Assembly: GCA_947496375.1 (NCBI GenBank)
Contig: CANMCY010000004.1
Span: forward strand, 62,001-126,000
DNA from: Flavobacteriales bacterium
GTDB lineage: Bacteria > Bacteroidota > Bacteroidia > NS11-12g > UBA955
Reading direction: 5' to 3'
Length of the DNA stretch: 64,000 nucleotides
The notes beneath the pieces are model-generated. The model was not told the origin of the DNA and made no database searches. It worked only from the letters and a program-made list of their open reading frames with translations. The stretch's first letter is position 1. The number at the start of each line of letters is the position of its first letter. Position numbers and translations under genes: made by a program. Positions 1-64,000 of this stretch are shown here, piece after piece.

Positions 1-710
1 ACACAGCGGTGTGCTTCATCGCAGGAGGTAACGACTGCATCAGCATAGCTTGCAGCGCCCTGGTGCAGGCTTTTTATATTGCCGTCGGCAAAACATTGCA
101 TCGTAGCATCTTTTATTTCGTTGAGACTAGCTTTGCGAGAGAAGTCTGATCCCAGGCAAGCTTCCGCGTCATTGTAAACACTGTATACCACTTTGGCATC
201 GCGAAACACCGGCTCGTCTTTGTAAACCGTTTTTAAGTATACCGGAATAAGACTGGTCATCCAACCCTGACAATGAATGATATCGGGTGCCCATCCCAGT
301 TTTTTTACGGTTTCCATCACGCCTTTGCAGAAGAAAATGGTTCTTTCGTCATTGTCATCAAAAAACTGCCCTTTTTCATCCTGAAAAATAGCTTTTCTGT
401 GGAAATAGTCTTCGTTATCAAGGAAATACACCTGCATTTTGGTCTGGGGTATGCTGGCAACTTTGATAATGAGGGGATTGTCGTTGTCGTCAATAGAAAT
501 GTTGATTCCGGAAAGACGAACCACCTCGTGGAGGCGATTTCTTCTCTCGTTGATGACCCCAAACCGGGGTACGAGGATTCTGATTTCGTTGTCGCGCTCC
601 TGAAGCGCCTGGGGAAGGTTTCTTGCGATGGTGGCCTGTGCGCTTTCGGTTTCAAGGAAGGGGGCCATTTCTGAACTGACAAACAGAACGCGTTTTTTGG
701 TAATACTCAT
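1..710 (-). CDS. Glycogen/starch synthase-like glycosyltransferase, N-terminal part (cut by window edge)
   Basis: About 236 N-terminal residues are visible; the C-terminal GT-B half lies beyond base 1. The start MSITKKRVLFVSSEMAPF fits the beginning of the GT5 catalytic domain, which elongates alpha-1,4-glucan from ADP-glucose. The usual K-x-G-G nucleotide-sugar motif after the first strand is missing: the sequence reads ETESAQATIARNLPQAL. I recall this as normal for the Bacteroidota branch of the family rather than a sign of decay. The gene is divergent from panC, an arrangement common in this phylum. The ATG at 710 has a TAATTTTG promoter box upstream. The family is fairly certain; the exact substrate is not. 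Confidence 0.8.
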   Translation of the reverse strand, partial: MSITKKRVLFVSSEMAPFLETESAQATIARNLPQALQERDNEIRILVPRFGVINERRNRLHEVVRLSGINISIDDNDNPLIIKVASIPQTKMQVYFLDNEDYFHRKAIFQDEKGQFFDDNDERTIFFCKGVMETVKKLGWAPDIIHCQGWMTSLIPVYLKTVYKDEPVFRDAKVVYSVYNDAEACLGSDFSRKASLNEIKDATMQCFADGNIKSLHQGAASYADAVVTSCDEAHRC

Positions 711-743
711 GTATGGGGACTCTATTGGGGAGATTAGTATTTA

Positions 744-751
744 CAAAATTA
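744..751 (-). promoter_or_regulatory. TAATTTTG promoter box of the glycogen synthase-like gene
   Basis: Matches the Bacteroidota -7 consensus TAnnTTTG. It lies 33 bases before the ATG at 710, giving a short untranslated leader. Confidence 0.5.
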
Positions 752-824
752 ACACAATTTTTTCTTAATATCAAAACTTTTCTTCACCTAAACCCTTTAT
801 TTGCGAGGAAAAATATCGTTTTTA

Positions 825-1673
825 TTGAAGGTTTTCTATTATAGCGGAGCGGTTTCAAAATGGGCACAAGAGCAAGAGGGCGGTGTTTCATTGCTGCCCA
901 CCATGGGCGCGTTACACCGGGGGCATTTATCCCTGGTTGAAAATGCTTGTGCTGTAAAAAGGCCTGTATTGGTCAGTATTTATGTTAATCCTGCACAATT
1001 CAACAACGAACAGGACCTACAGAAATACCCCAGAACCCTTGAACAGGATTTACGGCTGCTGCAACATGCGGGAGCCGATGCTGTTTATTTGCCTGTTACC
1101 GCAGACTTATACCCTTCCGAACTGCCTCCGGTTTCTGTGGATTTGGGTACGCTGGAGCGTGTTTTTGAAGGACAATATCGGCCGGGGCATTTTGCGGGTG
1201 TTGTGAAGGTGTTACATCGGCTTTTTTCTATAGTAAATCCGTCTGATGTGTTTTTCGGACAAAAAGACCTTCAGCAGTGTCTGGTGGTCGAAAAGTTAAT
1301 TGCAAAGCATTTTCCGGGAATCCAACAACACAATCTACCCACAAGAAGAGACCCTTCATCGGGGCTGGCCCTTAGCAGCAGGAACATGCGGCTCTCGGAG
1401 GAGGGAGCAAAACAGGCAGGTGCTATAAACTGGGCGCTTCAACTGGCATTGATTGGAAAAACGCTGGATTCCGGACTGGCAGATGCTAGGGATTATCTGG
1501 AAAAGCGGGGCATTCTGGTGGAATACCTCGACGTGGTGTCTTTGCCGGATATGGGGCCGGCCAAGGAATTGGCAGACAAAAAAACAGCTGCGGTTTTTGC
1601 GGGTTACGTGGAAGGGGTGCGGTTAATAGACAACCATATTTACGAGTATATCCCTGAAATTACGGTGTTTTGA
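825..1673 (+). CDS. panC: Pantothenate synthetase
   Basis: Condenses pantoate and beta-alanine with ATP to make pantothenate, a coenzyme A precursor; cytosolic. The nucleotide-binding HxGH signature is seen in TMGALHRGHLSLV near residues 26-38, and the family segment RRDPSSGLALSSRN lies further on. The length of 282 residues is normal. The reading frame is open from a TTG at 801, but the TTG at 825 gives the protein start MKVFYYSGAVSKW, which matches the usual PanC beginning, so 825 is chosen. It diverges from the glycogen synthase-like gene and converges on dtd. The two other coenzyme A genes in the window, coaE and coaX, are far away. Confidence 0.93.
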   Translation: MKVFYYSGAVSKWAQEQEGGVSLLPTMGALHRGHLSLVENACAVKRPVLVSIYVNPAQFNNEQDLQKYPRTLEQDLRLLQHAGADAVYLPVTADLYPSELPPVSVDLGTLERVFEGQYRPGHFAGVVKVLHRLFSIVNPSDVFFGQKDLQQCLVVEKLIAKHFPGIQQHNLPTRRDPSSGLALSSRNMRLSEEGAKQAGAINWALQLALIGKTLDSGLADARDYLEKRGILVEYLDVVSLPDMGPAKELADKKTAAVFAGYVEGVRLIDNHIYEYIPEITVF

Positions 1674-1736
1674 TTTGGGGTGAGAGACAAGCGCTGCCTG
1701 ACAAGCCGCCCCAAAAACCATGACCCTTACAAGCAA

Positions 1737-2180
1737 TCACGGGGACTCTATCATAATGGTAACCGGCCCATCGTTGATGAGCGACACCTGCATATCGGCG
1801 CCAAAAACACCTGTGGGTATGCTTTTGTTGAGGGTCTTTTGTAGTTCAGACAAAAACATTTCATACAGGGGTTTAGCGTTCTCGGGTCTTGCGGCTTGAA
1901 CAAAAGATGGCCGATTTCCTTTCCTGGCGTCTCCATAAAGCGTAAACTGGCTCACCAACAGTACATCGCCACCCGTGTCTGCTAACCTTAGATTCATCTT
2001 GCCTTCTGCGTCATTAAAAACGCGCAGGTTTGCCACTTTAGAGACCATCCAAAACACCTCTCTGGGGGTGTCGGATTCGCTGACACCCAATAGCACAAGT
2101 AAACCTGTTTTAATTTCAGCCACACAATCACCGCCAATAGAGACGGATGCTGAAGAAACACGCTGTATGAGGGCTTTCAT
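1737..2180 (-). CDS. dtd: D-aminoacyl-tRNA deacylase
   Basis: Hydrolyses D-amino acids wrongly attached to tRNA, protecting translation. It is 147 residues, the standard length. It begins MKALIQRVSSASVSI and carries the conserved LLVSQFTLYGDARKGNRPSF block and the C-terminal NDGPVTIMIES segment that form the active-site pocket of the dimer. It converges with panC and has its own TATCTTTG promoter box 8 bases before the start. No conflicting start is present. Confidence 0.95.
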   Translation of the reverse strand: MKALIQRVSSASVSIGGDCVAEIKTGLLVLLGVSESDTPREVFWMVSKVANLRVFNDAEGKMNLRLADTGGDVLLVSQFTLYGDARKGNRPSFVQAARPENAKPLYEMFLSELQKTLNKSIPTGVFGADMQVSLINDGPVTIMIESP

Positions 2181-2188
2181 GGGTTACA

Positions 2189-2196
2189 CAAAGATA
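2189..2196 (-). promoter_or_regulatory. TATCTTTG promoter box of dtd
   Basis: TAnnTTTG match with 8 bases between its last G and the ATG at 2180, so the transcript should have almost no leader. Confidence 0.6.
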
Positions 2197-2339
2197 CTCT
2201 TAACCGTGTGTTTTGTGTTTACATTGTTCGCGTTTTTATTATCCGCTTTTTATCCATAAAACCACCATATTTATCCTAATGCATGTCTCGCCCGGCGCTT
2301 GTCCTTTTCTTCTGAGGCGGTTCATGTAAAGTACTTTAT

Positions 2340-2368
2340 AAAAAAACAGCCCCCTTAAAAAGAGGGCT
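2340..2368 (-). terminator. Intrinsic terminator after the 2394-2927 lipoprotein gene
   Basis: Read on the minus strand, arms AGCCCTCTT and AAGGGGGCT form a stem (2348-2368) followed by a run of T (2340-2346). It sits just past the stop codon of the minus-strand lipoprotein gene. Confidence 0.75.
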
Positions 2369-2393
2369 ATTTAAAAGGGAAAACGTTTCGTTT

Positions 2394-2927
2394 TTATTTG
2401 TCTTGCAGGATAATTTCCTTGCCGTTTTCGAGGTATACGATTTTCTGTTTTTCTGTGCGGAAATTTTGGTATTTACCGCCATATCCTTCCACTTTAACAG
2501 CATATTCTTTGATGAACAAATAGTTTTTTACAGTGGTTGTATAATTCGGGTGAACTAAAAAATCATAGTCTCCATTTGCCAGCGCTTTATAGGCCGCAGC
2601 ACCCCTAACCTTTGCCAAGCGTCCTGCCTGTGCCAGTTTCAGAGGGTTAAGCTGCTGTAAAAGCCCCGCTGATGCATCTGTGCTGAAATTAATTCCATCT
2701 GCAAAGGTGTTGTCGCCACTAATTCTGAACATCAGCAAATATGTTGATGTGCTCTCGCCGATGAGTTTGGTTTTTTCATCAACTTTAATGTCCGCTTTAA
2801 TCGGATCTAGCTGCACGCTTCTTGAAATAACGGGGCTGGACTGGAAACCTTTGTTGGTTGAAACACAAGATGTTGTTGAAGCAACAACTCCTACGAGCAA
2901 GGCAATTTGAAGTGATTTGATTTTCAT
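2394..2927 (-). CDS. Hypothetical lipoprotein
   Basis: A 177-residue protein beginning MKIKSLQIALLVGVVASTTSCVS. The hydrophobic stretch ending in STTSC is a lipobox, with Cys at residue 21 as the lipidated residue, so it is probably anchored in the outer or inner membrane. The mature part has a segment GAAAYKALANGDYDFLVHPNY that resembles small secreted proteins with alternating strands and a helix; I cannot assign a family. It stands alone between dtd and carB and has its own terminator. A weak TATTATTG promoter-like box lies upstream. Confidence 0.75.
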   Translation of the reverse strand: MKIKSLQIALLVGVVASTTSCVSTNKGFQSSPVISRSVQLDPIKADIKVDEKTKLIGESTSTYLLMFRISGDNTFADGINFSTDASAGLLQQLNPLKLAQAGRLAKVRGAAAYKALANGDYDFLVHPNYTTTVKNYLFIKEYAVKVEGYGGKYQNFRTEKQKIVYLENGKEIILQDK

Positions 2928-2995
2928 GGTTTTGTAATATTAATTTCTTTTTTGTTGCAATAATAGTTCTTTTTGAGAACTGGTTTTGGCGTTTT

Positions 2996-5812
2996 TTAGT
3001 AGCTAAGATACACGCTCTTCATTTTGTAGAGTTCTCGGAAGGTTGGGTCAAGCAGGTCTTTTATGAACAAGATGCTCTCGCCGGTACTTTTCATTTCGGG
3101 GCCCAATTCGCGGCTTACGCCGGGGAATTTATTAAACGAGAATACCGGTTGTTTAATGGCATATCCTGATGGCCTTGCCGGAATGGTAAAATCTTTGATT
3201 TTATTCGTCCCCAGCATCACCTTGGTGGCCATATTCACATAGGGCACATCGTACGCCTTGCAGATAAAAGGAACCGTGCGGCTGGCACGGGGGTTGGCCT
3301 CAATAACGTACACCTTCTCCTCTTTGATAGCAAATTGTATGTTCAGCAAGCCCCTGATGTTCATTTTTAAGGCCAGGCGCTTGGTGTATTCTTCCATTTG
3401 CTGCTTAACATTATCGCTAAGGCTAAACGGGGGTAGCACAGCGCTGCTGTCTCCACTGTGGATGCCGGCTGGTTCGATGTGTTCCATCATGCCTATGATG
3501 TGAACATCGTCGCCATCACAAATGCTGTCGCTTTCGGCTTCTTCTGCCCTGTCAAGAAAATGGTCTATCAATACGCGGTTTCCGGGTAAATCACCCATAA
3601 GTTTTACTACGGCTTTTTCCAGGTCCTCGTCATTAATAACAATCACCATTCCTTGTCCGCCAAGCACATAACTTGGTCTCACCAATACAGGATAGCCCAC
3701 CTCGTTGGCAATTTTGATGGCTTCCTCAGCATTTAGCGCCACGCCGTATTTGGGGTAAGGGATATTTAATTCTGCCAGCAAATCGCTAAAGCGGCCCCGA
3801 TCCTCTGATATATCCATGTCGGGATAGCTGGTGCCGATAATTTTAATACCTTTTTCGTGAAGTTTTTCAGCGAGTTTGAGCGCGGTTTGACCACCGAGTT
3901 GCACAATAACACCTTCAGGTTTTTCGTATTCAATCAATTCCCACAGATGCTCCCAATACACCGGTTCGAAATACAGCTTATCGGCCATATCGAAATCCGT
4001 GCTTACGGTTTCCGGGTTGCAATTCACCATTATGGCTTCGTATCCGGCCTCGCGAGCGGCTAAAATACCGTGTACACAACTGTAGTCAAACTCAATGCCC
4101 TGCCCGATACGGTTGGGACCGCTGCCCAACACAATGACCTTTTTTCGGTCCGAAAACGCACTTTCATTTTCCCCGTCAAATGTTGAGTAGAAGTAGTTGG
4201 TGGGGCTGGGAAATTCGGCGCTGCAAGTGTCAACCATCTTGTAAACGCGGCGTATTCCCAGTGATTTTCTTTTTTCGTAAACTTCTTCTGCACTGCAGTT
4301 TCCCATGAGCCAAGCAATTTGCTCATCACTAAATCCTTTTTCCTTTGATGCCCTCAGGAGTTCTTCAGGCAGATTATTGATTTTGTATCGTTTAATTTCG
4401 TTGCTGGTTTTTACCAATTCTGCCACTTGTTCCAGAAACCACCGGTCTATTTTGGTCATTTTCTGCACTGTGCTGATGGGTAGCCCCAGACTGAGTGCGT
4501 CGTATACCTGAAACACCCGGTTCCAGCTGGCGCGTTCCAGGCCTTCGGCTAACACTTCCAGGTTTCTTTCTGCCGGGCGATCTGCACCCAGGCCGTGTCG
4601 CCCTATTTCCAAGCTCTGACACGCCTTTTGCAGGGCCTCCTGAAAACTCCGTCCAATAGCCATCACCTCTCCAACGCTTTTCATCTGAAAACCAAGGCGA
4701 CGGTCGGCACCATGAAACTTATCAAAGTTCCAACGGGGAATTTTTACGATTACATAATCAATGGCGGGCTCAAAAAATGCGCTTGTGGTCTTGGTTACGG
4801 GGTTTGTAAGCTCATCAAGGTAGTAGCCGATGGCTAGTTTAGCCGCTATTTTGGCAATGGGATAACCGGTGGCTTTGCTGGCCAGTGCCGAACTACGGCT
4901 CACGCGGGGGTTGATTTCAATGGCAATGATGTCTTCGTTCTCCGGGTTTACAGAGAACTGCACGTTGCAACCGCCGGCAAACACACCCATGCTTCTCATC
5001 ATTTTGAAGGCCATGTCGCGCATGCGCTGAAAGCACACATCGCTCAAGGTCATGGCGGGGGCCACCGTGATGCTGTCGCCGGTATGAATGCCCATGGGGT
5101 CGAAGTTTTCGATGGTACAGATAACGGCGATGTCGTCTTTTCCGTCGCGCAGCAATTCCAGCTCGTATTCTTTCCATCCCATCACCGCCTGCTCCACCAG
5201 CACTTCGTGCACAGGGCTAGCTTCCAAACCACGCTGCAATGCAGCATCAAATTCGTCTTTTTTGAAAACGATACTGCCACCGGTACCACCCAGTGTGTAG
5301 CTGGGGCGAATCACCAAAGGGAACCCGATGCGCTGGGCAATTTCTTTGCCTTCCAGAAAGCTATTGGCAATCTGGCTTTCGGCCACGCCCACGCCCAGTT
5401 CTATCATCAGGTCCTTGAACTTGTCGCGGTCTTCCATTTTGTCGATAGCCTCGATGTTTACCCCAATAATGCGGCAATTGTATTTGCTCCAGATGCCCAG
5501 TTCATCGCACTCTTTGGCCAGGTTTAGCGCGGTTTGGCCACCCATGGTAGGCAGTACACAATCGATTTGCTGTTCCTGCAAGATTTTTTCAATGCTTTGC
5601 GGGGTAAGCGGCCAGAGATACACATGATCGGCATTCATTTTGTCGGTCATGATGGTGGCGGGATTGCTGTTGATGAGCGACACCACGATACCTTCCTCGC
5701 GCAGGCTTCTTGCGGCCTGAGAGCCGGAGTAGTCAAATTCGCAGGCTTGTCCGATGATAATAGGCCCGGAGCCGATAATGAGAACGTGTTTAATTGAAGA
5801 GTCTTTGGGCAT
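2996..5812 (-). CDS. carB: Carbamoyl-phosphate synthase large subunit, short form without allosteric domain
   Basis: Makes carbamoyl phosphate from ammonia (supplied by CarA), bicarbonate and two ATP for pyrimidine and arginine synthesis. Both ATP-grasp halves are visible: the first begins VLIIGSGPIIIGQACEFDYSG near residue 10 and the second begins VIVLGSGPNRIGQGIEFDYS near residue 560. At 938 residues it is about 130 shorter than the E. coli protein: it ends shortly after GPEMKSTGES, so the C-terminal methylglyoxal-synthase-like domain that binds UMP and ornithine is missing. I believe this short form is usual in related bacteria. An in-frame ATG at 5842 was rejected because a TAACTTTG promoter box lies between it and the ATG at 5812. 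No carA is nearby. Confidence 0.95.
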   Translation of the reverse strand: MPKDSSIKHVLIIGSGPIIIGQACEFDYSGSQAARSLREEGIVVSLINSNPATIMTDKMNADHVYLWPLTPQSIEKILQEQQIDCVLPTMGGQTALNLAKECDELGIWSKYNCRIIGVNIEAIDKMEDRDKFKDLMIELGVGVAESQIANSFLEGKEIAQRIGFPLVIRPSYTLGGTGGSIVFKKDEFDAALQRGLEASPVHEVLVEQAVMGWKEYELELLRDGKDDIAVICTIENFDPMGIHTGDSITVAPAMTLSDVCFQRMRDMAFKMMRSMGVFAGGCNVQFSVNPENEDIIAIEINPRVSRSSALASKATGYPIAKIAAKLAIGYYLDELTNPVTKTTSAFFEPAIDYVIVKIPRWNFDKFHGADRRLGFQMKSVGEVMAIGRSFQEALQKACQSLEIGRHGLGADRPAERNLEVLAEGLERASWNRVFQVYDALSLGLPISTVQKMTKIDRWFLEQVAELVKTSNEIKRYKINNLPEELLRASKEKGFSDEQIAWLMGNCSAEEVYEKRKSLGIRRVYKMVDTCSAEFPSPTNYFYSTFDGENESAFSDRKKVIVLGSGPNRIGQGIEFDYSCVHGILAAREAGYEAIMVNCNPETVSTDFDMADKLYFEPVYWEHLWELIEYEKPEGVIVQLGGQTALKLAEKLHEKGIKIIGTSYPDMDISEDRGRFSDLLAELNIPYPKYGVALNAEEAIKIANEVGYPVLVRPSYVLGGQGMVIVINDEDLEKAVVKLMGDLPGNRVLIDHFLDRAEEAESDSICDGDDVHIIGMMEHIEPAGIHSGDSSAVLPPFSLSDNVKQQMEEYTKRLALKMNIRGLLNIQFAIKEEKVYVIEANPRASRTVPFICKAYDVPYVNMATKVMLGTNKIKDFTIPARPSGYAIKQPVFSFNKFPGVSRELGPEMKSTGESILFIKDLLDPTFRELYKMKSVYLSY

Positions 5813-5826
5813 GGTCCAAAATTGCA

Positions 5827-5834
5827 CAAAGTTA
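5827..5834 (-). promoter_or_regulatory. TAACTTTG promoter box of carB
   Basis: TAnnTTTG match 14 bases before the ATG at 5812. It settles the start, because the longer reading frame would begin upstream of the promoter. Confidence 0.65.
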
Positions 5835-5937
5835 GCGGGCATAGCCCTGATTTTGGGGGGTGTTGATAATTTACGTTAATTTAACATCAAACTGCATGTT
5901 CTTTGGTGGATTTTTGAGGCAAATAATTGTCATTCCT

Positions 5938-7287
5938 ATGCCAAAAACCATTAAAAAGAAATTGGAAAACGGCACAAAAATTTTTGTGTTAGACACGTCT
6001 GTCATTCTGTATGACCACAATGCTATTTTAAATTTTGAGGAGCATGACATTGCCATTCCAATTACGGTTTTAGAGGAGCTTGATAATTTTAAAAAAGGAA
6101 ATGACACCCTAAATTTTGAGGCCCGGGAATTTATTCGGTTTGTGGATAAGCTAAGCAACGGAACGGCTCTTAGTGGATGGATTTCTTTGGCTCCAAGGGC
6201 CGGTGGTGCCTTTTCTGTAATCATGGATGAGCGATCATCGCTGGACGCCACAAAGGTTTTTGGGGATAAAAAAGCGGACCATAAAATTCTGAACGCGGCC
6301 TTGCATATGCAAGAACAATATCCCGGAAGAAAGGTTGTGTTGGTTTCAAAAGACGTAAACCTTCGCTTAAAAGCAAGGTCATTAAACCTTGTTTCTGAGG
6401 ATTATGAAACCGGTAAAATCAAGAATGTAGAGGGGTTGTATAAGGGGATTACGCTGATAGAAACCAACGATAGTCAAATTATAGATACCCTTCACCATCA
6501 GGGTCAAGCGGAACCCGCGCCTGTTTTGGATTCAAAACCTGTTGCCAATCATTATTTTATCATTAAAAACAACAAAAACAGCACGCTTGCATATTACAAC
6601 CCGGAAAACAACCTGTTGGAACGGGTTGAAAAAACGTATGCCTGCGGAATTAAACCCAAAAATGCCGAGCAGGCGTTTGCGATGCATGCACTGATGAACG
6701 ACAACATCCGGCTTGTTTCGATACAAGGGGTTGCCGGAACCGGCAAAACCCTTCTCGCGCTTGCCTGTGCTCTGGAAAATCGCAGTGCTTTCAGGCAAAT
6801 TTTTCTGGCACGCCCCATCATTCCCCTCAACAACAAAGACATTGGATATCTGCCGGGCGATATTAAGGCTAAGATTAACCCGTACATGGAACCCCTTTGG
6901 GACAACCTTAAATTTATCCAAAGCCAGTTTAAGGAAACCTCGAAGGAAAACCAAAGGATTAAAGAGCTGGTGGATACCGAAAAATTGCTGGTAACCCCTT
7001 TGGCCTATATCAGGGGAAGAAGCCTGAGCAATATTATGTTTATTGTAGATGAAGCCCAAAACCTTACTCCTCTCGAAATAAAAACGATCATTACCCGGGC
7101 TGGCGAAGGCACTAAAATCGTGTTTACGGGAGATATAAACCAAATTGACACCCCTTATCTGGATGCTCAGTCAAATGGTTTAAGCTACCTGATTGACAGA
7201 ATGAGAAATCAGCCATTGTATGCCCATATTACGTTGGAGAAGGGCGAGAGAAGTTCGCTGGCAAACCTTGCCAACAGCTTGTTGTAA
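5938..7287 (+). CDS. PIN-PhoH family ATPase (YlaK-like)
   Basis: A 449-residue cytosolic protein. Residues about 13-150 form a PIN nuclease-type domain (FVLDTSVILYD at the start, with acidic residues typical of a metal site). Residues about 240-440 form the PhoH ATPase domain, with Walker A GVAGTGKT and Walker B IMFIVDEAQN. Proteins of this architecture are thought to be RNA helicase/nucleases, but the cellular role is unsettled. The frame is open from 5860; the ATG at 5938 (MPKTIKKKLENG) is preferred because it directly precedes the PIN domain. It is divergent from carB with a 125-base gap. Confidence 0.9.
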   Translation: MPKTIKKKLENGTKIFVLDTSVILYDHNAILNFEEHDIAIPITVLEELDNFKKGNDTLNFEAREFIRFVDKLSNGTALSGWISLAPRAGGAFSVIMDERSSLDATKVFGDKKADHKILNAALHMQEQYPGRKVVLVSKDVNLRLKARSLNLVSEDYETGKIKNVEGLYKGITLIETNDSQIIDTLHHQGQAEPAPVLDSKPVANHYFIIKNNKNSTLAYYNPENNLLERVEKTYACGIKPKNAEQAFAMHALMNDNIRLVSIQGVAGTGKTLLALACALENRSAFRQIFLARPIIPLNNKDIGYLPGDIKAKINPYMEPLWDNLKFIQSQFKETSKENQRIKELVDTEKLLVTPLAYIRGRSLSNIMFIVDEAQNLTPLEIKTIITRAGEGTKIVFTGDINQIDTPYLDAQSNGLSYLIDRMRNQPLYAHITLEKGERSSLANLANSLL

Positions 7288-7346
7288 ATTAAGTTGTTAT
7301 CTGTTTGGCGTCCTCGCCAACCACTGTTATTACGGTGCTGAAACGC

Positions 7347-7388
7347 AATCGGCATCACCCTTCGAAGAGCTCAGTGTGACAGCCGATT
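7347..7388. repeat. REP-like imperfect palindrome
   Basis: Perfect outer arms AATCGGC (7347-7353) and GCCGATT (7382-7388) enclose a core of the type TCACCCTTCGA...GTGTGACA. Similar TCACCC...TTCGAAGGG elements occur as dispersed extragenic repeats in many bacterial genomes, as I recall. A separate small hairpin TTGGCG-TCCT-CGCCAA lies at 7305-7320. Both are in the gap between the PhoH gene and the next membrane protein. Confidence 0.45.
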
Positions 7389-7431
7389 GTGAGATGTTGG
7401 CTAACAGGCCCGGCCCGTGGCCCCAATCCCT

Positions 7432-7439
7432 TATTTTTG
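7432..7439 (+). promoter_or_regulatory. TATTTTTG promoter box
   Basis: TAnnTTTG match 15 bases before the ATG at 7455; it supports that start over the ATG at 7389. Confidence 0.5.
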
Positions 7440-7454
7440 TCCTTTGATTTCTCC

Positions 7455-8765
7455 ATGAGGCCCATCTTCGCTTACTGCATCGCGTTAGGAACATTGTTGC
7501 TGTATGTTTCGTTTAACATTCACAACAACAAAGCCCCGCTAAACTACCGCAGTGAGATATATGCAGATAAAGCCGGTTACTACGTGTACCTGCCGGCTTT
7601 GTTTTTGTATGATTTCAATCCGAAGAAATTCCCCAACAAGGTAGACAGTGTTTCCGGACAAGGGTTTTTATTCGTTAAGAGCAACCCCAAAAAGTCAAAC
7701 AAGGTGGTTTTTACAAAATACCCCTGCGGGGTGGCCATTCTGGACGCTCCTTTTTTTGGAATAACACATATTTATTGCAAAATCACCAACCAGCCTACCG
7801 ATGGGTTTTCCATACCCTACCATCGCATGCGCAGCGTGTCCGCCTGGTTTTATGGAATGTTGGGGTTGTTTTTGGTGTTGTTGACACTAAAAAGAAAAAC
7901 CCAACTCCAAACACGGGTTGTCCTTTTGGGTACAACCCTTTTTCTGCTTGGCACAAACCTGATCTACTATTTGGTTAAAGATGCGGGGCTGTCGCACAAT
8001 TACTCGTTTTTTCTGATTGCCTTGCTGGTGTATTTCAAAACGCTGGTTTTCGATTCACAAAAAACAGGGCACTACCTGCTGCTGGGTTTGATCGTGGGGT
8101 TGCTGGTTTTGGTGAGGCCTATCAATGTTGTTTTTGTGGGATTGTTGGTGTTTTGGGATTTGCAACGCCCGCGGGATGCCATTCAATTGGTAATGGTTAA
8201 CCTTGCGCGCTGGTTGCTTTTTGCCTGCGTGGTCTTTCTATTTTTTATACCACAACTGTTGTATTACCAATATGCTTTTGGCCAATATGTGAATTACGCA
8301 TACGGAAATGAAACTTTTCTATTTTGGAAAAACCCAAAACTTGCTCATGTTTTTTTCGCCTTCCAGAACGGTTGGCTCACCAACAATCCTTTGCATGTTT
8401 TTACCCTGGCCGGGGTGGTGTGGATGGTTCTAAAAAAGATGTTAAACGGGTGGAAATTACTGCTACTGGTATTGGGGGTTGGGTTGCTTTACGCAAGCTG
8501 GTGGAGCTGGGAATTGGGTTGTGGTTTTGGACACCGGGGGTTTGTGGAGTTTTATGCTGTGCTTATGCCTGCTTTTATAGTTGGTTTTGACCGGATTCTG
8601 GGAATGCGACCCATGCAGAAAACGCTTCTCTTATCGCTGATGTTGCTGTTTGTGATGATAAGCCTCAAGCTAATCTCTGCTTATGACAATTGCTGGTATG
8701 GAGATGGCCCCTGGGATGCAGAGGAATGGATGAACTTGCTGCTGAAACCGGTTTATGTAAAGTAA
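7455..8765 (+). CDS. Polytopic membrane protein, possible GT-C type glycosyltransferase
   Basis: A 436-residue protein beginning MRPIFAYCIALGTLLLYVSF with roughly ten hydrophobic segments across its length. The first periplasmic loop contains acidic and aromatic residues (RSEIYADKAGYYVYLPALF), a position where GT-C enzymes carry their catalytic acid; this is suggestive only. Later loops such as YGNETFLFWKNPKLAHVFF and the GHRGFVEFY segment recall lipid-linked sugar transferases of the ArnT/PMT superfamily. No close family was recognised. The start at 7455 is chosen because a promoter box lies just upstream. It converges with the threonine aldolase gene with only 11 bases between stops. Confidence 0.75.
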   Translation: MRPIFAYCIALGTLLLYVSFNIHNNKAPLNYRSEIYADKAGYYVYLPALFLYDFNPKKFPNKVDSVSGQGFLFVKSNPKKSNKVVFTKYPCGVAILDAPFFGITHIYCKITNQPTDGFSIPYHRMRSVSAWFYGMLGLFLVLLTLKRKTQLQTRVVLLGTTLFLLGTNLIYYLVKDAGLSHNYSFFLIALLVYFKTLVFDSQKTGHYLLLGLIVGLLVLVRPINVVFVGLLVFWDLQRPRDAIQLVMVNLARWLLFACVVFLFFIPQLLYYQYAFGQYVNYAYGNETFLFWKNPKLAHVFFAFQNGWLTNNPLHVFTLAGVVWMVLKKMLNGWKLLLLVLGVGLLYASWWSWELGCGFGHRGFVEFYAVLMPAFIVGFDRILGMRPMQKTLLLSLMLLFVMISLKLISAYDNCWYGDGPWDAEEWMNLLLKPVYVK

Positions 8766-8776
8766 CTGCCGGTATT

Positions 8777-9796
8777 TTACAGTTGGCCGATGGCGTTTAG
8801 GGTTGTTTCCAGGCTTTCGTCTGTAAAGTTCAGGTGGGTTACCATTCTGATTGTCGACGCTGATGTGGCCGCTGTTTTTATTCCTTTTTGGCGCAGCGCT
8901 TCTACCCAATGTGCCGCGGACATCTCCCCGGCCACCTCAAAAATGACGATGTTTGTTTCTACCGGCAGCACTGTTTTTACCCATGTTGCATTGCCGAGGG
9001 CTTCGGCCAGTTTTTGTGCTTTCCGATGGTCTTCTTCAAGTCTTTCCACGTGGTTTTTCAGGGCATATAGGCCCGCAGCGGCCAAATAACCCGCCTGTCT
9101 CATTCCGCCACCCAACACCTTCCTTGTTCTTCTTGCTTGTTTTACAAAATCCGAAGTGCCCAGCAGAACACTGCCCACCGGAGCGCCAAGCCCTTTGTTC
9201 AGGCAAACAGAGATGCTGTGAAAAATCTTGCCGTAATCGCGGGGAGATTCGTTGTTTGCCACAATGGCGTTGAATATGCGGGCTCCGTCTAGGTGAAGGG
9301 AAAGTTGTTGTTCGTCGCAGAGGATACGAATGGCCTTCATTTGCTGCATGCTGTAGGTGCTTCCTCCACCCCTGTTGCAGGTGTTTTCCAGACAGACCAG
9401 CCGGGTTCCGGGCCTGTGCACATCATCGGGGTTTATCACCGTGGCTATTTGCTCTGCGGTTATCCTCCCTCGGTCACCAGCTATCGTTCTTGCCTGGCAG
9501 CCCGACAAGCGGCCAATACCTCCCCCTTCGTAAAAATACACATGGGCGCCTTGCTCACAAATTACTTCATCCCCGGGCCGGGTGTGCACATTAATCGCAA
9601 TCTGGTTGGTCATGGTCCCGCTGGGACAAAAAACGGCCGCTTCCATTCCAAACATCTCCGCAACATGTGCTTCTAGTTCGTTTACAGAAAAATCTTCGCC
9701 AAAGACGTCGTCTCCCACCTTTGCTGCAAACATGGCATTGAGCATGGCTTGTGTGGGCTGGGTGAAGGTGTCGGAGCGGAGTTCTATAGTTTTCAT
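8777..9796 (-). CDS. ltaE: Low-specificity L-threonine aldolase
   Basis: A PLP enzyme that splits threonine or allo-threonine to glycine and acetaldehyde. At 339 residues it has the normal length. The N-terminus IELRSDTFTQPTQAM and the VGDDVFGED segment are family hallmarks. The PLP lysine is in SISVCLNKGLGAPVGSVL near residue 200, and the LHLDGARIFNA segment carries the Asp that holds the PLP ring. The start codon is an ATG at 9796. No clear TAnnTTTG box was found upstream. It is divergent from a small lipoprotein gene. Confidence 0.92.
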   Translation of the reverse strand: MKTIELRSDTFTQPTQAMLNAMFAAKVGDDVFGEDFSVNELEAHVAEMFGMEAAVFCPSGTMTNQIAINVHTRPGDEVICEQGAHVYFYEGGGIGRLSGCQARTIAGDRGRITAEQIATVINPDDVHRPGTRLVCLENTCNRGGGSTYSMQQMKAIRILCDEQQLSLHLDGARIFNAIVANNESPRDYGKIFHSISVCLNKGLGAPVGSVLLGTSDFVKQARRTRKVLGGGMRQAGYLAAAGLYALKNHVERLEEDHRKAQKLAEALGNATWVKTVLPVETNIVIFEVAGEMSAAHWVEALRQKGIKTAATSASTIRMVTHLNFTDESLETTLNAIGQL

Positions 9797-9842
9797 ACTG
9801 CAATTATGCGTAATTTCATTGTTTTGTTTTTATTTGTTTCTT

Positions 9843-9850
9843 TATACTTG
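9843..9850 (+). promoter_or_regulatory. TATACTTG promoter-like box
   Basis: One mismatch to TAnnTTTG. It is followed by CATT and the ATG at 9855, the same spacing as in aroQ and rbfA of this window. Confidence 0.45.
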
Positions 9851-9854
9851 CATT

Positions 9855-10520
9855 ATGAAAAATTATTCTTGTTTGTTTTTAGGCAGCATATTTGCCTTTT
9901 TCTTTTTTGTAAGTTGTAGTGGTAGCGGCCCTACTGCCTTTTCTGCTCCGCAGCCTGATGGAGCCAAAGATTTAAGCGCAATTCCACGACGCCTGGTGGG
10001 TCAATACGTAAGCGAAGATAAAAGCCACTCGCTGTTTATTGCCCAAAACTTGATTTATAGGGTGTTTGATTATGATATAACTGTACACAAAAACAATCTG
10101 GACTCGGGTGATGTAATAAAGGGCGATACTTTGATTTCTGCGGGTATGTCGTTTAAAATTAAACAGATTGGAGACTCTATTAAAACCCACTACCATGCTG
10201 TAGACACTGTTTTTTCGTTAGACAAAAACAATCCTATTCGCAAGTATAAAGGATATTTGTTTACTAACAGATATGACGGTTATGGGGGGTGGGAAGTTAA
10301 AAAACTTTCCTTAACCAAAGGAGTGCTAAGCATTGAAGGGGTTAATCCTATTGACAGCCTTAAAGACATCGTTGAAATCAAAGAAAACAACCAGGATTCT
10401 TCCGGAACACACCAAATTGATGTTACGCGCAAACAGTTCCGCATCATCATGAAGGATGGATTCTCTGTAGAGTCGAAATACTACAAAACGCAATCTTCTG
10501 CGCGCAAATCCGAGGATTAA
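9855..10520 (+). CDS. Hypothetical lipoprotein
   Basis: A 221-residue protein starting MKNYSCLFLGSIFAFFFFVSCSG; the hydrophobic segment ends in a lipobox with Cys at residue 21. The mature part is hydrophilic with several short strand-like stretches (LVGQYVSEDKSHSLFIAQNL) and no recognised domain. The reading frame is open much further upstream, through the opposite-strand threonine aldolase gene, but that part is a shadow: the ATG at 9855 has both the signal peptide and the promoter box. It is followed, after a gap, by the GDP-fucose synthase gene, which has its own promoter. Confidence 0.8.
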   Translation: MKNYSCLFLGSIFAFFFFVSCSGSGPTAFSAPQPDGAKDLSAIPRRLVGQYVSEDKSHSLFIAQNLIYRVFDYDITVHKNNLDSGDVIKGDTLISAGMSFKIKQIGDSIKTHYHAVDTVFSLDKNNPIRKYKGYLFTNRYDGYGGWEVKKLSLTKGVLSIEGVNPIDSLKDIVEIKENNQDSSGTHQIDVTRKQFRIIMKDGFSVESKYYKTQSSARKSED

Positions 10521-10581
10521 TTTTGGTTTTAGATTGTCTTTTTACAATCTTTCTTCCCTAACAGAAACCCTTTAATACGTG

Positions 10582-10589
10582 TAACTTTG
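10582..10589 (+). promoter_or_regulatory. TAACTTTG promoter box of fcl
   Basis: Perfect TAnnTTTG, with four bases (TCAC) before the ATG at 10594. The mRNA is expected to be leaderless or nearly so. Confidence 0.7.
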
Positions 10590-10593
10590 TCAC

Positions 10594-11529
10594 ATGAAAA
10601 CAGATGATTGTGTTTTCGTGGCAGGTCACCGTGGCATGGTGGGAAGTGCCATCGTGCGGGCATTACAGCGCGAAGGATACACCAAGATTGTAACCAAAAC
10701 CCGTGCAGCGCTGGATTTGCTTAATCAATCCGCGGTGGCTGATTTTTTTGAACACGAAAAACCGGAATACGTTTTTCTGGCCGCTGCCAAGGTGGGTGGA
10801 ATTATGGCAAACAACACCTATCGCGCTGATTTTTTATATGAAAACCTGCTGATAGAAACCAACATCATCCACAGCGCCTACAAAAACGGTGTGAAAAAAC
10901 TGCTGTTTCTGGGCAGCAGCTGCATTTATCCCAAAATGGCACCTCAGCCACTTAAAGAGGAATATTTACTCAGCGGTTTTCTGGAACCAACAAACGAGCC
11001 CTACGCCATTGCGAAAATTGCGGGGATAAAGCTGTGTGAGGCCTACCGCGACCAATATGGTTGTAACTTCATCAGCGCCATGCCCACCAATATGTATGGG
11101 CCTAATGACAACTACCATCCGGAAAACTCGCATGTTTTACCCGCATTAATAAGAAAGTTCCATGAGGCAAAAACCGCAAACCAAAATACCGTTACGGTTT
11201 GGGGAGATGGAAGCCCCTTGCGCGAATTTTTATATGCCGACGATCTGGCAGATGCACTGGTGTTTTTGATGCAACACTACAACGAAAAGCAGTTTGTGAA
11301 TGTTGGATATGGCGAAGACATCAGCATTGGTGAACTGGCGCAGATGGTTAAAGAAACGGTGGGTTTTCAGGGAGATATTGAATTCGACACAAGCAAACCT
11401 AATGGTACCCCAAAAAAACTGATGGACAGCAGCCGTCTGTTTTCACTGGGTTGGAAACCCTCTGTTTCGCTAAAAGAGGGTATTGCTCTTGCTTATCAGG
11501 ATTTTTTAAAAATAACCGCTGAGCACTAA
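10594..11529 (+). CDS. fcl: GDP-L-fucose synthase
   Basis: Epimerises and reduces GDP-4-keto-6-deoxymannose to GDP-L-fucose using NADPH; cytosolic. The 311-residue SDR protein has the dinucleotide motif [10 protein letters not shown] near residues 9-18. The catalytic Ser is in [17 protein letters not shown] and the Tyr/Lys pair in [10 protein letters not shown]. It heads a three-gene operon with two glycosyltransferases, which suggests fucose-containing surface glycan synthesis. GDP-mannose dehydratase (gmd), the preceding enzyme, is not in the window. Confidence 0.93.
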
Positions 11530-11536
11530 TTCCCAT

Positions 11537-12520
11537 TTGAAAGCCGGTTTGCAATACATATCGCACGGGGAAAAAGAAACCGGAGGATATGCGCATGAAA
11601 AAACCCTGTTTGAAAGCATTGCCAAGGCATTGGATTTGGGGGCCGGAGATTGTCAGGAGATTCGCTTTCGGCGGCGTTTTAAAGGCCTGTTTGGCTGGTT
11701 TCGGCTTGGTTTTAGTGCGTTTAAAGCTGCTGATCCTAACGCGACCGTTATTACCGTGGCCCGGCTGGCGTGGCCGGTTTTTTTAAAACAGCTGTTTGGC
11801 AGGGGTAAAATGCTGGTAGTGGTTCACAACTGGGACTCCCGCGATGGAAAGCCCCGTATTTACTACCGGGTGTTATCTGCTTTTTTAAACCTCGCGCGAA
11901 CACGTGCCCACAAAATTGCTGTGGTTGTGCCCGCAGCATATTGGAAACAATACCTGAGCGCACGCTTTGGCCTTTCACCACTGGTTTTTCCCAATTTGTT
12001 TTCGGAGGCCCCCTACGCCTTTTTCAAAGAAATTGCCAGAAAAAACCCAAAATTGATTCATTTGGGACAGTACTCTGACAAAATAAACATAAAAAAACAT
12101 CTTGTTTTATGTCATATACTTAAACATCATGGTTTCGTGTATTACTTTAGCTCAAATTCGCCAATTTCCAATACAGATTTTCCCATTTCCTTTTTTGAAA
12201 CCAGAGAGGCCTACTTAAAACAAATGTCCACCTGTTATGCCAGTGTTTTTCTCAATAAAATCAACGAAGGGTGGAACCGGGTGGCACACGAGAGCTTATT
12301 GGTGGGAACACCCATCATTGTTTCGTCCGGCGGTGGTATTGAGGAGCTTGCCAAAACCCTGGGGGGCCTTGTTCTAGACGAGCCATCCGAAATTGTTGCT
12401 GCGCTTAAAGGCCCTATTCCCGGGGCAAATGAACGCGAATTGGCTCGCTTTCATCAGGGTTGTGCCGGGGATTGGGTTGACCCTGTTTTGCGTTTTTTAA
12501 ACCCTGCCGGCCATGCCTGA
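11537..12520 (+). CDS. Glycosyltransferase, GT-B like
   Basis: A 327-residue cytosolic protein. The N-terminal half (KAGLQYISHGEKETGGYAHEK) has the glycine-rich acceptor side of GT-B enzymes. The C-terminal half contains EGWNRVAHESLLVGTPIIVS, which matches the nucleotide-sugar-binding helix of GT4-type enzymes. The start is a TTG seven bases after the fcl stop; no ATG fits the conserved N-terminus. Its last 8 bases overlap the next gene, so the three genes are probably co-transcribed and translationally coupled. The sugar donor is unknown; GDP-fucose is an inference from context. Confidence 0.8.
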   Translation: MKAGLQYISHGEKETGGYAHEKTLFESIAKALDLGAGDCQEIRFRRRFKGLFGWFRLGFSAFKAADPNATVITVARLAWPVFLKQLFGRGKMLVVVHNWDSRDGKPRIYYRVLSAFLNLARTRAHKIAVVVPAAYWKQYLSARFGLSPLVFPNLFSEAPYAFFKEIARKNPKLIHLGQYSDKINIKKHLVLCHILKHHGFVYYFSSNSPISNTDFPISFFETREAYLKQMSTCYASVFLNKINEGWNRVAHESLLVGTPIIVSSGGGIEELAKTLGGLVLDEPSEIVAALKGPIPGANERELARFHQGCAGDWVDPVLRFLNPAGHA

Positions 12521-13481
12521 AATCAGTGTTTTAATTCCGGCCTATAATGCAGAAAAGACCATTGTTTCTGCCGTTTGGAGCGCACTCAACCAGTCTTTTA
12601 AAGACATAGAGGTGCTTGTGTATGTAGATGGATCAACCGACAAAACCTCAGAAAATGTGCAGGGGATTAACGATGCCCGGGTGCAATTGTTTCAAGGCAA
12701 AGAGCATTGTGGGATTTCATACAGTAGAAACTTTTTACTCAAAAACACATCGGCGCCCTACATCGCATGGTTAGACGCTGATGATATTATGCTGCCGGGA
12801 AGGTTGTCTGCGCAGCATGGTTTTTTGGAAAACCATCACGATGTTGATTTTTTGGGATGCAGAGCCCTTTTGAGAAACAGCAACCTTACCGCCGTCAGCA
12901 TGGGCACAGACCGCTCGTTTCTGGAGGCCTTCCTTTTGTTTAGAAATCCATTCATCCAAAGCAGTATTATGGCAAAGAATTTTTTTTCTAAAGAAAACCT
13001 GTTTTTTGATTCGGCATTTGACTATACCGAAGATTATGACCTGTATTTGAGGTGCTTGGAAAAAGGAAAGCGGTTTGCTATGCTGCCGTTTTATGGTGTA
13101 AGCTACAACATGCCGGGGGAAACAGTATGGAAGGAGAAATCTAACGTGCACGGGCTTGATGAAAAACTTGAGCGATTGATGTTGCGCGTCCACAAAGAAA
13201 CGGAAGGAGTTGATGTGAGGCCGGTACTGGCGTTTATTAGGGAAAACAATCGGATAGACAAGCCCGGATATGACGTGATTAAACGCTTCCTTGCTTCTGC
13301 ACGGCAGCAAATGTGCCGTAAAGACGGAAAAATCAGTCGGGGTGAGAAGGCGGTGTTGTTATTGTATCGGTTTCGGCTTGAACGAAATCACCGGGGAATC
13401 GTGCCTGCTTTTTTGTGGCTATTACTTCAAAACCCCTTCACAGTTAGGGCTATGTTTGTTAACCGACTGCGGGTACGTTAG
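12513..13481 (+). CDS. Glycosyltransferase family 2
   Basis: A 322-residue GT-A enzyme beginning PEISVLIPAYNAEKTIVSAV. The metal/nucleotide DXD site is AWLDADDIMLPGRL near residue 90, and an ED pair in DYTEDYDLYLRC near residue 175 is the likely catalytic base region. There is no membrane segment. It overlaps the preceding glycosyltransferase by 8 bases and its 3' end overlaps the convergent zinc-ribbon gene by 4 bases. It probably adds a sugar during surface polysaccharide or glycoprotein synthesis. Confidence 0.88.
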   Translation: MPEISVLIPAYNAEKTIVSAVWSALNQSFKDIEVLVYVDGSTDKTSENVQGINDARVQLFQGKEHCGISYSRNFLLKNTSAPYIAWLDADDIMLPGRLSAQHGFLENHHDVDFLGCRALLRNSNLTAVSMGTDRSFLEAFLLFRNPFIQSSIMAKNFFSKENLFFDSAFDYTEDYDLYLRCLEKGKRFAMLPFYGVSYNMPGETVWKEKSNVHGLDEKLERLMLRVHKETEGVDVRPVLAFIRENNRIDKPGYDVIKRFLASARQQMCRKDGKISRGEKAVLLLYRFRLERNHRGIVPAFLWLLLQNPFTVRAMFVNRLRVR

Positions 13482-13849
13482 TTGTTTTGTGGGTCTCTCC
13501 GCACAACCATATAAACTTCATCGTCTATTTTTAGGTAGCCATATTCATAACAAAACCGATACTGGCTGCCGGTTTTAGTCGTATAAATGCTCGTTATGTA
13601 ATCAAATACAAACCCTTTGGCAGATAGTTTTTTTAAGGGAACCCTTGTTTTTCCGTCTTCATTTCCCGTCAAAAAGGTTTCCAGAATCCGACGGTTTTTT
13701 CGCAGTGCGTTGTTTATGTTTCTCACAACGTTATTGGCATCCGCGTTAAGCTTGTTGTTATAAGCATTCCGGCAGCCATCGCTGCAGAACTTTTTGTCTG
13801 CCCGGCCCAGAATTTTGTCGCCGCATTCCTGACATTGTTTGGCGTTCAT
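13478..13849 (-). CDS. Small zinc-ribbon protein
   Basis: A 123-residue protein whose N-terminus has two CxxC-like pairs (KQCQECGDKILG and KKFCSDGCRNAYNNK), a treble-clef zinc ribbon. The rest is hydrophilic and ends with a strand-rich segment (GYLKIDDEVYMVVRRDP). Short zinc-ribbon proteins of this type are common in this phylum; the function is unknown and nucleic-acid binding is only a guess. It converges with the GT2 gene and is divergent from ssb. Confidence 0.8.
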   Translation of the reverse strand: MNAKQCQECGDKILGRADKKFCSDGCRNAYNNKLNADANNVVRNINNALRKNRRILETFLTGNEDGKTRVPLKKLSAKGFVFDYITSIYTTKTGSQYRFCYEYGYLKIDDEVYMVVRRDPQNN

Positions 13850-13932
13850 TTATAGACAATATTACACAATTTTTATATCACAAACAACAACAAACGCTTA
13901 CAAGCGCAATTAAACATTAAAAAACCGACTCC

Positions 13933-13940
13933 TACATTTG
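13933..13940 (+). promoter_or_regulatory. TACATTTG promoter box of ssb
   Basis: TAnnTTTG match 67 bases before the ATG at 14008, leaving an untranslated leader of roughly 60 bases, much longer than for most genes here. Confidence 0.45.
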
Positions 13941-14007
13941 GGTATGAACACCTTTGCATCACCAACCAAGAGAACCGTTGAAACCTAATTTAATTTTTAT
14001 ATACGTT

Positions 14008-14379
14008 ATGACATCTTTAGTTAATTCTGTAACCCTGTGGGGCAACGTTGGCTCCACCCCCTCTGTTCGTGTGCTGAAAAACGGCCGCAAAGTAGCCACA
14101 CTTAGTTTAACCACCGGTGAGCGAAAACAAAGCGATGACGGGCAAAACAACAAATCATTAACCTGGCACAAACTGGTGTTCTGGGGGCCCAAAGCAAGCA
14201 TCGTTGAAAGTTATGTTGGAAAAGGACAGCGCCTTTTTGTAGAAGGCAAGATTACCGAGCGCAACTGGCTGGATAAAAAAGGTATTGAGAAAAAACAAAC
14301 CGTTGTAGATGTGCAGCGTGTGTTCCTGGTAAATCAAAAGAACAAAAAAGAGGCCCTTAATGAGGAGTTGCCCTTCTGA
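14008..14379 (+). CDS. ssb: Single-stranded DNA-binding protein
   Basis: A 123-residue OB-fold protein: VNSVTLWGNVGSTPSVRVL at the start, then WHKLVFWGPKA and KGQRLFVEGKI. It coats single-stranded DNA in replication and repair. The C-terminus EELPF is the acidic tip with terminal Phe that recruits partner proteins; the linker before it is very short. The start at 14008 (MTSLVNSV) is chosen over the upstream ATG at 13954, whose extra residues do not belong to the family. A strong terminator follows. Confidence 0.92.
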   Translation: MTSLVNSVTLWGNVGSTPSVRVLKNGRKVATLSLTTGERKQSDDGQNNKSLTWHKLVFWGPKASIVESYVGKGQRLFVEGKITERNWLDKKGIEKKQTVVDVQRVFLVNQKNKKEALNEELPF

Positions 14380-14401
14380 TCTATGTTTTGTGTTGTGTTG
14401 G

Positions 14402-14434
14402 AAAAGCCCGGCTTCTGGCCGGGTTTTTCTTTTT
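14402..14434 (+). terminator. Intrinsic terminator after ssb
   Basis: Stem CCCGGC (14407-14412) with GCCGGG (14418-14423), then a T-rich tract to 14434. Confidence 0.85.
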
Positions 14435-14448
14435 CTCAGGTGTGCTCT

Positions 14449-14456
14449 TAACTTTG
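14449..14456 (+). promoter_or_regulatory. TAACTTTG promoter box
   Basis: Perfect TAnnTTTG, four bases before the ATG at 14461, just after the ssb terminator. Confidence 0.65.
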
Positions 14457-14460
14457 TTGA

Positions 14461-14970
14461 ATGGAGGCGCAAGAAAAACCGGTTTTGTTTTGGGAAAAAC
14501 AGCGTTTCACGCAAAAGTGGATATGGATTTTATTGTTAACGCCCCTCTTGTTTCCTTTGGTGGGACTGCTTTTTCCCAATATTTCCAATGAACTTTTCAC
14601 GTTTAACGCGTCAGGGCTACTCATTAACATTGGTGTTTTTTTGTCAATCCTGCTGATGTTCAGCTTTTGGTTTGAGTTGAACACCGAAATATGTACTGAT
14701 GGCATATATGTTCGCTTTCGCCCCTTCCATAGAAAACCCCGTTTCTATCCATGGTCTGAAATAGCACATTGCGAAGTCAGAAAATACAAACCCCTTCTTG
14801 AATATGGCGGCTGGGGTCTTCGAATGGGCTCGGGAGGTACCGCTTTTAATGTGCGGGGAAATATGGGGCTTCAACTGGTGATTAAGAGCGGAAAACGGGT
14901 TTTGATCGGCACGCAAAAGGCGACTGAGCTTGCAGGTGTTTTGAAATCTATACACTTCCCTGACGCATAG
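14461..14970 (+). CDS. Small membrane protein with PH-like C-terminal half
   Basis: A 169-residue protein with two hydrophobic segments (WIWILLLTPLLFPLVGLLF near residues 20-40 and LLINIGVFLSILLMFSFWF near 60-80). The soluble half, with DGIYVRFRPF, PWSEIAHCEVRKY and VLIGTQKATELAGVL, reads like the strand pattern of bacterial PH-like domains. I do not recognise a named family with certainty and no function can be given. It has its own promoter box directly at the start codon and lies alone between ssb and the M16 pair. Confidence 0.72.
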   Translation: MEAQEKPVLFWEKQRFTQKWIWILLLTPLLFPLVGLLFPNISNELFTFNASGLLINIGVFLSILLMFSFWFELNTEICTDGIYVRFRPFHRKPRFYPWSEIAHCEVRKYKPLLEYGGWGLRMGSGGTAFNVRGNMGLQLVIKSGKRVLIGTQKATELAGVLKSIHFPDA

Positions 14971-14996
14971 ACATATTAAGAATTGGGACCGGGCGC

Positions 14997-15004
14997 TACC
15001 TTTG
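14997..15004 (+). promoter_or_regulatory. TACCTTTG promoter box of the M16 pair
   Basis: TAnnTTTG match, four bases (CAGT) before the GTG at 15009; supports GTG as start and a leaderless transcript. Confidence 0.65.
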
Positions 15005-15008
15005 CAGT

Positions 15009-16256
15009 GTGATTTCCTATTCAAGGTTTGTGCTACCCAACGGGCTTCGGGTGATTCATCATTTTGATCCTGACAGCACTGTGGTTATTTTAAACACCCT
15101 TTTCAATGTGGGCGCAAGGGACGAATCTCCTGATAAGACAGGTTTTGCCCATCTTTTTGAACACCTCATGTTTGGAGGAAGCAAGAATGTGGTTTCCTAT
15201 GACAAGGCCGTAGAACATGCCGGTGGCAGCAATAACGCCTTCACCAATAACGAGTACACAAACTATTATATCACCGTTCCCTCCGAAAACGCTGAAACCG
15301 CCTTTTGGCTTGAAAGCGACCGTATGTTTCAACTGAACATCAACGCCAAAACGCTTGAAGTGCAGCGCGGTGTGGTTGTGGAAGAGTTTAAGCAGCGGTG
15401 CCACAATGCGCCTTTCGGTATGCTTTGGCATCATTTGCGGGGGCTTTTATATCAAAACAGCCCCTACCGCTGGCCTACCATTGGTGAAGATATTTCTCAC
15501 ATAGAAAACGCAACCCTCGAAGACGTGGAGGCGTTCTATAAAAAACACTATCACCCGGCCAATGCTGTGCTTTGTGTTGCCGGACAAATTACTTTGGAAG
15601 AAACCAGGGTTTTATGCGAAAAATGGTATGCAGATATCGAGCCAACCGGTTCTGTTAATAGCAATGTATATGAACAGGACCCCGCCAACACCGGCCGCCG
15701 TTTCATGGAAACTGAAGATTTAAGTCCCAATCCTGCGGTGTTTTTGGTTTGGAAAGGGCCTGAGTTTAATAATCCGGACAGCGCTGCCCTGGAACTGTTT
15801 GCCGATTTGCTTGGCGGGTCGGAAATTAGCCCCATTTACACCCGCTGGGTAAAAGAAAACCCCGTGTTTAACGACGCCGCATGCTTTTATGTAAGGGGTA
15901 TTGGCGAGGGTATGTTTGTTCTATATGGCGTGCTTAATGACGGGCAGAATCACCTGCACGGGGAGGCTTGTTTGCTACAAACAATGAAAGACGCCATGGA
16001 TGGCAAGTTTTTCACGGAAAGGCACATGGAGCGGGTTAAAAACAAAGCGACATCATCCTTGCTTTTTGAAAAATCGAGCCTGATTAATCGTGCTCAGAAA
16101 TTGTGTTTTTTTGAAAACACAGGCAATCTGGACGCCATAGTAACCGAGAACTCAACATACAGAAACACCAATCTGCACAGCATGCTAAAAGCGGCCGTCA
16201 GCACTATACAGCCAGACAATGCGGCTGTTTTATACTATCACCCAAAAACATCATGA
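15009..16256 (+). CDS. M16 family zinc metallopeptidase, catalytic subunit
   Basis: A 415-residue peptidase of the pitrilysin/processing-protease family. The inverted zinc motif HxxEH is seen in FAHLFEHLMFGGS near residues 45-57, with the downstream Glu region RGVVVEEFKQR supplying the third ligand. There is no signal peptide, so it is probably cytosolic. The start is GTG at 15009, fixed by the promoter box. Its last bases overlap the ATG of the next gene, an M16 homologue without the zinc motif. In this family active and inactive chains form heterodimers, so both are probably needed. Confidence 0.9.
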   Translation: MISYSRFVLPNGLRVIHHFDPDSTVVILNTLFNVGARDESPDKTGFAHLFEHLMFGGSKNVVSYDKAVEHAGGSNNAFTNNEYTNYYITVPSENAETAFWLESDRMFQLNINAKTLEVQRGVVVEEFKQRCHNAPFGMLWHHLRGLLYQNSPYRWPTIGEDISHIENATLEDVEAFYKKHYHPANAVLCVAGQITLEETRVLCEKWYADIEPTGSVNSNVYEQDPANTGRRFMETEDLSPNPAVFLVWKGPEFNNPDSAALELFADLLGGSEISPIYTRWVKENPVFNDAACFYVRGIGEGMFVLYGVLNDGQNHLHGEACLLQTMKDAMDGKFFTERHMERVKNKATSSLLFEKSSLINRAQKLCFFENTGNLDAIVTENSTYRNTNLHSMLKAAVSTIQPDNAAVLYYHPKTS

Positions 16257-17527
16257 GTTTCAGAATGTTGGCCCCGGAAGCCAAAACCATAAAAACCCTG
16301 TCGTTCATTCCACCCACGGAATCGCTCCTTCGGGGTGGCATCCCATTAGCCGCAAGCCCTAAGCGAGATTTAGGGGTTGTTAAACTATTGTTTTACTGGC
16401 CCGCAGGTACAGCAGCACAGACAGCCCCAATGCAGGCAAGGGCTGCGCAGACTTTGAGACTGAGCGGAAACAAAACCCATTCTTCAGAACAAATACAGGA
16501 GGGTTTCGAATACCTGGGCGCTTCTGCAAACCCAGATGTTGGGCTTTTGTCGTCCACGCTGGTCTTGCAAACCCAAAAACAGTACCTTGAAGAGGCCCTC
16601 AAATGGCTGCTTGAACAAGGCGCCGAACCCGTTTTTCCCGAGCACGAACTGGCTGTTTTCAAACAGGTAGAAACTTCGTCATTGCTCAGGAGAATGCAAA
16701 CACCCCGTTACTGGAGTGGGAGACTTTGCTATGAGGCCCTTTACGGAAAATCCTCCCCTGATTCTTCTTTTGCTGATTCAGCCGATATCGAAGCACTAAA
16801 CAGAGAGGATCTGGGTCGCTGGCATAAACAGCACTTGGCTTTTTCTGCTTGCAGAGTTTTTGCTTCCGGCGATTTTGGGCAGGAAGAGCATGCTGTTTTG
16901 GAGCGCGTGATGGGTTCAATGAATGCATCCAAAACATCCCGAGAAGAGGGGGTTGCTTCTCTTCTTGAGCCGCAAACACAGATAAAGCATCGCATGGAGC
17001 ATGCACAACAGGTGAGTTTGTATATGGGAAAAGCGCTTCCGAAGCTAAGCATGGAAGCCATGCAAACAGCATCCTTTGTCAATATGTTTCTTGGCGGATT
17101 TTTTGGCAGCCGTTTAATGCAGGATCTTCGTGAGACCAGGGGGTTAACCTATGGCATTGGCAGTGGTTTGGCACAGGCGTCTAGTGGTTTTACCTGGTAT
17201 ATCAGCGGAGAAATGAACAGTGCAAATGCCGATGCCGCGGTTGAGGCCTGTCAAGCCATAATGACCGGATTGTCAACCTCACCGCCAACCGGAGAAGAGC
17301 TGGAAAAAGCGCGCCGGTATGCTTCCGGGCAGCTTAGAGCGGGTTTTGACGGACCCTTTTCTTTGCCCTCCAAATGGCAGTTTTTACTTCAGAACAACCT
17401 GCCGGGAAATTACTATACAACGTATATGGACCGAATATGGTCTATTACTTCAGACGAAATATCGGATTTTGCATACAATTATTTGCGTCCCGATTCGTTT
17501 ACCCTTGCACTGGCAGGAATCTTATAG
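16253..17527 (+). CDS. M16 family peptidase homologue, non-catalytic subunit
   Basis: A 424-residue protein with M16 folds, for example MQDLRETRGLTYGIGSGLAQ in the C-terminal half, which matches the R/Y pair that binds the substrate C-terminus. At the place of HxxEH it reads ARAAQTLRLSGNKTH, so no zinc can bind. It starts four bases before the end of the catalytic subunit (ATGA overlap), so translation is coupled. It is expected to dimerise with the catalytic chain and shape the substrate cavity. The substrate is unknown. Confidence 0.88.
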   Translation: MSFRMLAPEAKTIKTLSFIPPTESLLRGGIPLAASPKRDLGVVKLLFYWPAGTAAQTAPMQARAAQTLRLSGNKTHSSEQIQEGFEYLGASANPDVGLLSSTLVLQTQKQYLEEALKWLLEQGAEPVFPEHELAVFKQVETSSLLRRMQTPRYWSGRLCYEALYGKSSPDSSFADSADIEALNREDLGRWHKQHLAFSACRVFASGDFGQEEHAVLERVMGSMNASKTSREEGVASLLEPQTQIKHRMEHAQQVSLYMGKALPKLSMEAMQTASFVNMFLGGFFGSRLMQDLRETRGLTYGIGSGLAQASSGFTWYISGEMNSANADAAVEACQAIMTGLSTSPPTGEELEKARRYASGQLRAGFDGPFSLPSKWQFLLQNNLPGNYYTTYMDRIWSITSDEISDFAYNYLRPDSFTLALAGIL

Positions 17528-17534
17528 TAACTAT

Positions 17535-19268
17535 TTGGCAGTATTTCGCAAACATATTCTCGCTGTTTTACCGGTATTGTTTTTTTCGGCGGCGTCTGCC
17601 ATGGTGCTTCCCCCGAAAGCTATTAGGGCGTGTTTGGACCCCACCACAGGTGTTGTAACTTTATATTTTTCTCCTCAGGCAGACCTTTGCGGAAGTTTTG
17701 TGTCTTATCGATTGTATGGCAGAGACAATATAACCTCCCCTTTTCAGCAACTATTTCAGGGAGGAACAGCCAATACAACGGCACTAAGCGCCCTGCTACC
17801 GAATAAAAAACAATGGGAATTGTTTGTAAGCGCACGATTTGCCTGCAATGGAATAGACACATTAAACTCAGATACGGTATTTATTGACGACACCCCTCCA
17901 GCAAAGCTGGACCTTGATAGCGTGAGTGTTGACCTCGCCTCACAACAATTGATTGCCGGCTGGCAGAAAGCTTCTGAAAAAGACGTGATGGGTTACTCTG
18001 TTTTTAAGGTAGACCCCGCTACCGGAAATAATATTTTGATTAAAGACACTGCTTCACTTGGGTACCGGTTTTCTACTTCAACCTTTGATGTAAAAAACAG
18101 CGGCAATAAAACTAATATAGCAGTATTTGACTCTTGCTACAACGGGGGGGTTATTTGTGCTACACACAGCCCTGTTTGTGCTTCGTTTTCTGCTTCAGAC
18201 AACATAAATTTGCCTTGCGATAAACAATTTACCTTTCGGTGGACGGGTTATGTCGGCTGGGCGGTTGACCACTACGATGTTTGGGTGTCTGATGACCAAA
18301 GCAACCTATGGTCAAAAGTAGGAACAGTAAGTGGATCAACATATAGCTACACTTACGCGGTTCCTGTTTTAAATAGAAAGTACTATTTTCTGGTAAGGGC
18401 CTACAAATCCCCCTCAACCGCATCGATTACATCCAGCAGCAATATTATTGGCGCCTACTTGTCTGGGCACGACAAGGCAAACACCAACACCATCGGACAT
18501 GTTTCTGTAGTTAACGAAAGCTCGTTGGAAATTACTACCCATTGGAACGCAACCCTTACTGGCTATTCCGCAACGTTATATTACCGAGAAAACTCCAGCC
18601 CTTCCTGGCAGGTTTTTGTTGGGGTGGTTCCAAAGGGTTTGTCCCGGTTTAAGCACACAGGGCTCCAAACCAACAACACAGCATACCAATACATGCTGGT
18701 GGTGAAAAACCCTTGCAACAAACCATCAGATTCTTCTGAAGTGCATGAAAGCATCCTACTAAAAAGGGCTGGTTTTTTACTACAATGGTTTGATTATCAG
18801 CCATATAACGCCATAGACCAGGCGTTAGAAGCCAGACAAAAACAAGGTTCCACGTGGAACGTAATTGGCGGGCCTTCATCCCCTTACATTCTGTCGGACA
18901 CAAGCAAGCCGGAGTGTTACAGGGTGGTTGCTTATAAAAAAGATGCGGGGGGCAATAGAATTGATACGGCCTACTCTAATGAAGTTTGCCTGCGGGTTTA
19001 CGACACCACACTGATTCCAAACTCATTCGCACCGGATGGAAATAACCGGTGGTTTCGCATTGTGAATCCAAATATTGAAAGAGGTCAGGCGGTTATGTCA
19101 ATTTATGACCGATGGGGCGGCAAGCTATGGCAAGGTGAAGCGCTTGACGGGTGGAATGGCGAAGCTGGAGGAAGCCCCGTAATACAGGGTTTTTATATTT
19201 ACAAGGTGGAGGTAGTACGGTCGGAAAAACGGGAACTGTTTCAAGGGACATTAATGCTATTAAGATGA
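17535..19268 (+). CDS. Secreted protein with fibronectin-like modules and gliding-type C-terminal domain
   Basis: A 577-residue protein. The TTG at 17535, 8 bases after the M16 stop, gives the signal peptide MAVFRKHILAVLPVLFFSAASA; the reading frame is open from 17319 but that part lies inside the M16 gene. The middle holds three or four fibronectin-type-III-like modules (for example FTFRWTGYVGWAVDHYDVWV). The end, IPNSFAPDGNNRWFRI through IYDRWGGKLWQGE and IQGFYIYKVEV, is the CHU_C gliding-associated domain that directs export by the type IX system. A parS-like palindrome lies within the gene at 18846-18861. It overlaps ybeY by 4 bases. Confidence 0.85.
   Translation: MAVFRKHILAVLPVLFFSAASAMVLPPKAIRACLDPTTGVVTLYFSPQADLCGSFVSYRLYGRDNITSPFQQLFQGGTANTTALSALLPNKKQWELFVSARFACNGIDTLNSDTVFIDDTPPAKLDLDSVSVDLASQQLIAGWQKASEKDVMGYSVFKVDPATGNNILIKDTASLGYRFSTSTFDVKNSGNKTNIAVFDSCYNGGVICATHSPVCASFSASDNINLPCDKQFTFRWTGYVGWAVDHYDVWVSDDQSNLWSKVGTVSGSTYSYTYAVPVLNRKYYFLVRAYKSPSTASITSSSNIIGAYLSGHDKANTNTIGHVSVVNESSLEITTHWNATLTGYSATLYYRENSSPSWQVFVGVVPKGLSRFKHTGLQTNNTAYQYMLVVKNPCNKPSDSSEVHESILLKRAGFLLQWFDYQPYNAIDQALEARQKQGSTWNVIGGPSSPYILSDTSKPECYRVVAYKKDAGGNRIDTAYSNEVCLRVYDTTLIPNSFAPDGNNRWFRIVNPNIERGQAVMSIYDRWGGKLWQGEALDGWNGEAGGSPVIQGFYIYKVEVVRSEKRELFQGTLMLLR
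18846..18861. promoter_or_regulatory. parS: parS-like palindrome A
   Basis: GGTTCCACGTGGAACG contains the perfect 14-base palindrome GTTCCACGTGGAAC. It matches 13 of 16 positions of the ParB centromere consensus TGTTNCACGTGAAACA. It lies inside a coding region, as many parS sites do. Confidence 0.5.
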
Positions 19269-19705
19269 AAAACAGCATTAATATATCTTATGCCGGAAGA
19301 AGAAAGGATCGTCCGCACATTTCAAAAACAGTGTTTAAGGCCTCTGTAAAACAAGTGGCGGCAGAAAAAAAACAATCTGTTTCATCCCTTCAGTATGTAT
19401 TTATGACGGATGATGAGCTGTTGCGATTAAATAAAGACTATCTAAATCACGATACCTACACCGATATCATCACGTTTGATTTGTCTGGTGTCGAAGGAAT
19501 AGAAGGAGAAATATATATTTCCCTGGAACGGGTATTGGAAAACGCCATGGTCTTTGGCGTATCCGCTAAAGAAGAATTACTGCGGGTGATGTTTCATGGT
19601 GTGTTACATTTGATGGGTTATAAGGACAAAAGCACAAAAGACCAGGTGGCCATGCGAGAAGCCGAAACATATTGTATAAATTTGTACCTTGAAAAGGAAA
19701 CGTGA
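19265..19705 (+). CDS. ybeY: Endoribonuclease YbeY, rRNA maturation factor
   Basis: A 146-residue metal-dependent RNase needed for 16S rRNA 3'-end maturation and ribosome quality control. The metal site is in MFHGVLHLMGYKD near residues 106-118. The first two His are present; the place of the third His of the E. coli motif is Asp, which I recall as usual in Bacteroidota. The ATG at 19265 overlaps the stop of the upstream secreted-protein gene (ATGA); the frame is open further upstream but that part is shadow. It precedes mnmG by 24 bases, and a parS-like site fills the gap. Confidence 0.93.
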   Translation: MKNSINISYAGRRKDRPHISKTVFKASVKQVAAEKKQSVSSLQYVFMTDDELLRLNKDYLNHDTYTDIITFDLSGVEGIEGEIYISLERVLENAMVFGVSAKEELLRVMFHGVLHLMGYKDKSTKDQVAMREAETYCINLYLEKET

Positions 19706-19710
19706 TAACT

Positions 19711-19726
19711 GGTTTCACGTGAAACA
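19711..19726. promoter_or_regulatory. parS: parS-like palindrome B
   Basis: GGTTTCACGTGAAACA matches 15 of 16 bases of the parS consensus TGTTTCACGTGAAACA and contains the perfect palindrome GTTTCACGTGAAAC (19712-19725). It occupies the short gap between ybeY and mnmG. Confidence 0.8.
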
Positions 19727-19729
19727 ACG

Positions 19730-21595
19730 TTGTTTTTAGGAGAATACGATATCATTGTAGTGGGAGCAGGCCATGCCGGTTGTGAAGCAGCACATGCTGC
19801 AGCGCGCATGGGTAGCCGTGTTATGCTGGTAACCATGAATATGGAAACCATTGCCAGAATGAGCTGTAACCCCGCTATGGGTGGCGTTGCAAAGGGGCAG
19901 ATTGTGCGGGAAATAGATGCTTTAGGAGGAATGTCAGGCATCATCACAGACAAAACGATGATACAATTTCGCATGCTGAACCGCAGCAAAGGGGTTGCCA
20001 TGTGGAGTCCGCGTGCCCAAAGTGATCGCTGGCGCTTTGCTGAAACATGGAGATTAACACTGGAAAACACCCCCAACCTCGACTTTTTTCAAGATACTGT
20101 CAAAGAAATTATTGTTATAAACGGAACAGCACAGGGTGTAATTACCGGTATGGGCGCTGAAATACGCTCAAAAGCAGTAATACTGACCAATGGAACCTTC
20201 CTTAATGGCCTGATTCACATAGGCAGCAAGAATTTTGGTGGAGGTCGCATGGGTGAGAGTGCTTCGTTTGGCATAACAGGTCAATTAGAAAATTTGGGGT
20301 TTGTGTCTGGAAGAATGAAAACAGGGACCCCACCCAGGGTGGATGGCAGAAGTTTAAACTATGATGCCATGGAGGAACAAAAAGGAGATGAACAACCTGC
20401 AAAGTTTTCGTTTTCACGTGAAACACATGCATTAAAACAACAGCGCAGTTGCCATATTACCTATACCAATTCAGCCGTACATGATATATTGCGAGAGGGT
20501 TTTGCTGAAAGCCCTATGTATAATGGCAGTATACAGGGATTGGGGCCAAGATATTGTCCCAGTATTGAAGATAAAATTAACCGTTTTGCGGAACGGGACA
20601 GGCACCAGGTGTTTGTAGAGCCAGAAGGGTGGGATACCATTGAAGTATACGTAAACGGATTTTCTACCAGTTTGCCCGACCATGTGCAATTAAAGGCGCT
20701 GCGCCAAATACCCGGCTTTGAAAAAGCCAAAGTGTTCAGACCGGGATATGCCATAGAATACGATTACTTCCCCCCTACCCAGTTAAATCTGACACTGGAA
20801 ACCAAACTCATACAGAATCTGTATTTTGCCGGACAGATAAACGGAACCACAGGATATGAAGAAGCCGCCTGCCAAGGCCTAATGGCGGGGATCAACGCAC
20901 ACCAAAAAACTCAAGAAAAAAACGCAGTGGTGCTGGGGAGAAATGAGGCCTATATAGGTGTATTGATAGATGACCTAGTTAATAAAGGAACTGACGAACC
21001 TTACCGTATGTTCACCTCCAGGGCGGAGTATAGAATAACATTAAGGCAAGACAATGCAGATGAAAGACTTACACCCTTAGGTTATGAAATAGGGTTGGCT
21101 TCTGAAACACGCATTAGGCAACTGGAAACCAAGATACATGATACACAATCACTACTCCATTTCTTTGAGAACAACAATATTGCAGTAGAAGAGGCCAACT
21201 GCCTGCTCGCTGATAAAAATGGTACCACAATCACAGAAAAACAGCGTTATAAAAAATTCCTATTACGGCCGGAAATTACCTTAACCGATATAGCAAATAT
21301 TTCAGAGGTGAACGAGTTGCTGATAAATTGCCAGGAAGAAGCCGCACAAGCTGCAGAAAACCACATTAAATATGAAAGCTACTTAAAAAAAGAGCAGGAA
21401 ATGGCTGAAAAACTACAACGCCTTGAAGAAATTAAAATACCAGCACAGTTTGATTTTCATAAATTAACCTCACTCAGCAAAGAATCGCGGGAAAAACTAC
21501 ATAAAATAAAACCCGTGACCCTTGGTCAGGCATCCAGGATAAGCGGCGTAAACCCTGCGGACATCTCTGTACTTCTTGTTTATTTTGGAAGATGA
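19730..21595 (+). CDS. mnmG: tRNA uridine-5-carboxymethylaminomethyl modification enzyme MnmG
   Basis: The FAD-dependent partner of MnmE that modifies U34 of several tRNAs. The 621-residue protein begins with the dinucleotide motif YDIIVVGAGHAGCEAAHAA. It has the family signatures MSCNPAMGGVAKGQIVREID and LTNGTFLNGLIHIG and the late FAGQINGTTGYEEAACQGL block. The start appears to be the TTG at 19730; no ATG or GTG fits in frame nearby. This gene (gidA) often lies near the replication origin in bacteria, which agrees with the parS-like sites before it and inside it. Its stop overlaps the next start. Confidence 0.96.
   Translation: MFLGEYDIIVVGAGHAGCEAAHAAARMGSRVMLVTMNMETIARMSCNPAMGGVAKGQIVREIDALGGMSGIITDKTMIQFRMLNRSKGVAMWSPRAQSDRWRFAETWRLTLENTPNLDFFQDTVKEIIVINGTAQGVITGMGAEIRSKAVILTNGTFLNGLIHIGSKNFGGGRMGESASFGITGQLENLGFVSGRMKTGTPPRVDGRSLNYDAMEEQKGDEQPAKFSFSRETHALKQQRSCHITYTNSAVHDILREGFAESPMYNGSIQGLGPRYCPSIEDKINRFAERDRHQVFVEPEGWDTIEVYVNGFSTSLPDHVQLKALRQIPGFEKAKVFRPGYAIEYDYFPPTQLNLTLETKLIQNLYFAGQINGTTGYEEAACQGLMAGINAHQKTQEKNAVVLGRNEAYIGVLIDDLVNKGTDEPYRMFTSRAEYRITLRQDNADERLTPLGYEIGLASETRIRQLETKIHDTQSLLHFFENNNIAVEEANCLLADKNGTTITEKQRYKKFLLRPEITLTDIANISEVNELLINCQEEAAQAAENHIKYESYLKKEQEMAEKLQRLEEIKIPAQFDFHKLTSLSKESREKLHKIKPVTLGQASRISGVNPADISVLLVYFGR
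20410..20425. promoter_or_regulatory. parS: parS-like palindrome C
   Basis: GTTTTCACGTGAAACA matches 14 of 16 bases of the parS consensus. It lies inside mnmG. Confidence 0.7.
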
Positions 21596-23031
21596 GCAAA
21601 TTGAATCATATAATATCTGCCCTTTCTATAGTTTTATTGTTTCAATGTGCCAATCCCGTCACACCCACAGGCGGTGCTAAAGATGTGCTACCACCACTAA
21701 TAAAAGTCACCACCCCGACTGACAGAAGTTCCAACATAAAACCCAATATCATTGTATTCCGGTTTAATGAATTTATACAAGCATCAAACATTAAAGAGCA
21801 AATTGTTATATCTCCAAAAACAAATGGTAAACCAAGTATTAACGTAGGTAAAGATAATGTTACCATAAAATTTGAAGGAGATGTTTTTAATGATAATACC
21901 ACATATAGCATTCATCTGAATGAAGCCATTAAAGACTTAAATGAGGGTAACCAGGGAATATATAAACCATTGTTGTTTAGCACCGGAAACACCCTGGATA
22001 CTCAATATCTTTTTGGTAACTGCACATTTATTGAAGAACCCAAATCAAAAAAAGTAAGAATTCAAAGTCTAAACAAACCTTACTATAAAAGTATTGCCAA
22101 TAAAGATTTACGTTTCTCCTTATATGGCCTTCCTTCAGACAGCATAACCATCATCGCATATAATGACCTCAATGGTAATGACTCTTTCGAATCTAATGAA
22201 GATGTAGGTATGCTTAAAACCAAACCCGGAGATACTTGCTCAATATTTTTATATTCCGTTCAAAAAAAGAAACTGAGCCTTTATAATTTTAAAAACAACA
22301 AGTATGGTTTAAACGGCATAAAGACACAAAGTGAAAACAATAATATTATCAATTACAAGGATACCTTAATAGGAGATAGTATTAGTGTATTTGGATTACT
22401 ACAAAAAACAGACAGTACGAGATATATCATACCCAAAAAAGCAGAAAACAAAGCATTCATTTTGAGGTATAGTTTAAATAAACCCTCTTTTCTAGCAGAT
22501 TCATTTCAACAAATCAAATTATCTGCCAACGAAATATTACAAAGTACGTCAAAAGAAACGCAAACGTATTTTAATCATAACAATATGGTTGATTCATGTA
22601 ACACATTATTCGAATTGAATACTGCAGTTTTAAGATTTAAAAATAATCATACTGGAAATGTACGAATCCCTTTTAATCTAGTTACTGAATCTGGAAAGGA
22701 AATAAAGGATACATTCAAAACTTCCATTCCAGTCTATACTCCATTGACCATTTATAATAATGAAGCTTTTGATATATACATTACCCTAAAAAACAAAGTA
22801 AGCGGAGAGACATATAATAGCAACATAGAAAACGGAAAGAATATTAAGTTATGGGTTCAGGCATCTGAACACGAATTATCGTACTTCCATGACATCAATA
22901 AAAATCAGCTGCTTGATGCACCGGATATAACAAAGGAATCATTGGGTGAATACTATAAAAAACTGCCTACCATAAAAATCAAGGAAAATATGGCTGTTGA
23001 TTTGTATGTAAAAGATACGGAAAAACCCTGA
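21592..23031 (+). CDS. Lipoprotein with N-terminal bacterial Ig-like domain
   Basis: A 479-residue protein. The N-terminus MSKLNHIISALSIVLLFQCANP is a lipoprotein signal with Cys at residue 19, and the mature start CANPVTPTGGAKDVLPP is typical of a widespread Bacteroidota family with an SbsA/Big_5-type Ig domain (NIIVFRFNEFIQASNIKEQI, about residues 45-135). The remainder is hydrophilic, strand-rich and unassigned; YNDLNGNDSFESNEDVG looks like a short acidic, perhaps calcium-binding, turn. It is noticeably more AT-rich than its neighbours. It overlaps the mnmG stop (ATGA). Its role is unknown. Confidence 0.85.
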   Translation: MSKLNHIISALSIVLLFQCANPVTPTGGAKDVLPPLIKVTTPTDRSSNIKPNIIVFRFNEFIQASNIKEQIVISPKTNGKPSINVGKDNVTIKFEGDVFNDNTTYSIHLNEAIKDLNEGNQGIYKPLLFSTGNTLDTQYLFGNCTFIEEPKSKKVRIQSLNKPYYKSIANKDLRFSLYGLPSDSITIIAYNDLNGNDSFESNEDVGMLKTKPGDTCSIFLYSVQKKKLSLYNFKNNKYGLNGIKTQSENNNIINYKDTLIGDSISVFGLLQKTDSTRYIIPKKAENKAFILRYSLNKPSFLADSFQQIKLSANEILQSTSKETQTYFNHNNMVDSCNTLFELNTAVLRFKNNHTGNVRIPFNLVTESGKEIKDTFKTSIPVYTPLTIYNNEAFDIYITLKNKVSGETYNSNIENGKNIKLWVQASEHELSYFHDINKNQLLDAPDITKESLGEYYKKLPTIKIKENMAVDLYVKDTEKP

Positions 23032-23062
23032 TAATATTATGACAACAGGTGAATTGTGTTAC

Positions 23063-23078
23063 CGTTTCACGTGAAAAA
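23063..23078. promoter_or_regulatory. parS: parS-like palindrome D
   Basis: CGTTTCACGTGAAAAA matches 14 of 16 bases of the parS consensus. It is intergenic, 32 bases after the Ig-like lipoprotein gene. Confidence 0.7.
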
Positions 23079-23396
23079 AGAACCGCTTCCTCAAGAGGTG
23101 TTGAAACTGGTTCAAAACATAATCATTTTTAAACTGATTAATTCGCTGTATATGCTCATAAAAAAGGATTGATTATGACATAATAAAATAAAACTATTGG
23201 CCTAAAAAACCCTATAAATAAAGGATCTTAGGAATATTTGATAAAAATGTGATTACATAAATTAAAGGTATTCCACATTTCCACACAGCTGTATTTAATA
23301 TATATTAATATAATATTTAAATGAAATGTTTTATATTTATATTAGGGATGGGGATATCGGGGAAAATATGATGTAAGAAAAAACCTAGGATCTTTT

Positions 23397-23404
23397 TACT
23401 TTTG
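23397..23404 (+). promoter_or_regulatory. TACTTTTG promoter box of pheS
   Basis: TAnnTTTG match, 8 bases before the ATG at 23413. Confidence 0.65.
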
Positions 23405-23412
23405 TAATCGCA

Positions 23413-24420
23413 ATGCTGGACGAAATTGAAAAAATAGAAAAAGAAACTGCATCAATACATTTTGCAGATGCCGAATCTCTGGAACAGTTTCGTCTGACCT
23501 ATCTTTCTTCCAAAGGAAAAATACAGCATCTGATGGATGCCTTTAGAAATCTGCCCGGTGAAGACAAGAAAACAGTTGGTAAACCTCTGAATGCCTTGAA
23601 GGCCAGATTGGAAGAGGTATACAAAATCAGTAAACAGCAATTAACAGCAACTTCTGGAACGGAAAACAAGTTTGATACAACGTTACCGGTTTCATCCATG
23701 GCGACCGGGAGTTCACACCCCTTAAAAATAGTAGAAAACACCCTGTGCGATATATTTTATTCACTGGGGTTTGATATTGCTGATGGTCCGGAAATAGAGG
23801 ATGACTGGCATAATTTTGGGGCACTCAATTTTGCTGATGATCATCCGGCAAGGGATATGCAGGATACTTTTTTTATTGGCAATCATGTGCTGAGAACCCA
23901 TACCAGCAGTGTACAAATAAGAGAAATGGAAAAAAGAACCCCACCTATACGATTGGTCATGCCGGGTAGGGTGTATCGCAATGAAGCCATTAGCTCACGC
24001 AGTAATTGTTTTTTTCATCAGATTGAGGGGCTTTATATAGATAAAGGGGTATCCTTTGCTGATCTGAAACAGACGCTGTATTATTTTGTGCAGCAGTTTT
24101 TTGGAGAAGGAACCCAAGTAAGATTCAGATCCAGTTATTTTCCATTTACCGAACCCAGTGCCGAAATGGATATATGGGCAGGTACAGACACAGAAGAGAA
24201 TAGACGGTTAACCAAGGGAACGGGATGGCTGGAAGTATTGGGTTGTGGTATGGTACATCCTAATGTATTAAAATCCTGTAATATAGATCCTGAGGTTTAT
24301 CAGGGATACGCATTTGGTATGGGAATAGACCGAATTACCATGTTAAAATACGGCATCAACGATATACGGGATATGTTTCACAACGACATCCGGCTGTTGT
24401 CTCAATTTGCGGGCTTGTGA
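23413..24420 (+). CDS. pheS: Phenylalanyl-tRNA synthetase alpha subunit
   Basis: Catalytic chain of the class II heterotetramer that charges tRNA-Phe. It is 335 residues with an N-terminal coiled coil (about 1-85) followed by the class II core. Motif 2 is in PIRLVMPGRVYRNEAI, and motif 3 is in YAFGMGIDRITMLKYGI near the C-terminus. The HPLKIVENTLCDIF and DSxH-like DDHPARDMQDTFFI segments are family hallmarks. The stop overlaps the GTG start of lpxH. pheT is not in the window, so the two subunits are not in one operon here. Confidence 0.95.
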   Translation: MLDEIEKIEKETASIHFADAESLEQFRLTYLSSKGKIQHLMDAFRNLPGEDKKTVGKPLNALKARLEEVYKISKQQLTATSGTENKFDTTLPVSSMATGSSHPLKIVENTLCDIFYSLGFDIADGPEIEDDWHNFGALNFADDHPARDMQDTFFIGNHVLRTHTSSVQIREMEKRTPPIRLVMPGRVYRNEAISSRSNCFFHQIEGLYIDKGVSFADLKQTLYYFVQQFFGEGTQVRFRSSYFPFTEPSAEMDIWAGTDTEENRRLTKGTGWLEVLGCGMVHPNVLKSCNIDPEVYQGYAFGMGIDRITMLKYGINDIRDMFHNDIRLLSQFAGL

Positions 24421-25157
24421 AAATATATTTTGCCAGCGATTTTCATCTGGGTGTTCCCGATTACCCATCGAGTTTAGACAGAGAAAAAAGTATTTGTCGC
24501 TGGCTTGAAATGGCAGCTCAGGATGCCACAGAAATTTATCTGTTAGGCGACGTTTTTGACTTTTGGTTCGAATACAAAACCGCCGTTCCCAAAGGATTTA
24601 CACGGCTGTTGGGAACCCTTTCCTCACTAACAGACAGAGGAATTAGCGTCACCCTTTTCAAAGGAAATCACGACATGTGGATGTTTGGATATCTTGCAAA
24701 AGAGTGTGGGGTAAACATCGTATCAGACGAGCTGATTATGGAGAGAAACGGTAAACGATTTTTCTTACACCACGGCGATGGCCTAGGCCCCGGAGAATAT
24801 GGATACAAAATTCTGAGACGCATATTCAGAAGCCCCATCTGCCAGTCTCTTTTTGGTTTTTTACACCCCAGTCTGGGTATTTCCCTGGCGAGCAGGATGA
24901 GTAAAAAAAGCCGTATACAGCAAAAAGGAAGGCATGAAACCTACCTGGGCGATGACAAAGAATACCTGACAATATTTGCCCAGTCATACCTGCAAAAATT
25001 CCCCATAGATTATTTTGTGTTTGGACACAGGCACCTTGCGCTGGACATAACAGTAGGCGAAAACAGTCGGTATATAAACCTGGGAGAATGGATGCACCAA
25101 AAGCAATATGCTGTTTTTGACGGACACCAGCTTCAGTTGCTTGCCTGGGAGAAATAA
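24417..25157 (+). CDS. lpxH: UDP-2,3-diacylglucosamine diphosphatase
   Basis: Makes lipid X by hydrolysing UDP-2,3-diacylglucosamine in lipid A synthesis, at the inner face of the cytoplasmic membrane. It is 246 residues with the calcineurin-type metal motifs in order: ASDFHLG (D-x-H), LGDVFDFW (GDxxD), KGNHDMW (GNHD), FLHHGDGLG and FGHRHLALD (GHxH). The start is a GTG in the pheS stop (GTGA overlap), so the two genes are translationally coupled. The Bacteroidota form is recognised mostly by these motifs, so LpxH is favoured over a generic phosphoesterase. Confidence 0.88.
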   Translation: MKIYFASDFHLGVPDYPSSLDREKSICRWLEMAAQDATEIYLLGDVFDFWFEYKTAVPKGFTRLLGTLSSLTDRGISVTLFKGNHDMWMFGYLAKECGVNIVSDELIMERNGKRFFLHHGDGLGPGEYGYKILRRIFRSPICQSLFGFLHPSLGISLASRMSKKSRIQQKGRHETYLGDDKEYLTIFAQSYLQKFPIDYFVFGHRHLALDITVGENSRYINLGEWMHQKQYAVFDGHQLQLLAWEK

Positions 25158-25164
25158 CTGCAGT

Positions 25165-25950
25165 ATGAATGTATTGACCCTGTACGCATATTGTTTCTTA
25201 CAATCAACACCGTCTGATACCCTGCCATTTTCAGGTCGTGTGGCGGCTGCAGATATTGATGTAAAAGGAACAGTTTACGTGGTTGATTCAGCATACCGTT
25301 TTTGTAAATGGGACCATCAAAAAAACAGTATCTGCAATTCTGTAGCACAGTATGGCGAAGGGGTGATTGTGGATGCAGACAACCCCATGGAGCCCATGTT
25401 GTTTTTTCAAAACACAGGCATGCTTATTATTACCGATAACCAGCTCAATACCACAGGCAGCATTTCCCTGCTGTCGCAAAACAATATAAAGCCGGGAGGG
25501 TTTGGTAGGGCGAACGATGGTGGGGTCTGGATTTTTGATGATAATAGCAGCACCCTAAAAAAACTCGACCGCAGCGGAATGGTTGTGCAGGAAAGTATGG
25601 TATTGTGTGCCAAAGGCAATAAAAACAGAAAGGCATGCAATATTTTGGATAACGGGCGGTTAATTGTGATTACCACCCCACAGAACACCACGCTGGTATT
25701 GAATATGAACCTCAACGTACTTGCTGAATTGCCTGAAAAAGATGGCCGCTGTGTCGACCTGTCCGCAAATCGCCTCTTGCTTTTTAATCAGGGGGAGATT
25801 TGGTTAACGGAGCCATTTGAAGGAAGCGGGAAAAGGCGCCCGGCGTCTCGACAAAAGGCAGGGATTTACATAGGGGGCGCTTTGTTGTCGCTGCGGGGAA
25901 ACAAATCATTGTCAGAAACTTCGGGGGTCGTAATTTTGCAAACCCACTGA
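25165..25950 (+). CDS. Hypothetical protein, possible beta-propeller
   Basis: A 261-residue protein with several similar strand-turn segments ([41 protein letters not shown]) that look like propeller blades. The N-terminus [14 protein letters not shown] is short and only weakly hydrophobic, so export is uncertain. The start ATG at 25165 lies 8 bases after lpxH; an in-frame ATG at 25108 lies inside lpxH and is less likely. The last base is shared with the prfA start (TGATG). Position between lpxH and prfA suggests one transcript. No function can be assigned. Confidence 0.7.
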
Positions 25951-27020
25951 TGTTAGACAAGCTCGAAGCACTGCATGCAAGATTTACCGAGGTAGAACAA
26001 CTTCTCAGCAGCCCTGAAGTGGTGGCAGACAGAAGAAGGTTTACCCAGCTAAACAAGGAATACAAAGCATTACAGCCGGTATCTCAGGCGTACCATAAGT
26101 ATAAAAAATTCTTAACAGAACTACAGGAGGCCAGAGAGATTCTTAAAAATGAAAAAGACAAAGATTTGAGAGAATTGGCCAAAGAGAGTGCAGATGAAAT
26201 AGAAAAAGAAATGCCAGCACTGGAAGAGGAGGTACGATTACTGTTATTGCCCAGGGACCCGGAAGACGCCAAGAAAGCCGTCATAGAAATTCGTTCAGGA
26301 ACCGGAGGAGACGAGGCCTCGCTGTTTGCCGGTGATCTGGCCAGAATGTATCAGCGCTATTGCGATCAAAAGGGTTGGGGAATCAGTATAGCAGATGCGG
26401 TGGAGGGCAGCATGGGTGGCTACAATAAAATCATACTGGAGGTGAACGCAGAAGACTCCTACGGTATTTTGAAATATGAAAGCGGTGTTCACCGGGTGCA
26501 GCGTGTGCCGGCCACCGAAAGCCAGGGGAGGGTTCACACCAGCGCCGCCACGGTTGCGGTAATGCCGGAAGCAGAAGAATTTGACTTTGAGCTTAGGGAA
26601 GCAGATGTTAAGATGGAAACAGCCCGAAGTGGCGGTGCGGGCGGTCAAAACGTGAACAAAGTGGAGACCAAAGTAATGTTAACCCATATACCTACCGGGA
26701 CCGTTGTGATTTGCCAGACTGAGAGAACCCAGCTCGGAAACAGGGAAAAAGCCATGAATATGCTTAGAACCCGCCTCTATGAGGCAGAATATAACAAGCG
26801 TATGGAAGAGGTGGCCAAAAGGCGCAAAACAATGGTTAGCACCGGAGACAGAAGCGCGAAAATCAGGACGTATAACTTTCCCCAGAGTCGTCTTACAGAC
26901 CATCGAATAGGCCTGACGGTGTATAATCTCAATGCCGTAATGAACGGAGAGCTCGAGGACATTATACATGCACTACAGGTGGCAGAAAACGCAGAGCGAA
27001 TGAAGGACGGCGGGGTTTAG
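25950..27020 (+). CDS. prfA: Peptide chain release factor 1
   Basis: Recognises UAA and UAG stop codons and triggers peptide release. The 356-residue protein carries the GGQ motif in [17 protein letters not shown] near residue 230 and the tripeptide anticodon loop region around [14 protein letters not shown], which contains PAT, the release-factor-1 form of the PxT motif. The N-terminal part is helical and charged. The ATG overlaps the stop of the preceding gene by one base. The 3' end overlaps a possible small minus-strand gene. Confidence 0.96.
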
Positions 27021-27115
27021 GCGCCGGCAGCTTTTTGAACAGGCCCTTTATCTGAACGGCGTTTGGGCGCAAACACGGTTTGCGATTCCTTTGGGTTGCG
27101 GGTTTGTGTGTTCAT
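27017..27115 (-). CDS. Possible 32-residue basic microprotein with strong Shine-Dalgarno
   Basis: The short frame starts [20 protein letters not shown] and ends QKAAGA; it is basic and has no hydrophobic segment. What stands out is the ribosome-binding site: AAAAGGAGGAGCCC directly precedes the ATG at 27115, a near-perfect Shine-Dalgarno in a genome that shows almost none elsewhere. The upstream DNA has two palindromes and a sigma70-like TTGTCT/TATAAC pair rather than TAnnTTTG. Its stop lies in the prfA stop region. It may be a real regulated small protein or a chance frame. Confidence 0.4.
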
Positions 27116-27133
27116 GGGCTCCTCCTTTTAATG

Positions 27134-27167
27134 ATAACCTAAACTGGTTATAACTTATTGTACAATA
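27134..27167 (-). promoter_or_regulatory. Two adjacent palindromes before the microprotein, possible operator
   Basis: ATAACC-TAAACT-GGTTAT (27134-27151) is an inverted repeat with a 6-base spacer, and TATTGTACAATA (27156-27167) is a perfect 12-base palindrome. On the minus strand they overlap or flank a possible -10 sequence TATAAC with TTGTCT upstream. Confidence 0.35.
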
Positions 27168-27238
27168 TAGACAATCCGCACCCCCAAAAGGTTGTTTTTC
27201 AAACCCGTGAAATGACAAAAAACTGAAAAAACCGCTAA

Positions 27239-27931
27239 TTATGCAGAAGCCATAGCCAGGATGGACTCAAACAATGCGCGGCCGTCTGTATTAAAAAGGC
27301 CTTCCTCTGCGCAGCGCTCTGGGTGGGGCATCATTCCAAACACATTGAAACCTGCGTTGCAAACACCTGCGATGTTATTTAAAGAGCCGTTGGGGTTGCT
27401 TTCCTCTGTAGGATTGCCTGATGCGTCACAGTAGCGAAAAACCACCTGATTGTTTTTTTCCAAATGCTCCAGGGTTTCTTCATCTGCGTAAAAACGACCT
27501 TCGCCATGGGCGATGGGAATGGTAAGTGAGCGGCCCGCATTTAGGCCTGTGGTTACCATAGTGTTTGTGTTTATGGGCGTTAGATGCACGTTTTTACAAA
27601 CAAACTTCATATTGGTGTTTCTGAGCAGTGCGCCCGGAAGGAGGCCACTCTCACACAGAATTTGAAAACCATTGCAAATTCCCATCACAAAACCACCGTT
27701 AGCGGCATGTTCGGAAACGGCCTTCATAACAGGCGACAACTTGGCGATGGCGCCGCTTCTCAGGTAGTCGCCATAAGAAAAACCGCCGGGCAAAAACACG
27801 TGAGAACACCCCTCAATGCTTGGGTTTTGGTGCCATAATTTAACAGGATCCTCTCCGGTTAAAGATTTCAAAACAACCATCAGGTCGTGGTCGCAGTTAG
27901 AGCCGGGGAAGATAACGACACCGCATTTCAT
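27239..27931 (-). CDS. purQ: Phosphoribosylformylglycinamidine synthase, glutaminase subunit
   Basis: Class I glutamine amidotransferase that supplies ammonia for the fourth step of purine synthesis. At 230 residues it has normal length. The nucleophile Cys is in FVMGICNGFQIL near residue 87; the His/Glu pair is in MMPHPERCAEE near the C-terminus, and an IAHGEGRFYAD segment is also typical. The ATG at 27931 (MKCGVVIFPGSNCDHD) is chosen; an upstream ATG at 27979 would pass through the promoter box and into the neighbouring gene. The PurL and PurS partners are not in the window. Confidence 0.94.
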   Translation of the reverse strand: MKCGVVIFPGSNCDHDLMVVLKSLTGEDPVKLWHQNPSIEGCSHVFLPGGFSYGDYLRSGAIAKLSPVMKAVSEHAANGGFVMGICNGFQILCESGLLPGALLRNTNMKFVCKNVHLTPINTNTMVTTGLNAGRSLTIPIAHGEGRFYADEETLEHLEKNNQVVFRYCDASGNPTEESNPNGSLNNIAGVCNAGFNVFGMMPHPERCAEEGLFNTDGRALFESILAMASA

Positions 27932-27937
27932 GGGAGA

Positions 27938-27945
27938 CAAAGGTA
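27938..27945 (-). promoter_or_regulatory. TACCTTTG promoter box of purQ
   Basis: TAnnTTTG match, 6 bases before the ATG at 27931, in the 29-base gap to the upstream gene. Confidence 0.65.
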
Positions 27946-27960
27946 CAAAAACAATGGAGT

Positions 27961-28848
27961 TTAAAAACGATCCGGGCATCGGGTATTGGCTCTGCGGCGG
28001 AAATTTTTTCCACCGAAACCAGCGCCCCGGCCTTTCCCAATGGGAGCAGAATACACTAACTGTAAAAACGAAAAGTTGTCCAGATCGCGGGGATCTCCGC
28101 GAATGGCGCCGGGCTCACTAAAGCCGGGAATGTCTGAAAAGCTGCGATCCATCAACTGAACAGCCACAGCGCCGTTGCGATTTGCCAGCAGGGTTTTGTC
28201 AACATACTGGGTACTCACATCATCTATATAGTCTGTGGTGCTTTTGTTCATTACATATTCAATAGATAGAGAGGCACCCCGGCTACCGCCGTCTTTAATC
28301 TTATATCCCAGGCCAAATGGGAATATCATGGCGGTGGGCCTATAGGGTTCTTTATTGGATAAAAAGTATTGTCCCTCAGTCCCATAGTCTCTCAGGCGAT
28401 ATTTGTTTTCACCCATTCTGGTTTTCGGTTCATAATAAAACAACCCCACACCGGCAAACATATACAACCGCTTGGATTCTCCCGGAGAAAGCTCCAGCAT
28501 AAAAGTGGTATTTACAATGGGAGAAAAAAAGTTAAGGTTCCGCTGATTGCGTTCAGGGTTGCGGGTAAACTTGTCATCACCGGCTACCCTGGCATACGTG
28601 ATGTTGGTTTTGATCGCAACCCCAGGTGTAAAGGCCAGCTTTAAACCCGCGCCGACACTGTATCGCATGGTGGCTAGGTTTAAGTCTTGCGGACCATGTG
28701 TGCCAATGCTGGGACGCCCCCCGAGATCTCCCAGAAACATCGAATTACCAACGTTAAACTGCGTGTAAATTTTTGGGCGCTGAGCCGCAACAGTAAAAAA
28801 TGTGCAGGCACAGAACAATAAAAGACCATATTTACTGATAACACCCAC
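27961..28848 (-). CDS. DUF6089-like outer-membrane beta-barrel protein
   Basis: A 295-residue protein with signal peptide (MGVISKYGLLLFCACTFFTVAAQ) and mature start RPKIYTQFNVGNSMFLGDLGG, a pattern I associate with the DUF6089 family. Alternating hydrophobic residues and phrases such as YSVGAGLKLAFTPGVAIKTN and FGLGYKIKDGGSRGASLSIEY fit an outer-membrane barrel. The GTG at 28848 is taken as start because a TATTTTTG box sits 5 bases upstream; the ATG at 28884 would precede the promoter. The function is unknown. It is followed by purQ with separate transcription likely. Confidence 0.75.
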   Translation of the reverse strand: MGVISKYGLLLFCACTFFTVAAQRPKIYTQFNVGNSMFLGDLGGRPSIGTHGPQDLNLATMRYSVGAGLKLAFTPGVAIKTNITYARVAGDDKFTRNPERNQRNLNFFSPIVNTTFMLELSPGESKRLYMFAGVGLFYYEPKTRMGENKYRLRDYGTEGQYFLSNKEPYRPTAMIFPFGLGYKIKDGGSRGASLSIEYVMNKSTTDYIDDVSTQYVDKTLLANRNGAVAVQLMDRSFSDIPGFSEPGAIRGDPRDLDNFSFLQLVYSAPIGKGRGAGFGGKNFRRRANTRCPDRF

Positions 28849-28853
28849 TTTAG

Positions 28854-28861
28854 CAAAAATA
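28854..28861 (-). promoter_or_regulatory. TATTTTTG promoter box of the DUF6089-like gene
   Basis: TAnnTTTG match with 5 bases to the GTG at 28848; decides the start. Confidence 0.6.
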
Positions 28862-28914
28862 CAACAAAACAAACAAATAGACAAACCCTTACAAAATGAC
28901 GGTCTGTATAAATG

Positions 28915-29922
28915 TTAGACAACTTCAAAGAGGGGGGCGTTGTATGTTGTAGCGGTTTCTTTGAGGGTTTCTTCCAGGGGTAAATACCGCATATTGGGAA
29001 TCAGGTGCCCATGGGCAGAAACATATCGGGTTTTAAGCGAGGTACTTTTAAGCCCCTGAGAAGGAAAGGGAAAAGGAATTGAAAGAAATTCTGCCAGGCG
29101 CGCAAGCATGACTAACCCGTTCAGGGTTAAGCCACTCAGCGGATATTTGGGCGCCGGGACCGAAAAACAATTAGCAAGGTTGGTCAGCACAAACCGGTAG
29201 GAAGTATTCCTGGCGATACACAAAAAGCGTTGACCATAGCGCTCCTCTTCATAAAGCAACAACAGCATTTTTACTACGTCGCGCACCCCTGTAAACCCGT
29301 TTTCCCCCACCGGAAAGAAAGGCATCCGCTTTTTAACCAGCGCCGGTATTTGTCCTGAGCCCGAGTTTTTACCCCATGGGCCAATAATAATACCCGGACA
29401 CACGATCGCGGCGGGCAAACCCTCCTCAACCCCTCTCCAAACCTCCTGCTCGGCCAGGTATTTGCTTACTGCATAATCTGTGTTGCGTCCGGAATCAACC
29501 CAGGGGGTATGTTCAGTGACCTCCTCCTCAGAGCGCCCCAGAGCGGCTACGGAGGAAACATATATCAGCGGTTTTTGGTTGCATTGGAGGCAGGCGTTTA
29601 CGATATGGGTGGTTCCTTTTACGTTGGTTTCCATCAAAAGATGTCGGTCTTTGGCAGAGAAAGACACGAGGGCCGCAGCGTGAAAAACCACATCAGCATC
29701 AGCCACAGCGTTGAGCCACCCTTCCGGAAAAAGCAAATCTCCGGTTACCCAATTAACATTTTGGGTGGAAACACCCGGATAAAGCGGAGACAGGGCATGA
29801 AATGCGTCCAGGTTTTCTGGGGAGCGAACCAGTGCGGTAACCGCATAGTTTTTTTGAAGCAGCGCATACACCAGATGGGCCCCCACAAAGCCCGACGCAC
29901 CCGTAACAAACACCTGCTTCAC
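28915..29922 (-). CDS. NAD(P)-dependent epimerase/reductase of the extended SDR family
   Basis: A 335-residue protein starting MKQVFVTGASGFVGAHLVYAL, with the NAD(P)-binding GxSGxxG variant. The catalytic triad is in IYVSSVAALG (Ser) and TDYAVSKYLAEQEV (Tyr/Lys). It resembles dihydroflavonol-reductase-like and 3-beta-HSD-like SDRs; the substrate is not predictable. The GTG at 29922 is preferred over the TTG at 29931 because that TTG is the end of the promoter box itself. It is divergent from the AraC-type gene with a 242-base gap. Confidence 0.88.
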   Translation of the reverse strand: MKQVFVTGASGFVGAHLVYALLQKNYAVTALVRSPENLDAFHALSPLYPGVSTQNVNWVTGDLLFPEGWLNAVADADVVFHAAALVSFSAKDRHLLMETNVKGTTHIVNACLQCNQKPLIYVSSVAALGRSEEEVTEHTPWVDSGRNTDYAVSKYLAEQEVWRGVEEGLPAAIVCPGIIIGPWGKNSGSGQIPALVKKRMPFFPVGENGFTGVRDVVKMLLLLYEEERYGQRFLCIARNTSYRFVLTNLANCFSVPAPKYPLSGLTLNGLVMLARLAEFLSIPFPFPSQGLKSTSLKTRYVSAHGHLIPNMRYLPLEETLKETATTYNAPLFEVV

Positions 29923-29928
29923 AACCCT

Positions 29929-29936
29929 CAAAGGTA
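29929..29936 (-). promoter_or_regulatory. TACCTTTG promoter box of the SDR gene
   Basis: TAnnTTTG match with 6 bases to the GTG at 29922; the TTG of the longer reading frame lies within this box. Confidence 0.65.
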
Positions 29937-30131
29937 ATTACAAAAACCCAAGATAAAACCGCGAAGAATGGTGTAATTTTGGCAGCAAAGCAAACGGCAG
30001 AATGATAGACTTTTTTATAGCGTTATTTTTCCTTTGAGATACCCTTAACCCAAGGCAGCTAAAGTTGGACAGTAAACAAACACAGCATTCCGCCCACCCC
30101 ACAACACAAATATAAATGGTAAAAAAAACAA

Positions 30132-30139
30132 TAATTTTG
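30132..30139 (+). promoter_or_regulatory. TAATTTTG promoter box of the AraC-type regulator
   Basis: TAnnTTTG match 25 bases before the ATG at 30165. Confidence 0.55.
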
Positions 30140-30164
30140 CCATCAAGACAAGACACCCTCCAAC

Positions 30165-31349
30165 ATGATCAATTTCTTTATTTCAGGCGGGTCGTTAGTT
30201 TTTTTATTTTTTGCCGTTTACAGCATTAGCAATAAGCAGGGCAATCAGCTAATAAATAAGCTACTGGGTTTGGCTTTCTTTATCCAGTTCATCCAAACCG
30301 CTATGTTTGTTTTTACCCAGAATGGAGATATTGATGCTTTGTATTGGGCACTTCCATTGAATAGTGTAATGCAACTCTTGTTCCCCGTGTTTTTATATTT
30401 ATACTTTTATTGTTTTACCAATGATAAAACCAGATTATCACCCATTCTTTTCATTCATTTTTTACCGGGTTTATTGTTTTCCTTTGATACACTCTCTTGG
30501 TTTGCTACAGACAAACAAGGGGTTCTTCTTTTTTTGAATGATGTTGTTGAGGGTAAACAGTTTTTAAGCACCAATCCGTTCAGTTTTGTTCCAGAAACCT
30601 TGCAACACCCCATCAGAAGAGGGGTTGGTATGCTATATACCTTTGTAATTTGGTATACCATTATCAAAGGGTTTGCGGGCCAATCCTGGGATATACAAAA
30701 GAAATGGGTTTTCTTTTTGGCAACAATCTTGACACTTAACCAGGTGTTGCAGATTGTACAATATGTGATTTTGGTTAAAAACACAATGCAACTTTCAGCA
30801 GTACCGGTTGGCGATTTGACATTGACGCCTATTCATATAATCATAATGATTGTTTTGTTATTTGTGTTGTTTTATGAACCGAGGTTGTTGTATGGTCATA
30901 TCTTAATTTCTGACAAATGGAAAAACAACAGGGATGCTGCTGTACATCCGGTCATCAGCGACACCACAAAACCAGAAGAAACCCCTAAAAAAGCCCCAAT
31001 TGATGAAGAGCGGGTGGACTTATACTTGGAAGTCATGATTGGGTTGATGGATAAAAAGAAGCCATATTTAAATCCCGAGTACCAAATATCCAACCTTAGC
31101 AGCGATTTGGGCATACCGGTTCATCATTGTTCGTACGTGCTTAATTATCACATGGGCAAGGGTTTTAGAGATTGGGTAAACGGGTACCGTGTAAAATATT
31201 TTTTACAGCAACTCCCGTTGAAAAAAGGTACCAAAACCATAGAAGCCATTGCGATGGAAAGCGGCTTCAAGAATGTGACCACGTTTTACAAAACCTTCAA
31301 AAAAGAGACGGGGCAACTACCGAAGGAATACACAAAAGAAAGACTTTAA
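30165..31349 (+). CDS. Membrane-anchored AraC family transcriptional regulator
   Basis: A 394-residue protein. The first 250 residues contain about seven hydrophobic segments (for example FISGGSLVFLFFAVYSI and PIHIIIMIVLLFVLFYEP). A cytosolic linker follows, then an AraC-type HTH at about residues 295-390 with LSSDLGIPVHHCSYVLNYHM and the second helix-turn-helix IAMESGFKNVTTFYKTFKKE. Such 7TM-AraC proteins are presumed to sense a membrane or outside signal and regulate nearby genes. The next genes on the same strand are the two giant secreted proteins, so they are candidate targets; this is inference. Confidence 0.9.
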   Translation: MINFFISGGSLVFLFFAVYSISNKQGNQLINKLLGLAFFIQFIQTAMFVFTQNGDIDALYWALPLNSVMQLLFPVFLYLYFYCFTNDKTRLSPILFIHFLPGLLFSFDTLSWFATDKQGVLLFLNDVVEGKQFLSTNPFSFVPETLQHPIRRGVGMLYTFVIWYTIIKGFAGQSWDIQKKWVFFLATILTLNQVLQIVQYVILVKNTMQLSAVPVGDLTLTPIHIIIMIVLLFVLFYEPRLLYGHILISDKWKNNRDAAVHPVISDTTKPEETPKKAPIDEERVDLYLEVMIGLMDKKKPYLNPEYQISNLSSDLGIPVHHCSYVLNYHMGKGFRDWVNGYRVKYFLQQLPLKKGTKTIEAIAMESGFKNVTTFYKTFKKETGQLPKEYTKERL

Positions 31350-31366
31350 TCTTCAAAACAAGCCAA

Positions 31367-31397
31367 ATTACTATAGTTATAGGAAAACCATAGTAAT
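31367..31397. promoter_or_regulatory. Inverted repeat between regulator and first giant gene
   Basis: Perfect 8-base arms ATTACTAT (31367-31374) and ATAGTAAT (31390-31397) separated by 15 bases, about 110 bases before the giant gene. There is no T-run, so it is not a clear terminator; an operator or leader hairpin is possible. Confidence 0.35.
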
Positions 31398-31506
31398 TAA
31401 ACAACGAAAACAAAGTTTTGGCGGTCGTTTTCCTAGCAATTTTGGGTAATGATCTAAAACCAGGGCTTTCATAGCCAACTGTGTTTTGGTAAATTATTAT
31501 CCTTTA

Positions 31507-34500
31507 ATGAAAGCCACCACTATCTTCAAAAGCAGTCAAAGACCTGTTAAAACCGTTAACACACGTTTTGATTTTAGGCATCTTTTTACACCTGCAACGG
31601 TAATTCTTTTTTGCTTATTCTTCCATTTTTCTCAAAAAACCCATGCCCAAACAAATGTCGATATTTTAGTGGTTGGCGCAGGCGGCGGTGGTGGTGGACA
31701 CAATTCAAGTTCAACTGGAAATAGAACCGGTGGTGGCGGCGGTGGCGGGGTTGTTTACTTACAAGGCACCTCTATTTCTACAGGCAGTTACTCGGTTACA
31801 GTTGCCCCAACAACAAGTGGTATAAGTATCAGGTACGGTAATAATGGAAGTAGCAGTTCTTTTATTAGTTCAGTTTCAGGTGGTATCTCTATGATTGCAA
31901 ATGGCGGTGGTGGAGGCGGTGGAAGCGGCGGTGGTGGCCGGGGTGGAGGTTCTGGTGGCGGTGAGCATGGCGATGCTGGTAGAGGAAGTGCAACAACAGG
32001 TTCATGTTCAGGCAATTCTTCTGGCACTACTCCACTTATATATGGTAATGCAGGTGGTAATAACTCAAGTAATCAAGGTGGTGGTGGTGGCGGAGCTGGT
32101 GCAGTGGGCGGTATTTCTGGTGGAGGGCAAGGAGTGTCTATTTCCATAACAGGGTCTTCTCTAACATACGGTTCAGGTGGTGGCGGTAATGGTCCTACTG
32201 GAGGAGCAGGAGGAGCAAATGCCGGTTATGGAACAAGTGGAGCCAGTACAACTGGCAATGGCGGAAGCATTAATGCAGCTGACAATTTTGGCGGTGGTGG
32301 CGGTGGTTCATCTTGTGGTAGTTGTACTTCAGGTGCAGGCGGTTCTGGGGTTGTTATTTTAAGTTATGCAAGCAGCACATCTTATGTTTCTGGTGTAGGT
32401 GGTTCTGGACAGGCAACATGCACAACAACCACTTATAATATCGGCAGCACCACCTATCAAGTGCACAAATTCACAGGTTCAGGCACATTTGTGTTTACCG
32501 TGGGTCATATTACAGCGAACCCTTCTTCATCAACCCAAAATATTTGTTTAAACGGAACCGCAACCGCATTGAGTGTAACCACAAACGGCACATCCCCCTC
32601 ATATCAGTGGTATAGCAACACATCAAACAGCAATGCTGGAGGAACGATAATATATGGGGCAACAACCAATTCATACACGCCACCTACAACAGCTGCGGGC
32701 ACAACATATTATTATTGTTCTGTAACGGCTACAATGGGTGGAAATGTTCTTAATCAAACCAGCACCGTTTCGGGGGCAATTAATGTAGGTTCGGTAGCAG
32801 GGAGCATAAGCGGGGCAACAACCGTTACATCTTCAACAAACAGCACAACATTAACCACTTCTGGGCATTTGGGAAGTGTGCAGTGGCAATCTTCAAGCAA
32901 CAATTCTACCTTTTCTGATATTTCAGGTTCTACCACTACAACCTATACAGCAAGCAATATCTCAGCAACGACTTATTATAGGGTAAAAGTAACGAATGGC
33001 TCTTGCGCGTCTGTTTATTCTTCGAGTGTGGCTATTTTATATCAACCCGGAACAGCGGCTGCAACAACGGCAACCCTAACGACAACAGGCAGTACTAGTG
33101 TAACAAACAATGTTGCCACCAATATAGACCCCGGAATAACAGTAACATCCAATGGATCATTGACAGGGTTTTCTGTTTCAATCACAAATAATTATACAAC
33201 AGGAGACGAATTATCCTATACAGGCAGCCTACCAACCGGAGTAAACGCTGCCGCATTCAACACAACCAGCAGAAGCCTTGTTTTTAGTGGCACAGCCAGT
33301 GCATCAGACTGGCAGGATTTATTAAGAAGGGTTCAAATAAAAACCACATCTGCATCCTGCAACCCAGAAACCCGCCGTGTAAGCTTTACCGCAAGCACCA
33401 ATTATTATAATCATTTTAATGGACATTTTTATGAATACAGTCCAACCATAAGAACTTGGACGGCAGCAAAAGAATATGCAGAATCACAGTCCTTTTTTGG
33501 CAGAAAAGGGTATTTAGTAACAGTTTCATCTGCAGTCGAAAATGCATTTATTTATTCTTTGATAAACCAAAACACATGGATAGGGTGTAGTGACAACTTT
33601 TCACAGATTAATGGTGCTGCCGGTTATACAAAATACAGTTCTCAAAGTTTAGCAGAAGGCCAGTGGCACTGGATAACAGGACCTGAAAAAGGTGTTAAGA
33701 TACGCACCGGAAATGCCTCAACAGCTGAAAAAGCCGGATCTGCCGTTTCAGGGATATACCAAAACTGGAACCTTGGAGGTCAATACGGCAATAACGAACC
33801 TAACGATGTTTGGAGTTTAGGAACTCCGGGCCAAGAAGACTATGGACATTTGTGGGGAAACACTGGCAAGTGGAATGATTTTCCAAACAGAGGCAGGGCC
33901 TGCATCATTGAATACGGAGACATGCCAGGAGACAATCCGGTAAACACCTTGGAGGCAACACAAACCATCAATGTTGGTGTCGCGGCAACCGGCACAATAT
34001 CTGGGGGTGGAGTCTCAGTGTGTTCTTCTACGAACAGCTCCGCATTAACCTATTCTGCTTCAGGGGGATATAGTGTAGTGCGATGGGAATCTTCACCGGA
34101 TAATTTTTTAGCAACAACAACAAGCATCGCTTCAACCAGCAGCACCTATACCGCCACTAATATTTCAGAAACAACCTCTTACAGGGTAGTAATATCAAGC
34201 GGTTCATGCGTCACATCTACCGCGCCAGTTACCATAACATATGCTACAATCAATGCGGGCACCATTGTGTCTAGTGATGCAACAATCTGCGAAAACACTT
34301 CAGCAAAACTATCTTTAAGTGGGTGCACGGGTTCTGTCACAAAATGGCAGGTTTCTACCACATCAGGAAGTGGGTTTTCAGACATATCTTCCTCTGCAAG
34401 CTCATCTCTTTCATATTCCATGACGACCGCGGGCACGCGTTATTTTAGGGCCGTTGTCAACAACACCTCTTGCAGCACAACAACAAACAGCGACGAATAT

Positions 34501-36030
34501 ATTGTTACCGTTTCTGCATCTTCCACACCCGCAGGTGGGGAGGTCAGCAGTAACGCTCATTGTGGAATAAACAATAGTGGCACATTGGTGTTATCTGGAT
34601 CTGGCGGTAGCTCGTATAGCTGGGAATACTCAACAGACAACGGAAGTAACTGGATTAGCGCGTCAAACACAACAACCTATCTAAACTACACAAACATATC
34701 CCAAAACCGATTGTATCGAGTCTTGGTTAGTGATGGTGCTTGTGGAAGCACACATAGTTCAAACGGTTCAATTACCATTTATGGCACAACAAAGACACTG
34801 TTTACGGGGGCGGTTAGCGGTGATTGGAGCAATGGTCAAAACTGGTGTTCCGGTGTAATAGCAGATAATGGTTCCGACATGGACGTAAGCCCAATGTGTG
34901 GGTATGATATTCTTTTAGATAAAAACAGAAGGGTTGGTCAATTAAAATTTTTATATGGATCTAAATATGTTAGACTAGGCAATTACAACCTGACCGCAAA
35001 TAATATATCCGGCAATGACAGTTTAAACCACATAAAAATTACAGGAACCGGGGTTTTGAAAATGGGTCTGGGCCATACTGAACAAAAAACATTTGCCATA
35101 GGAAAAAGCACCTACAACCCGATTACAATCACCAACAAAACCAATCAAACAGATACGTTTACAACATCTCTGCTGGACGATGTTTTGGGTAAAGGCACTT
35201 GTTGTGTTCCATTAACAACACCCCGGGTTAAAAGAACATGGATAATAACCAAAGGTAATGGTACGGCCAATTCAGGTGATGGCGTGGATTTCACATTCAA
35301 CTGGTATAAAAACGAGATTAGTGGCACTATCAACACATACAAGATGTATCATTTTAATGGCAGTAACTGGGATAAAACCACACCCGCATCAAGCAGTGTT
35401 GTAGATACTGCATATTATACCCATAATGGTTATAAGGGATCCTTTTCGCCTTTTGCAATGGGGGATGATGTGGTTTTGCTACCTGTAATCTGGCAAAGCA
35501 TGTCTTGTAGTAGAGGATCAGAAAACACCGCTAGTGTTAACTGGTCAACGGGCAGCGAAACCCAGTCAGACAGCTTTATTGTAGAACGAGCTACTCCGGG
35601 GGGGGGGTTCGTAATGGTTGGCTCGGTTAAGGCGGCCGGCTATAGTAGCACCCCTCGTAGGTATAGTCTGACTGACAAAACAGCGTCCAAGGGTGTTTTG
35701 TTTTATCGCGTAAAGCAAAAAGATGAGCAGGGCAATGCCTCATACAGTGAAATATGCGAGGTGGCCCCAACGAGCAGCGAAGAAGGAAACGTGAAGATAT
35801 TCCCCAATCCGGCGGACCAAAACGTGCAGGTTGTGCTTGGTGATGGCGACATGAACGGTATGACTGTATCAATAACCAATAGTGCAGGTGTAATGGTTGC
35901 AGGCAAAACAGCCAAAGGCCATAGTGTGGAGTTCCCCACTGCCAAGCTTCCGGCGGGACTTTACATCATCCGGGTAAGCGGCCCGGGCATGCAGCCGCAC
36001 CAGCATAAGATGGTTATCCAGCATCCATAA
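31507..36030 (+). CDS. Giant secreted glycine-rich / Ig-like / C-type-lectin protein with T9SS sorting domain (copy A)
   Basis: A 1507-residue protein. The unusually long signal peptide (MKATTIFKSSQRPVKTVNTR, hydrophobic core, HFSQKTHAQ) is cut near residue 48. Residues 50-330 are a glycine-rich domain starting VDILVVGAGGGGGG; 335-510 two Ig-like modules (SPSYQWYSNTS; VQWQSSSNN); 515-630 a strand-rich module; 633-812 a C-type-lectin-like domain with the EPN (NNEPND) and WND (KWNDF) calcium/sugar motifs; 818-1095 more Ig-like modules; 1427-1507 a type A T9SS domain (VKIFPNPAD to GLYIIRVSG). It is probably a cell-surface adhesin. The ATG at 31507 is chosen over the ATG at 31486 because it begins the part shared with copy B. 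Confidence 0.88.
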   Translation: MKATTIFKSSQRPVKTVNTRFDFRHLFTPATVILFCLFFHFSQKTHAQTNVDILVVGAGGGGGGHNSSSTGNRTGGGGGGGVVYLQGTSISTGSYSVTVAPTTSGISIRYGNNGSSSSFISSVSGGISMIANGGGGGGGSGGGGRGGGSGGGEHGDAGRGSATTGSCSGNSSGTTPLIYGNAGGNNSSNQGGGGGGAGAVGGISGGGQGVSISITGSSLTYGSGGGGNGPTGGAGGANAGYGTSGASTTGNGGSINAADNFGGGGGGSSCGSCTSGAGGSGVVILSYASSTSYVSGVGGSGQATCTTTTYNIGSTTYQVHKFTGSGTFVFTVGHITANPSSSTQNICLNGTATALSVTTNGTSPSYQWYSNTSNSNAGGTIIYGATTNSYTPPTTAAGTTYYYCSVTATMGGNVLNQTSTVSGAINVGSVAGSISGATTVTSSTNSTTLTTSGHLGSVQWQSSSNNSTFSDISGSTTTTYTASNISATTYYRVKVTNGSCASVYSSSVAILYQPGTAAATTATLTTTGSTSVTNNVATNIDPGITVTSNGSLTGFSVSITNNYTTGDELSYTGSLPTGVNAAAFNTTSRSLVFSGTASASDWQDLLRRVQIKTTSASCNPETRRVSFTASTNYYNHFNGHFYEYSPTIRTWTAAKEYAESQSFFGRKGYLVTVSSAVENAFIYSLINQNTWIGCSDNFSQINGAAGYTKYSSQSLAEGQWHWITGPEKGVKIRTGNASTAEKAGSAVSGIYQNWNLGGQYGNNEPNDVWSLGTPGQEDYGHLWGNTGKWNDFPNRGRACIIEYGDMPGDNPVNTLEATQTINVGVAATGTISGGGVSVCSSTNSSALTYSASGGYSVVRWESSPDNFLATTTSIASTSSTYTATNISETTSYRVVISSGSCVTSTAPVTITYATINAGTIVSSDATICENTSAKLSLSGCTGSVTKWQVSTTSGSGFSDISSSASSSLSYSMTTAGTRYFRAVVNNTSCSTTTNSDEYIVTVSASSTPAGGEVSSNAHCGINNSGTLVLSGSGGSSYSWEYSTDNGSNWISASNTTTYLNYTNISQNRLYRVLVSDGACGSTHSSNGSITIYGTTKTLFTGAVSGDWSNGQNWCSGVIADNGSDMDVSPMCGYDILLDKNRRVGQLKFLYGSKYVRLGNYNLTANNISGNDSLNHIKITGTGVLKMGLGHTEQKTFAIGKSTYNPITITNKTNQTDTFTTSLLDDVLGKGTCCVPLTTPRVKRTWIITKGNGTANSGDGVDFTFNWYKNEISGTINTYKMYHFNGSNWDKTTPASSSVVDTAYYTHNGYKGSFSPFAMGDDVVLLPVIWQSMSCSRGSENTASVNWSTGSETQSDSFIVERATPGGGFVMVGSVKAAGYSSTPRRYSLTDKTASKGVLFYRVKQKDEQGNASYSEICEVAPTSSEEGNVKIFPNPADQNVQVVLGDGDMNGMTVSITNSAGVMVAGKTAKGHSVEFPTAKLPAGLYIIRVSGPGMQPHQHKMVIQHP

Positions 36031-36051
36031 CCCAAAAAACCATAACGGTAC

Positions 36052-36079
36052 AAAAAAGGGGGCCTAGCCCCCTTTTTTG
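36052..36079 (+). terminator. Intrinsic terminator after giant copy A
   Basis: Nearly perfect palindrome: A-run, GGGGGC, loop CTA, GCCCCC, T-run. Works in both directions. Confidence 0.9.
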
Positions 36080-36300
36080 TTTTTAATGCAACGGTTAAAT
36101 ATTTTAATGATACAATGGTAAAAGCCACTTTCAAAATTATAACCAATGCTAAAACATATACGTTTAAAATACCTGATAAAAGTTTAATAAACATTGAGCG
36201 GCACAAAAAAATTCTACAACAAAACAAAACAAACTGTTTGGGGCCTAGTAAACATTAGAAAAAACACACAAAAAAGATAGTGTTGTTTAATAATTGTTGA

Positions 36301-36308
36301 TATTTTTG
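36301..36308 (+). promoter_or_regulatory. TATTTTTG promoter box of giant copy B
   Basis: TAnnTTTG match 23 bases before the ATG at 36332. Confidence 0.5.
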
Positions 36309-36331
36309 GAGTCTAAAATAAGACTTTTAGA

Positions 36332-39300
36332 ATGAATCCCTCCGCAATCTTTAGAAGCAGTCAAAGACCTGTTATAACCCTTAAAACACGTCTTGGTTTT
36401 AAGCGAGTTTTTAAACCCGCAGCATTGCTTGTTCTTTGTTTTTTATTTCAGTTTTCTCAAAAAAGCTACGCTCAAACTACCGTGGATATATTGGTGGTGG
36501 GTGGTGGAGGTGGCGCTGGGTATGCTCGTGGCGGCGGTGGCGGCGGCGGCGGATATATTTATTAGCAAAACTATAGTTTAACATCAGGAACCAACTACTC
36601 AATAACAGTGGGGTCTGGCGGAGGTAAAGGTACCTGTTGCACAACAATAAATTCCATTAGCTCAGGAATTCACGCTCTGAGTGGAACAAACTCATCTTTT
36701 AATGGCGTTTCTGCATTAACAGCTGTTGGAGGGGGTGGTGGAGGAAGCTATGAAGGATTAAAACAGAACGGATACAATGGGGGGTCTGGTGGCGGTGGAG
36801 CAAATCAAAGAAACAGTGGAGACGTTGGCATTGGAGGTACTGGCACATCTGGACAAGGATATGGTGGCGGTAATTCCCGCTGTGGAGGAGGGGGGGAGGT
36901 TTCTGGTGGCGGTGGCGGTGGGGCTGGAGCCGCCGGCACAAATGGAACGAGTTCGGGATGTTCTCGCCCGTTTTATCCAGGAAATGGGGGTGATGGAAAA
37001 TCAAATTATATTACAGGTACTTTAACTTATTATTCTGGCGGCGGCGGCGGCGGCGGGTTAGGTGTTTCTACCAATCTACAAGGGACAAATGGTCAAGGGG
37101 GAGGGCAATCAAACTATGGCGGCGGAGGTCAATGCAAGGTTGTTAGCAATTCTTTTGTAGGAGAAAACGGTGGCCCTGGTGTAGTAATTGTAAGATATGC
37201 CAGCGCAACACAAAGAGCAACAGGAGGAACAGTGACTAGCTACACAGGAAATGGGACCAACGGAACGAATGGAACAAAGTACTATGTACACACATTTACT
37301 ACAAATGGCACATTTACAATTACCACAAATATTAGCACCCAGCCAAGCACAACAGCACAAAACATTTGTATTAATGGCACGGCAACAGCCCTTTCATGCG
37401 TAATTAGTGGCACATCTCCCACATATCAGTGGTATAGCAACACTACAGCTTCCAACACTGGAGGAACAATAATTTCGGGGGCAACCAATAGCAATTATAC
37501 CCCTCTTGCAACAGCAGTTGGAACAACATATTACTATTGTGCGGCGTCAAGTAGTTTAGGAAGCGAAACCAGCCAGGTTTCCGGCGCAATTAACATTAAC
37601 ACCCCATCCGTTTCCGGCACGGTAACAGGAGGCAACACGGTTACTGCAGGCACCAACAGCACCACACTGAGCGTGACTGGGAATACCGGCACGGTTCAGT
37701 GGCAATCATCCTCAGATAATACAACGTTTAACAATATCAGCGGAGCGACCTCATCAACGTACGCTGCCACGAACCTAAGTACCACAACCTACTACCGCTC
37801 TGCGGTTACCAATGGGGGGTGTTCTACGGTATATTCCAATTCTAATTCCGTTATTGTAACTCCGGCACCAACCGGCACAACTTCTGTTGGCATAACGCTT
37901 ACATCAGCGTCTGTTAACATAAACAACGGGGTTGCCACAGCAGTAGACCCAACTTTAACCGTTTCATTTACAGGGAATCTGGCCGGCTTTACCGTTAGTA
38001 TTTCTGAAAATTATAGAACCGGCGACATACTTTCATTCAATAGCGGCTCTTTGCCATCAGGAGTAACGGGCAGTTGGAGCGCACAACGCAGAAGCATTGT
38101 ATTTACAGGAAGCGCCACCGCAGCGGATTGGCAAACACTTTTGAGGACGGTAACCCTTCAAACCTATAACGCCTCATGCAACCCGGAGACACGCAAGGTA
38201 AGCTTTACTGCCAGCACCAATTATTACAACTATTTTAATGGGCATTACTATGAATATGTAAGCGCTAAGAAAAACTGGACACAAGCCCGGGACTATGCAG
38301 CATCTCGATCTTTTTACGGTAGGCAAGGATATTTGGTGGTTATCAATTCTGCAGAAGAAAACGCATATATCAGCCAGTTGATTGGCTATAATACATGGCT
38401 AGGAGGAACGGACAACTACAAACTCATCAATGCGGCGGTTGGATATACCAAATACACGAGCCAAACAGCAGCAGAAGGCAAATACCATTGGGTAACCGGG
38501 CCCGAAAAAGGCGTGAATTTCTCTAATGGAAACGGCTCACCCAGCATACCCGCAGGCCGCTATTGTCGCTGGGAATCAGGCGAACCAAACAACTACAACA
38601 CGGGCTATTACGACAATCACGTATCTGCATATGGAGAGCACTACATGCACATTTACGCTGACCGCAAAACCTGGAACGACTTTCCCAATGATCGCTATTT
38701 TGCCAGTATTATCGAATATGGTGACATGCCGGGAGACAACCCGGTCGGTACCGTAGAAGCCACCAGAAACATAGATGTACAGAACGTTGACGCATCGGGA
38801 TATGTAACAGCAACCGGTAGCACCACAATTTGCACAGGCACCGGAAAAACGCTGTCACTAACCAACAACTCTTCGGGGTCTACTGTTATCAGATGGGAGT
38901 CGTCAGAAGATAATTTTTTAGAAACAGAAACGGCCATCAGCCACACATCAACTACCTATACAACCGCAAACCTTACCAAAACAACGTCTTTCAGGGCGGT
39001 GATTGTTAAAAACAGTTGCACAACAGTTAGCAAAGCGCTTACCGTCACAGTTATTGACCTCAACGCGGGTGCAATAGTTTCTAATACCAACACCGTTTGC
39101 ACCGGGCAAAATGCAGTTTTGAGACTGAACGGGCTTGTGGGCACGGTAAGGAAATGGCAGACAGCAACAGACACCAACAGCACGATTAGTGATATTGTAA
39201 ACACCACAACAAGTTTAACACGCCAGGTTGCATCAACAGGAACCCATTATTTCAGAGCGGTTGTTTATAGTACCGCCTGCAGCGGAAGTCCCGACAAAAA

Positions 39301-40840
39301 TTCTGCGTGGTATGCGATAACAGCAAGCGCAGCGCCAACCCTCACAGGGGGTGATGTATCCAGCCAGATGCATTGTTCTGTTAATAACTCAGGAACACTT
39401 GAACTTACCGGCGCAACCGGCATAACATACAACTGGCAGCAATCCACCAACAACGGGTCCAGCTGGTCGAACACGAGCCCAACCAGTACCAGCGTAATTT
39501 ATAGTTATGCAAATGTTACACAGAACACATTATATAGGGTTCAAGTTAGCAATGGTTGTACAACCGTAAATAGCAACAGCGGCCTGGTCGGAATCTACGG
39601 CACCAACAAATGCCAGTGGATTGGCGGAACCAGCACCGACTGGGGTACCAGGGCAAACTGGTGTAATAACACCATCGCTGAAAACGGATCGGACTTTGAC
39701 ATCAGCCCCGACGCCACCTATAACCTGGTATTGGACAGAAACAGAACCGTGGGGACCATCAACTTCAACGGCGCTGCCAAATACATATACTTGGGAAATC
39801 ACAGACTCATAGTAACCGACATTTTGGGTGCCGATACAGCTAACCATATCAAAACCAATGGCAACGGAGAGTTGAAAACCAGCATTCCCAACAACGATAG
39901 CTTTGTATTCTGTGTTGGGGCCGGGTCATACAATCCGGTAACCATTACCAACAAAACCGGCTCAACCGATGATTTTCAGGTTCGGTTGATAGACAATGTG
40001 TATGACCGGGGGTCTACAGGCAATCCACTTAACACCCCGCGCATAAAACGCACGTGGTTCATTGATAAAATCGGTGGACCGGCCAATAGCGGCAGCGGCA
40101 TAGACATGGCCTTCGATTGGTACACCCCGGAGGTTTCAGGCACCATCAACACCTACCGCCTATATCACTACAACGGCAATAACTGGGACAAACTGTCTGC
40201 CGGTTCCTATGCCACACGAACCCGCAACCTTAAGTACAGCGGCTACACGGGCACATTCTCTCCCTTCTCTATGGGCGACGATGTGGTACTGTTGCCTGTT
40301 AACTGGGTGGGATTATCCTGTGTGCGCGAAGAGGGCCGTCGTAACCGCATTTTATGGGTTACCGGCAGCGAAACCCTGTCGGATAGTTTTGTGGTAGAAC
40401 GGGGCAACATGGCAGGACAGTTTCGCCGCGTAGGGGCTATCCCTGCCGCAGTCAACAGCACCACCCCACGCCAATACAGCATGACAGACATGCAAGCACC
40501 GGAGGGCACCTCCTTTTACCGGGTAAGACAAACCGACAAACTGGGCAACAGCTCTTGCAGCGAAATATGCGAGGTGGCCTCAGCGAGCAGCGAAGAAGGA
40601 AACGTGAAAATATTCCCCAATCCGGCTGACAATAACCTTTATGTACAATTTGCGGAAGCACAGGAACCGGGTACAGAGGTGGTTGTAACCGACATTACCG
40701 GCAAAGAGGTGTTGCGCAGAACCGTCAACAAAGGCCGAATGGTATTGCCCACGGGTCAATTGCCTTCAGGGGTGTATGCCGTGCAGATAAAACGCGGTGG
40801 AAATGCCGATATCATGCAAAAAATCATCATCCAGCACTGA
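36332..40840 (+). pseudogene. Giant secreted protein, copy B, interrupted by in-frame TAG
   Basis: Paralogue of copy A with the same layout: 48-residue signal peptide (MNPSAIFRSSQRPVITLKTR to FSQKSYAQ), glycine-rich domain, Ig-like modules, C-type-lectin-like domain (WESGEPNN, TWNDFPND) and T9SS domain (VKIFPNPAD to GVYAVQIKRGG). A TAG at 36563-36565 (codon 78) stops translation in the glycine-rich domain; the same frame continues open for 1424 more codons. The stop aligns with Leu of copy A (VVYLQG), and the following Gln codon CAA is the same. The downstream piece could restart at GTG 36608 but would lack a signal peptide. Recent nonsense mutation or sequencing error. Confidence 0.8.
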
Positions 40841-40845
40841 TAAAG

Positions 40846-40870
40846 AAAAAGGGGCAAACGCCCCTTTTTT
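40846..40870 (+). terminator. Intrinsic terminator after giant copy B
   Basis: A-run, GGGGC, loop AAAC, GCCCC, then six T, beginning 5 bases after the stop codon. Confidence 0.9.
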
Positions 40871-40887
40871 ATTGTTTATAACGGCCA

Positions 40888-40895
40888 TAGCTTTG
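40888..40895 (+). promoter_or_regulatory. TAGCTTTG promoter box of aroQ
   Basis: TAnnTTTG match followed by CATT and the GTG at 40900. Confidence 0.7.
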
Positions 40896-40899
40896 CATT

Positions 40900-41340
40900 G
40901 TGAAGATTGCTATCATCAACGGGCCCAACCTGAACCTAACCGGCACCCGGGAACCCCACCTGTACGGAACAGCGAGCTTTGAAGGGTGGCTTGCGGACAT
41001 TCGGTCCCAACTCCCGGAATTGGAAATAGCGTATTTTCAATCCAACATAGAGGGGGAAATCATCAACGCCATCCAAAAAGAGGGGTTTGACGAAAACTGC
41101 AAGGGTATCGTGCTAAATGCCGGGGCATATACCCATACCAGCATTGCTATTGCAGACGCAGTATCGGCTATTGCCACACCTGTTATTGCGGCGCACATGA
41201 GTAATCCCCGTTCTCGGGAACCGGAAAGACACACCGATTTGTTACTGGGCAAATGTAAAGGCGTAATTAGTGGCCTGGGCATGAAAAGCTACGAGCTAGC
41301 CATCCATTATTTTATGAGCAACAACCCAACAAGTCATTAA
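40900..41340 (+). CDS. aroQ: 3-dehydroquinate dehydratase, type II
   Basis: Third step of the shikimate pathway. The 146-residue cytosolic enzyme begins MKIAIINGPNLNLTGTREPHLYG; the catalytic Tyr is in LYG and the His in VIAAHMSNPRSRE, near residue 101. LNAGAYTHTSIAIADAV is another signature. The start is GTG, fixed by the promoter box ending four bases before it. Other shikimate genes are absent from the window. It is followed by rbfA, whose promoter lies across the aroQ stop. Confidence 0.95.
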   Translation: MKIAIINGPNLNLTGTREPHLYGTASFEGWLADIRSQLPELEIAYFQSNIEGEIINAIQKEGFDENCKGIVLNAGAYTHTSIAIADAVSAIATPVIAAHMSNPRSREPERHTDLLLGKCKGVISGLGMKSYELAIHYFMSNNPTSH

Positions 41341-41345
41341 CTTTG
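41338..41345 (+). promoter_or_regulatory. TAACTTTG promoter box of rbfA
   Basis: TAnnTTTG match that includes the TAA stop of aroQ and is followed by CATT and the ATG at 41350. Confidence 0.7.
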
Positions 41346-41349
41346 CATT

Positions 41350-41694
41350 ATGGGACTCAGACAGGAAAAATTCGCAAGACAGCTTCAAAAAGACCTTGGT
41401 GATGTGTTTTTACAACACAAAGATTGGGTGGCAGGAGAGTTTGTGACCATTTCCAGCGTTACCGTAAGCCCGGACTTATCATCCGCCAAAATATACCTGA
41501 GTCTGTTCAACACCCCAAAAAAAGCCAAGGTCCTGGAAGCCATTGAACTGAACGCCCGTGAGATTAGAATGGAAATCGCCAAAAAGGTTAAAAACCAGGT
41601 GAAAAAAGTGCCGGAACTGCGCTTTTACGAGGATGAAAGTCAGGAATATGCCGCGAAAATAGACAAGCTGCTGGAGTCCATTAAAAAAGACTGA
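41350..41694 (+). CDS. rbfA: 30S ribosome-binding factor A
   Basis: A 114-residue cold-shock-related assembly factor that helps mature the 16S rRNA 5' end. It has the KH-like fold pattern: RQEKFARQLQKDLGDVF, then ISSVTVSPDLSSAKIYLSLF and VKKVPELRFYEDES. Length is normal. It starts 9 bases after aroQ with its own promoter box and is followed, 9 bases after its stop, by the permease gene, which probably shares its transcript. Confidence 0.93.
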   Translation: MGLRQEKFARQLQKDLGDVFLQHKDWVAGEFVTISSVTVSPDLSSAKIYLSLFNTPKKAKVLEAIELNAREIRMEIAKKVKNQVKKVPELRFYEDESQEYAAKIDKLLESIKKD

Positions 41695-41703
41695 TCCGAG
41701 AGC

Positions 41704-42897
41704 GTGAATGTCTCCCGCTTCATAGCCCGACGGTATTTTTTCTCACGAAAAAACACATCTTCCGTTAATATAATTTCCGGAATATCCGTGATGGGATATG
41801 CGGTAGGGTCTTTTGCTTTGTTGGTTTTGCTTAGCGCATTAAACGGTTTCGAAGGCATCATTTTCAAAACGTACGAAAACTATTATCCCGACATCAAATT
41901 ACAGCCGGTAACCAGCAAGGTGTTTTCCATAAACAACAAACAGCGTCGTGATATTGGCAGAATACCCGGGGTTGTTAAAACGGCCGCGGTGTTAGAAGAA
42001 AACGCCATTGTGCAATATTCCGACAAGCAGGTGGTGGCTACGATAAAGGGGGTTGAAGACACCTGGCCGGCTGTGGTAAGAACCGATTCCCTGCTGATTG
42101 CAGGCACTCCTATATTAGAGAACAAAGACGGCGCTTCGTTTGCCTGGCCGGCAGAGGGGTTGGTTTACAAGCTGGGCCTTAACAACAGCAACAACGCCAT
42201 CACCATCATGGCGCCCCGCAGGGATGGTGTGGGTGTTGCACAAATGGAGATGAACGAAGACCATATTGGTGTTTCGGCCATTATAAGGGCAGGCGAAGAA
42301 CAAGACGACAAACTGCTAATCGTTCCCCTCCAATGGGCGGAAGAGTTGTTTGAAAGGTCAGGAGAGATAAGTGCCCTTGAAATAAAGACCCAAAAAGGGG
42401 CAAATCACACCCAAATAAGGCAAAAAATACGCGAAGTCCTTGGTCCGGAAGTACAGGTTCTGGACCGATATGAACAGAACCGGGCGGTGTATAAAATGTT
42501 TAACACAGAGAAGTGGGTTTCTTTTTCACTGATGGCCTTTGTTTTGTTGCTGATCAGCTTCAATCTGCTTGGCTCTTTGAGCATGCTGGTGCTGGAGAAA
42601 AAGCACGACATTCTGCTGCTTAGCCATATTGGTATGAGACTCAAAAGTATACAGGGCGTGTTTTTTAGGGAGGGATTGCTGGTGGCCATGACCGGAACCT
42701 TCGCGGGGCTGGCGATTGGGGTGGTCGTGGTGCTTTTGCAACAAAAATTTGGATTCATCACCACCCAAAGCAGCTTTTCTGCCGTTTATCCCGTAGCCCT
42801 AAAAATCACCGATTTGTTCTTTATTACCGGGCTTTGCGGCGTGTTGGGGATAAGCAGTGCAATATATCCGGCACTAAAATCAGTACATTCCCTATAA
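41704..42897 (+). CDS. LolE/FtsX-type ABC transporter permease
   Basis: A 397-residue inner-membrane protein with one N-terminal membrane segment (ISGISVMGYAVGSFALLVLL, near residues 25-45), a long periplasmic domain (about 50-260) and three C-terminal segments, the layout of the LolC/LolE/MacB family. The start FIARRYFFSRKNTSSVNII is typical of lipoprotein-releasing permeases, so release of outer-membrane lipoproteins is the likely role. No ATPase gene is adjacent. The start is GTG at 41704; the MacB-type C-terminus SSAIYPALKSVHSL is complete. Confidence 0.87.
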   Translation: MNVSRFIARRYFFSRKNTSSVNIISGISVMGYAVGSFALLVLLSALNGFEGIIFKTYENYYPDIKLQPVTSKVFSINNKQRRDIGRIPGVVKTAAVLEENAIVQYSDKQVVATIKGVEDTWPAVVRTDSLLIAGTPILENKDGASFAWPAEGLVYKLGLNNSNNAITIMAPRRDGVGVAQMEMNEDHIGVSAIIRAGEEQDDKLLIVPLQWAEELFERSGEISALEIKTQKGANHTQIRQKIREVLGPEVQVLDRYEQNRAVYKMFNTEKWVSFSLMAFVLLLISFNLLGSLSMLVLEKKHDILLLSHIGMRLKSIQGVFFREGLLVAMTGTFAGLAIGVVVVLLQQKFGFITTQSSFSAVYPVALKITDLFFITGLCGVLGISSAIYPALKSVHSL

Positions 42898-42902
42898 ATT
42901 TG
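42895..42902 (+). promoter_or_regulatory. TAAATTTG promoter box of the L,D-transpeptidase gene
   Basis: TAnnTTTG match that includes the stop codon of the permease gene, 8 bases before the ATG at 42911. Confidence 0.6.
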
Positions 42903-42910
42903 CAAATAAC

Positions 42911-43705
42911 ATGCGCAGATTAATACTTCTTTTTGGTCTTCTTGCGACCTTCTCCGCCGAAGGGCTGTTGGCACAATCGGTAGCGGAGCAACAGTTGAAT
43001 TTTGAACGGGTGCGGGTTGCCAAAGCCCGAACAGAGGCCCGGATTCGCAAAATGTTTCGCGACAGTGGTCTTTCTGAAACCCCAAAATACATCTACTGGA
43101 GGGCGTTTAAAATGGAAGACCAGCTGGAGTTGTGGGCCACAGACAGCAGCAGCAGAAACTATAAAAAAATCAAAACCTATTCCATCTGCCAAAGCAGCGG
43201 AGACCTGGGCCCCAAAAGGAGATTTGGAGACCTTCAGGTTCCGGAGGGTTTATACTACATTGAAAAATTTAATCCCCACAGCAACTATCGGTTAAGCATG
43301 AAGGTGGCTTATCCCAACGAAAGCGACCTGGTTTTTGCCGACAAAAACAATCCAGGCAATGAAATATACATTCACGGAGGATGCGCCAGTGTGGGTTGTC
43401 TTCCTATGACAGACAGTTTGATTGACGAGATTTACTGGGTAACCATCCTGTCTCAAAACTACCAGGGTTCGAAAGCGAAAATCCCAATTGATATTTTTCC
43501 GTGTCAGTTCAACAACAAAAACTGGGCACACCTTAAGACCACTTACGGTCATAAGCCGCAGCTTATTAAATTCTGGGAGAACATTGAAGAAGCATACGCC
43601 TTTTTCCGAGACAAGAAAATTGCCCCCGGTTACTGGGTAGACCAGCAGGGTAAATACAACATTGTTTTCCCTCAAAACTACCACATCAACGACCCCAACC
43701 ATTAA
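42911..43705 (+). CDS. L,D-transpeptidase family protein (YkuD domain)
   Basis: A 264-residue periplasmic protein with signal peptide MRRLILLFGLLATFSAEGLLAQ. The catalytic motif is EIYIHGGCASVGCLPMTD near residues 150-167, with the active-site Cys in VGC. This form (GCLPM rather than GCxR) is like the ErfK/YafK group, which crosslinks peptidoglycan or attaches proteins to it. The substrate is not determined. It has its own promoter box and is followed by pth 9 bases downstream. Confidence 0.9.
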   Translation: MRRLILLFGLLATFSAEGLLAQSVAEQQLNFERVRVAKARTEARIRKMFRDSGLSETPKYIYWRAFKMEDQLELWATDSSSRNYKKIKTYSICQSSGDLGPKRRFGDLQVPEGLYYIEKFNPHSNYRLSMKVAYPNESDLVFADKNNPGNEIYIHGGCASVGCLPMTDSLIDEIYWVTILSQNYQGSKAKIPIDIFPCQFNNKNWAHLKTTYGHKPQLIKFWENIEEAYAFFRDKKIAPGYWVDQQGKYNIVFPQNYHINDPNH

Positions 43706-43714
43706 GCCGGCCGC

Positions 43715-44281
43715 ATGAAATTTTTGGTGGTGGGCCTGGGAAATCCGGGAGAAGAATACCAACACACCCGCCACAACATTGGCTTTGATGTACTTGACGC
43801 GCTTGCCGCCAAGCAGGGGGCTGAGTGGCAGCAGCAACGGCATGGATGGGTAGCCAAAACAAATACAAAAGGCCGGACCCTAATACTCCTCAAGCCCAAT
43901 ACCTTTATGAACCTCAGCGGTAAAGCGGTTTCTTATTGGCTGCAAGCAGAAAAACTCCCCCCCTCACAATTGTTGGTGCTGCTTGATGACCTCGCCCTAC
44001 CGGTGGGAAAGCTTCGTTTGAGATTAAATGGCAGCGACGGCGGGCACAATGGGTTGAAAAGCATCAATGAAACCCTGGGGCACACCCAATATGCAAGATT
44101 GCGCTTTGGAATAGGAAATGATTTTCCAAAAGGCAGACAGTCGGAGTTTGTGCTGGGCCAATGGAACCCGGAAGAGCAGGACGGGGTCAGCAGCGCCGTC
44201 ACCCGGGCGTCTGACGCTGTTTTACTTTTTGCCACCATGCCCCAAAACCTGGCGATGACCCGAATAAACGCAGCAGGATAA
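43715..44281 (+). CDS. pth: Peptidyl-tRNA hydrolase
   Basis: Recycles tRNA from peptidyl-tRNA released during abortive translation. The 188-residue protein starts MKFLVVGLGNPGEEYQHTRH; the conserved His is in TRHNIGFD near residue 20, and the Asp in LVLLDDLALPVGKL. GGHNGLKSI is the third signature. Length is normal. Its stop shares one base with the comB start (TAATG), so the pair is probably co-translated. Confidence 0.95.
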   Translation: MKFLVVGLGNPGEEYQHTRHNIGFDVLDALAAKQGAEWQQQRHGWVAKTNTKGRTLILLKPNTFMNLSGKAVSYWLQAEKLPPSQLLVLLDDLALPVGKLRLRLNGSDGGHNGLKSINETLGHTQYARLRFGIGNDFPKGRQSEFVLGQWNPEEQDGVSSAVTRASDAVLLFATMPQNLAMTRINAAG

Positions 44282-45012
44282 TGCATCAGATAGAAACCAT
44301 CATCAGTCCGGCGCTGTTTCATCTACACGAAGAGGGAATAGCGCACAAGCATGTTGTGGTCATCGACATTCTGCGGGCCACCACCACCATTTGCGTTGCC
44401 TTTGCCAACGGCGCTAGAGAAATATTGCCGGTGGCCAGCCCGGAGGAAGCCGCGGCCATGCAAAAGCAGGGCTGGATAGCTGCCGCCGAAAGAAACGGAG
44501 AAACAGTTCCGGGGTTTGATCTGGGTAATTCACCACAGGACTATCGCGTTGAAACGGTTTCCGGAAGGAAAATTGCATTAACCACCACCAACGGCACCCG
44601 CGCCCTGCAAATGAGCAGTGCCGCCAGTCATGTTTGGGTCGGCTCGTTTCTCAACGCACAAACCCTTTGTGACCGGCTGATTGACGACAACCGCGATGTG
44701 CTCCTGTTTTGTGCCGGGTGGAAAGATAAGTTTAACCTGGAAGACACTGTTTTTGCCGGTTATTTGGCAAGTTTATTATCAGAACACTTTTCAATAACAG
44801 ATGACGCAACCCTGGCTGCCATTGATTTATACAACCTTGCAGCAGCAGACCTTAAGGGATATTTGCAAAAAGCCAGCCATGTAAATCGGTTTAAATCCCT
44901 GCATATAGAAACAGACCTGGAAGCATGCCTTAAACTGAACACGCTGTCCGTATTACCGGAATTTAGGAGTGGATCCATTCAAAACAGCCAATATGCCCCA
45001 ACACAGTCTTAG
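44281..45012 (+). CDS. comB: 2-phosphosulfolactate phosphatase-like protein
   Basis: A 243-residue protein of the ComB family, which removes phosphate from 2-phosphosulfolactate. Family segments include VVVIDILRATTTICVAFANG near residues 24-43, GRKIALTTTNGTRAL and LFCAGWKDKFNLEDTVFAG. In archaea this serves coenzyme M synthesis; in Bacteroidota a role in sulfolactate or sulfonolipid metabolism is possible but unproven. It overlaps pth by one base and the next gene by 20 bases. Confidence 0.88.
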   Translation: MHQIETIISPALFHLHEEGIAHKHVVVIDILRATTTICVAFANGAREILPVASPEEAAAMQKQGWIAAAERNGETVPGFDLGNSPQDYRVETVSGRKIALTTTNGTRALQMSSAASHVWVGSFLNAQTLCDRLIDDNRDVLLFCAGWKDKFNLEDTVFAGYLASLLSEHFSITDDATLAAIDLYNLAAADLKGYLQKASHVNRFKSLHIETDLEACLKLNTLSVLPEFRSGSIQNSQYAPTQS

Positions 45013-45676
45013 CCCTGGATTTTTTGAGTTTTTTATTGAATTATCAGCCAACAACAGCAAAGGGTGGTTTGATGCAAACCGAAGCCGTTATGAAAAACAG
45101 GTTAAAACACCCTTCGAAGCCCTTGTTTCGGCCCTCCTGACAGCGTTTGCCCATGAGGAGCAGTCATCAATACAGGTTCGCCCGGGAGATTGTATCTTCA
45201 GAATAAACCGCGATATCCGGTTTTCCAAAGACAAAACCCCTTACAAACTCAACCGAAGCGCCATTATATCCGCTGAGGGAAAAAAATCGCTGGGCCCGGA
45301 TGGATTTTACTTCGAAGCAGGCCCGGAAAATTGCGCGTTCTATGCCGGTTACTATATGCCCGGAAAAGAAGAACTGATGAAAATCAGGCGACATGTGGCC
45401 CACAACCCTGATGGGTGGTCTAAAATTATTACGCAGCCGGAATTCACAGACCTCTTTGGTCAAGTTCTTGGGGAAAAACAAAAAAGATTACCGGCAGAAC
45501 TTGCAGCCATAAAGCATGCGCCCGCCGAGATTTATAACACCCAATTTTACATTCGGCACGTGATGGAGCCGGAGGTTTTCATTGAGCAGGATCCGGTGAA
45601 AGTGTTGATGCGGCTTTGGAGGGCGGCGTCAAAGCTCACAAAGTTTCTTTCTGATGCAACCGGTGTTCAGGATTGA
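44993..45676 (+). CDS. DUF2461 family protein
   Basis: A 227-residue protein recognised by LSPGFFEFFIELSANNSKGWFD at the start, FRINRDIRFSKDKTPYKLN near the middle and YAGYYMPGKEELMKIRRH. The family (TIGR02453) is widespread but has no established function. The ATG at 44993 is preferred over that at 44969 because the conserved region starts just after it; the gene overlaps comB by 20 bases. The likely operon is pth-comB-DUF2461. Confidence 0.85.
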   Translation: MPQHSLSPGFFEFFIELSANNSKGWFDANRSRYEKQVKTPFEALVSALLTAFAHEEQSSIQVRPGDCIFRINRDIRFSKDKTPYKLNRSAIISAEGKKSLGPDGFYFEAGPENCAFYAGYYMPGKEELMKIRRHVAHNPDGWSKIITQPEFTDLFGQVLGEKQKRLPAELAAIKHAPAEIYNTQFYIRHVMEPEVFIEQDPVKVLMRLWRAASKLTKFLSDATGVQD

Positions 45677-45687
45677 CAGATATTAAC

Positions 45688-45695
45688 GAACTTTG
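45688..45695 (+). promoter_or_regulatory. GAACTTTG promoter-like box of the B12-binding gene
   Basis: One mismatch to TAnnTTTG; 8 bases before the ATG at 45704. Confidence 0.4.
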
Positions 45696-45703
45696 CCATA
45701 GAA

Positions 45704-46123
45704 ATGAACGCACCCCAAAAAAGACCGATACGTGTTTTGGTAGCTAAGGTGGGCCTTGACGGTCACGATCGAGGCGCCAAGGTAATCGCTGCGGCATTAA
45801 GAGACGCGGGTATGGAAGTGATTTATACCGGCCTGAGGCAAACCCCCGAAATGGTGGTTCAGGCGGCTTTGCAGGAAGATGTAGACGCCATCGGAATCAG
45901 TATTTTGTCGGGAGCCCACAATACGGTTTTCCCCAAAGTAATTGAATTGATGAAAAAAGCCGGAATGCAGGATGTATTGCTAACCGGCGGTGGCATAATA
46001 CCGGACAAAGATGCCGACGAGCTAAACCAACAGGGCGTAGCCAGATTGTTTCCCCCGGGAACCGAGATGGCCGCCATTGTGGATTATATTACCCTTTGGG
46101 TAAAAGAAAACAGACCTTTTTAA
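45704..46123 (+). CDS. Stand-alone cobalamin-binding domain protein (mutase small subunit type)
   Basis: A 139-residue Rossmann-like domain. The base-off B12 motif D-x-H-x-x-G is seen in [17 protein letters not shown] near residues 18-34, followed by [11 protein letters not shown] and [12 protein letters not shown]. It equals the C-terminal domain of methylmalonyl-CoA mutase, or the small subunit of isobutyryl-CoA-type mutases, which needs a separate large subunit that is not in this window. The enoyl-CoA hydratase gene follows after one base, suggesting a shared acyl-CoA pathway. Confidence 0.88.
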
Positions 46124-46124
46124 A

Positions 46125-46916
46125 ATGGAAACTTTGACTACATACGAGAACATCCTTACAAACCTTGACAACGGGATTCTCACCATTGCGATCAACAGAG
46201 AAAGCAAACTCAATGCACTTACCCTTCAAACCCTTCAGGAAATCCGAAATGCGGTAGTACTGGCACAGTCAAATGAAGCGGTAAAAGGAATCATCCTAAC
46301 CGGCTCAGGAACAAAGGCCTTCGCTGCAGGCGCAGACATAAGCGAGTTTGCCCATTTTACTGAAGACCAGGCCACCAGAATGAGCGCTGACGGCCACGAT
46401 GTGATGAACACCATTGAAAACAGCGAGAAGCCGGTGATTGCGGCCGTAAATGGATTTGCCCTGGGTGGAGGGTGTGAGCTGGCGATGTGTTGTCACATGA
46501 GAATTGCTTCAGAGAACGCCAAATTTGGCCAACCTGAAGTGAACCTTGGCGTTCCTCCGGGCTATGGCGGTACCCAGAGAATGATACAGTTGGTGGGCAA
46601 GGGCAAAGCAATAGAGTTGTTATTAACAGCAGATAGCATAGACGCCAACACCGCGTTGCAGCTTGGGCTGGTAAACCACGTGGTACCCCAGGAAATGCTG
46701 ATGGCAAAATGCAATGAAATTCTGTCAAAAATCGCCACAAAAAGCCCTGTCGCTGTGGGTAAAGTAATAAAGTGTGTCAACGACTTTTTCCGTCCCAACG
46801 TGAACGGAATGCAGCGCGAAATCTATGAATTTGGGGAGGCGTTTGTGACCGAAGACTTTAAGGAGGGAACCGAAGCGTTTTTAAACAAAAGAAAACCCAA
46901 CTTTTCAGGAAAGTAA
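46125..46916 (+). CDS. Enoyl-CoA hydratase/isomerase
   Basis: A 263-residue crotonase-family enzyme. The oxyanion-hole segment is KAFAAGADISEFAHF; the two catalytic Glu are in ALGGGCELAMCCHMR (near residue 117) and FGQPEVNLGVPPGYGGTQR (near 137). Both are present, so hydration of enoyl-CoA is likely. It lies directly after the B12-binding gene. Possible pathways are fatty-acid or branched-chain amino acid breakdown; the exact substrate cannot be read from sequence. Confidence 0.92.
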   Translation: METLTTYENILTNLDNGILTIAINRESKLNALTLQTLQEIRNAVVLAQSNEAVKGIILTGSGTKAFAAGADISEFAHFTEDQATRMSADGHDVMNTIENSEKPVIAAVNGFALGGGCELAMCCHMRIASENAKFGQPEVNLGVPPGYGGTQRMIQLVGKGKAIELLLTADSIDANTALQLGLVNHVVPQEMLMAKCNEILSKIATKSPVAVGKVIKCVNDFFRPNVNGMQREIYEFGEAFVTEDFKEGTEAFLNKRKPNFSGK

Positions 46917-46966
46917 AAAGAGGGTGAAAAACAACAAAACACCGTATTCAAACAACCAGAAACCAC

Positions 46967-47503
46967 ATGAGAAACATAACTAAACTATTTTTTGTAAGTG
47001 CCATGGCACTAATGACAGTAACATCCTGCAAAAAAGAGGACGACAAAAACACCACCCCTGCCGCAAATTCCGGAGTAACCTCCTGCGAAGTGAACGGCAA
47101 ATCGTGGACCAGCGGCAAAACAGGAACCTATCTGGGAGCGGATAGTTTACCCGGCTGTGAAGCGGTGGTTGTTGGAGATACGATGACCTTCATTTCAACC
47201 AACTTTACAGACAGTTCAGTTATACTGGCCCAGCTGGTTCTAAAACCCGGAAGAACCGGTGTCTACGCAGGCACCACATCCACAGAGGGGGCGATGTTGT
47301 ATTTGCCCAAACTTGATCAAGCCAGCATTTTTCAGGCGCTTTTAATGTACACCACCACATATTCAATGAACATTACCCAATGGAATGCAAGTGCGGAAAC
47401 TTTTTCCGGCACCTTTAATTTAAACATGGTTTCCAATATTGGAGGTTCCGGCTATAACATTACCAACGGCAAGTTTACCGACGTTAAAGTTACCTTAGAC
47501 TAA
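46967..47503 (+). CDS. Hypothetical lipoprotein, possibly surface-exposed
   Basis: A 178-residue protein starting MRNITKLFFVSAMALMTVTSCKKEDD. The lipobox Cys is residue 21, and the following KKEDD resembles the lysine-plus-acidic lipoprotein export signal described in Bacteroidota, so surface display is possible. The mature part starts with a CEVNGKSW phrase common in small Bacteroidota lipoproteins and is strand-rich. No function can be assigned. It is followed by a strong bidirectional terminator shared with coaE. Confidence 0.78.
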   Translation: MRNITKLFFVSAMALMTVTSCKKEDDKNTTPAANSGVTSCEVNGKSWTSGKTGTYLGADSLPGCEAVVVGDTMTFISTNFTDSSVILAQLVLKPGRTGVYAGTTSTEGAMLYLPKLDQASIFQALLMYTTTYSMNITQWNASAETFSGTFNLNMVSNIGGSGYNITNGKFTDVKVTLD

Positions 47504-47521
47504 CGAAACGAGTTATACAAT

Positions 47522-47548
47522 AAAAAAGCCCCTACCAGGGGCTTTTTT
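47522..47548. terminator. Bidirectional intrinsic terminator
   Basis: A-run and GCCCC, loop TACCA, GGGGC and T-run (47522-47548). It serves the plus-strand lipoprotein gene and the minus-strand coaE, whose stop codon overlaps its edge. Confidence 0.9.
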
Positions 47549-48158
47549 ATTGCAAAAAAGGAACATCGTCTTTTGCCAGGATTAGCAAAGCACGATGAAC
47601 GGCCAGCACTTGCTTAACAATGCTTTGTTGGTTATCATTTTCAATGAGAAAATCACATTTCAAAGCCAACACATCCTGGGGCATCTGTCGGGCCATTCTT
47701 TTTATCACCTCCTCTTTGGAGCACCCATCACGCAGCATAACCCGTGAAATCCTTTCCGATTCGGGCGCAATGACGCCTATGGTTTTTTGTACCCTTTTAT
47801 AACTGCCGCTTTCGAAAAGTATGGCCGCCTCTTTTAATGTGTAGGGGTGATTGTTGTGTTCACTACACCATTTTTCATAGTGTTCGAATACATAAGGATG
47901 CACGATGGCATTAATCTGCGCTATGTTTTCCGGGCTTGCGAAGGCAATTTCTGCCAAACGGGCGGTATTGACGGATCCCTGGCTAATGATTGCCGGTCCA
48001 AAAACAGCCGCGAGACGATTTTTGAGCTCGTCATTTTGGGCATAGAGTTTTTTGGCCTCGGCATCTGCGTAATAAACAGGAACACCGAGGGTTTCAAAAA
48101 CCCGGCAAACAGTGGTTTTGCCACTGCCAATTCCGCCGGTTATGCCAACACGGAGCAA
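47547..48158 (-). CDS. coaE: Dephospho-CoA kinase
   Basis: Last step of coenzyme A synthesis, phosphorylating the ribose 3'-OH of dephospho-CoA. The 203-residue P-loop kinase has Walker A GITGGIGSGKTTV near residues 5-17, YYADAEAKKLY and a lid region with RDGCSKEEVIKRMARQM. It is the last gene of the nusB-DUF1573-yajC-coaE cluster; the gap to yajC is 4 bases. Confidence 0.94.
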   Translation of the reverse strand: MLRVGITGGIGSGKTTVCRVFETLGVPVYYADAEAKKLYAQNDELKNRLAAVFGPAIISQGSVNTARLAEIAFASPENIAQINAIVHPYVFEHYEKWCSEHNNHPYTLKEAAILFESGSYKRVQKTIGVIAPESERISRVMLRDGCSKEEVIKRMARQMPQDVLALKCDFLIENDNQQSIVKQVLAVHRALLILAKDDVPFLQ

Positions 48159-48162
48159 CGGA

Positions 48163-48483
48163 TTACGCTTTTGGCTTCGGATATGCGGTCATGGTCATTT
48201 CCATGCTCACAGCGGCCTTTTCGGCCTTTATTTTACCCTCTTCCAGGTCAAGGATAAAATGGGTGTCGGTAATCTGCGCAATTTTAGCATGAAAACCACC
48301 GGTGGTTACAACGTGGTCTCCCTTTTTTAGTTCAGCCAGGTACGCTTTCGCTTTTTTCTGCTTCCGCATTTGGGGCCAGATCATAAAAAAGAAAAACACC
48401 ACCATGATTAACATCAGGGGTAAAAACTGGCCCAATCCGCCCGATTGGCCGGGAGCACTTGCTTGTAGCAGGATAGATAACAT
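48163..48483 (-). CDS. yajC: Preprotein translocase accessory subunit YajC
   Basis: A 106-residue protein with one membrane segment (FLPLMLIMVVFFFFMIWPQ, about residues 20-38) followed by the conserved MRKQKKAKAYLAELKKGD and VVTTGGFHAKIAQI segments. It belongs to the SecDF-YajC complex at the inner membrane. The position between the DUF1573 gene and coaE is the usual arrangement in this phylum as I recall it. Confidence 0.94.
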   Translation of the reverse strand: MLSILLQASAPGQSGGLGQFLPLMLIMVVFFFFMIWPQMRKQKKAKAYLAELKKGDHVVTTGGFHAKIAQITDTHFILDLEEGKIKAEKAAVSMEMTMTAYPKPKA

Positions 48484-48488
48484 ATTTA

Positions 48489-48998
48489 TTAATGATTATT
48501 TTGTTCGTATTCTTCGTCTTCTTCAGGGGTTGAAAACACGGTCGCTTTAAACTTAAGCAATACCGATTCTATGGTAGAATTTTCAAATTCCACTGTGATG
48601 GATTTTTCGTTTTCAAGCCCTTCTTTGGCTCCGCGTCCGGTGGAGTTGAATGTTGCATCAACGTAGCCCTCTTCGCCGGGTTTTATCACCTCTTTGGTCC
48701 ATCCGGGCGTTGTGCATCCGCACGCTGCCTGACAGTTGCGTATCAGCAAATCTCCTTTGCCGGTGTTTTTAAATTTGTAGCGGTGTTGAACCTGCATACC
48801 CGACGTCACTTTTTTGAAATTATATACGGTATCATCAAAAACAGGCGTACCCAAGGGACCGGTTTTCTCGGGTTTGGGGTTGTCGGCAGTCGCCTCGTTT
48901 TCTATTTTATCGGCTGACAATTCCGAGCCACCATTGCCGCATCCGGCCATGAAACCCGCTCCCACAAGAACCAAAAGGATTGTAAAACGACATTGCAT
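48489..48998 (-). CDS. DUF1573 lipoprotein
   Basis: A 169-residue protein. From the ATG at 48998 it begins MQCRFTILLVLVGAGFMAGC, a lipoprotein signal with Cys at residue 20. The mature part has the DUF1573 Ig-like fold: YKFKNTGKGDLLIRNCQAAC, then CGCTTPGW and VIKPGEEGYVDATFNS, with the typical CGC pair. An in-frame ATG at 49013 was rejected because the TATATTTG promoter box overlaps it. The function is unknown; the gene is co-located with yajC. Confidence 0.87.
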   Translation of the reverse strand: MQCRFTILLVLVGAGFMAGCGNGGSELSADKIENEATADNPKPEKTGPLGTPVFDDTVYNFKKVTSGMQVQHRYKFKNTGKGDLLIRNCQAACGCTTPGWTKEVIKPGEEGYVDATFNSTGRGAKEGLENEKSITVEFENSTIESVLLKFKATVFSTPEEDEEYEQNNH

Positions 48999-49002
48999 AA
49001 TG

Positions 49003-49010
49003 CAAATATA
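49003..49010 (-). promoter_or_regulatory. TATATTTG promoter box of the DUF1573 gene
   Basis: TAnnTTTG match followed by CATT and the ATG at 48998; same spacing as in aroQ and rbfA. Confidence 0.65.
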
Positions 49011-49051
49011 CAAAGATTATCATTGCCCGGCCCGTTTCGCCGAAGGCCGGC

Positions 49052-49987
49052 TTATTTATCCCTTAGTCCCCGGCCGGATTTCACAATCGTACCGTTTTCA
49101 GCCAGCGAAACGCGCAGTTTATCCAGCACGCCATTTAAGAAACGGCCACTGCTGGGAGTGCTGTAATCCTGCACGATGTCAAGATATTCATTGATGCTTA
49201 CTTTCAGCGGGATGTGCGGGAAGGAGATAAACTCTGCCAATGCCAGTTTAAGGCACAGCAAGTCGAGCATGGCAATTCTTCCGGGATCCCAATTGTCAGT
49301 GACACTGCTAACATAAGTTTCATACGCAGCGCCATTGAGCAATACCAGGTCATAGAGATTCAGCGCCATTTTCATTTCATCCTCATCTTCAGCGTAAGGC
49401 GCACTAAGCGATATGTTTTCGGGCTCTGAAGAAAGGGTTTTTTCCAGTTCGCGAGCTACGGTAGACTCGTCATCATCCCACGCCCCGTAAAGTTCTTGCA
49501 TCAGCAAATAGAAGGGCTCACAGGTTCCAAGCAGGTGGAGGTAAAACTCTTGCAGAAAGGTCTGTTGCTGCCCCGAATCCGGTGTGTCAAACACATAGTA
49601 ATCACGGGTAAAATCCTGTTCAAACAACCAATCAGTAATGGATGGGAAAGTCTCGCCCAGATCAGACCACCCTGCGGTAAAATGCCGCCGTTTGTGCCGA
49701 AGGGTTTTGTCATAAATCACACCGGCCAGCAGGTTGTTGTTTAGCAACCCCAAACGGCGAATTTTTTCCTTATCGGGATAAAACTTTTTGCTTTCCAGTT
49801 CTTGCTCGCTGAGCAAATATTCATTCAGGTAATGGGGAAGTTCTAACAGGAACACATACACATCGTAGGTGGCCAGGATGGAGGTTTTTAAACCCTGTCT
49901 GCACTGTGCCCTGGCGGATTCTCCGGCCTGTTCTGCCGCATATAAAGCCTGCAGCGCTTTAATTCTTACCAACCTCCTTGAAATCAT
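49052..49987 (-). CDS. nusB: Transcription antitermination factor NusB, long form
   Basis: A 311-residue protein, about twice the length of E. coli NusB. The N-terminus ISRRLVRIKALQALYAAEQ is the RNA-binding NusB helix, and the C-terminal 110 residues (MALNLYDLVLLNGAAYETY to SINEYLDIVQDYSTPSSGRF) complete the helical NusB fold. The residues between are a large helical insertion, normal in this phylum as far as I know. NusB promotes rRNA antitermination with NusE. The ATG at 49987 is chosen because TATCTTTG lies just upstream. Confidence 0.88.
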   Translation of the reverse strand: MISRRLVRIKALQALYAAEQAGESARAQCRQGLKTSILATYDVYVFLLELPHYLNEYLLSEQELESKKFYPDKEKIRRLGLLNNNLLAGVIYDKTLRHKRRHFTAGWSDLGETFPSITDWLFEQDFTRDYYVFDTPDSGQQQTFLQEFYLHLLGTCEPFYLLMQELYGAWDDDESTVARELEKTLSSEPENISLSAPYAEDEDEMKMALNLYDLVLLNGAAYETYVSSVTDNWDPGRIAMLDLLCLKLALAEFISFPHIPLKVSINEYLDIVQDYSTPSSGRFLNGVLDKLRVSLAENGTIVKSGRGLRDK

Positions 49988-49999
49988 AGAACGATACTG

Positions 50000-50007
50000 C
50001 AAAGATA
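50000..50007 (-). promoter_or_regulatory. TATCTTTG promoter box of nusB
   Basis: TAnnTTTG match 12 bases before the ATG at 49987; it overlaps the region upstream of the longer reading frame start at 50002. Confidence 0.6.
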
Positions 50008-50058
50008 CAACAAATTGGCGTTCAGGGCCAAAAAAACGGGTTGATGGGAGCGGAAAAC

Positions 50059-50943
50059 CTAGTCGTTATCGTATCCAAACTGTTTCAGCATGTTTTTGCT
50101 ATTGCGCCAGTCTTCACGGACTTTTACAAACAACTCTACAAAGATGTGTTTGCCAAAAAACGCTTCCAGATCCTTTCTGGCGTTGGTGCCCAGCCGTTTA
50201 ATGGCCTCGCCCTTATTTCCTATGACAATTCTTTTTTGGCTATCCCGTTCTACCACCAACTCGCAGGAAAGACGAATGATTTTTTCCTCTTCTTTAAAAA
50301 ACAGGGTGGTTACCTCCAAGCTGTATGGCACCTCATCTTCGTATAGCTTTAATGCGTGATTGCGGATGATTTCATTGACAAAAAACCGTTCTGAACGATC
50401 GGTGATCTGATCTTCCGGAAAGTAAGCCGGGTGTTCGGGTAGAAAAGAAACCACCACCGATTCCAGCTTTTCCAACTGAAAATTATTGAGCGCAGACACC
50501 AGTATAAAAGCATCGGCCTTATAAACATCCGCCACCTTAACCATCACGGCCTCCAGCTGATCCTGTTTTACGGTGTCAATCTTATTAATGGCAACAATTT
50601 TCTTGGCGCGTGATTTTTCGAACTTTTGCAGCAGCTCCTCGGGAATTTCTGTGGCACGTACATCCAGCAGCAAAATCAACACGTCGCTGTCATCCAGCGA
50701 TTCATGAACAACCGCCATCATTTTTTCGTGCATTTTGTAGCTGGCTTTCCGTAAAATGCCGGGGGTATCCGAATAAATTACCTGTGCGTTCTCTCCTGTC
50801 TTGATGCCCAGGATACGATGCCGGGTGGTTTGTGCTTTGGGGTTAACAATAGCCAGCTTATCACCCATTAAAGCATTATACAGCGTGCTTTTACCCGCAT
50901 TGGGCATCCCAACGATGCTAACGAAACCCGCTTTGAATGACAT
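50059..50943 (-). CDS. era: GTPase Era
   Basis: A GTPase for 16S rRNA maturation and 30S assembly. The 294-residue protein has G1 VGMPNAGKST near residue 11, G3 YSDTPGIL, G4 AINKID near residue 120 and a C-terminal KH domain with IVIGNKGEAIKRLGTNARKD. Length is normal. Together with nusB and rbfA the window holds several ribosome-assembly genes, though they are not one operon. Confidence 0.96.
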   Translation of the reverse strand: MSFKAGFVSIVGMPNAGKSTLYNALMGDKLAIVNPKAQTTRHRILGIKTGENAQVIYSDTPGILRKASYKMHEKMMAVVHESLDDSDVLILLLDVRATEIPEELLQKFEKSRAKKIVAINKIDTVKQDQLEAVMVKVADVYKADAFILVSALNNFQLEKLESVVVSFLPEHPAYFPEDQITDRSERFFVNEIIRNHALKLYEDEVPYSLEVTTLFFKEEEKIIRLSCELVVERDSQKRIVIGNKGEAIKRLGTNARKDLEAFFGKHIFVELFVKVREDWRNSKNMLKQFGYDND

Positions 50944-50957
50944 AAAGATTGAGGGTT

Positions 50958-50965
50958 CAAAGGTA
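50958..50965 (-). promoter_or_regulatory. TACCTTTG promoter box of era
   Basis: TAnnTTTG match 14 bases before the ATG at 50943; divergent from the GH16 promoter 23 bases away. Confidence 0.6.
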
Positions 50966-50988
50966 ACCCAATAACGAGCATGTTGGTT

Positions 50989-50996
50989 TACCTTTG
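50989..50996 (+). promoter_or_regulatory. TACCTTTG promoter box of the GH16 gene
   Basis: TAnnTTTG match 7 bases before the ATG at 51004; supports that start. Confidence 0.6.
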
Positions 50997-51003
50997 TGAA
51001 AGG

Positions 51004-51939
51004 ATGAAGATTCCGGTTTTGGCGATATTATTTTTAATGTGCCTGTCCTTGCAGGGACAAAACAACCTGGACAGCACCCGGAAAGGATATGTCCGCGGAA
51101 AAGCAGGGCTGATGTTAAAACGGGGTTTTGATATGGCCAACACGCCTGGCAATGGGCACTATAGGCAGGCAGACAAAAACACTGAAAAGCTTCGGCTGCC
51201 GGAGGAGGCCGCGGGATTTGTTCCTGTTTTTTCTGATGATTTTGACTCACTAAACACCCAAATCTGGCAAATCGGGCAGCCCTGGGGCCGTTTTCATGGG
51301 CAACAACCCCATCAATACTATGGAGACAGTGAAGTTTTTGTTAAACGGGGTGTGTTGTTTTTACAAAATCGGTATGCCCCCAAAAAATTCAAATCAGGCG
51401 ACAGTAGCATTACCATTCCGTATGGAACAGGCCTTATTAATACCGCCAACAGCCGCAATTTTCAACATGGTTTTTTTGCCATTCGAAGCAAAAACCCATC
51501 AGGGCCTGCCACTTGGCCGGCGTTTTGGCTAACTGGCAAAAATAACTGGCCACCCGAAATTGATATATTCGAAATGTATGGGAAGCGATCAGGAAAGTCG
51601 GTACACCGACAAACCATGACCCTGCATTTTGGCAAAATAGAAACCCGCACCAAAACCCTACTCATGAAAGCGGTGAAACTCCCACCTGACACCGATACGG
51701 CTTTTCATATCTATGCGTGTTTGTGGACCCCGGAAAAGGTTGTTTTTTACACCGACGGGGTGGCGGTTCGCAGCATCCGCATGAACAAATGGATGCGGCA
51801 GTTTTATCAGGAACCCATGTACCTGGTAGTGAACAATGCGGTAGACCACCGCTATTTGCAGTTTATTGACAACAGCCACCTGCCTGTTTCGTTAGAAGTA
51901 GATTGGATAAAGGTGTTTATGGAGCCGGAGAAAAAATAA
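51004..51939 (+). CDS. Secreted glycoside hydrolase family 16 protein
   Basis: A 311-residue exported protein with signal peptide MKIPVLAILFLMCLSLQGQ. The GH16 active site E-x-D-x-x-E is seen in PPEIDIFEMYGKR near residue 185, preceded by GPATWPAFWLTG, a family hallmark. The family includes laminarinases, agarases and other beta-glucanases; which beta-glucan is cut cannot be told. There is no T9SS domain, so it may stay in the periplasm or be exported otherwise. It is divergent from era. Confidence 0.88.
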   Translation: MKIPVLAILFLMCLSLQGQNNLDSTRKGYVRGKAGLMLKRGFDMANTPGNGHYRQADKNTEKLRLPEEAAGFVPVFSDDFDSLNTQIWQIGQPWGRFHGQQPHQYYGDSEVFVKRGVLFLQNRYAPKKFKSGDSSITIPYGTGLINTANSRNFQHGFFAIRSKNPSGPATWPAFWLTGKNNWPPEIDIFEMYGKRSGKSVHRQTMTLHFGKIETRTKTLLMKAVKLPPDTDTAFHIYACLWTPEKVVFYTDGVAVRSIRMNKWMRQFYQEPMYLVVNNAVDHRYLQFIDNSHLPVSLEVDWIKVFMEPEKK

Positions 51940-51975
51940 ACATTGAATTACGCTGTCAGGTTTAAGGAGATTCAC

Positions 51976-51983
51976 TAAATTTG
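51976..51983 (+). promoter_or_regulatory. TAAATTTG promoter box of the mntA-hepT operon
   Basis: TAnnTTTG match with four bases (AATT) to the GTG at 51988, or 7 to the ATG at 51991. Confidence 0.55.
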
Positions 51984-51987
51984 AATT

Positions 51988-52278
51988 GTGATGTCATCCA
52001 ATGAGATATGCCTAAAACTGGCTGCGAACAAAGAGCGCCTCACACGAAAATACAACATTAAAACCATCGCGCTTTTTGGGTCACACGCAAGGAATGAGCA
52101 AAAAGAAGACAGCGACATTGATATTTTGGTTGAGTTTACAAAGAACATTGGAATCAGATTCATTGATTTGGCGGATGAACTAGAAACTATATTTGGTAAA
52201 AAAGTTGATTTGGTTTCCAAAAACGGCCTAAAAAACAAGTACCTGGAACAAATTTATTCAGACCTTAGATATGTCTAA
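51988..52278 (+). CDS. mntA: MNT-type minimal nucleotidyltransferase antitoxin
   Basis: A 96-residue protein with the nucleotidyltransferase signature G-S-x10-D-x-D in ALFGSHARNEQKEDSDIDIL near residues 28-47. MntA proteins neutralise the HepT toxin by adding AMP to a Tyr next to its active site. The gene comes first and overlaps hepT by 8 bases, as is usual for this system. The start could be the GTG at 51988 or the adjacent ATG at 51991; the difference is one residue. Confidence 0.88.
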   Translation: MMSSNEICLKLAANKERLTRKYNIKTIALFGSHARNEQKEDSDIDILVEFTKNIGIRFIDLADELETIFGKKVDLVSKNGLKNKYLEQIYSDLRYV

Positions 52279-52612
52279 AAGAGACAGAAAGCTTTTGCTT
52301 TCTGACATGTTAGAAGAGGCTGAAAAAATTGTCAGATATACTGAAGGGATGGATTATGAAAAATTCACCGCCGATGAAAAAACGATAGATGCGGTTGTTA
52401 GGAATTTTGAAATTATTGGAGACGCGGCAAATAGAATAGATGATGACTTTAAAGTGGTTCATCCGGAATTGGACTGGAATCATTTAAGGGGCTTCAGAAA
52501 CCGAATTGTTCATGACTATTTTGGAATAGACTATGAAATCGTTTGGTCAATTATCACACAGGATTTACCCGGATATAAAGAAGCAATATCATCCCTTTGC
52601 GCTTCGAACTGA
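52271..52612 (+). CDS. hepT: HepT-type HEPN RNase toxin
   Basis: A 113-residue all-helical HEPN (DUF86) protein. The RNase motif R-x4-H-x-Y is intact in GFRNRIVHDYFGID near residues 76-89; in studied pairs this Tyr is the residue AMPylated by MntA. HepT toxins cleave RNA, including tRNA, and may act in phage defence or stress. It overlaps mntA by 8 bases. The pair lies between the GH16 gene and polA and has no transposase or integrase nearby. Confidence 0.9.
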   Translation: MSKRDRKLLLSDMLEEAEKIVRYTEGMDYEKFTADEKTIDAVVRNFEIIGDAANRIDDDFKVVHPELDWNHLRGFRNRIVHDYFGIDYEIVWSIITQDLPGYKEAISSLCASN

Positions 52613-52715
52613 CACACGCGCAGACCAAATTATACAAAACAACCCGCAACCGCCAAAAACGGCAAAGCCACCTTAAATTATGGTTTTAGGATGTATCTTT
52701 ACCCTTTGAATTTGC

Positions 52716-55496
52716 ATGGCAGAAAAGAAACTATTTCTCTTAGACGGCATGGCCCTGGTTTACCGGGCGTTTTTTGCCTTTAATCAAAACCCGCGCATTA
52801 CCGGCACGGGACTTAATGCCAGCGCCATGTTTGGTTTTACCAACACCTTGCTGGACGTGCTCAACAAACAAAAACCCACCCACATAGCCGTGGTTTTTGA
52901 CACCGACAAACCCACGGACCGGCATATAGAATATGAAAAATACAAGGCGAACCGCGAGGAAATGCCGGAAGACCTCAGGCGTAGCTTACCCTACATACAG
53001 CGAATTATTGAGGGGTTTAATATACCCCTGATTACACACGACGGTTTTGAGGCCGACGACATCATTGGCACGTTTGCCCTGCAGGCGGCTGAACTAGGGT
53101 TTGATGTGTTTATGATGACGCCCGACAAAGATTTTGGGCAACTGGTTCGCGACCATGTTTATATATACAAACCTGGCCGCATGGGCAATCCGGACGAAGT
53201 GATGGGAGTGCCGGAAGTGCTTAAAAAATGGGAGGTGGAGCGGGTTGATCAGGTAATTGACATTTTGGGGCTTTGGGGTGATGCGGTAGACAACATCCCC
53301 GGTGTGCCCGGGGTGGGTGAAAAAACCGCCAAGAAACTCATACAAGAATATGGTAGCGTAGAAAACATATTGGCCAACACCGCACAACTAAAGGGCGCCA
53401 TGAAGGAAAAGTTTGAAAACAACCGGGAACAAGCCCTGTTGAGCAAACGCCTTGCAACCATCAACACTGCGGTGCCGGTTGATTTGCATCCGGATGAGCT
53501 TATATTGAAAACTCCCGACGAAGAAAAACTAAGGGAGGTGTTTCAAGAGCTGGAGTTCCGGACCATGATGAAACGGGTATTTGGCGACAACAGCACTCCA
53601 AGTGCGGCTCCTGCAAAAAGCAACCACATGCAGGGCAGTCTATTTGACACACAGGAGACGCTACCTATTGAGCCGACAAGAGAATACAAAACACTACAAG
53701 ACACAAAACACCATTATGTGCTTTGCACGACGGAAGAGCTCATCAGCGAGGCCATCCGGCAAATGAAGTCGGCAGAAGCATTTTGTTTTGATACAGAAAC
53801 GACAGGGCTTGTGGCGTTTGATGCCGATATCGTCGGGTTGGCGTTGAGCAGCAAACCACAAGAAGGGTATTACATTCCCTTCCCCAGGGAATTTGAAGCG
53901 GCCAAAGCACTATTTGCCCGTTTTAGTGATCTTTTTACCGGGAGTAACCTAAAGGTAGCACAAAATTTAAAATACGACATGTCTGTGTTAAGGCGATATG
54001 GAATCGTGGTTTCCGGACCTTGTTTTGACACCATGCTGGCCCACTATCTCATTGAGCCGGACATGCGCCACAATATGGATTTGCTGGCAGAAAGTTATTT
54101 GCACTATAAACCCATCAGCATCGAAACCCTTATTGGCAAAAAGGGCGCAGCGCAACTCAGCATGGCTGTGGTAGATGTAGAAAAAGTGAAGGAATATGCC
54201 GTTGAAGACGCAGACATCACCCTGCAACTTAAACAAAAACTTGAACCGGAGCTACACAATAGAAATGTATATAATGTTTTTGAAAAATTAGAAATGCCGT
54301 TAATTACCGTACTCTCCAACATGGAGCAAGAGGGTGTTAGGGTTGATACTGATTTTTTAAAGGACTATAGCAAAGTATTGAACCAACAGAGTCTGGAGAT
54401 TCAAAGTCGGATTTTTGAACTGGCCCGGGAAGAGTTCAATATAGCATCTCCCATGCAGGTAGGCAAAATCCTATTCGAGAAATTAAAACTCATTGACAAA
54501 CCCAAGACCACCAAAACCGGTCAATATCAAACGGATGAGGAGACCTTGCTTTCACTGGCGGGTGAGCATGAAATCGTGCAGCGTATTTTGGATTTCAGGC
54601 AGTTGCAGAAACTCAAAGGGACCTATGTGGATGCTTTACCCCTATTGGTAAACCAAAGAACAGGAAGGGTTCACACCTCTTTCAATCAGGCTGTGGCCGC
54701 CACAGGCCGGTTGAGCAGCCAAAACCCCAACTTGCAGAACATTCCCATTCGCACAGAGCTGGGCAAGGAAGTGAGGAGGGCTTTTGTGGCGCGAGACGAA
54801 AACCATGTATTGTTGAGTGCTGACTATTCTCAGATAGAATTACGCGTAATTGCCCATGTGAGTGGAGATGAGGGGATGATGGATGCCTTCAGGCAGGGAA
54901 TAGACATTCACACCGCTACAGCATCGAGGGTGTGGGGTGTTCCGCTTGATGAGGTGGATAAAGACATGCGGCGCAAGGCAAAAACCGTCAATTTTGGTAT
55001 CATCTACGGAATATCCGCGTTTGGATTGAGCCAGCGGGTGGGCATTTCACGGAAGGAAGCCAAAGAAATCATTGACAACTATTTCGAGAAGTTTCCGGGC
55101 ATTAAAAACTACATGGACAACACGATTGCCTTTGCACAACAGCATGGCTATGTAGAAACCATCATGGGAAGGCGACGCTACATACGGGATATTAACAGCA
55201 GAAATGCCACCGTGAGGGGTTTTGCGGAACGAAACGCCATCAACGCACCCATACAGGGCAGCGCTGCAGATATGATCAAAATGGCCATGATTAACATACA
55301 CAACTGGCTAAAGGAAAACCACCCTGACACCCACATGATTTTACAGGTACACGACGAATTGCTGTTTGATGTACCCAAAAACTCAGTGGACAAGGTGGCG
55401 CCGCATATCAGGCATATCATGCAAACAGCCATGCACCTGAAAGTGCCCGTGGAAGTGGAGTATGGTACAGGAGACAACTGGTTGCAGGCCCATTAA
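52716..55496 (+). CDS. polA: DNA polymerase I
   Basis: A 926-residue repair and Okazaki-fragment polymerase. Residues 1-290 form the 5'-3' exonuclease (LFLLDGMALVYRAFFAF; GWxEADD-like DGFEADDIIG). Residues about 330-510 are the 3'-5' exonuclease, with DxE in CFDTETTGL and YAVEDAD both intact, so proofreading is likely. The rest is the polymerase: motif A LLSADYSQIELRVIAH, motif B RRKAKTVNFGIIYGIS and motif C LQVHDELLF. No TAnnTTTG match was found at the expected place, only a variant TACCCTTTG. Confidence 0.96.
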   Translation: MAEKKLFLLDGMALVYRAFFAFNQNPRITGTGLNASAMFGFTNTLLDVLNKQKPTHIAVVFDTDKPTDRHIEYEKYKANREEMPEDLRRSLPYIQRIIEGFNIPLITHDGFEADDIIGTFALQAAELGFDVFMMTPDKDFGQLVRDHVYIYKPGRMGNPDEVMGVPEVLKKWEVERVDQVIDILGLWGDAVDNIPGVPGVGEKTAKKLIQEYGSVENILANTAQLKGAMKEKFENNREQALLSKRLATINTAVPVDLHPDELILKTPDEEKLREVFQELEFRTMMKRVFGDNSTPSAAPAKSNHMQGSLFDTQETLPIEPTREYKTLQDTKHHYVLCTTEELISEAIRQMKSAEAFCFDTETTGLVAFDADIVGLALSSKPQEGYYIPFPREFEAAKALFARFSDLFTGSNLKVAQNLKYDMSVLRRYGIVVSGPCFDTMLAHYLIEPDMRHNMDLLAESYLHYKPISIETLIGKKGAAQLSMAVVDVEKVKEYAVEDADITLQLKQKLEPELHNRNVYNVFEKLEMPLITVLSNMEQEGVRVDTDFLKDYSKVLNQQSLEIQSRIFELAREEFNIASPMQVGKILFEKLKLIDKPKTTKTGQYQTDEETLLSLAGEHEIVQRILDFRQLQKLKGTYVDALPLLVNQRTGRVHTSFNQAVAATGRLSSQNPNLQNIPIRTELGKEVRRAFVARDENHVLLSADYSQIELRVIAHVSGDEGMMDAFRQGIDIHTATASRVWGVPLDEVDKDMRRKAKTVNFGIIYGISAFGLSQRVGISRKEAKEIIDNYFEKFPGIKNYMDNTIAFAQQHGYVETIMGRRRYIRDINSRNATVRGFAERNAINAPIQGSAADMIKMAMINIHNWLKENHPDTHMILQVHDELLFDVPKNSVDKVAPHIRHIMQTAMHLKVPVEVEYGTGDNWLQAH

Positions 55497-55551
55497 GAAA
55501 GGTCAACAAAACGCTAGGGATATTCGTTATAAGGGTAGAAAATACAACATC

Positions 55552-57360
55552 ATGAAAACCACCTGTTTTTTTGGGGTTATGTTATGGATGGCGGCTCTTG
55601 CTGCGCAGCCGGGAAGCGAATTGCTGGCCCGGCAATACATGCAAAACCGCGAGTATGAAAAGGCGGCTGATTTGTATGAGGAATTAAGCACCAAAAACCC
55701 CACAGAAATTAACCTGTATGATGCGTATCTGACCGCCCTTTTAATGAGCAAACAGGGTGAAAAAGCAGAAAAACTGGTAAACCGGCGCAAAAAAAAGTAT
55801 CCGCAGGTGCTGCAGTATCGGGTAGATGAGGCCTATTTGCTGGAAAACAAAGGTCAAGTGCCGGAGGCAGAAAAACTGTATAAAAGAGTGGCTGACCACC
55901 CCGACCTGACCATACAGCAATATTATGAAGCCGCCGACGCCTTCCGCCGCCGATCCAAATACAACTGGGCGATTTATGTGTATGAACAAGGAGAAGAAAA
56001 GTTTGGTTTTGCTTCAGATTTTTCAACCCGCCTTGCTCAGATGTACATGGAAACCGGTAACAAGGCCAAAGGACTGGAAAAATACGTGCAGATGGTGCTA
56101 ACCGCCGGATATGCCTATGAACAGAGCAAACAGTTGTTTGAAATGAACGTGACGGACAGTGCAGATTTTGCAACATTGCGAACGATTTTGTTGCGAAAAC
56201 TGCAAAAATCACCGGACAATTATGAGTTGAACGACCTGTTAAAATGGACCTTCATTAAAACCAAAGACTGGGAATCGGCTTTTATTCAGACCCGGGCCCT
56301 CGATAAGCGACTAAAGGAAAAAGGGGTTCGGTTAATTGAACTGGGAGATCTTTGCGTAAGCAATGAGGCCTGGTCTGTTGCAACCCGTTGCTATGAGTAC
56401 GTAAAAACCCTCGGCGCTACAGGTGAATACTATAATGCCGCAGTTTCGGGATTGTTGGAAACGCGTTTTCAGCAGCTGAAGACCGAGGCAAAACCCGCAC
56501 CCGAAACATGGCTGGCGCTGGAAGCAGAAATGCTTCAGTTTTTGGCAGAAAATGGGTACAACGATGGTACCTGGAGCATTACCTCACGCCTGTCTGACGT
56601 TTATACCCAATACAAACACACGCCGCAAAAAGCCATAGAATTACTGGAGAAGTTTTACCAATCGCCGGGGATCTCTCTCAAAAACCGGTCGCAGGCCAAA
56701 CTGGCCTTGGGAGATGCTTATGTAGCCCATGGTGATGTGTGGAGTAGCGAATTGCTATTTGCACAGGTAGAAAAAGACTTCCCTGAAGACCCGTTGGGAC
56801 AGGAAGCCAAATACCGCCGGGCAAGGTTGAGCTATTACCGGGGCGATTATGACTGGGCGATGCTGCAGCTGGATGTGCTGAAAGGTGCCACCACGCAGCT
56901 GATTTCCAACAACGCCATACGGCTTGCGCTCACCATTACCGAAAACCTGGGCATAGACAGCAATTATGATGCCCTTGAGCGGTTTAGCCGCGCCGAATTG
57001 TTGCTGGCGCAGAACAAGCTGGAAGAAGCAGAGCGCGAGATGGACAGCATTCCCAAATTATACCCCGGCCATTCTTTGTCGGATGATATTTTGTTGCAAA
57101 AAGCCGTGATCCGCGAGAAGCAGTTCCGCTTTGCGGAAGCGGCGGAACTATATAACACGCTGGTGGTGGCTTTCGGCCACGATATTCTGGCGGATAATGG
57201 ATGGTATCGGCTGGGTCTGCTCTATGAGTACAAACTGAAAGACCTTGAAAACGCACGTAAGGCCTATGAAAAAATCATTCTGGAGTTTCCGGGCAGTTAC
57301 TTTATACCGGATGCCCGTATAAGGTTCAGAAAATTGCGGGGCGATAAGCTCGGATCCTAA
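55552..57360 (+). CDS. Secreted or periplasmic TPR protein
   Basis: A 602-residue protein with signal peptide MKTTCFFGVMLWMAALAAQ. The rest is helical tetratricopeptide repeats; clear units are ARQYMQNREYEKAADLYEEL near residue 28 and AEAAELYNTLVVAFGHDILA near residue 530. The final repeats resemble YbgF/BamD-like outer-membrane scaffolds. A role in protein assembly at the envelope is plausible but not shown. The ATG at 55552 is chosen over the ATG at 55462, which lies inside polA. The stop is 8 bases from the convergent antitoxin gene. Confidence 0.83.
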   Translation: MKTTCFFGVMLWMAALAAQPGSELLARQYMQNREYEKAADLYEELSTKNPTEINLYDAYLTALLMSKQGEKAEKLVNRRKKKYPQVLQYRVDEAYLLENKGQVPEAEKLYKRVADHPDLTIQQYYEAADAFRRRSKYNWAIYVYEQGEEKFGFASDFSTRLAQMYMETGNKAKGLEKYVQMVLTAGYAYEQSKQLFEMNVTDSADFATLRTILLRKLQKSPDNYELNDLLKWTFIKTKDWESAFIQTRALDKRLKEKGVRLIELGDLCVSNEAWSVATRCYEYVKTLGATGEYYNAAVSGLLETRFQQLKTEAKPAPETWLALEAEMLQFLAENGYNDGTWSITSRLSDVYTQYKHTPQKAIELLEKFYQSPGISLKNRSQAKLALGDAYVAHGDVWSSELLFAQVEKDFPEDPLGQEAKYRRARLSYYRGDYDWAMLQLDVLKGATTQLISNNAIRLALTITENLGIDSNYDALERFSRAELLLAQNKLEEAEREMDSIPKLYPGHSLSDDILLQKAVIREKQFRFAEAAELYNTLVVAFGHDILADNGWYRLGLLYEYKLKDLENARKAYEKIILEFPGSYFIPDARIRFRKLRGDKLGS

Positions 57361-57368
57361 ATAGTTTG

Positions 57369-57701
57369 CTAAGCAAGCGTAACAAAGTCGTTTTCAATTT
57401 TTACATTGAAGCTAATCTCTGCTTTTAATGCTTTAAATACGCGAATTATCGTATCGATAGTAGCGCTGTTAGCACTGCTTTCAAGTTTTGAGATTTGCGC
57501 CTTGCCAACACCAATAAGCCGGCCAAGTTCTTCCTGCGTTAAATTTCGATCTTGTCTGGCGGCTTTAATCATCTTTCCAAGAACGTCCATTCTTAGTTCA
57601 TACTCATATTCCTCTCTGCCCTTGCTTCCCGGCTTGCCGATATATTTGTCTTTCATCTCTGCAAGTGAGTAGGTTAATAATTCTTTCTTAGCCATGTCCA
57701 A
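57369..57701 (-). CDS. XRE-type helix-turn-helix antitoxin (HigA-like)
   Basis: A 110-residue protein with an HTH at about residues 45-100: KAARQDRNLTQEELGRLIGV and GKAQISKLESSANS. The first 40 residues are hydrophilic and probably bind the toxin. It lies 5 bases after the stop of the toxin gene on the same strand, the toxin-first order of HigBA modules. It probably represses the operon by binding the promoter region. The start could be the ATG at 57701 or at 57695. Confidence 0.85.
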   Translation of the reverse strand: MDMAKKELLTYSLAEMKDKYIGKPGSKGREEYEYELRMDVLGKMIKAARQDRNLTQEELGRLIGVGKAQISKLESSANSATIDTIIRVFKALKAEISFNVKIENDFVTLA

Positions 57702-57706
57702 TTGTA

Positions 57707-58039
57707 TTATGTGTTTTCAAAATATTTATCCTTTAGTTTTGTTGCTCTGGCGATTTCGTTACCGGGCACTTTATCTGTTTTCTTCACAAAACCATGGCAC
57801 GCGATAACCAATGTTTCTTCCGTTTTTCTTTTATCCCAAAAAGCAAGTAACCTAACCTGCAGGCCGGCATAACGTGTTCTGAACTCCCAAATATCATGCT
57901 GCAGTTTTTTAAATAGCTTTGGATCGTTTGTTTGCTCCGCAAGATCTATGTTATACAAGACTTTTTTAATGACTTTGGGTTCTAGTTCTGACAGAAAGGC
58001 ATCAGCGTCTTTTAAAAACCGGGTTTCAAAATGCCTCAT
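57707..58039 (-). CDS. RelE/HigB-like toxin (phage Gp49-like)
   Basis: A 110-residue protein with the RelE-fold signature of the HigB/Gp49 group: IWEFRTRYAGLQVRLLAFW in the middle and IACHGFVKKTDKVPGNEIARA near residues 77-97. Such toxins cut mRNA on the ribosome. It is the first gene of the pair with the XRE antitoxin. A TATCTTTG promoter box lies 20 bases upstream. Confidence 0.86.
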   Translation of the reverse strand: MRHFETRFLKDADAFLSELEPKVIKKVLYNIDLAEQTNDPKLFKKLQHDIWEFRTRYAGLQVRLLAFWDKRKTEETLVIACHGFVKKTDKVPGNEIARATKLKDKYFENT

Positions 58040-58059
58040 TTCAGTCTGATTAGCTCATA

Positions 58060-58067
58060 CAAAGATA
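58060..58067 (-). promoter_or_regulatory. TATCTTTG promoter box of the HigBA-like operon
   Basis: TAnnTTTG match 20 bases before the ATG at 58039; the antitoxin would be expected to bind here. Confidence 0.55.
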
Positions 58068-58200
58068 ATAAAAGTTGCCAAATATAGAAACCCCTCAAAA
58101 AAGATTGTTTTATTGCTGGTCTTTTTTGCATCAGTGGATGTAATACCCACGAAAATTAAATCTACTCAGTTTCGGATAATTACGTGGTGATAAACTGGGC

Positions 58201-58425
58201 TCATGATTGTTTTTTCCCAACAACCTGTTCTTTCCGTTTACGCCGCAACCTGTAATACATCACAATACACCCCACAAACAAGCCGGCCATAACCCATGCG
58301 GGCACATTGGTGTACCACACGATTTTCTTTTCAGCAGCGTCCTTCGTAAATCCGGCAAGCGCCTCAATGGCGGCCACGGCGGCTACGGCGAGGCACAACA
58401 GACTCATTACATGGTAGCGTATCAT
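58201..58425 (-). CDS. Small two-helix membrane protein
   Basis: A 74-residue protein with two hydrophobic segments (VMSLLCLAVAAVAAIEALAG at residues 6-25 and VPAWVMAGLFVGCIVMYYRL at 41-60) and a basic C-terminus. It begins inside the 3' end of lptC, overlapping it by 62 bases in another frame, and is the last gene of the coaX-OMP-lptC cluster. The function is unknown. Confidence 0.6.
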   Translation of the reverse strand: MIRYHVMSLLCLAVAAVAAIEALAGFTKDAAEKKIVWYTNVPAWVMAGLFVGCIVMYYRLRRKRKEQVVGKKQS

Positions 58426-58960
58426 TCTTTTTTCGGTTTATGGTTCCGTTAACGTTCAAAATTTCCCAGTCGGAAAAAGTCTGGTCACTTTCCATGCCTT
58501 CTCCGGTGATAATTTGCTCCGGCGTGGTAATTTTTACAAACTTATTGGTGTAAATGCGGCCCTTTTGCTGGTCCCATACCAGCTCTTCTGTTTCCAGTTT
58601 CTCGCACTTCATATTCAGCACCCGCACATTTCTTCTCACCACCATTCGTTTTTGCTCTGTATAGGAGATGCCATATTCGCTGAGCAAATAACTTTCAATA
58701 TTCCCGCGCGCATCCAAAAACTCGGCCCGAATGCCTTTGGGCATTTCTATGTAAGGGTTGCGTACATTTTTCACGCCAATCATTTCAGGGCTTTCAACAA
58801 TGGCCTTTAAAATCCCGGAATCTGTATATTCAATGGTGACATTTTCTGCCGTTTCGCGGGTGGCAATGCTGTCGGTTTTTTTGCTTCGGTAACTGCCCCC
58901 CGGCTTTTCAGAACAGGCGCCCCAAAGCAAAACGATAGCCAAAACCCCAAAGATGCGCAT
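58364..58960 (-). CDS. lptC: LPS export protein LptC, lipoprotein form
   Basis: A 198-residue protein. MRIFGVLAIVLLWGACSEKP is a lipoprotein signal with Cys at residue 16. The mature part has the OstA-like beta-jellyroll pattern: KAIVESPEMIGVKNVRNPYI, LSEYGISYTEQKRMVVRRN and VWDQQKGRIYTNKFVKI. LptC links the LptBFG transporter to the periplasmic LPS bridge. Its ATG overlaps the stop of the preceding outer-membrane protein gene. The C-terminal 20 residues are basic and overlap the next gene; they may be an extension through loss of an earlier stop. Confidence 0.86.
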   Translation of the reverse strand: MRIFGVLAIVLLWGACSEKPGGSYRSKKTDSIATRETAENVTIEYTDSGILKAIVESPEMIGVKNVRNPYIEMPKGIRAEFLDARGNIESYLLSEYGISYTEQKRMVVRRNVRVLNMKCEKLETEELVWDQQKGRIYTNKFVKITTPEQIITGEGMESDQTFSDWEILNVNGTINRKKNDTLPCNESVVPRRSRRGRH

Positions 58961-60339
58961 TAGTCAAATTTACGGCGTTGGAACCAGATATCTCCCAGGT
59001 TCATACTGAGGGAAAACACAATGTATTCTTCACGGGCCAAACCAACGGTATTTTTCCCTCTACTAATATAATCTGCCTGAAAATGGACGATGCTTCTCAA
59101 ACTGCGGTTGTCGTAATAGCGACGGGAAAGTGGAATACCAAAACCGATGAAAGCCCTTTGTTCTGCTACGGTATACGGATTCCCGGCAGAGGTAAGCACG
59201 TTTTGTGTTTCAGCCATGGAAACCCCCATTCTTACGGGTGGACGCATCCTTTTTTTACCGGGTGTTTTTTCGTCCATTGGGTTCAAGGTCAGCGAAAGGC
59301 CATAATCACTGCGGTGAGCCAGGGAACCCCCCGGATTGAAAAATGCGGAATAATTGCCCCATAACGATTTTCGGTAGTCCACAGCCACGCTGATGGATCG
59401 GCGGAAACGAAACTGATAACCCACACCCAAAGAGGCCGGCATGGTAAAGGGTCTTTTCCCTGATTGCTCATCCAAAACCGTATCCACCACCAGTAAGCGA
59501 TTTACGCCACCACTGCTCACAAGCTCTAAGGTTCTGGCTGTGCGAAACCTGTTGGCGCGCATGCCGCTGTGAAACCCATAACTAAAGCCCAGCGAATGAG
59601 CCGCACTATCTTTTTCCAAGGTAAATAGCAGGCCGGCTCGGTGTTGTATTCCTTTAACATCAACAATCCTTTCATCTTCCACAAACTGAAACCCAACGGT
59701 GTCGGGAAAACTAAAAACCGCATTGTCTTTTAGCTGCCCAAACATATATCCGCCGGAGTAACCGAGCTGCACAACTTTTCCAAGTTTCACGGCCTGTGTC
59801 AACTCTAATATGTTAACCCCCCCGCTTCCTACATGGGAAGTGCGATTTTTGAAGGGTGCGGCACTTTCGTATGTGTAATTGTAACCCATGCTGGTGGAAG
59901 GATACAGCGCAATGGCTGAATTCCAGGCATAAGGGGTGGTTTTATACTTTTTTATCGTTTTTCCATTAACCAGGGTTTCATAGGGCGTTCGCTTTTCGGT
60001 TCGGTAGTTGTTAAATGCCATGCTGATGTAGCTGAACGAACCCCCATTAAAAGACTGGGTTTCATTGCCGGACTGAATTTTCCCAAACCTGCCATTCATC
60101 CCAAAATCAAGGGTGGCGTAGCGTAAATTGCCCAGGGTGGCCGGGTTTAACAAGCTGTAGCTGTAGGCACCACTATAGGTTTGGCTTGCAGCACCCGCCT
60201 GTAAAAAATTGGGTTGAATGAGCTCACCCAGTCCGAAATTGCTGTAAGGGGAAAGGGTATAGTTCTGCCCTGAAGTTTGAGCATTCAAACCGGCTATGCC
60301 TACAAAGGCAAGAATGCAAAGGGTTTTTTTAATATCCAT
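58960..60339 (-). CDS. Outer-membrane beta-barrel protein, FadL/OmpP1-like
   Basis: A 459-residue protein with signal peptide MDIKKTLCILAFVGIAGLNAQ and mature start TSGQNYTLSPYSNFGLGEL. NPATLGNLRYATLDFGMNGR near residue 65 is a pattern of FadL/OmpP1-type barrels of Bacteroidota, and glycine/aromatic strand phrases (LGFSYGFHSGMRANRF; SLGVGYQFRFRRSISVAVDY) continue to the end. It may transport hydrophobic compounds; no proof. It overlaps coaX by 11 bases upstream and lptC downstream, so the three genes are one operon. Confidence 0.83.
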   Translation of the reverse strand: MDIKKTLCILAFVGIAGLNAQTSGQNYTLSPYSNFGLGELIQPNFLQAGAASQTYSGAYSYSLLNPATLGNLRYATLDFGMNGRFGKIQSGNETQSFNGGSFSYISMAFNNYRTEKRTPYETLVNGKTIKKYKTTPYAWNSAIALYPSTSMGYNYTYESAAPFKNRTSHVGSGGVNILELTQAVKLGKVVQLGYSGGYMFGQLKDNAVFSFPDTVGFQFVEDERIVDVKGIQHRAGLLFTLEKDSAAHSLGFSYGFHSGMRANRFRTARTLELVSSGGVNRLLVVDTVLDEQSGKRPFTMPASLGVGYQFRFRRSISVAVDYRKSLWGNYSAFFNPGGSLAHRSDYGLSLTLNPMDEKTPGKKRMRPPVRMGVSMAETQNVLTSAGNPYTVAEQRAFIGFGIPLSRRYYDNRSLRSIVHFQADYISRGKNTVGLAREEYIVFSLSMNLGDIWFQRRKFD

Positions 60340-61018
60340 TCAGGCGCAGGGTGTGATATAATCCGTAGTGAAGCAACATGGGCTCTGCAAATATCTTTGT
60401 TTTGAGGCGTTCTGCCAAAAAAGGGGCATCCCCACCGGTCATAAAGGCCTTTCCTTCCGGGAAGGAGGATAAAAACCGCTGCACACGGCCCTCCACTTCC
60501 AATATGAAACCCTGCTGCACACCGCTTAGTATGGATGTTTCTGTGGTGTCTCCTTTTTCGGGGACGAACGGGTGGTGGCTAATTTCAGGAAGGCGGTCTG
60601 TAAAAGCTGCAAGCGACTTGTAACGCATCATCAGGCCGGGAGATATGCTGCCACCCTCATATTGGGTTTTGTTTATATACTCGAATTTTAAACAGGTGCC
60701 GGCATCTACCACCATCGAAGTCCCGTTTGGGTTAAAATAAGCAGCACCCACCGCAGCGGCCAGTCTGTCAGCACCCAGCTTTTCCGGAGTTTGGTAGCCC
60801 AGAGAAAAGGGCAGTTTTAGCAGTGAACTCATAAAAACCACGGGGGCCTTGACACCCTGCAAAGGGGGCTCCCGGTCGGTTACATTGGCTACGCAAACAG
60901 CCGTGTAGTCAGGGATGGGTTGCTCACCACTCCAAAAACCACTATCTACTAACAAACCGTCAGCATCAAACCGGGCAAATTTGCTTCGGGTGTTGCCAAT
61001 ATCCAGGGTCAGGTACAT
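60329..61018 (-). CDS. coaX: Type III pantothenate kinase
   Basis: Phosphorylates pantothenate, the first committed step of coenzyme A synthesis. The 229-residue ASKHA-fold kinase begins MYLTLDIGNTRSKFARFD; the phosphate-1 motif DIGNT is intact. GADRLAAAVGAAY and VDAGTCLKFEYI are the family's other signatures. The ATG at 61018 is chosen because the extra upstream frame overlaps the divergent membrane protein gene and lies upstream of the promoter box. Confidence 0.93.
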   Translation of the reverse strand: MYLTLDIGNTRSKFARFDADGLLVDSGFWSGEQPIPDYTAVCVANVTDREPPLQGVKAPVVFMSSLLKLPFSLGYQTPEKLGADRLAAAVGAAYFNPNGTSMVVDAGTCLKFEYINKTQYEGGSISPGLMMRYKSLAAFTDRLPEISHHPFVPEKGDTTETSILSGVQQGFILEVEGRVQRFLSSFPEGKAFMTGGDAPFLAERLKTKIFAEPMLLHYGLYHTLRLNGY

Positions 61019-61042
61019 ATAGGGTAAATGGGAATGCTGCTT

Positions 61043-61050
61043 CAAAGTTA
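61043..61050 (-). promoter_or_regulatory. TAACTTTG promoter box of the coaX operon
   Basis: TAnnTTTG match 24 bases before the ATG at 61018. Confidence 0.6.
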
Positions 61051-61126
61051 CGATAGTGCGTGTTTGTTGCTCTGATTTTTTGCAAACCGGAACTTTTGCC
61101 CATTTTACTTCGTAATATCGCGGCTG

Positions 61127-62305
61127 TTGAACCGGAACACGTTTCCTTTTGCCATTGCCCTTGTAGGCACACTGTTGCGGTGCTGTTGGCCTGCCGATAT
61201 GGAGTGGAAGTTTGACGAACAGGAGATGTTTCGCCTTGCCGGTGAGGCCTGGAATCATGGGTTGCCCTTTATGGGGATGCCTTCCGGCGCAGGTCTTCCC
61301 AATGCCGGCTTCAGCATCTGGCCGTTTGCGTTATTGTATGGCATTCACCCAACGCCATTATTTGTGGGTATGGGTGTGCAGTGGCTCAACTCATTGGCGT
61401 TGTGGCTGATGTTGTATTGTGCCGGCCGTTATGAGGAGCCGGTGCGTACGCGCTTGTACTGGGGGCTTGCGGCCTATGCAGTTTCTGTGATGCCGGTGCT
61501 TTTTGCCCGAAAAATATGGGCCCAGGATTTGTTGCCTGTTTTTATTGCCACGCTTTGGTGGGTGTATCTAAATAGGCAGAAATTGCCGCTGCTTTTTTTT
61601 GGGGGTGTTGTGTGTGCGCTTGCCGGACAATTGCACCTCAGCGGGTTTTTTTACGCAGGAGGATGGTTGCTGGCGCTGCTGATATGTAAGAAAATCAACA
61701 AAAAACAGGGGTTGTTGCTGGTATTGGGTGGGTTGGTAGGGTTTCTGCCCGGAATCCCATGGCTGCATGCCGTTTTACAGCATGGTGGGGGGATTTCTCA
61801 TTGGGGAAATATTCTTAAGATGGAGTTTTGGCTGAGGATGCTGACAGACACGCCCGGATTTAACATCCATTATGCTGCAGCAGGAGAGTTGTCCACATTT
61901 TCGGCGTTTCCGAATGGTTTTTATCTGGGCCTGATCCTTGGGTTGGGATTGATGGTTTGCGCTGTGGTTGCTACGATAAATGCGGTAAAAGCGATTTTCA
62001 CAAAGGGGGTTTTGGAAAATGATATTAACTTTTTGTTAATATCAGGGGTCTTTTTACCGGGTCTATTGATAACCCTTTCTGCCATTCCGGTTCGGTCTCA
62101 TTACATGATTGGTGCGCTGCCTTTTTGCAGTATTGGCATGGCGGTGCTTTTGCAAAAAACAACCCTCAAGGGTTTGTCTATGTTAAGGTTATGGGTTTTG
62201 TTGCAATTGGTTTTTACCCTCACCTTTATGGTTTTTGTGCATCGCAAACAACACCTTAGAGGAGATTATGGCAGCACCTATAGGTCTCAAACTTCGCTAA
62301 GGTGA
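61127..62305 (+). CDS. Polytopic membrane protein, probable GT-C glycosyltransferase
   Basis: A 392-residue protein with about ten hydrophobic segments. The first periplasmic loop reads WKFDEQEMFRLAGEAWNHGL: the acidic DE pair after the first membrane helix is the hallmark place of the catalytic acid in PMT/ArnT-type GT-C enzymes, which use lipid-linked sugars. The start appears to be the TTG at 61127, followed directly by the hydrophobic segment FPFAIALVGTLLRCC. It is divergent from coaX. The acceptor is unknown. Confidence 0.75.
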   Translation: MNRNTFPFAIALVGTLLRCCWPADMEWKFDEQEMFRLAGEAWNHGLPFMGMPSGAGLPNAGFSIWPFALLYGIHPTPLFVGMGVQWLNSLALWLMLYCAGRYEEPVRTRLYWGLAAYAVSVMPVLFARKIWAQDLLPVFIATLWWVYLNRQKLPLLFFGGVVCALAGQLHLSGFFYAGGWLLALLICKKINKKQGLLLVLGGLVGFLPGIPWLHAVLQHGGGISHWGNILKMEFWLRMLTDTPGFNIHYAAAGELSTFSAFPNGFYLGLILGLGLMVCAVVATINAVKAIFTKGVLENDINFLLISGVFLPGLLITLSAIPVRSHYMIGALPFCSIGMAVLLQKTTLKGLSMLRLWVLLQLVFTLTFMVFVHRKQHLRGDYGSTYRSQTSLR

Positions 62306-62465
62306 TTTGTAGAATATAGTAAAACAAACCCAAATAGTTTTGTTTTTGACATCATCGACGATAATGCTTAGGGTGTTGGTTTTATTAAACAACACAAAAA
62401 GACAACAAAACGAACATTATAATAGACAACCACCTAAAAAGCGTATTTTGTTGACAAAAGTGTAT

Positions 62466-62473
62466 TATATTTG
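62466..62473 (+). promoter_or_regulatory. TATATTTG promoter box of the SUMF1-like gene
   Basis: TAnnTTTG match 32 bases before the ATG at 62506, with TTTTGTTGACA (62446-62456) upstream as a possible -33 element. Confidence 0.5.
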
Positions 62474-62505
62474 CACATTAATTCTTAATTAAAACTCAAA
62501 GTGCT

Positions 62506-64000
62506 ATGCGTAATTACTTTTTAATGTCTTTAATTTTTGTTGCGGGCGCTGTTAAAGCCAACAACATTGCCGTTACCAACGTTTCCCTGGCAGGCCAAAA
62601 CGTTTCGGCAGGCGTGAACAACGCGGCGAACTTCACTTACATTGAATTCGATTTATCCTGGGATAACTCCTGGAGAACCTCCTCTTCACCCGTAAACTGG
62701 GATGCCGCCTGGGTTTTTGTTAAATACCGAACGGTGGGTAGTAGTGTTTGGAATCATGTTAAGCTGGCTCCCAGCGGCCACAACAGCAGTGGTACCGGCA
62801 CTTCATATAGTGTTCAGGTGGGGCTTACCGATGAAAGCATAGCCCACAGCGCCACAACCAACCCGGCCGTAGGGGCCTTCATCTACCGCAGCGCCAATGG
62901 AACAGGCTCCTTTTCGGCTGCCGATATTCGCCTGAAATGGTTTTACCGCGATAACGGCGTGGGCGACAACGACATTGTGGATGTGGACGTGTATGCCATT
63001 GAGACGGTGTGGGTTCCTGATGGTAGTTTCTGGCTGGGTGATAATGGAAATGCTGGAGCAGGGGGAAGTGCTCTCGTATTGGATTATCCCTTTCATAAAG
63101 AAACAAGTCCCCGGACCGGTTTCGAAGTAACATCCGAATCTTCCATTCTTACCCAATCGACCGGGGGCGGCTCGACGACCGCTTTAAGTGCCTATTACCT
63201 AGGTTCTTTTACCTTACCTTCAGCTTTCCCTAAAGGATATACCGGCTTCTACTGCATGAAGTATGAATGTTCTCAGCAACAGTATGTTGATTTTTTGAAT
63301 GCTTTAAACTCAACCCAACAGACCAACCGAACCCCCGCAAACTATCTTAGCTTCAGGCAAATGATCACCTCATCGGCAGGGGTATTTTCAACCACCTTGC
63401 CCAGCGTTCCCACAAATAGCATCCACTGGATGGACCATGCTGCTTACCTGGACTGGGCCGGGCTGAGGCCCATGACAGAATTCGAATATGAAAAAGCAGC
63501 CCGTGGAACTGCAACCGCTGTAACCGACGAATATGCCTGGGGAAACACAAGCGCCACACAACATGTCGGCACAATAACTAACGGCGGCACCTCAACCGAG
63601 ATATCTGCCACAAGCGGCGCGAATTTGGCATATCATGGCGCTGGAGCATCAACAGGACCCATTCGTGTTGGGGCCTTTGCTAATTCCGGAACCTCGCGCA
63701 CCACCTCGGGTGCTTCATTTTACGGCATCATGGAACTTTCCGGTAACCTAGCAGAACTTGTTGTTTCAGTACAGGGTACCACCTACAGCGGGGTGCATGG
63801 TGATGGTTCCCTAACATCAGCCGGTCACGGAGACGTAACCAACTGGCCCGGGCTTAGCAGCGGTGCCATAACAGGTGCAGGTACCACGGGAACCAGGGGA
63901 GGCGGGTATAGTTCTGACTATATCCACCGTTGCAAAATTGCAGATCGCTATTTGGCGAGCACTAATATTAGCCTCCGAAGTGCACTTGTAGGTATTCGCG
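62506..64000 (+). CDS. Secreted formylglycine-generating-enzyme-like protein (SUMF1 domain), cut by window edge
   Basis: 498 codons are visible and the frame is open to base 64000. The signal peptide is MRNYFLMSLIFVAGAVKA. Residues about 20-165 form an unassigned strand-rich domain (FDLSWDNSWRTSSSPVNWD; FYRDNGVGDNDIVDVDVYAI). From about 170 (VWVPDGSFWLGDN) the SUMF1 fold follows: YCMKYECSQQQYVDFLN, LRPMTEFEYEKAARGT, GIMELSGNLAELV and, at the edge, SLRSALVGIR. At the usual place of the active-site Cys pair the sequence is RGGGYSSDYIHRCKIADR, lacking the first Cys, so formylglycine formation is doubtful. A T9SS domain may lie beyond the edge. Confidence 0.85.
   Translation, partial: MRNYFLMSLIFVAGAVKANNIAVTNVSLAGQNVSAGVNNAANFTYIEFDLSWDNSWRTSSSPVNWDAAWVFVKYRTVGSSVWNHVKLAPSGHNSSGTGTSYSVQVGLTDESIAHSATTNPAVGAFIYRSANGTGSFSAADIRLKWFYRDNGVGDNDIVDVDVYAIETVWVPDGSFWLGDNGNAGAGGSALVLDYPFHKETSPRTGFEVTSESSILTQSTGGGSTTALSAYYLGSFTLPSAFPKGYTGFYCMKYECSQQQYVDFLNALNSTQQTNRTPANYLSFRQMITSSAGVFSTTLPSVPTNSIHWMDHAAYLDWAGLRPMTEFEYEKAARGTATAVTDEYAWGNTSATQHVGTITNGGTSTEISATSGANLAYHGAGASTGPIRVGAFANSGTSRTTSGASFYGIMELSGNLAELVVSVQGTTYSGVHGDGSLTSAGHGDVTNWPGLSSGAITGAGTTGTRGGGYSSDYIHRCKIADRYLASTNISLRSALVGIR

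Follow-up and report, generated by a model that had tools for sequence, protein, structure and literature searches.

The intergenic region upstream of pheS (positions 23032-23412) is very probably the chromosomal origin of replication, oriC. It lies between an open reading frame at 21592-23031 and pheS, and it carries a parS site, a tandem pair of DnaA boxes, and an AT-rich tract. A preliminary description of this DNA had already read the gap as an origin, and that reading is supported by the conservation across the order of both the box/AT block and parS, which is stronger evidence than the earlier description had, as well as by the GC skew of relatives. Positions refer to the window, the whole stretch of 64,000 nucleotides that was analyzed (G000:C4:62001-126000), taken from an assembly of 2.49 Mb in 47 contigs. 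What is new here is the location and not the kind of element: this is a well-supported new place for a known element, and the literature searched, whose coverage was incomplete, held no report of a pheS-linked origin.

Anatomy of the region upstream of pheS

The gap measures 381 bases, as first described, and runs from the stop codon of the open reading frame at 21592-23031 to the pheS ATG at 23413. The pheS gene itself (23413-24420, plus strand) was recognized by the Pfam domains PF01409 and PF02912. Nearly all of its named relatives belong to Bacteroidota, and this, together with a CHU_C domain of type IX secretion, places the genome in that phylum. The left flank of the gap is a plus-strand gene for a Big_5-domain protein, probably a lipoprotein (PF13205), and this is the one gene separating the gap from mnmG/gidA (19730-21595, plus strand; PF01134), which had been correctly placed upstream. 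mnmG adjoins pheS in order-level relatives too.

Two DnaA boxes on the plus strand, TATTCCACA at 23269-23277 and ATTTCCACA at 23277-23285, overlap by one shared base. The adjacent pair is where it was reported to be, but the term near-consensus overstated its quality: each box has two mismatches to TTATCCACA, only the TCCACA cores are exact, and near-consensus boxes in the gap were rejected, as a search allowing at most one mismatch matched neither. The exact 17-mer formed by the pair is unique in the genome, with the next best match having two mismatches and others three. The DnaA protein of this genome retains the signature GGRDHSTVIHA in its DNA-binding domain, which fits recognition of a TCCACA core.

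The spacer CAGCTG (23286-23291, plus strand) connects the second box to an AT tract at 23292-23344, a probable DNA unwinding element. The preliminary count of two G/C in 53 bases is accurate, and this is the sole such tract over 139 kb of contig C4, with none over 120 kb of contig C6. DnaA boxes in an intergenic region and an AT-rich unwinding element beside them, both hallmarks of an oriC, are thereby present. The repeat AGGATCTT, which had also been pointed out, does occur at 23222 and 23387, but it changes freely in same-genus sister species; we rejected it as an origin iteron and treat it as a chance occurrence.

At the right end of the gap, a probable pheS promoter was read from the sequence, with a -7 element, TACTTTTG (23397-23404, plus strand), located 8 bp before the ATG. 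The -7 consensus of Bacteroidota promoters is TAnnTTTG, and same-genus species have a similar ..TTTG ahead of the pheS ATG. A promoter placed right at the ATG would probably leave the origin outside the pheS transcript.

We propose that DnaA occupies the overlapping box pair and extends from there into the AT tract, which would then melt and let the helicase load in the manner of the basal unwinding system, so that replication would fire at this site. ParB, encoded elsewhere, may bind parS at 19713, 20412, and 23065 and segregate the newly copied origin.

parS sites and ParB

The parS-like site previously noted in the gap, CGTTTCACGTGAAAAA (23063-23078, with a palindromic core at 23065-23076), has 2 mismatches in 16 positions to TGTTTCACGTGAAACA. 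Its exact 12-base core, TTTCACGTGAAA, has three copies in the 2.49 Mb genome, and the reversed control of this core has zero. Besides the copy in the gap, the exact-core search placed one just upstream of the mnmG start (19713-19724) and one inside the mnmG coding sequence (20412-20423). All three lie at most 3.7 kb from pheS, forming the kind of parS cluster that is found close to origins. A ParB gene is present at G000:C5:131819-132349 (E 1.6e-51), and the genome therefore has both components by which we recognized a ParABS system, a parS site with no more than two mismatches to the consensus and a ParB gene.

The same arrangement extends to relatives, in nine of which a parS core precedes the start of the mnmG match by 17-49 bp. 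With this genome included, the relatives have 28 exact cores, of which 23 are no more than 10 kb from pheS; of the other five, four belong to other contigs and the last is at a distance of 39 kb. Five genomes that lack an exact core (G016, G027, G029, G031, and G038) carry the variant TTYCACGTGRAA at -3.5 to -4.7 kb. Five species of the genus agree in the position of the core internal to mnmG (+682 of this gene, shared with G002, G003, G004, and G005), and in G009 it is nearly identical.

Conservation among relatives

pheS was located in 34 of the 39 genomes searched. In many same-family and order-level species, a block made up of box pair, spacer, and AT-rich tract lies about 120-150 bp before the pheS ATG, and further away in a few. 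The sequence after the second box is CAGCT or TAGCT in most same-family species, while CAGCT, TAGCT, GCCT, or AGCT-like variants are seen among the relatives as a whole. When the same-genus sequences are aligned, the flanks have diverged, and the block, parS, and the probable pheS promoter stand out against them.

We built a profile, R1, from 12 same-family species, excluding this genus. At E<=0.001, it matched 11 genomes, once in each and upstream of pheS, and two of these are same-genus species that had been left out of the profile. The site in the window was not reported by the whole-genome search at E<=0.001, in which 149 of 802 candidates were scored; when scored directly, it was the top match over 186 kb, with a modest score (E 0.017) and an alignment at the second box. 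Weak R1 matches at 254 kb in G014 were dropped as coding-like sequence.

In a set of 80 named pheS loci, a parS site within 10 kb tends to accompany the block, a tendency not seen at the loci that lack it (Fisher p ~0.0025, small numbers). Three named Bacteroidota loci (L060, L069, and L090) have parS a few kb upstream, with the block absent upstream of pheS. The block was also not found at pheS in genus g9, represented by G014 and G024 (loci L208-L209, G024:C15). In G014, mnmG and the parS beside it are 39 kb away from pheS (L168, G014:C4), and the origin of this genus may have moved.

Relation to known origins

The basal unwinding system (BUS) of bacterial oriC, known for example from Bacillus subtilis, is recognized by tandem DnaA boxes, the best with at most two mismatches and the other with at most four, and by three or more DnaA-trios (3'-NAN-5') no further than 16 bp from a box (PMC8287927). 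Similar to the BUS, our site has tandem boxes, with two mismatches in each, a short spacer, and then, on the same strand, an AT-rich tract for melting. Unlike the BUS, it has no strict trio run near the boxes, and both of these deviate from the consensus; its own run of two trios within 12 bp of the boxes is no better than in shuffled sequences. Longer runs are seen in G016 (eight trios) and G035 (seven) and are visible in L041, with CTA/ATA/TTA runs in all three. As a feature of the whole genome set, strict trios were rejected, since the summed runs are no longer than those of shuffles and only G016 and G035 stand out. The working of the site would resemble that of the BUS.

We see about an even chance that a broader pattern applies, in which the origin of a whole Bacteroidota order is compact and keeps its place upstream of pheS, with one overlapping box pair, an AT tract, and parS both at and inside mnmG, and in which the family of the window has drifted from canonical DnaA-trios to an unwinding sequence of the CAGCT-ATATTA type. 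Such a compact two-box origin would be a good test object for the extent of DnaA-trio degeneration, and the conserved landmark of pheS, mnmG, and parS offers a simple means of placing oriC in this order.

The gammaproteobacterial oriC, situated between gidA (mnmG) and mioC, likewise has mnmG near the origin, but it differs from our site, where the immediate right neighbor is pheS, mnmG is separated from the origin by a Big_5 gene, and the array of boxes is far smaller. The likeness is probably independent in origin. A study of mouse-gut strains, including two Bacteroidetes, describes parS clusters that, together with skew and coverage, marked an ori not always located at dnaA (PMC10197239). 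The clustering of parS at our proposed origin agrees with this, and the conserved box element linked to pheS is a point of difference, as the passages of that study considered here name none. Bacteroidota origins are not always at dnaA, so draft genomes and coverage-based estimates of growth rate can be anchored wrongly.

GC skew and alternative explanations

The preliminary description had named a minimum of the cumulative GC skew at this place as a check, and in two relatives with long contigs negative skew changes to positive at pheS. In G029 (contig of 2.41 Mb), where pheS is at 2.108 Mb, a negative stretch extends from 1.6 to 2.10 Mb and positive skew follows directly; in G016 (contig of 1.79 Mb), mostly negative values become positive around 400 kb, with pheS at 406 kb, and the 100 kb around the site form a plateau of weak skew. 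The GC skew at third codon positions differs across pheS in both genomes, for plus and minus genes separately (p<0.0005); because the difference holds within each gene strand, gene orientation is not sufficient to account for it. Additionally, G024 shows a sign change near 97 kb, with pheS at 95 kb.

The contig of the window does not add support of this kind. Its strand-controlled skew is mixed, with no clean reversal. A change point in the raw AT/purine signal at window 18.3-18.7 kb was rejected as proof of an origin, as it largely tracks gene orientation and was not reproduced in the strand-controlled third-position GC skew. Together with the limitation to two boxes of two mismatches each, the missing strict trios, and the situation in genus g9, the skew of this contig counts among the points against an oriC at this site.

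As an alternative, the region might be only a parS centromere and an AT-rich pheS promoter, with the true oriC elsewhere, perhaps within tens of kb. The mixed skew of C4 would suit such an arrangement, as would the resolution of the relatives' skew, which was sampled in 20-kb stretches and is therefore accurate to about 10-20 kb. A possible place for such an origin is a minus-strand cluster of three DnaA-box-like sites at window 5861-6269, between carB and an adjacent open reading frame at 5860-7287. This cluster is conserved only in part, the TTATCAACA box at 5861 being all that is kept in most same-genus species, and at pheS conservation extends beyond parS to the tandem-box block itself, which keeps a fixed distance from the gene. 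We therefore regard an origin elsewhere as unlikely.

The fixed distance between block and gene could also reflect a regulatory site of pheS, either a transcription factor site or an RNA leader, unrelated to replication, and DnaA is capable of acting as a transcription factor. This explanation appears very unlikely. A leader RNA starting from the probable TAnnTTTG promoter would exclude the block, the co-located parS and the skew reversal would be left unexplained, and named pheS loci that lack the block mostly lack a nearby parS as well.

An oriC beside dnaA, although a common arrangement in bacteria and one for which a single dnaA copy is available, is the least likely of these alternatives, as dnaA is on C6, a different contig from pheS, where there is no box with at most one mismatch within 5.5 kb around the gene, no exact parS core at it, and a uniformly positive skew over 120 kb. 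The earlier suggestion of an origin beside pheS instead of dnaA is thus supported, and the better box cluster that might have spoken against it was looked for near dnaA and is absent there.

Other contigs of this genome have skew of a clear sign, positive in C1 and C6 and negative in C3. To the right of the proposed origin, where the skew of C4 leans the wrong way, two very long glycine-rich open reading frames of low-complexity composition (1514 and 1410 aa) occupy window 31486-40840 and may distort the strand skew on that side.
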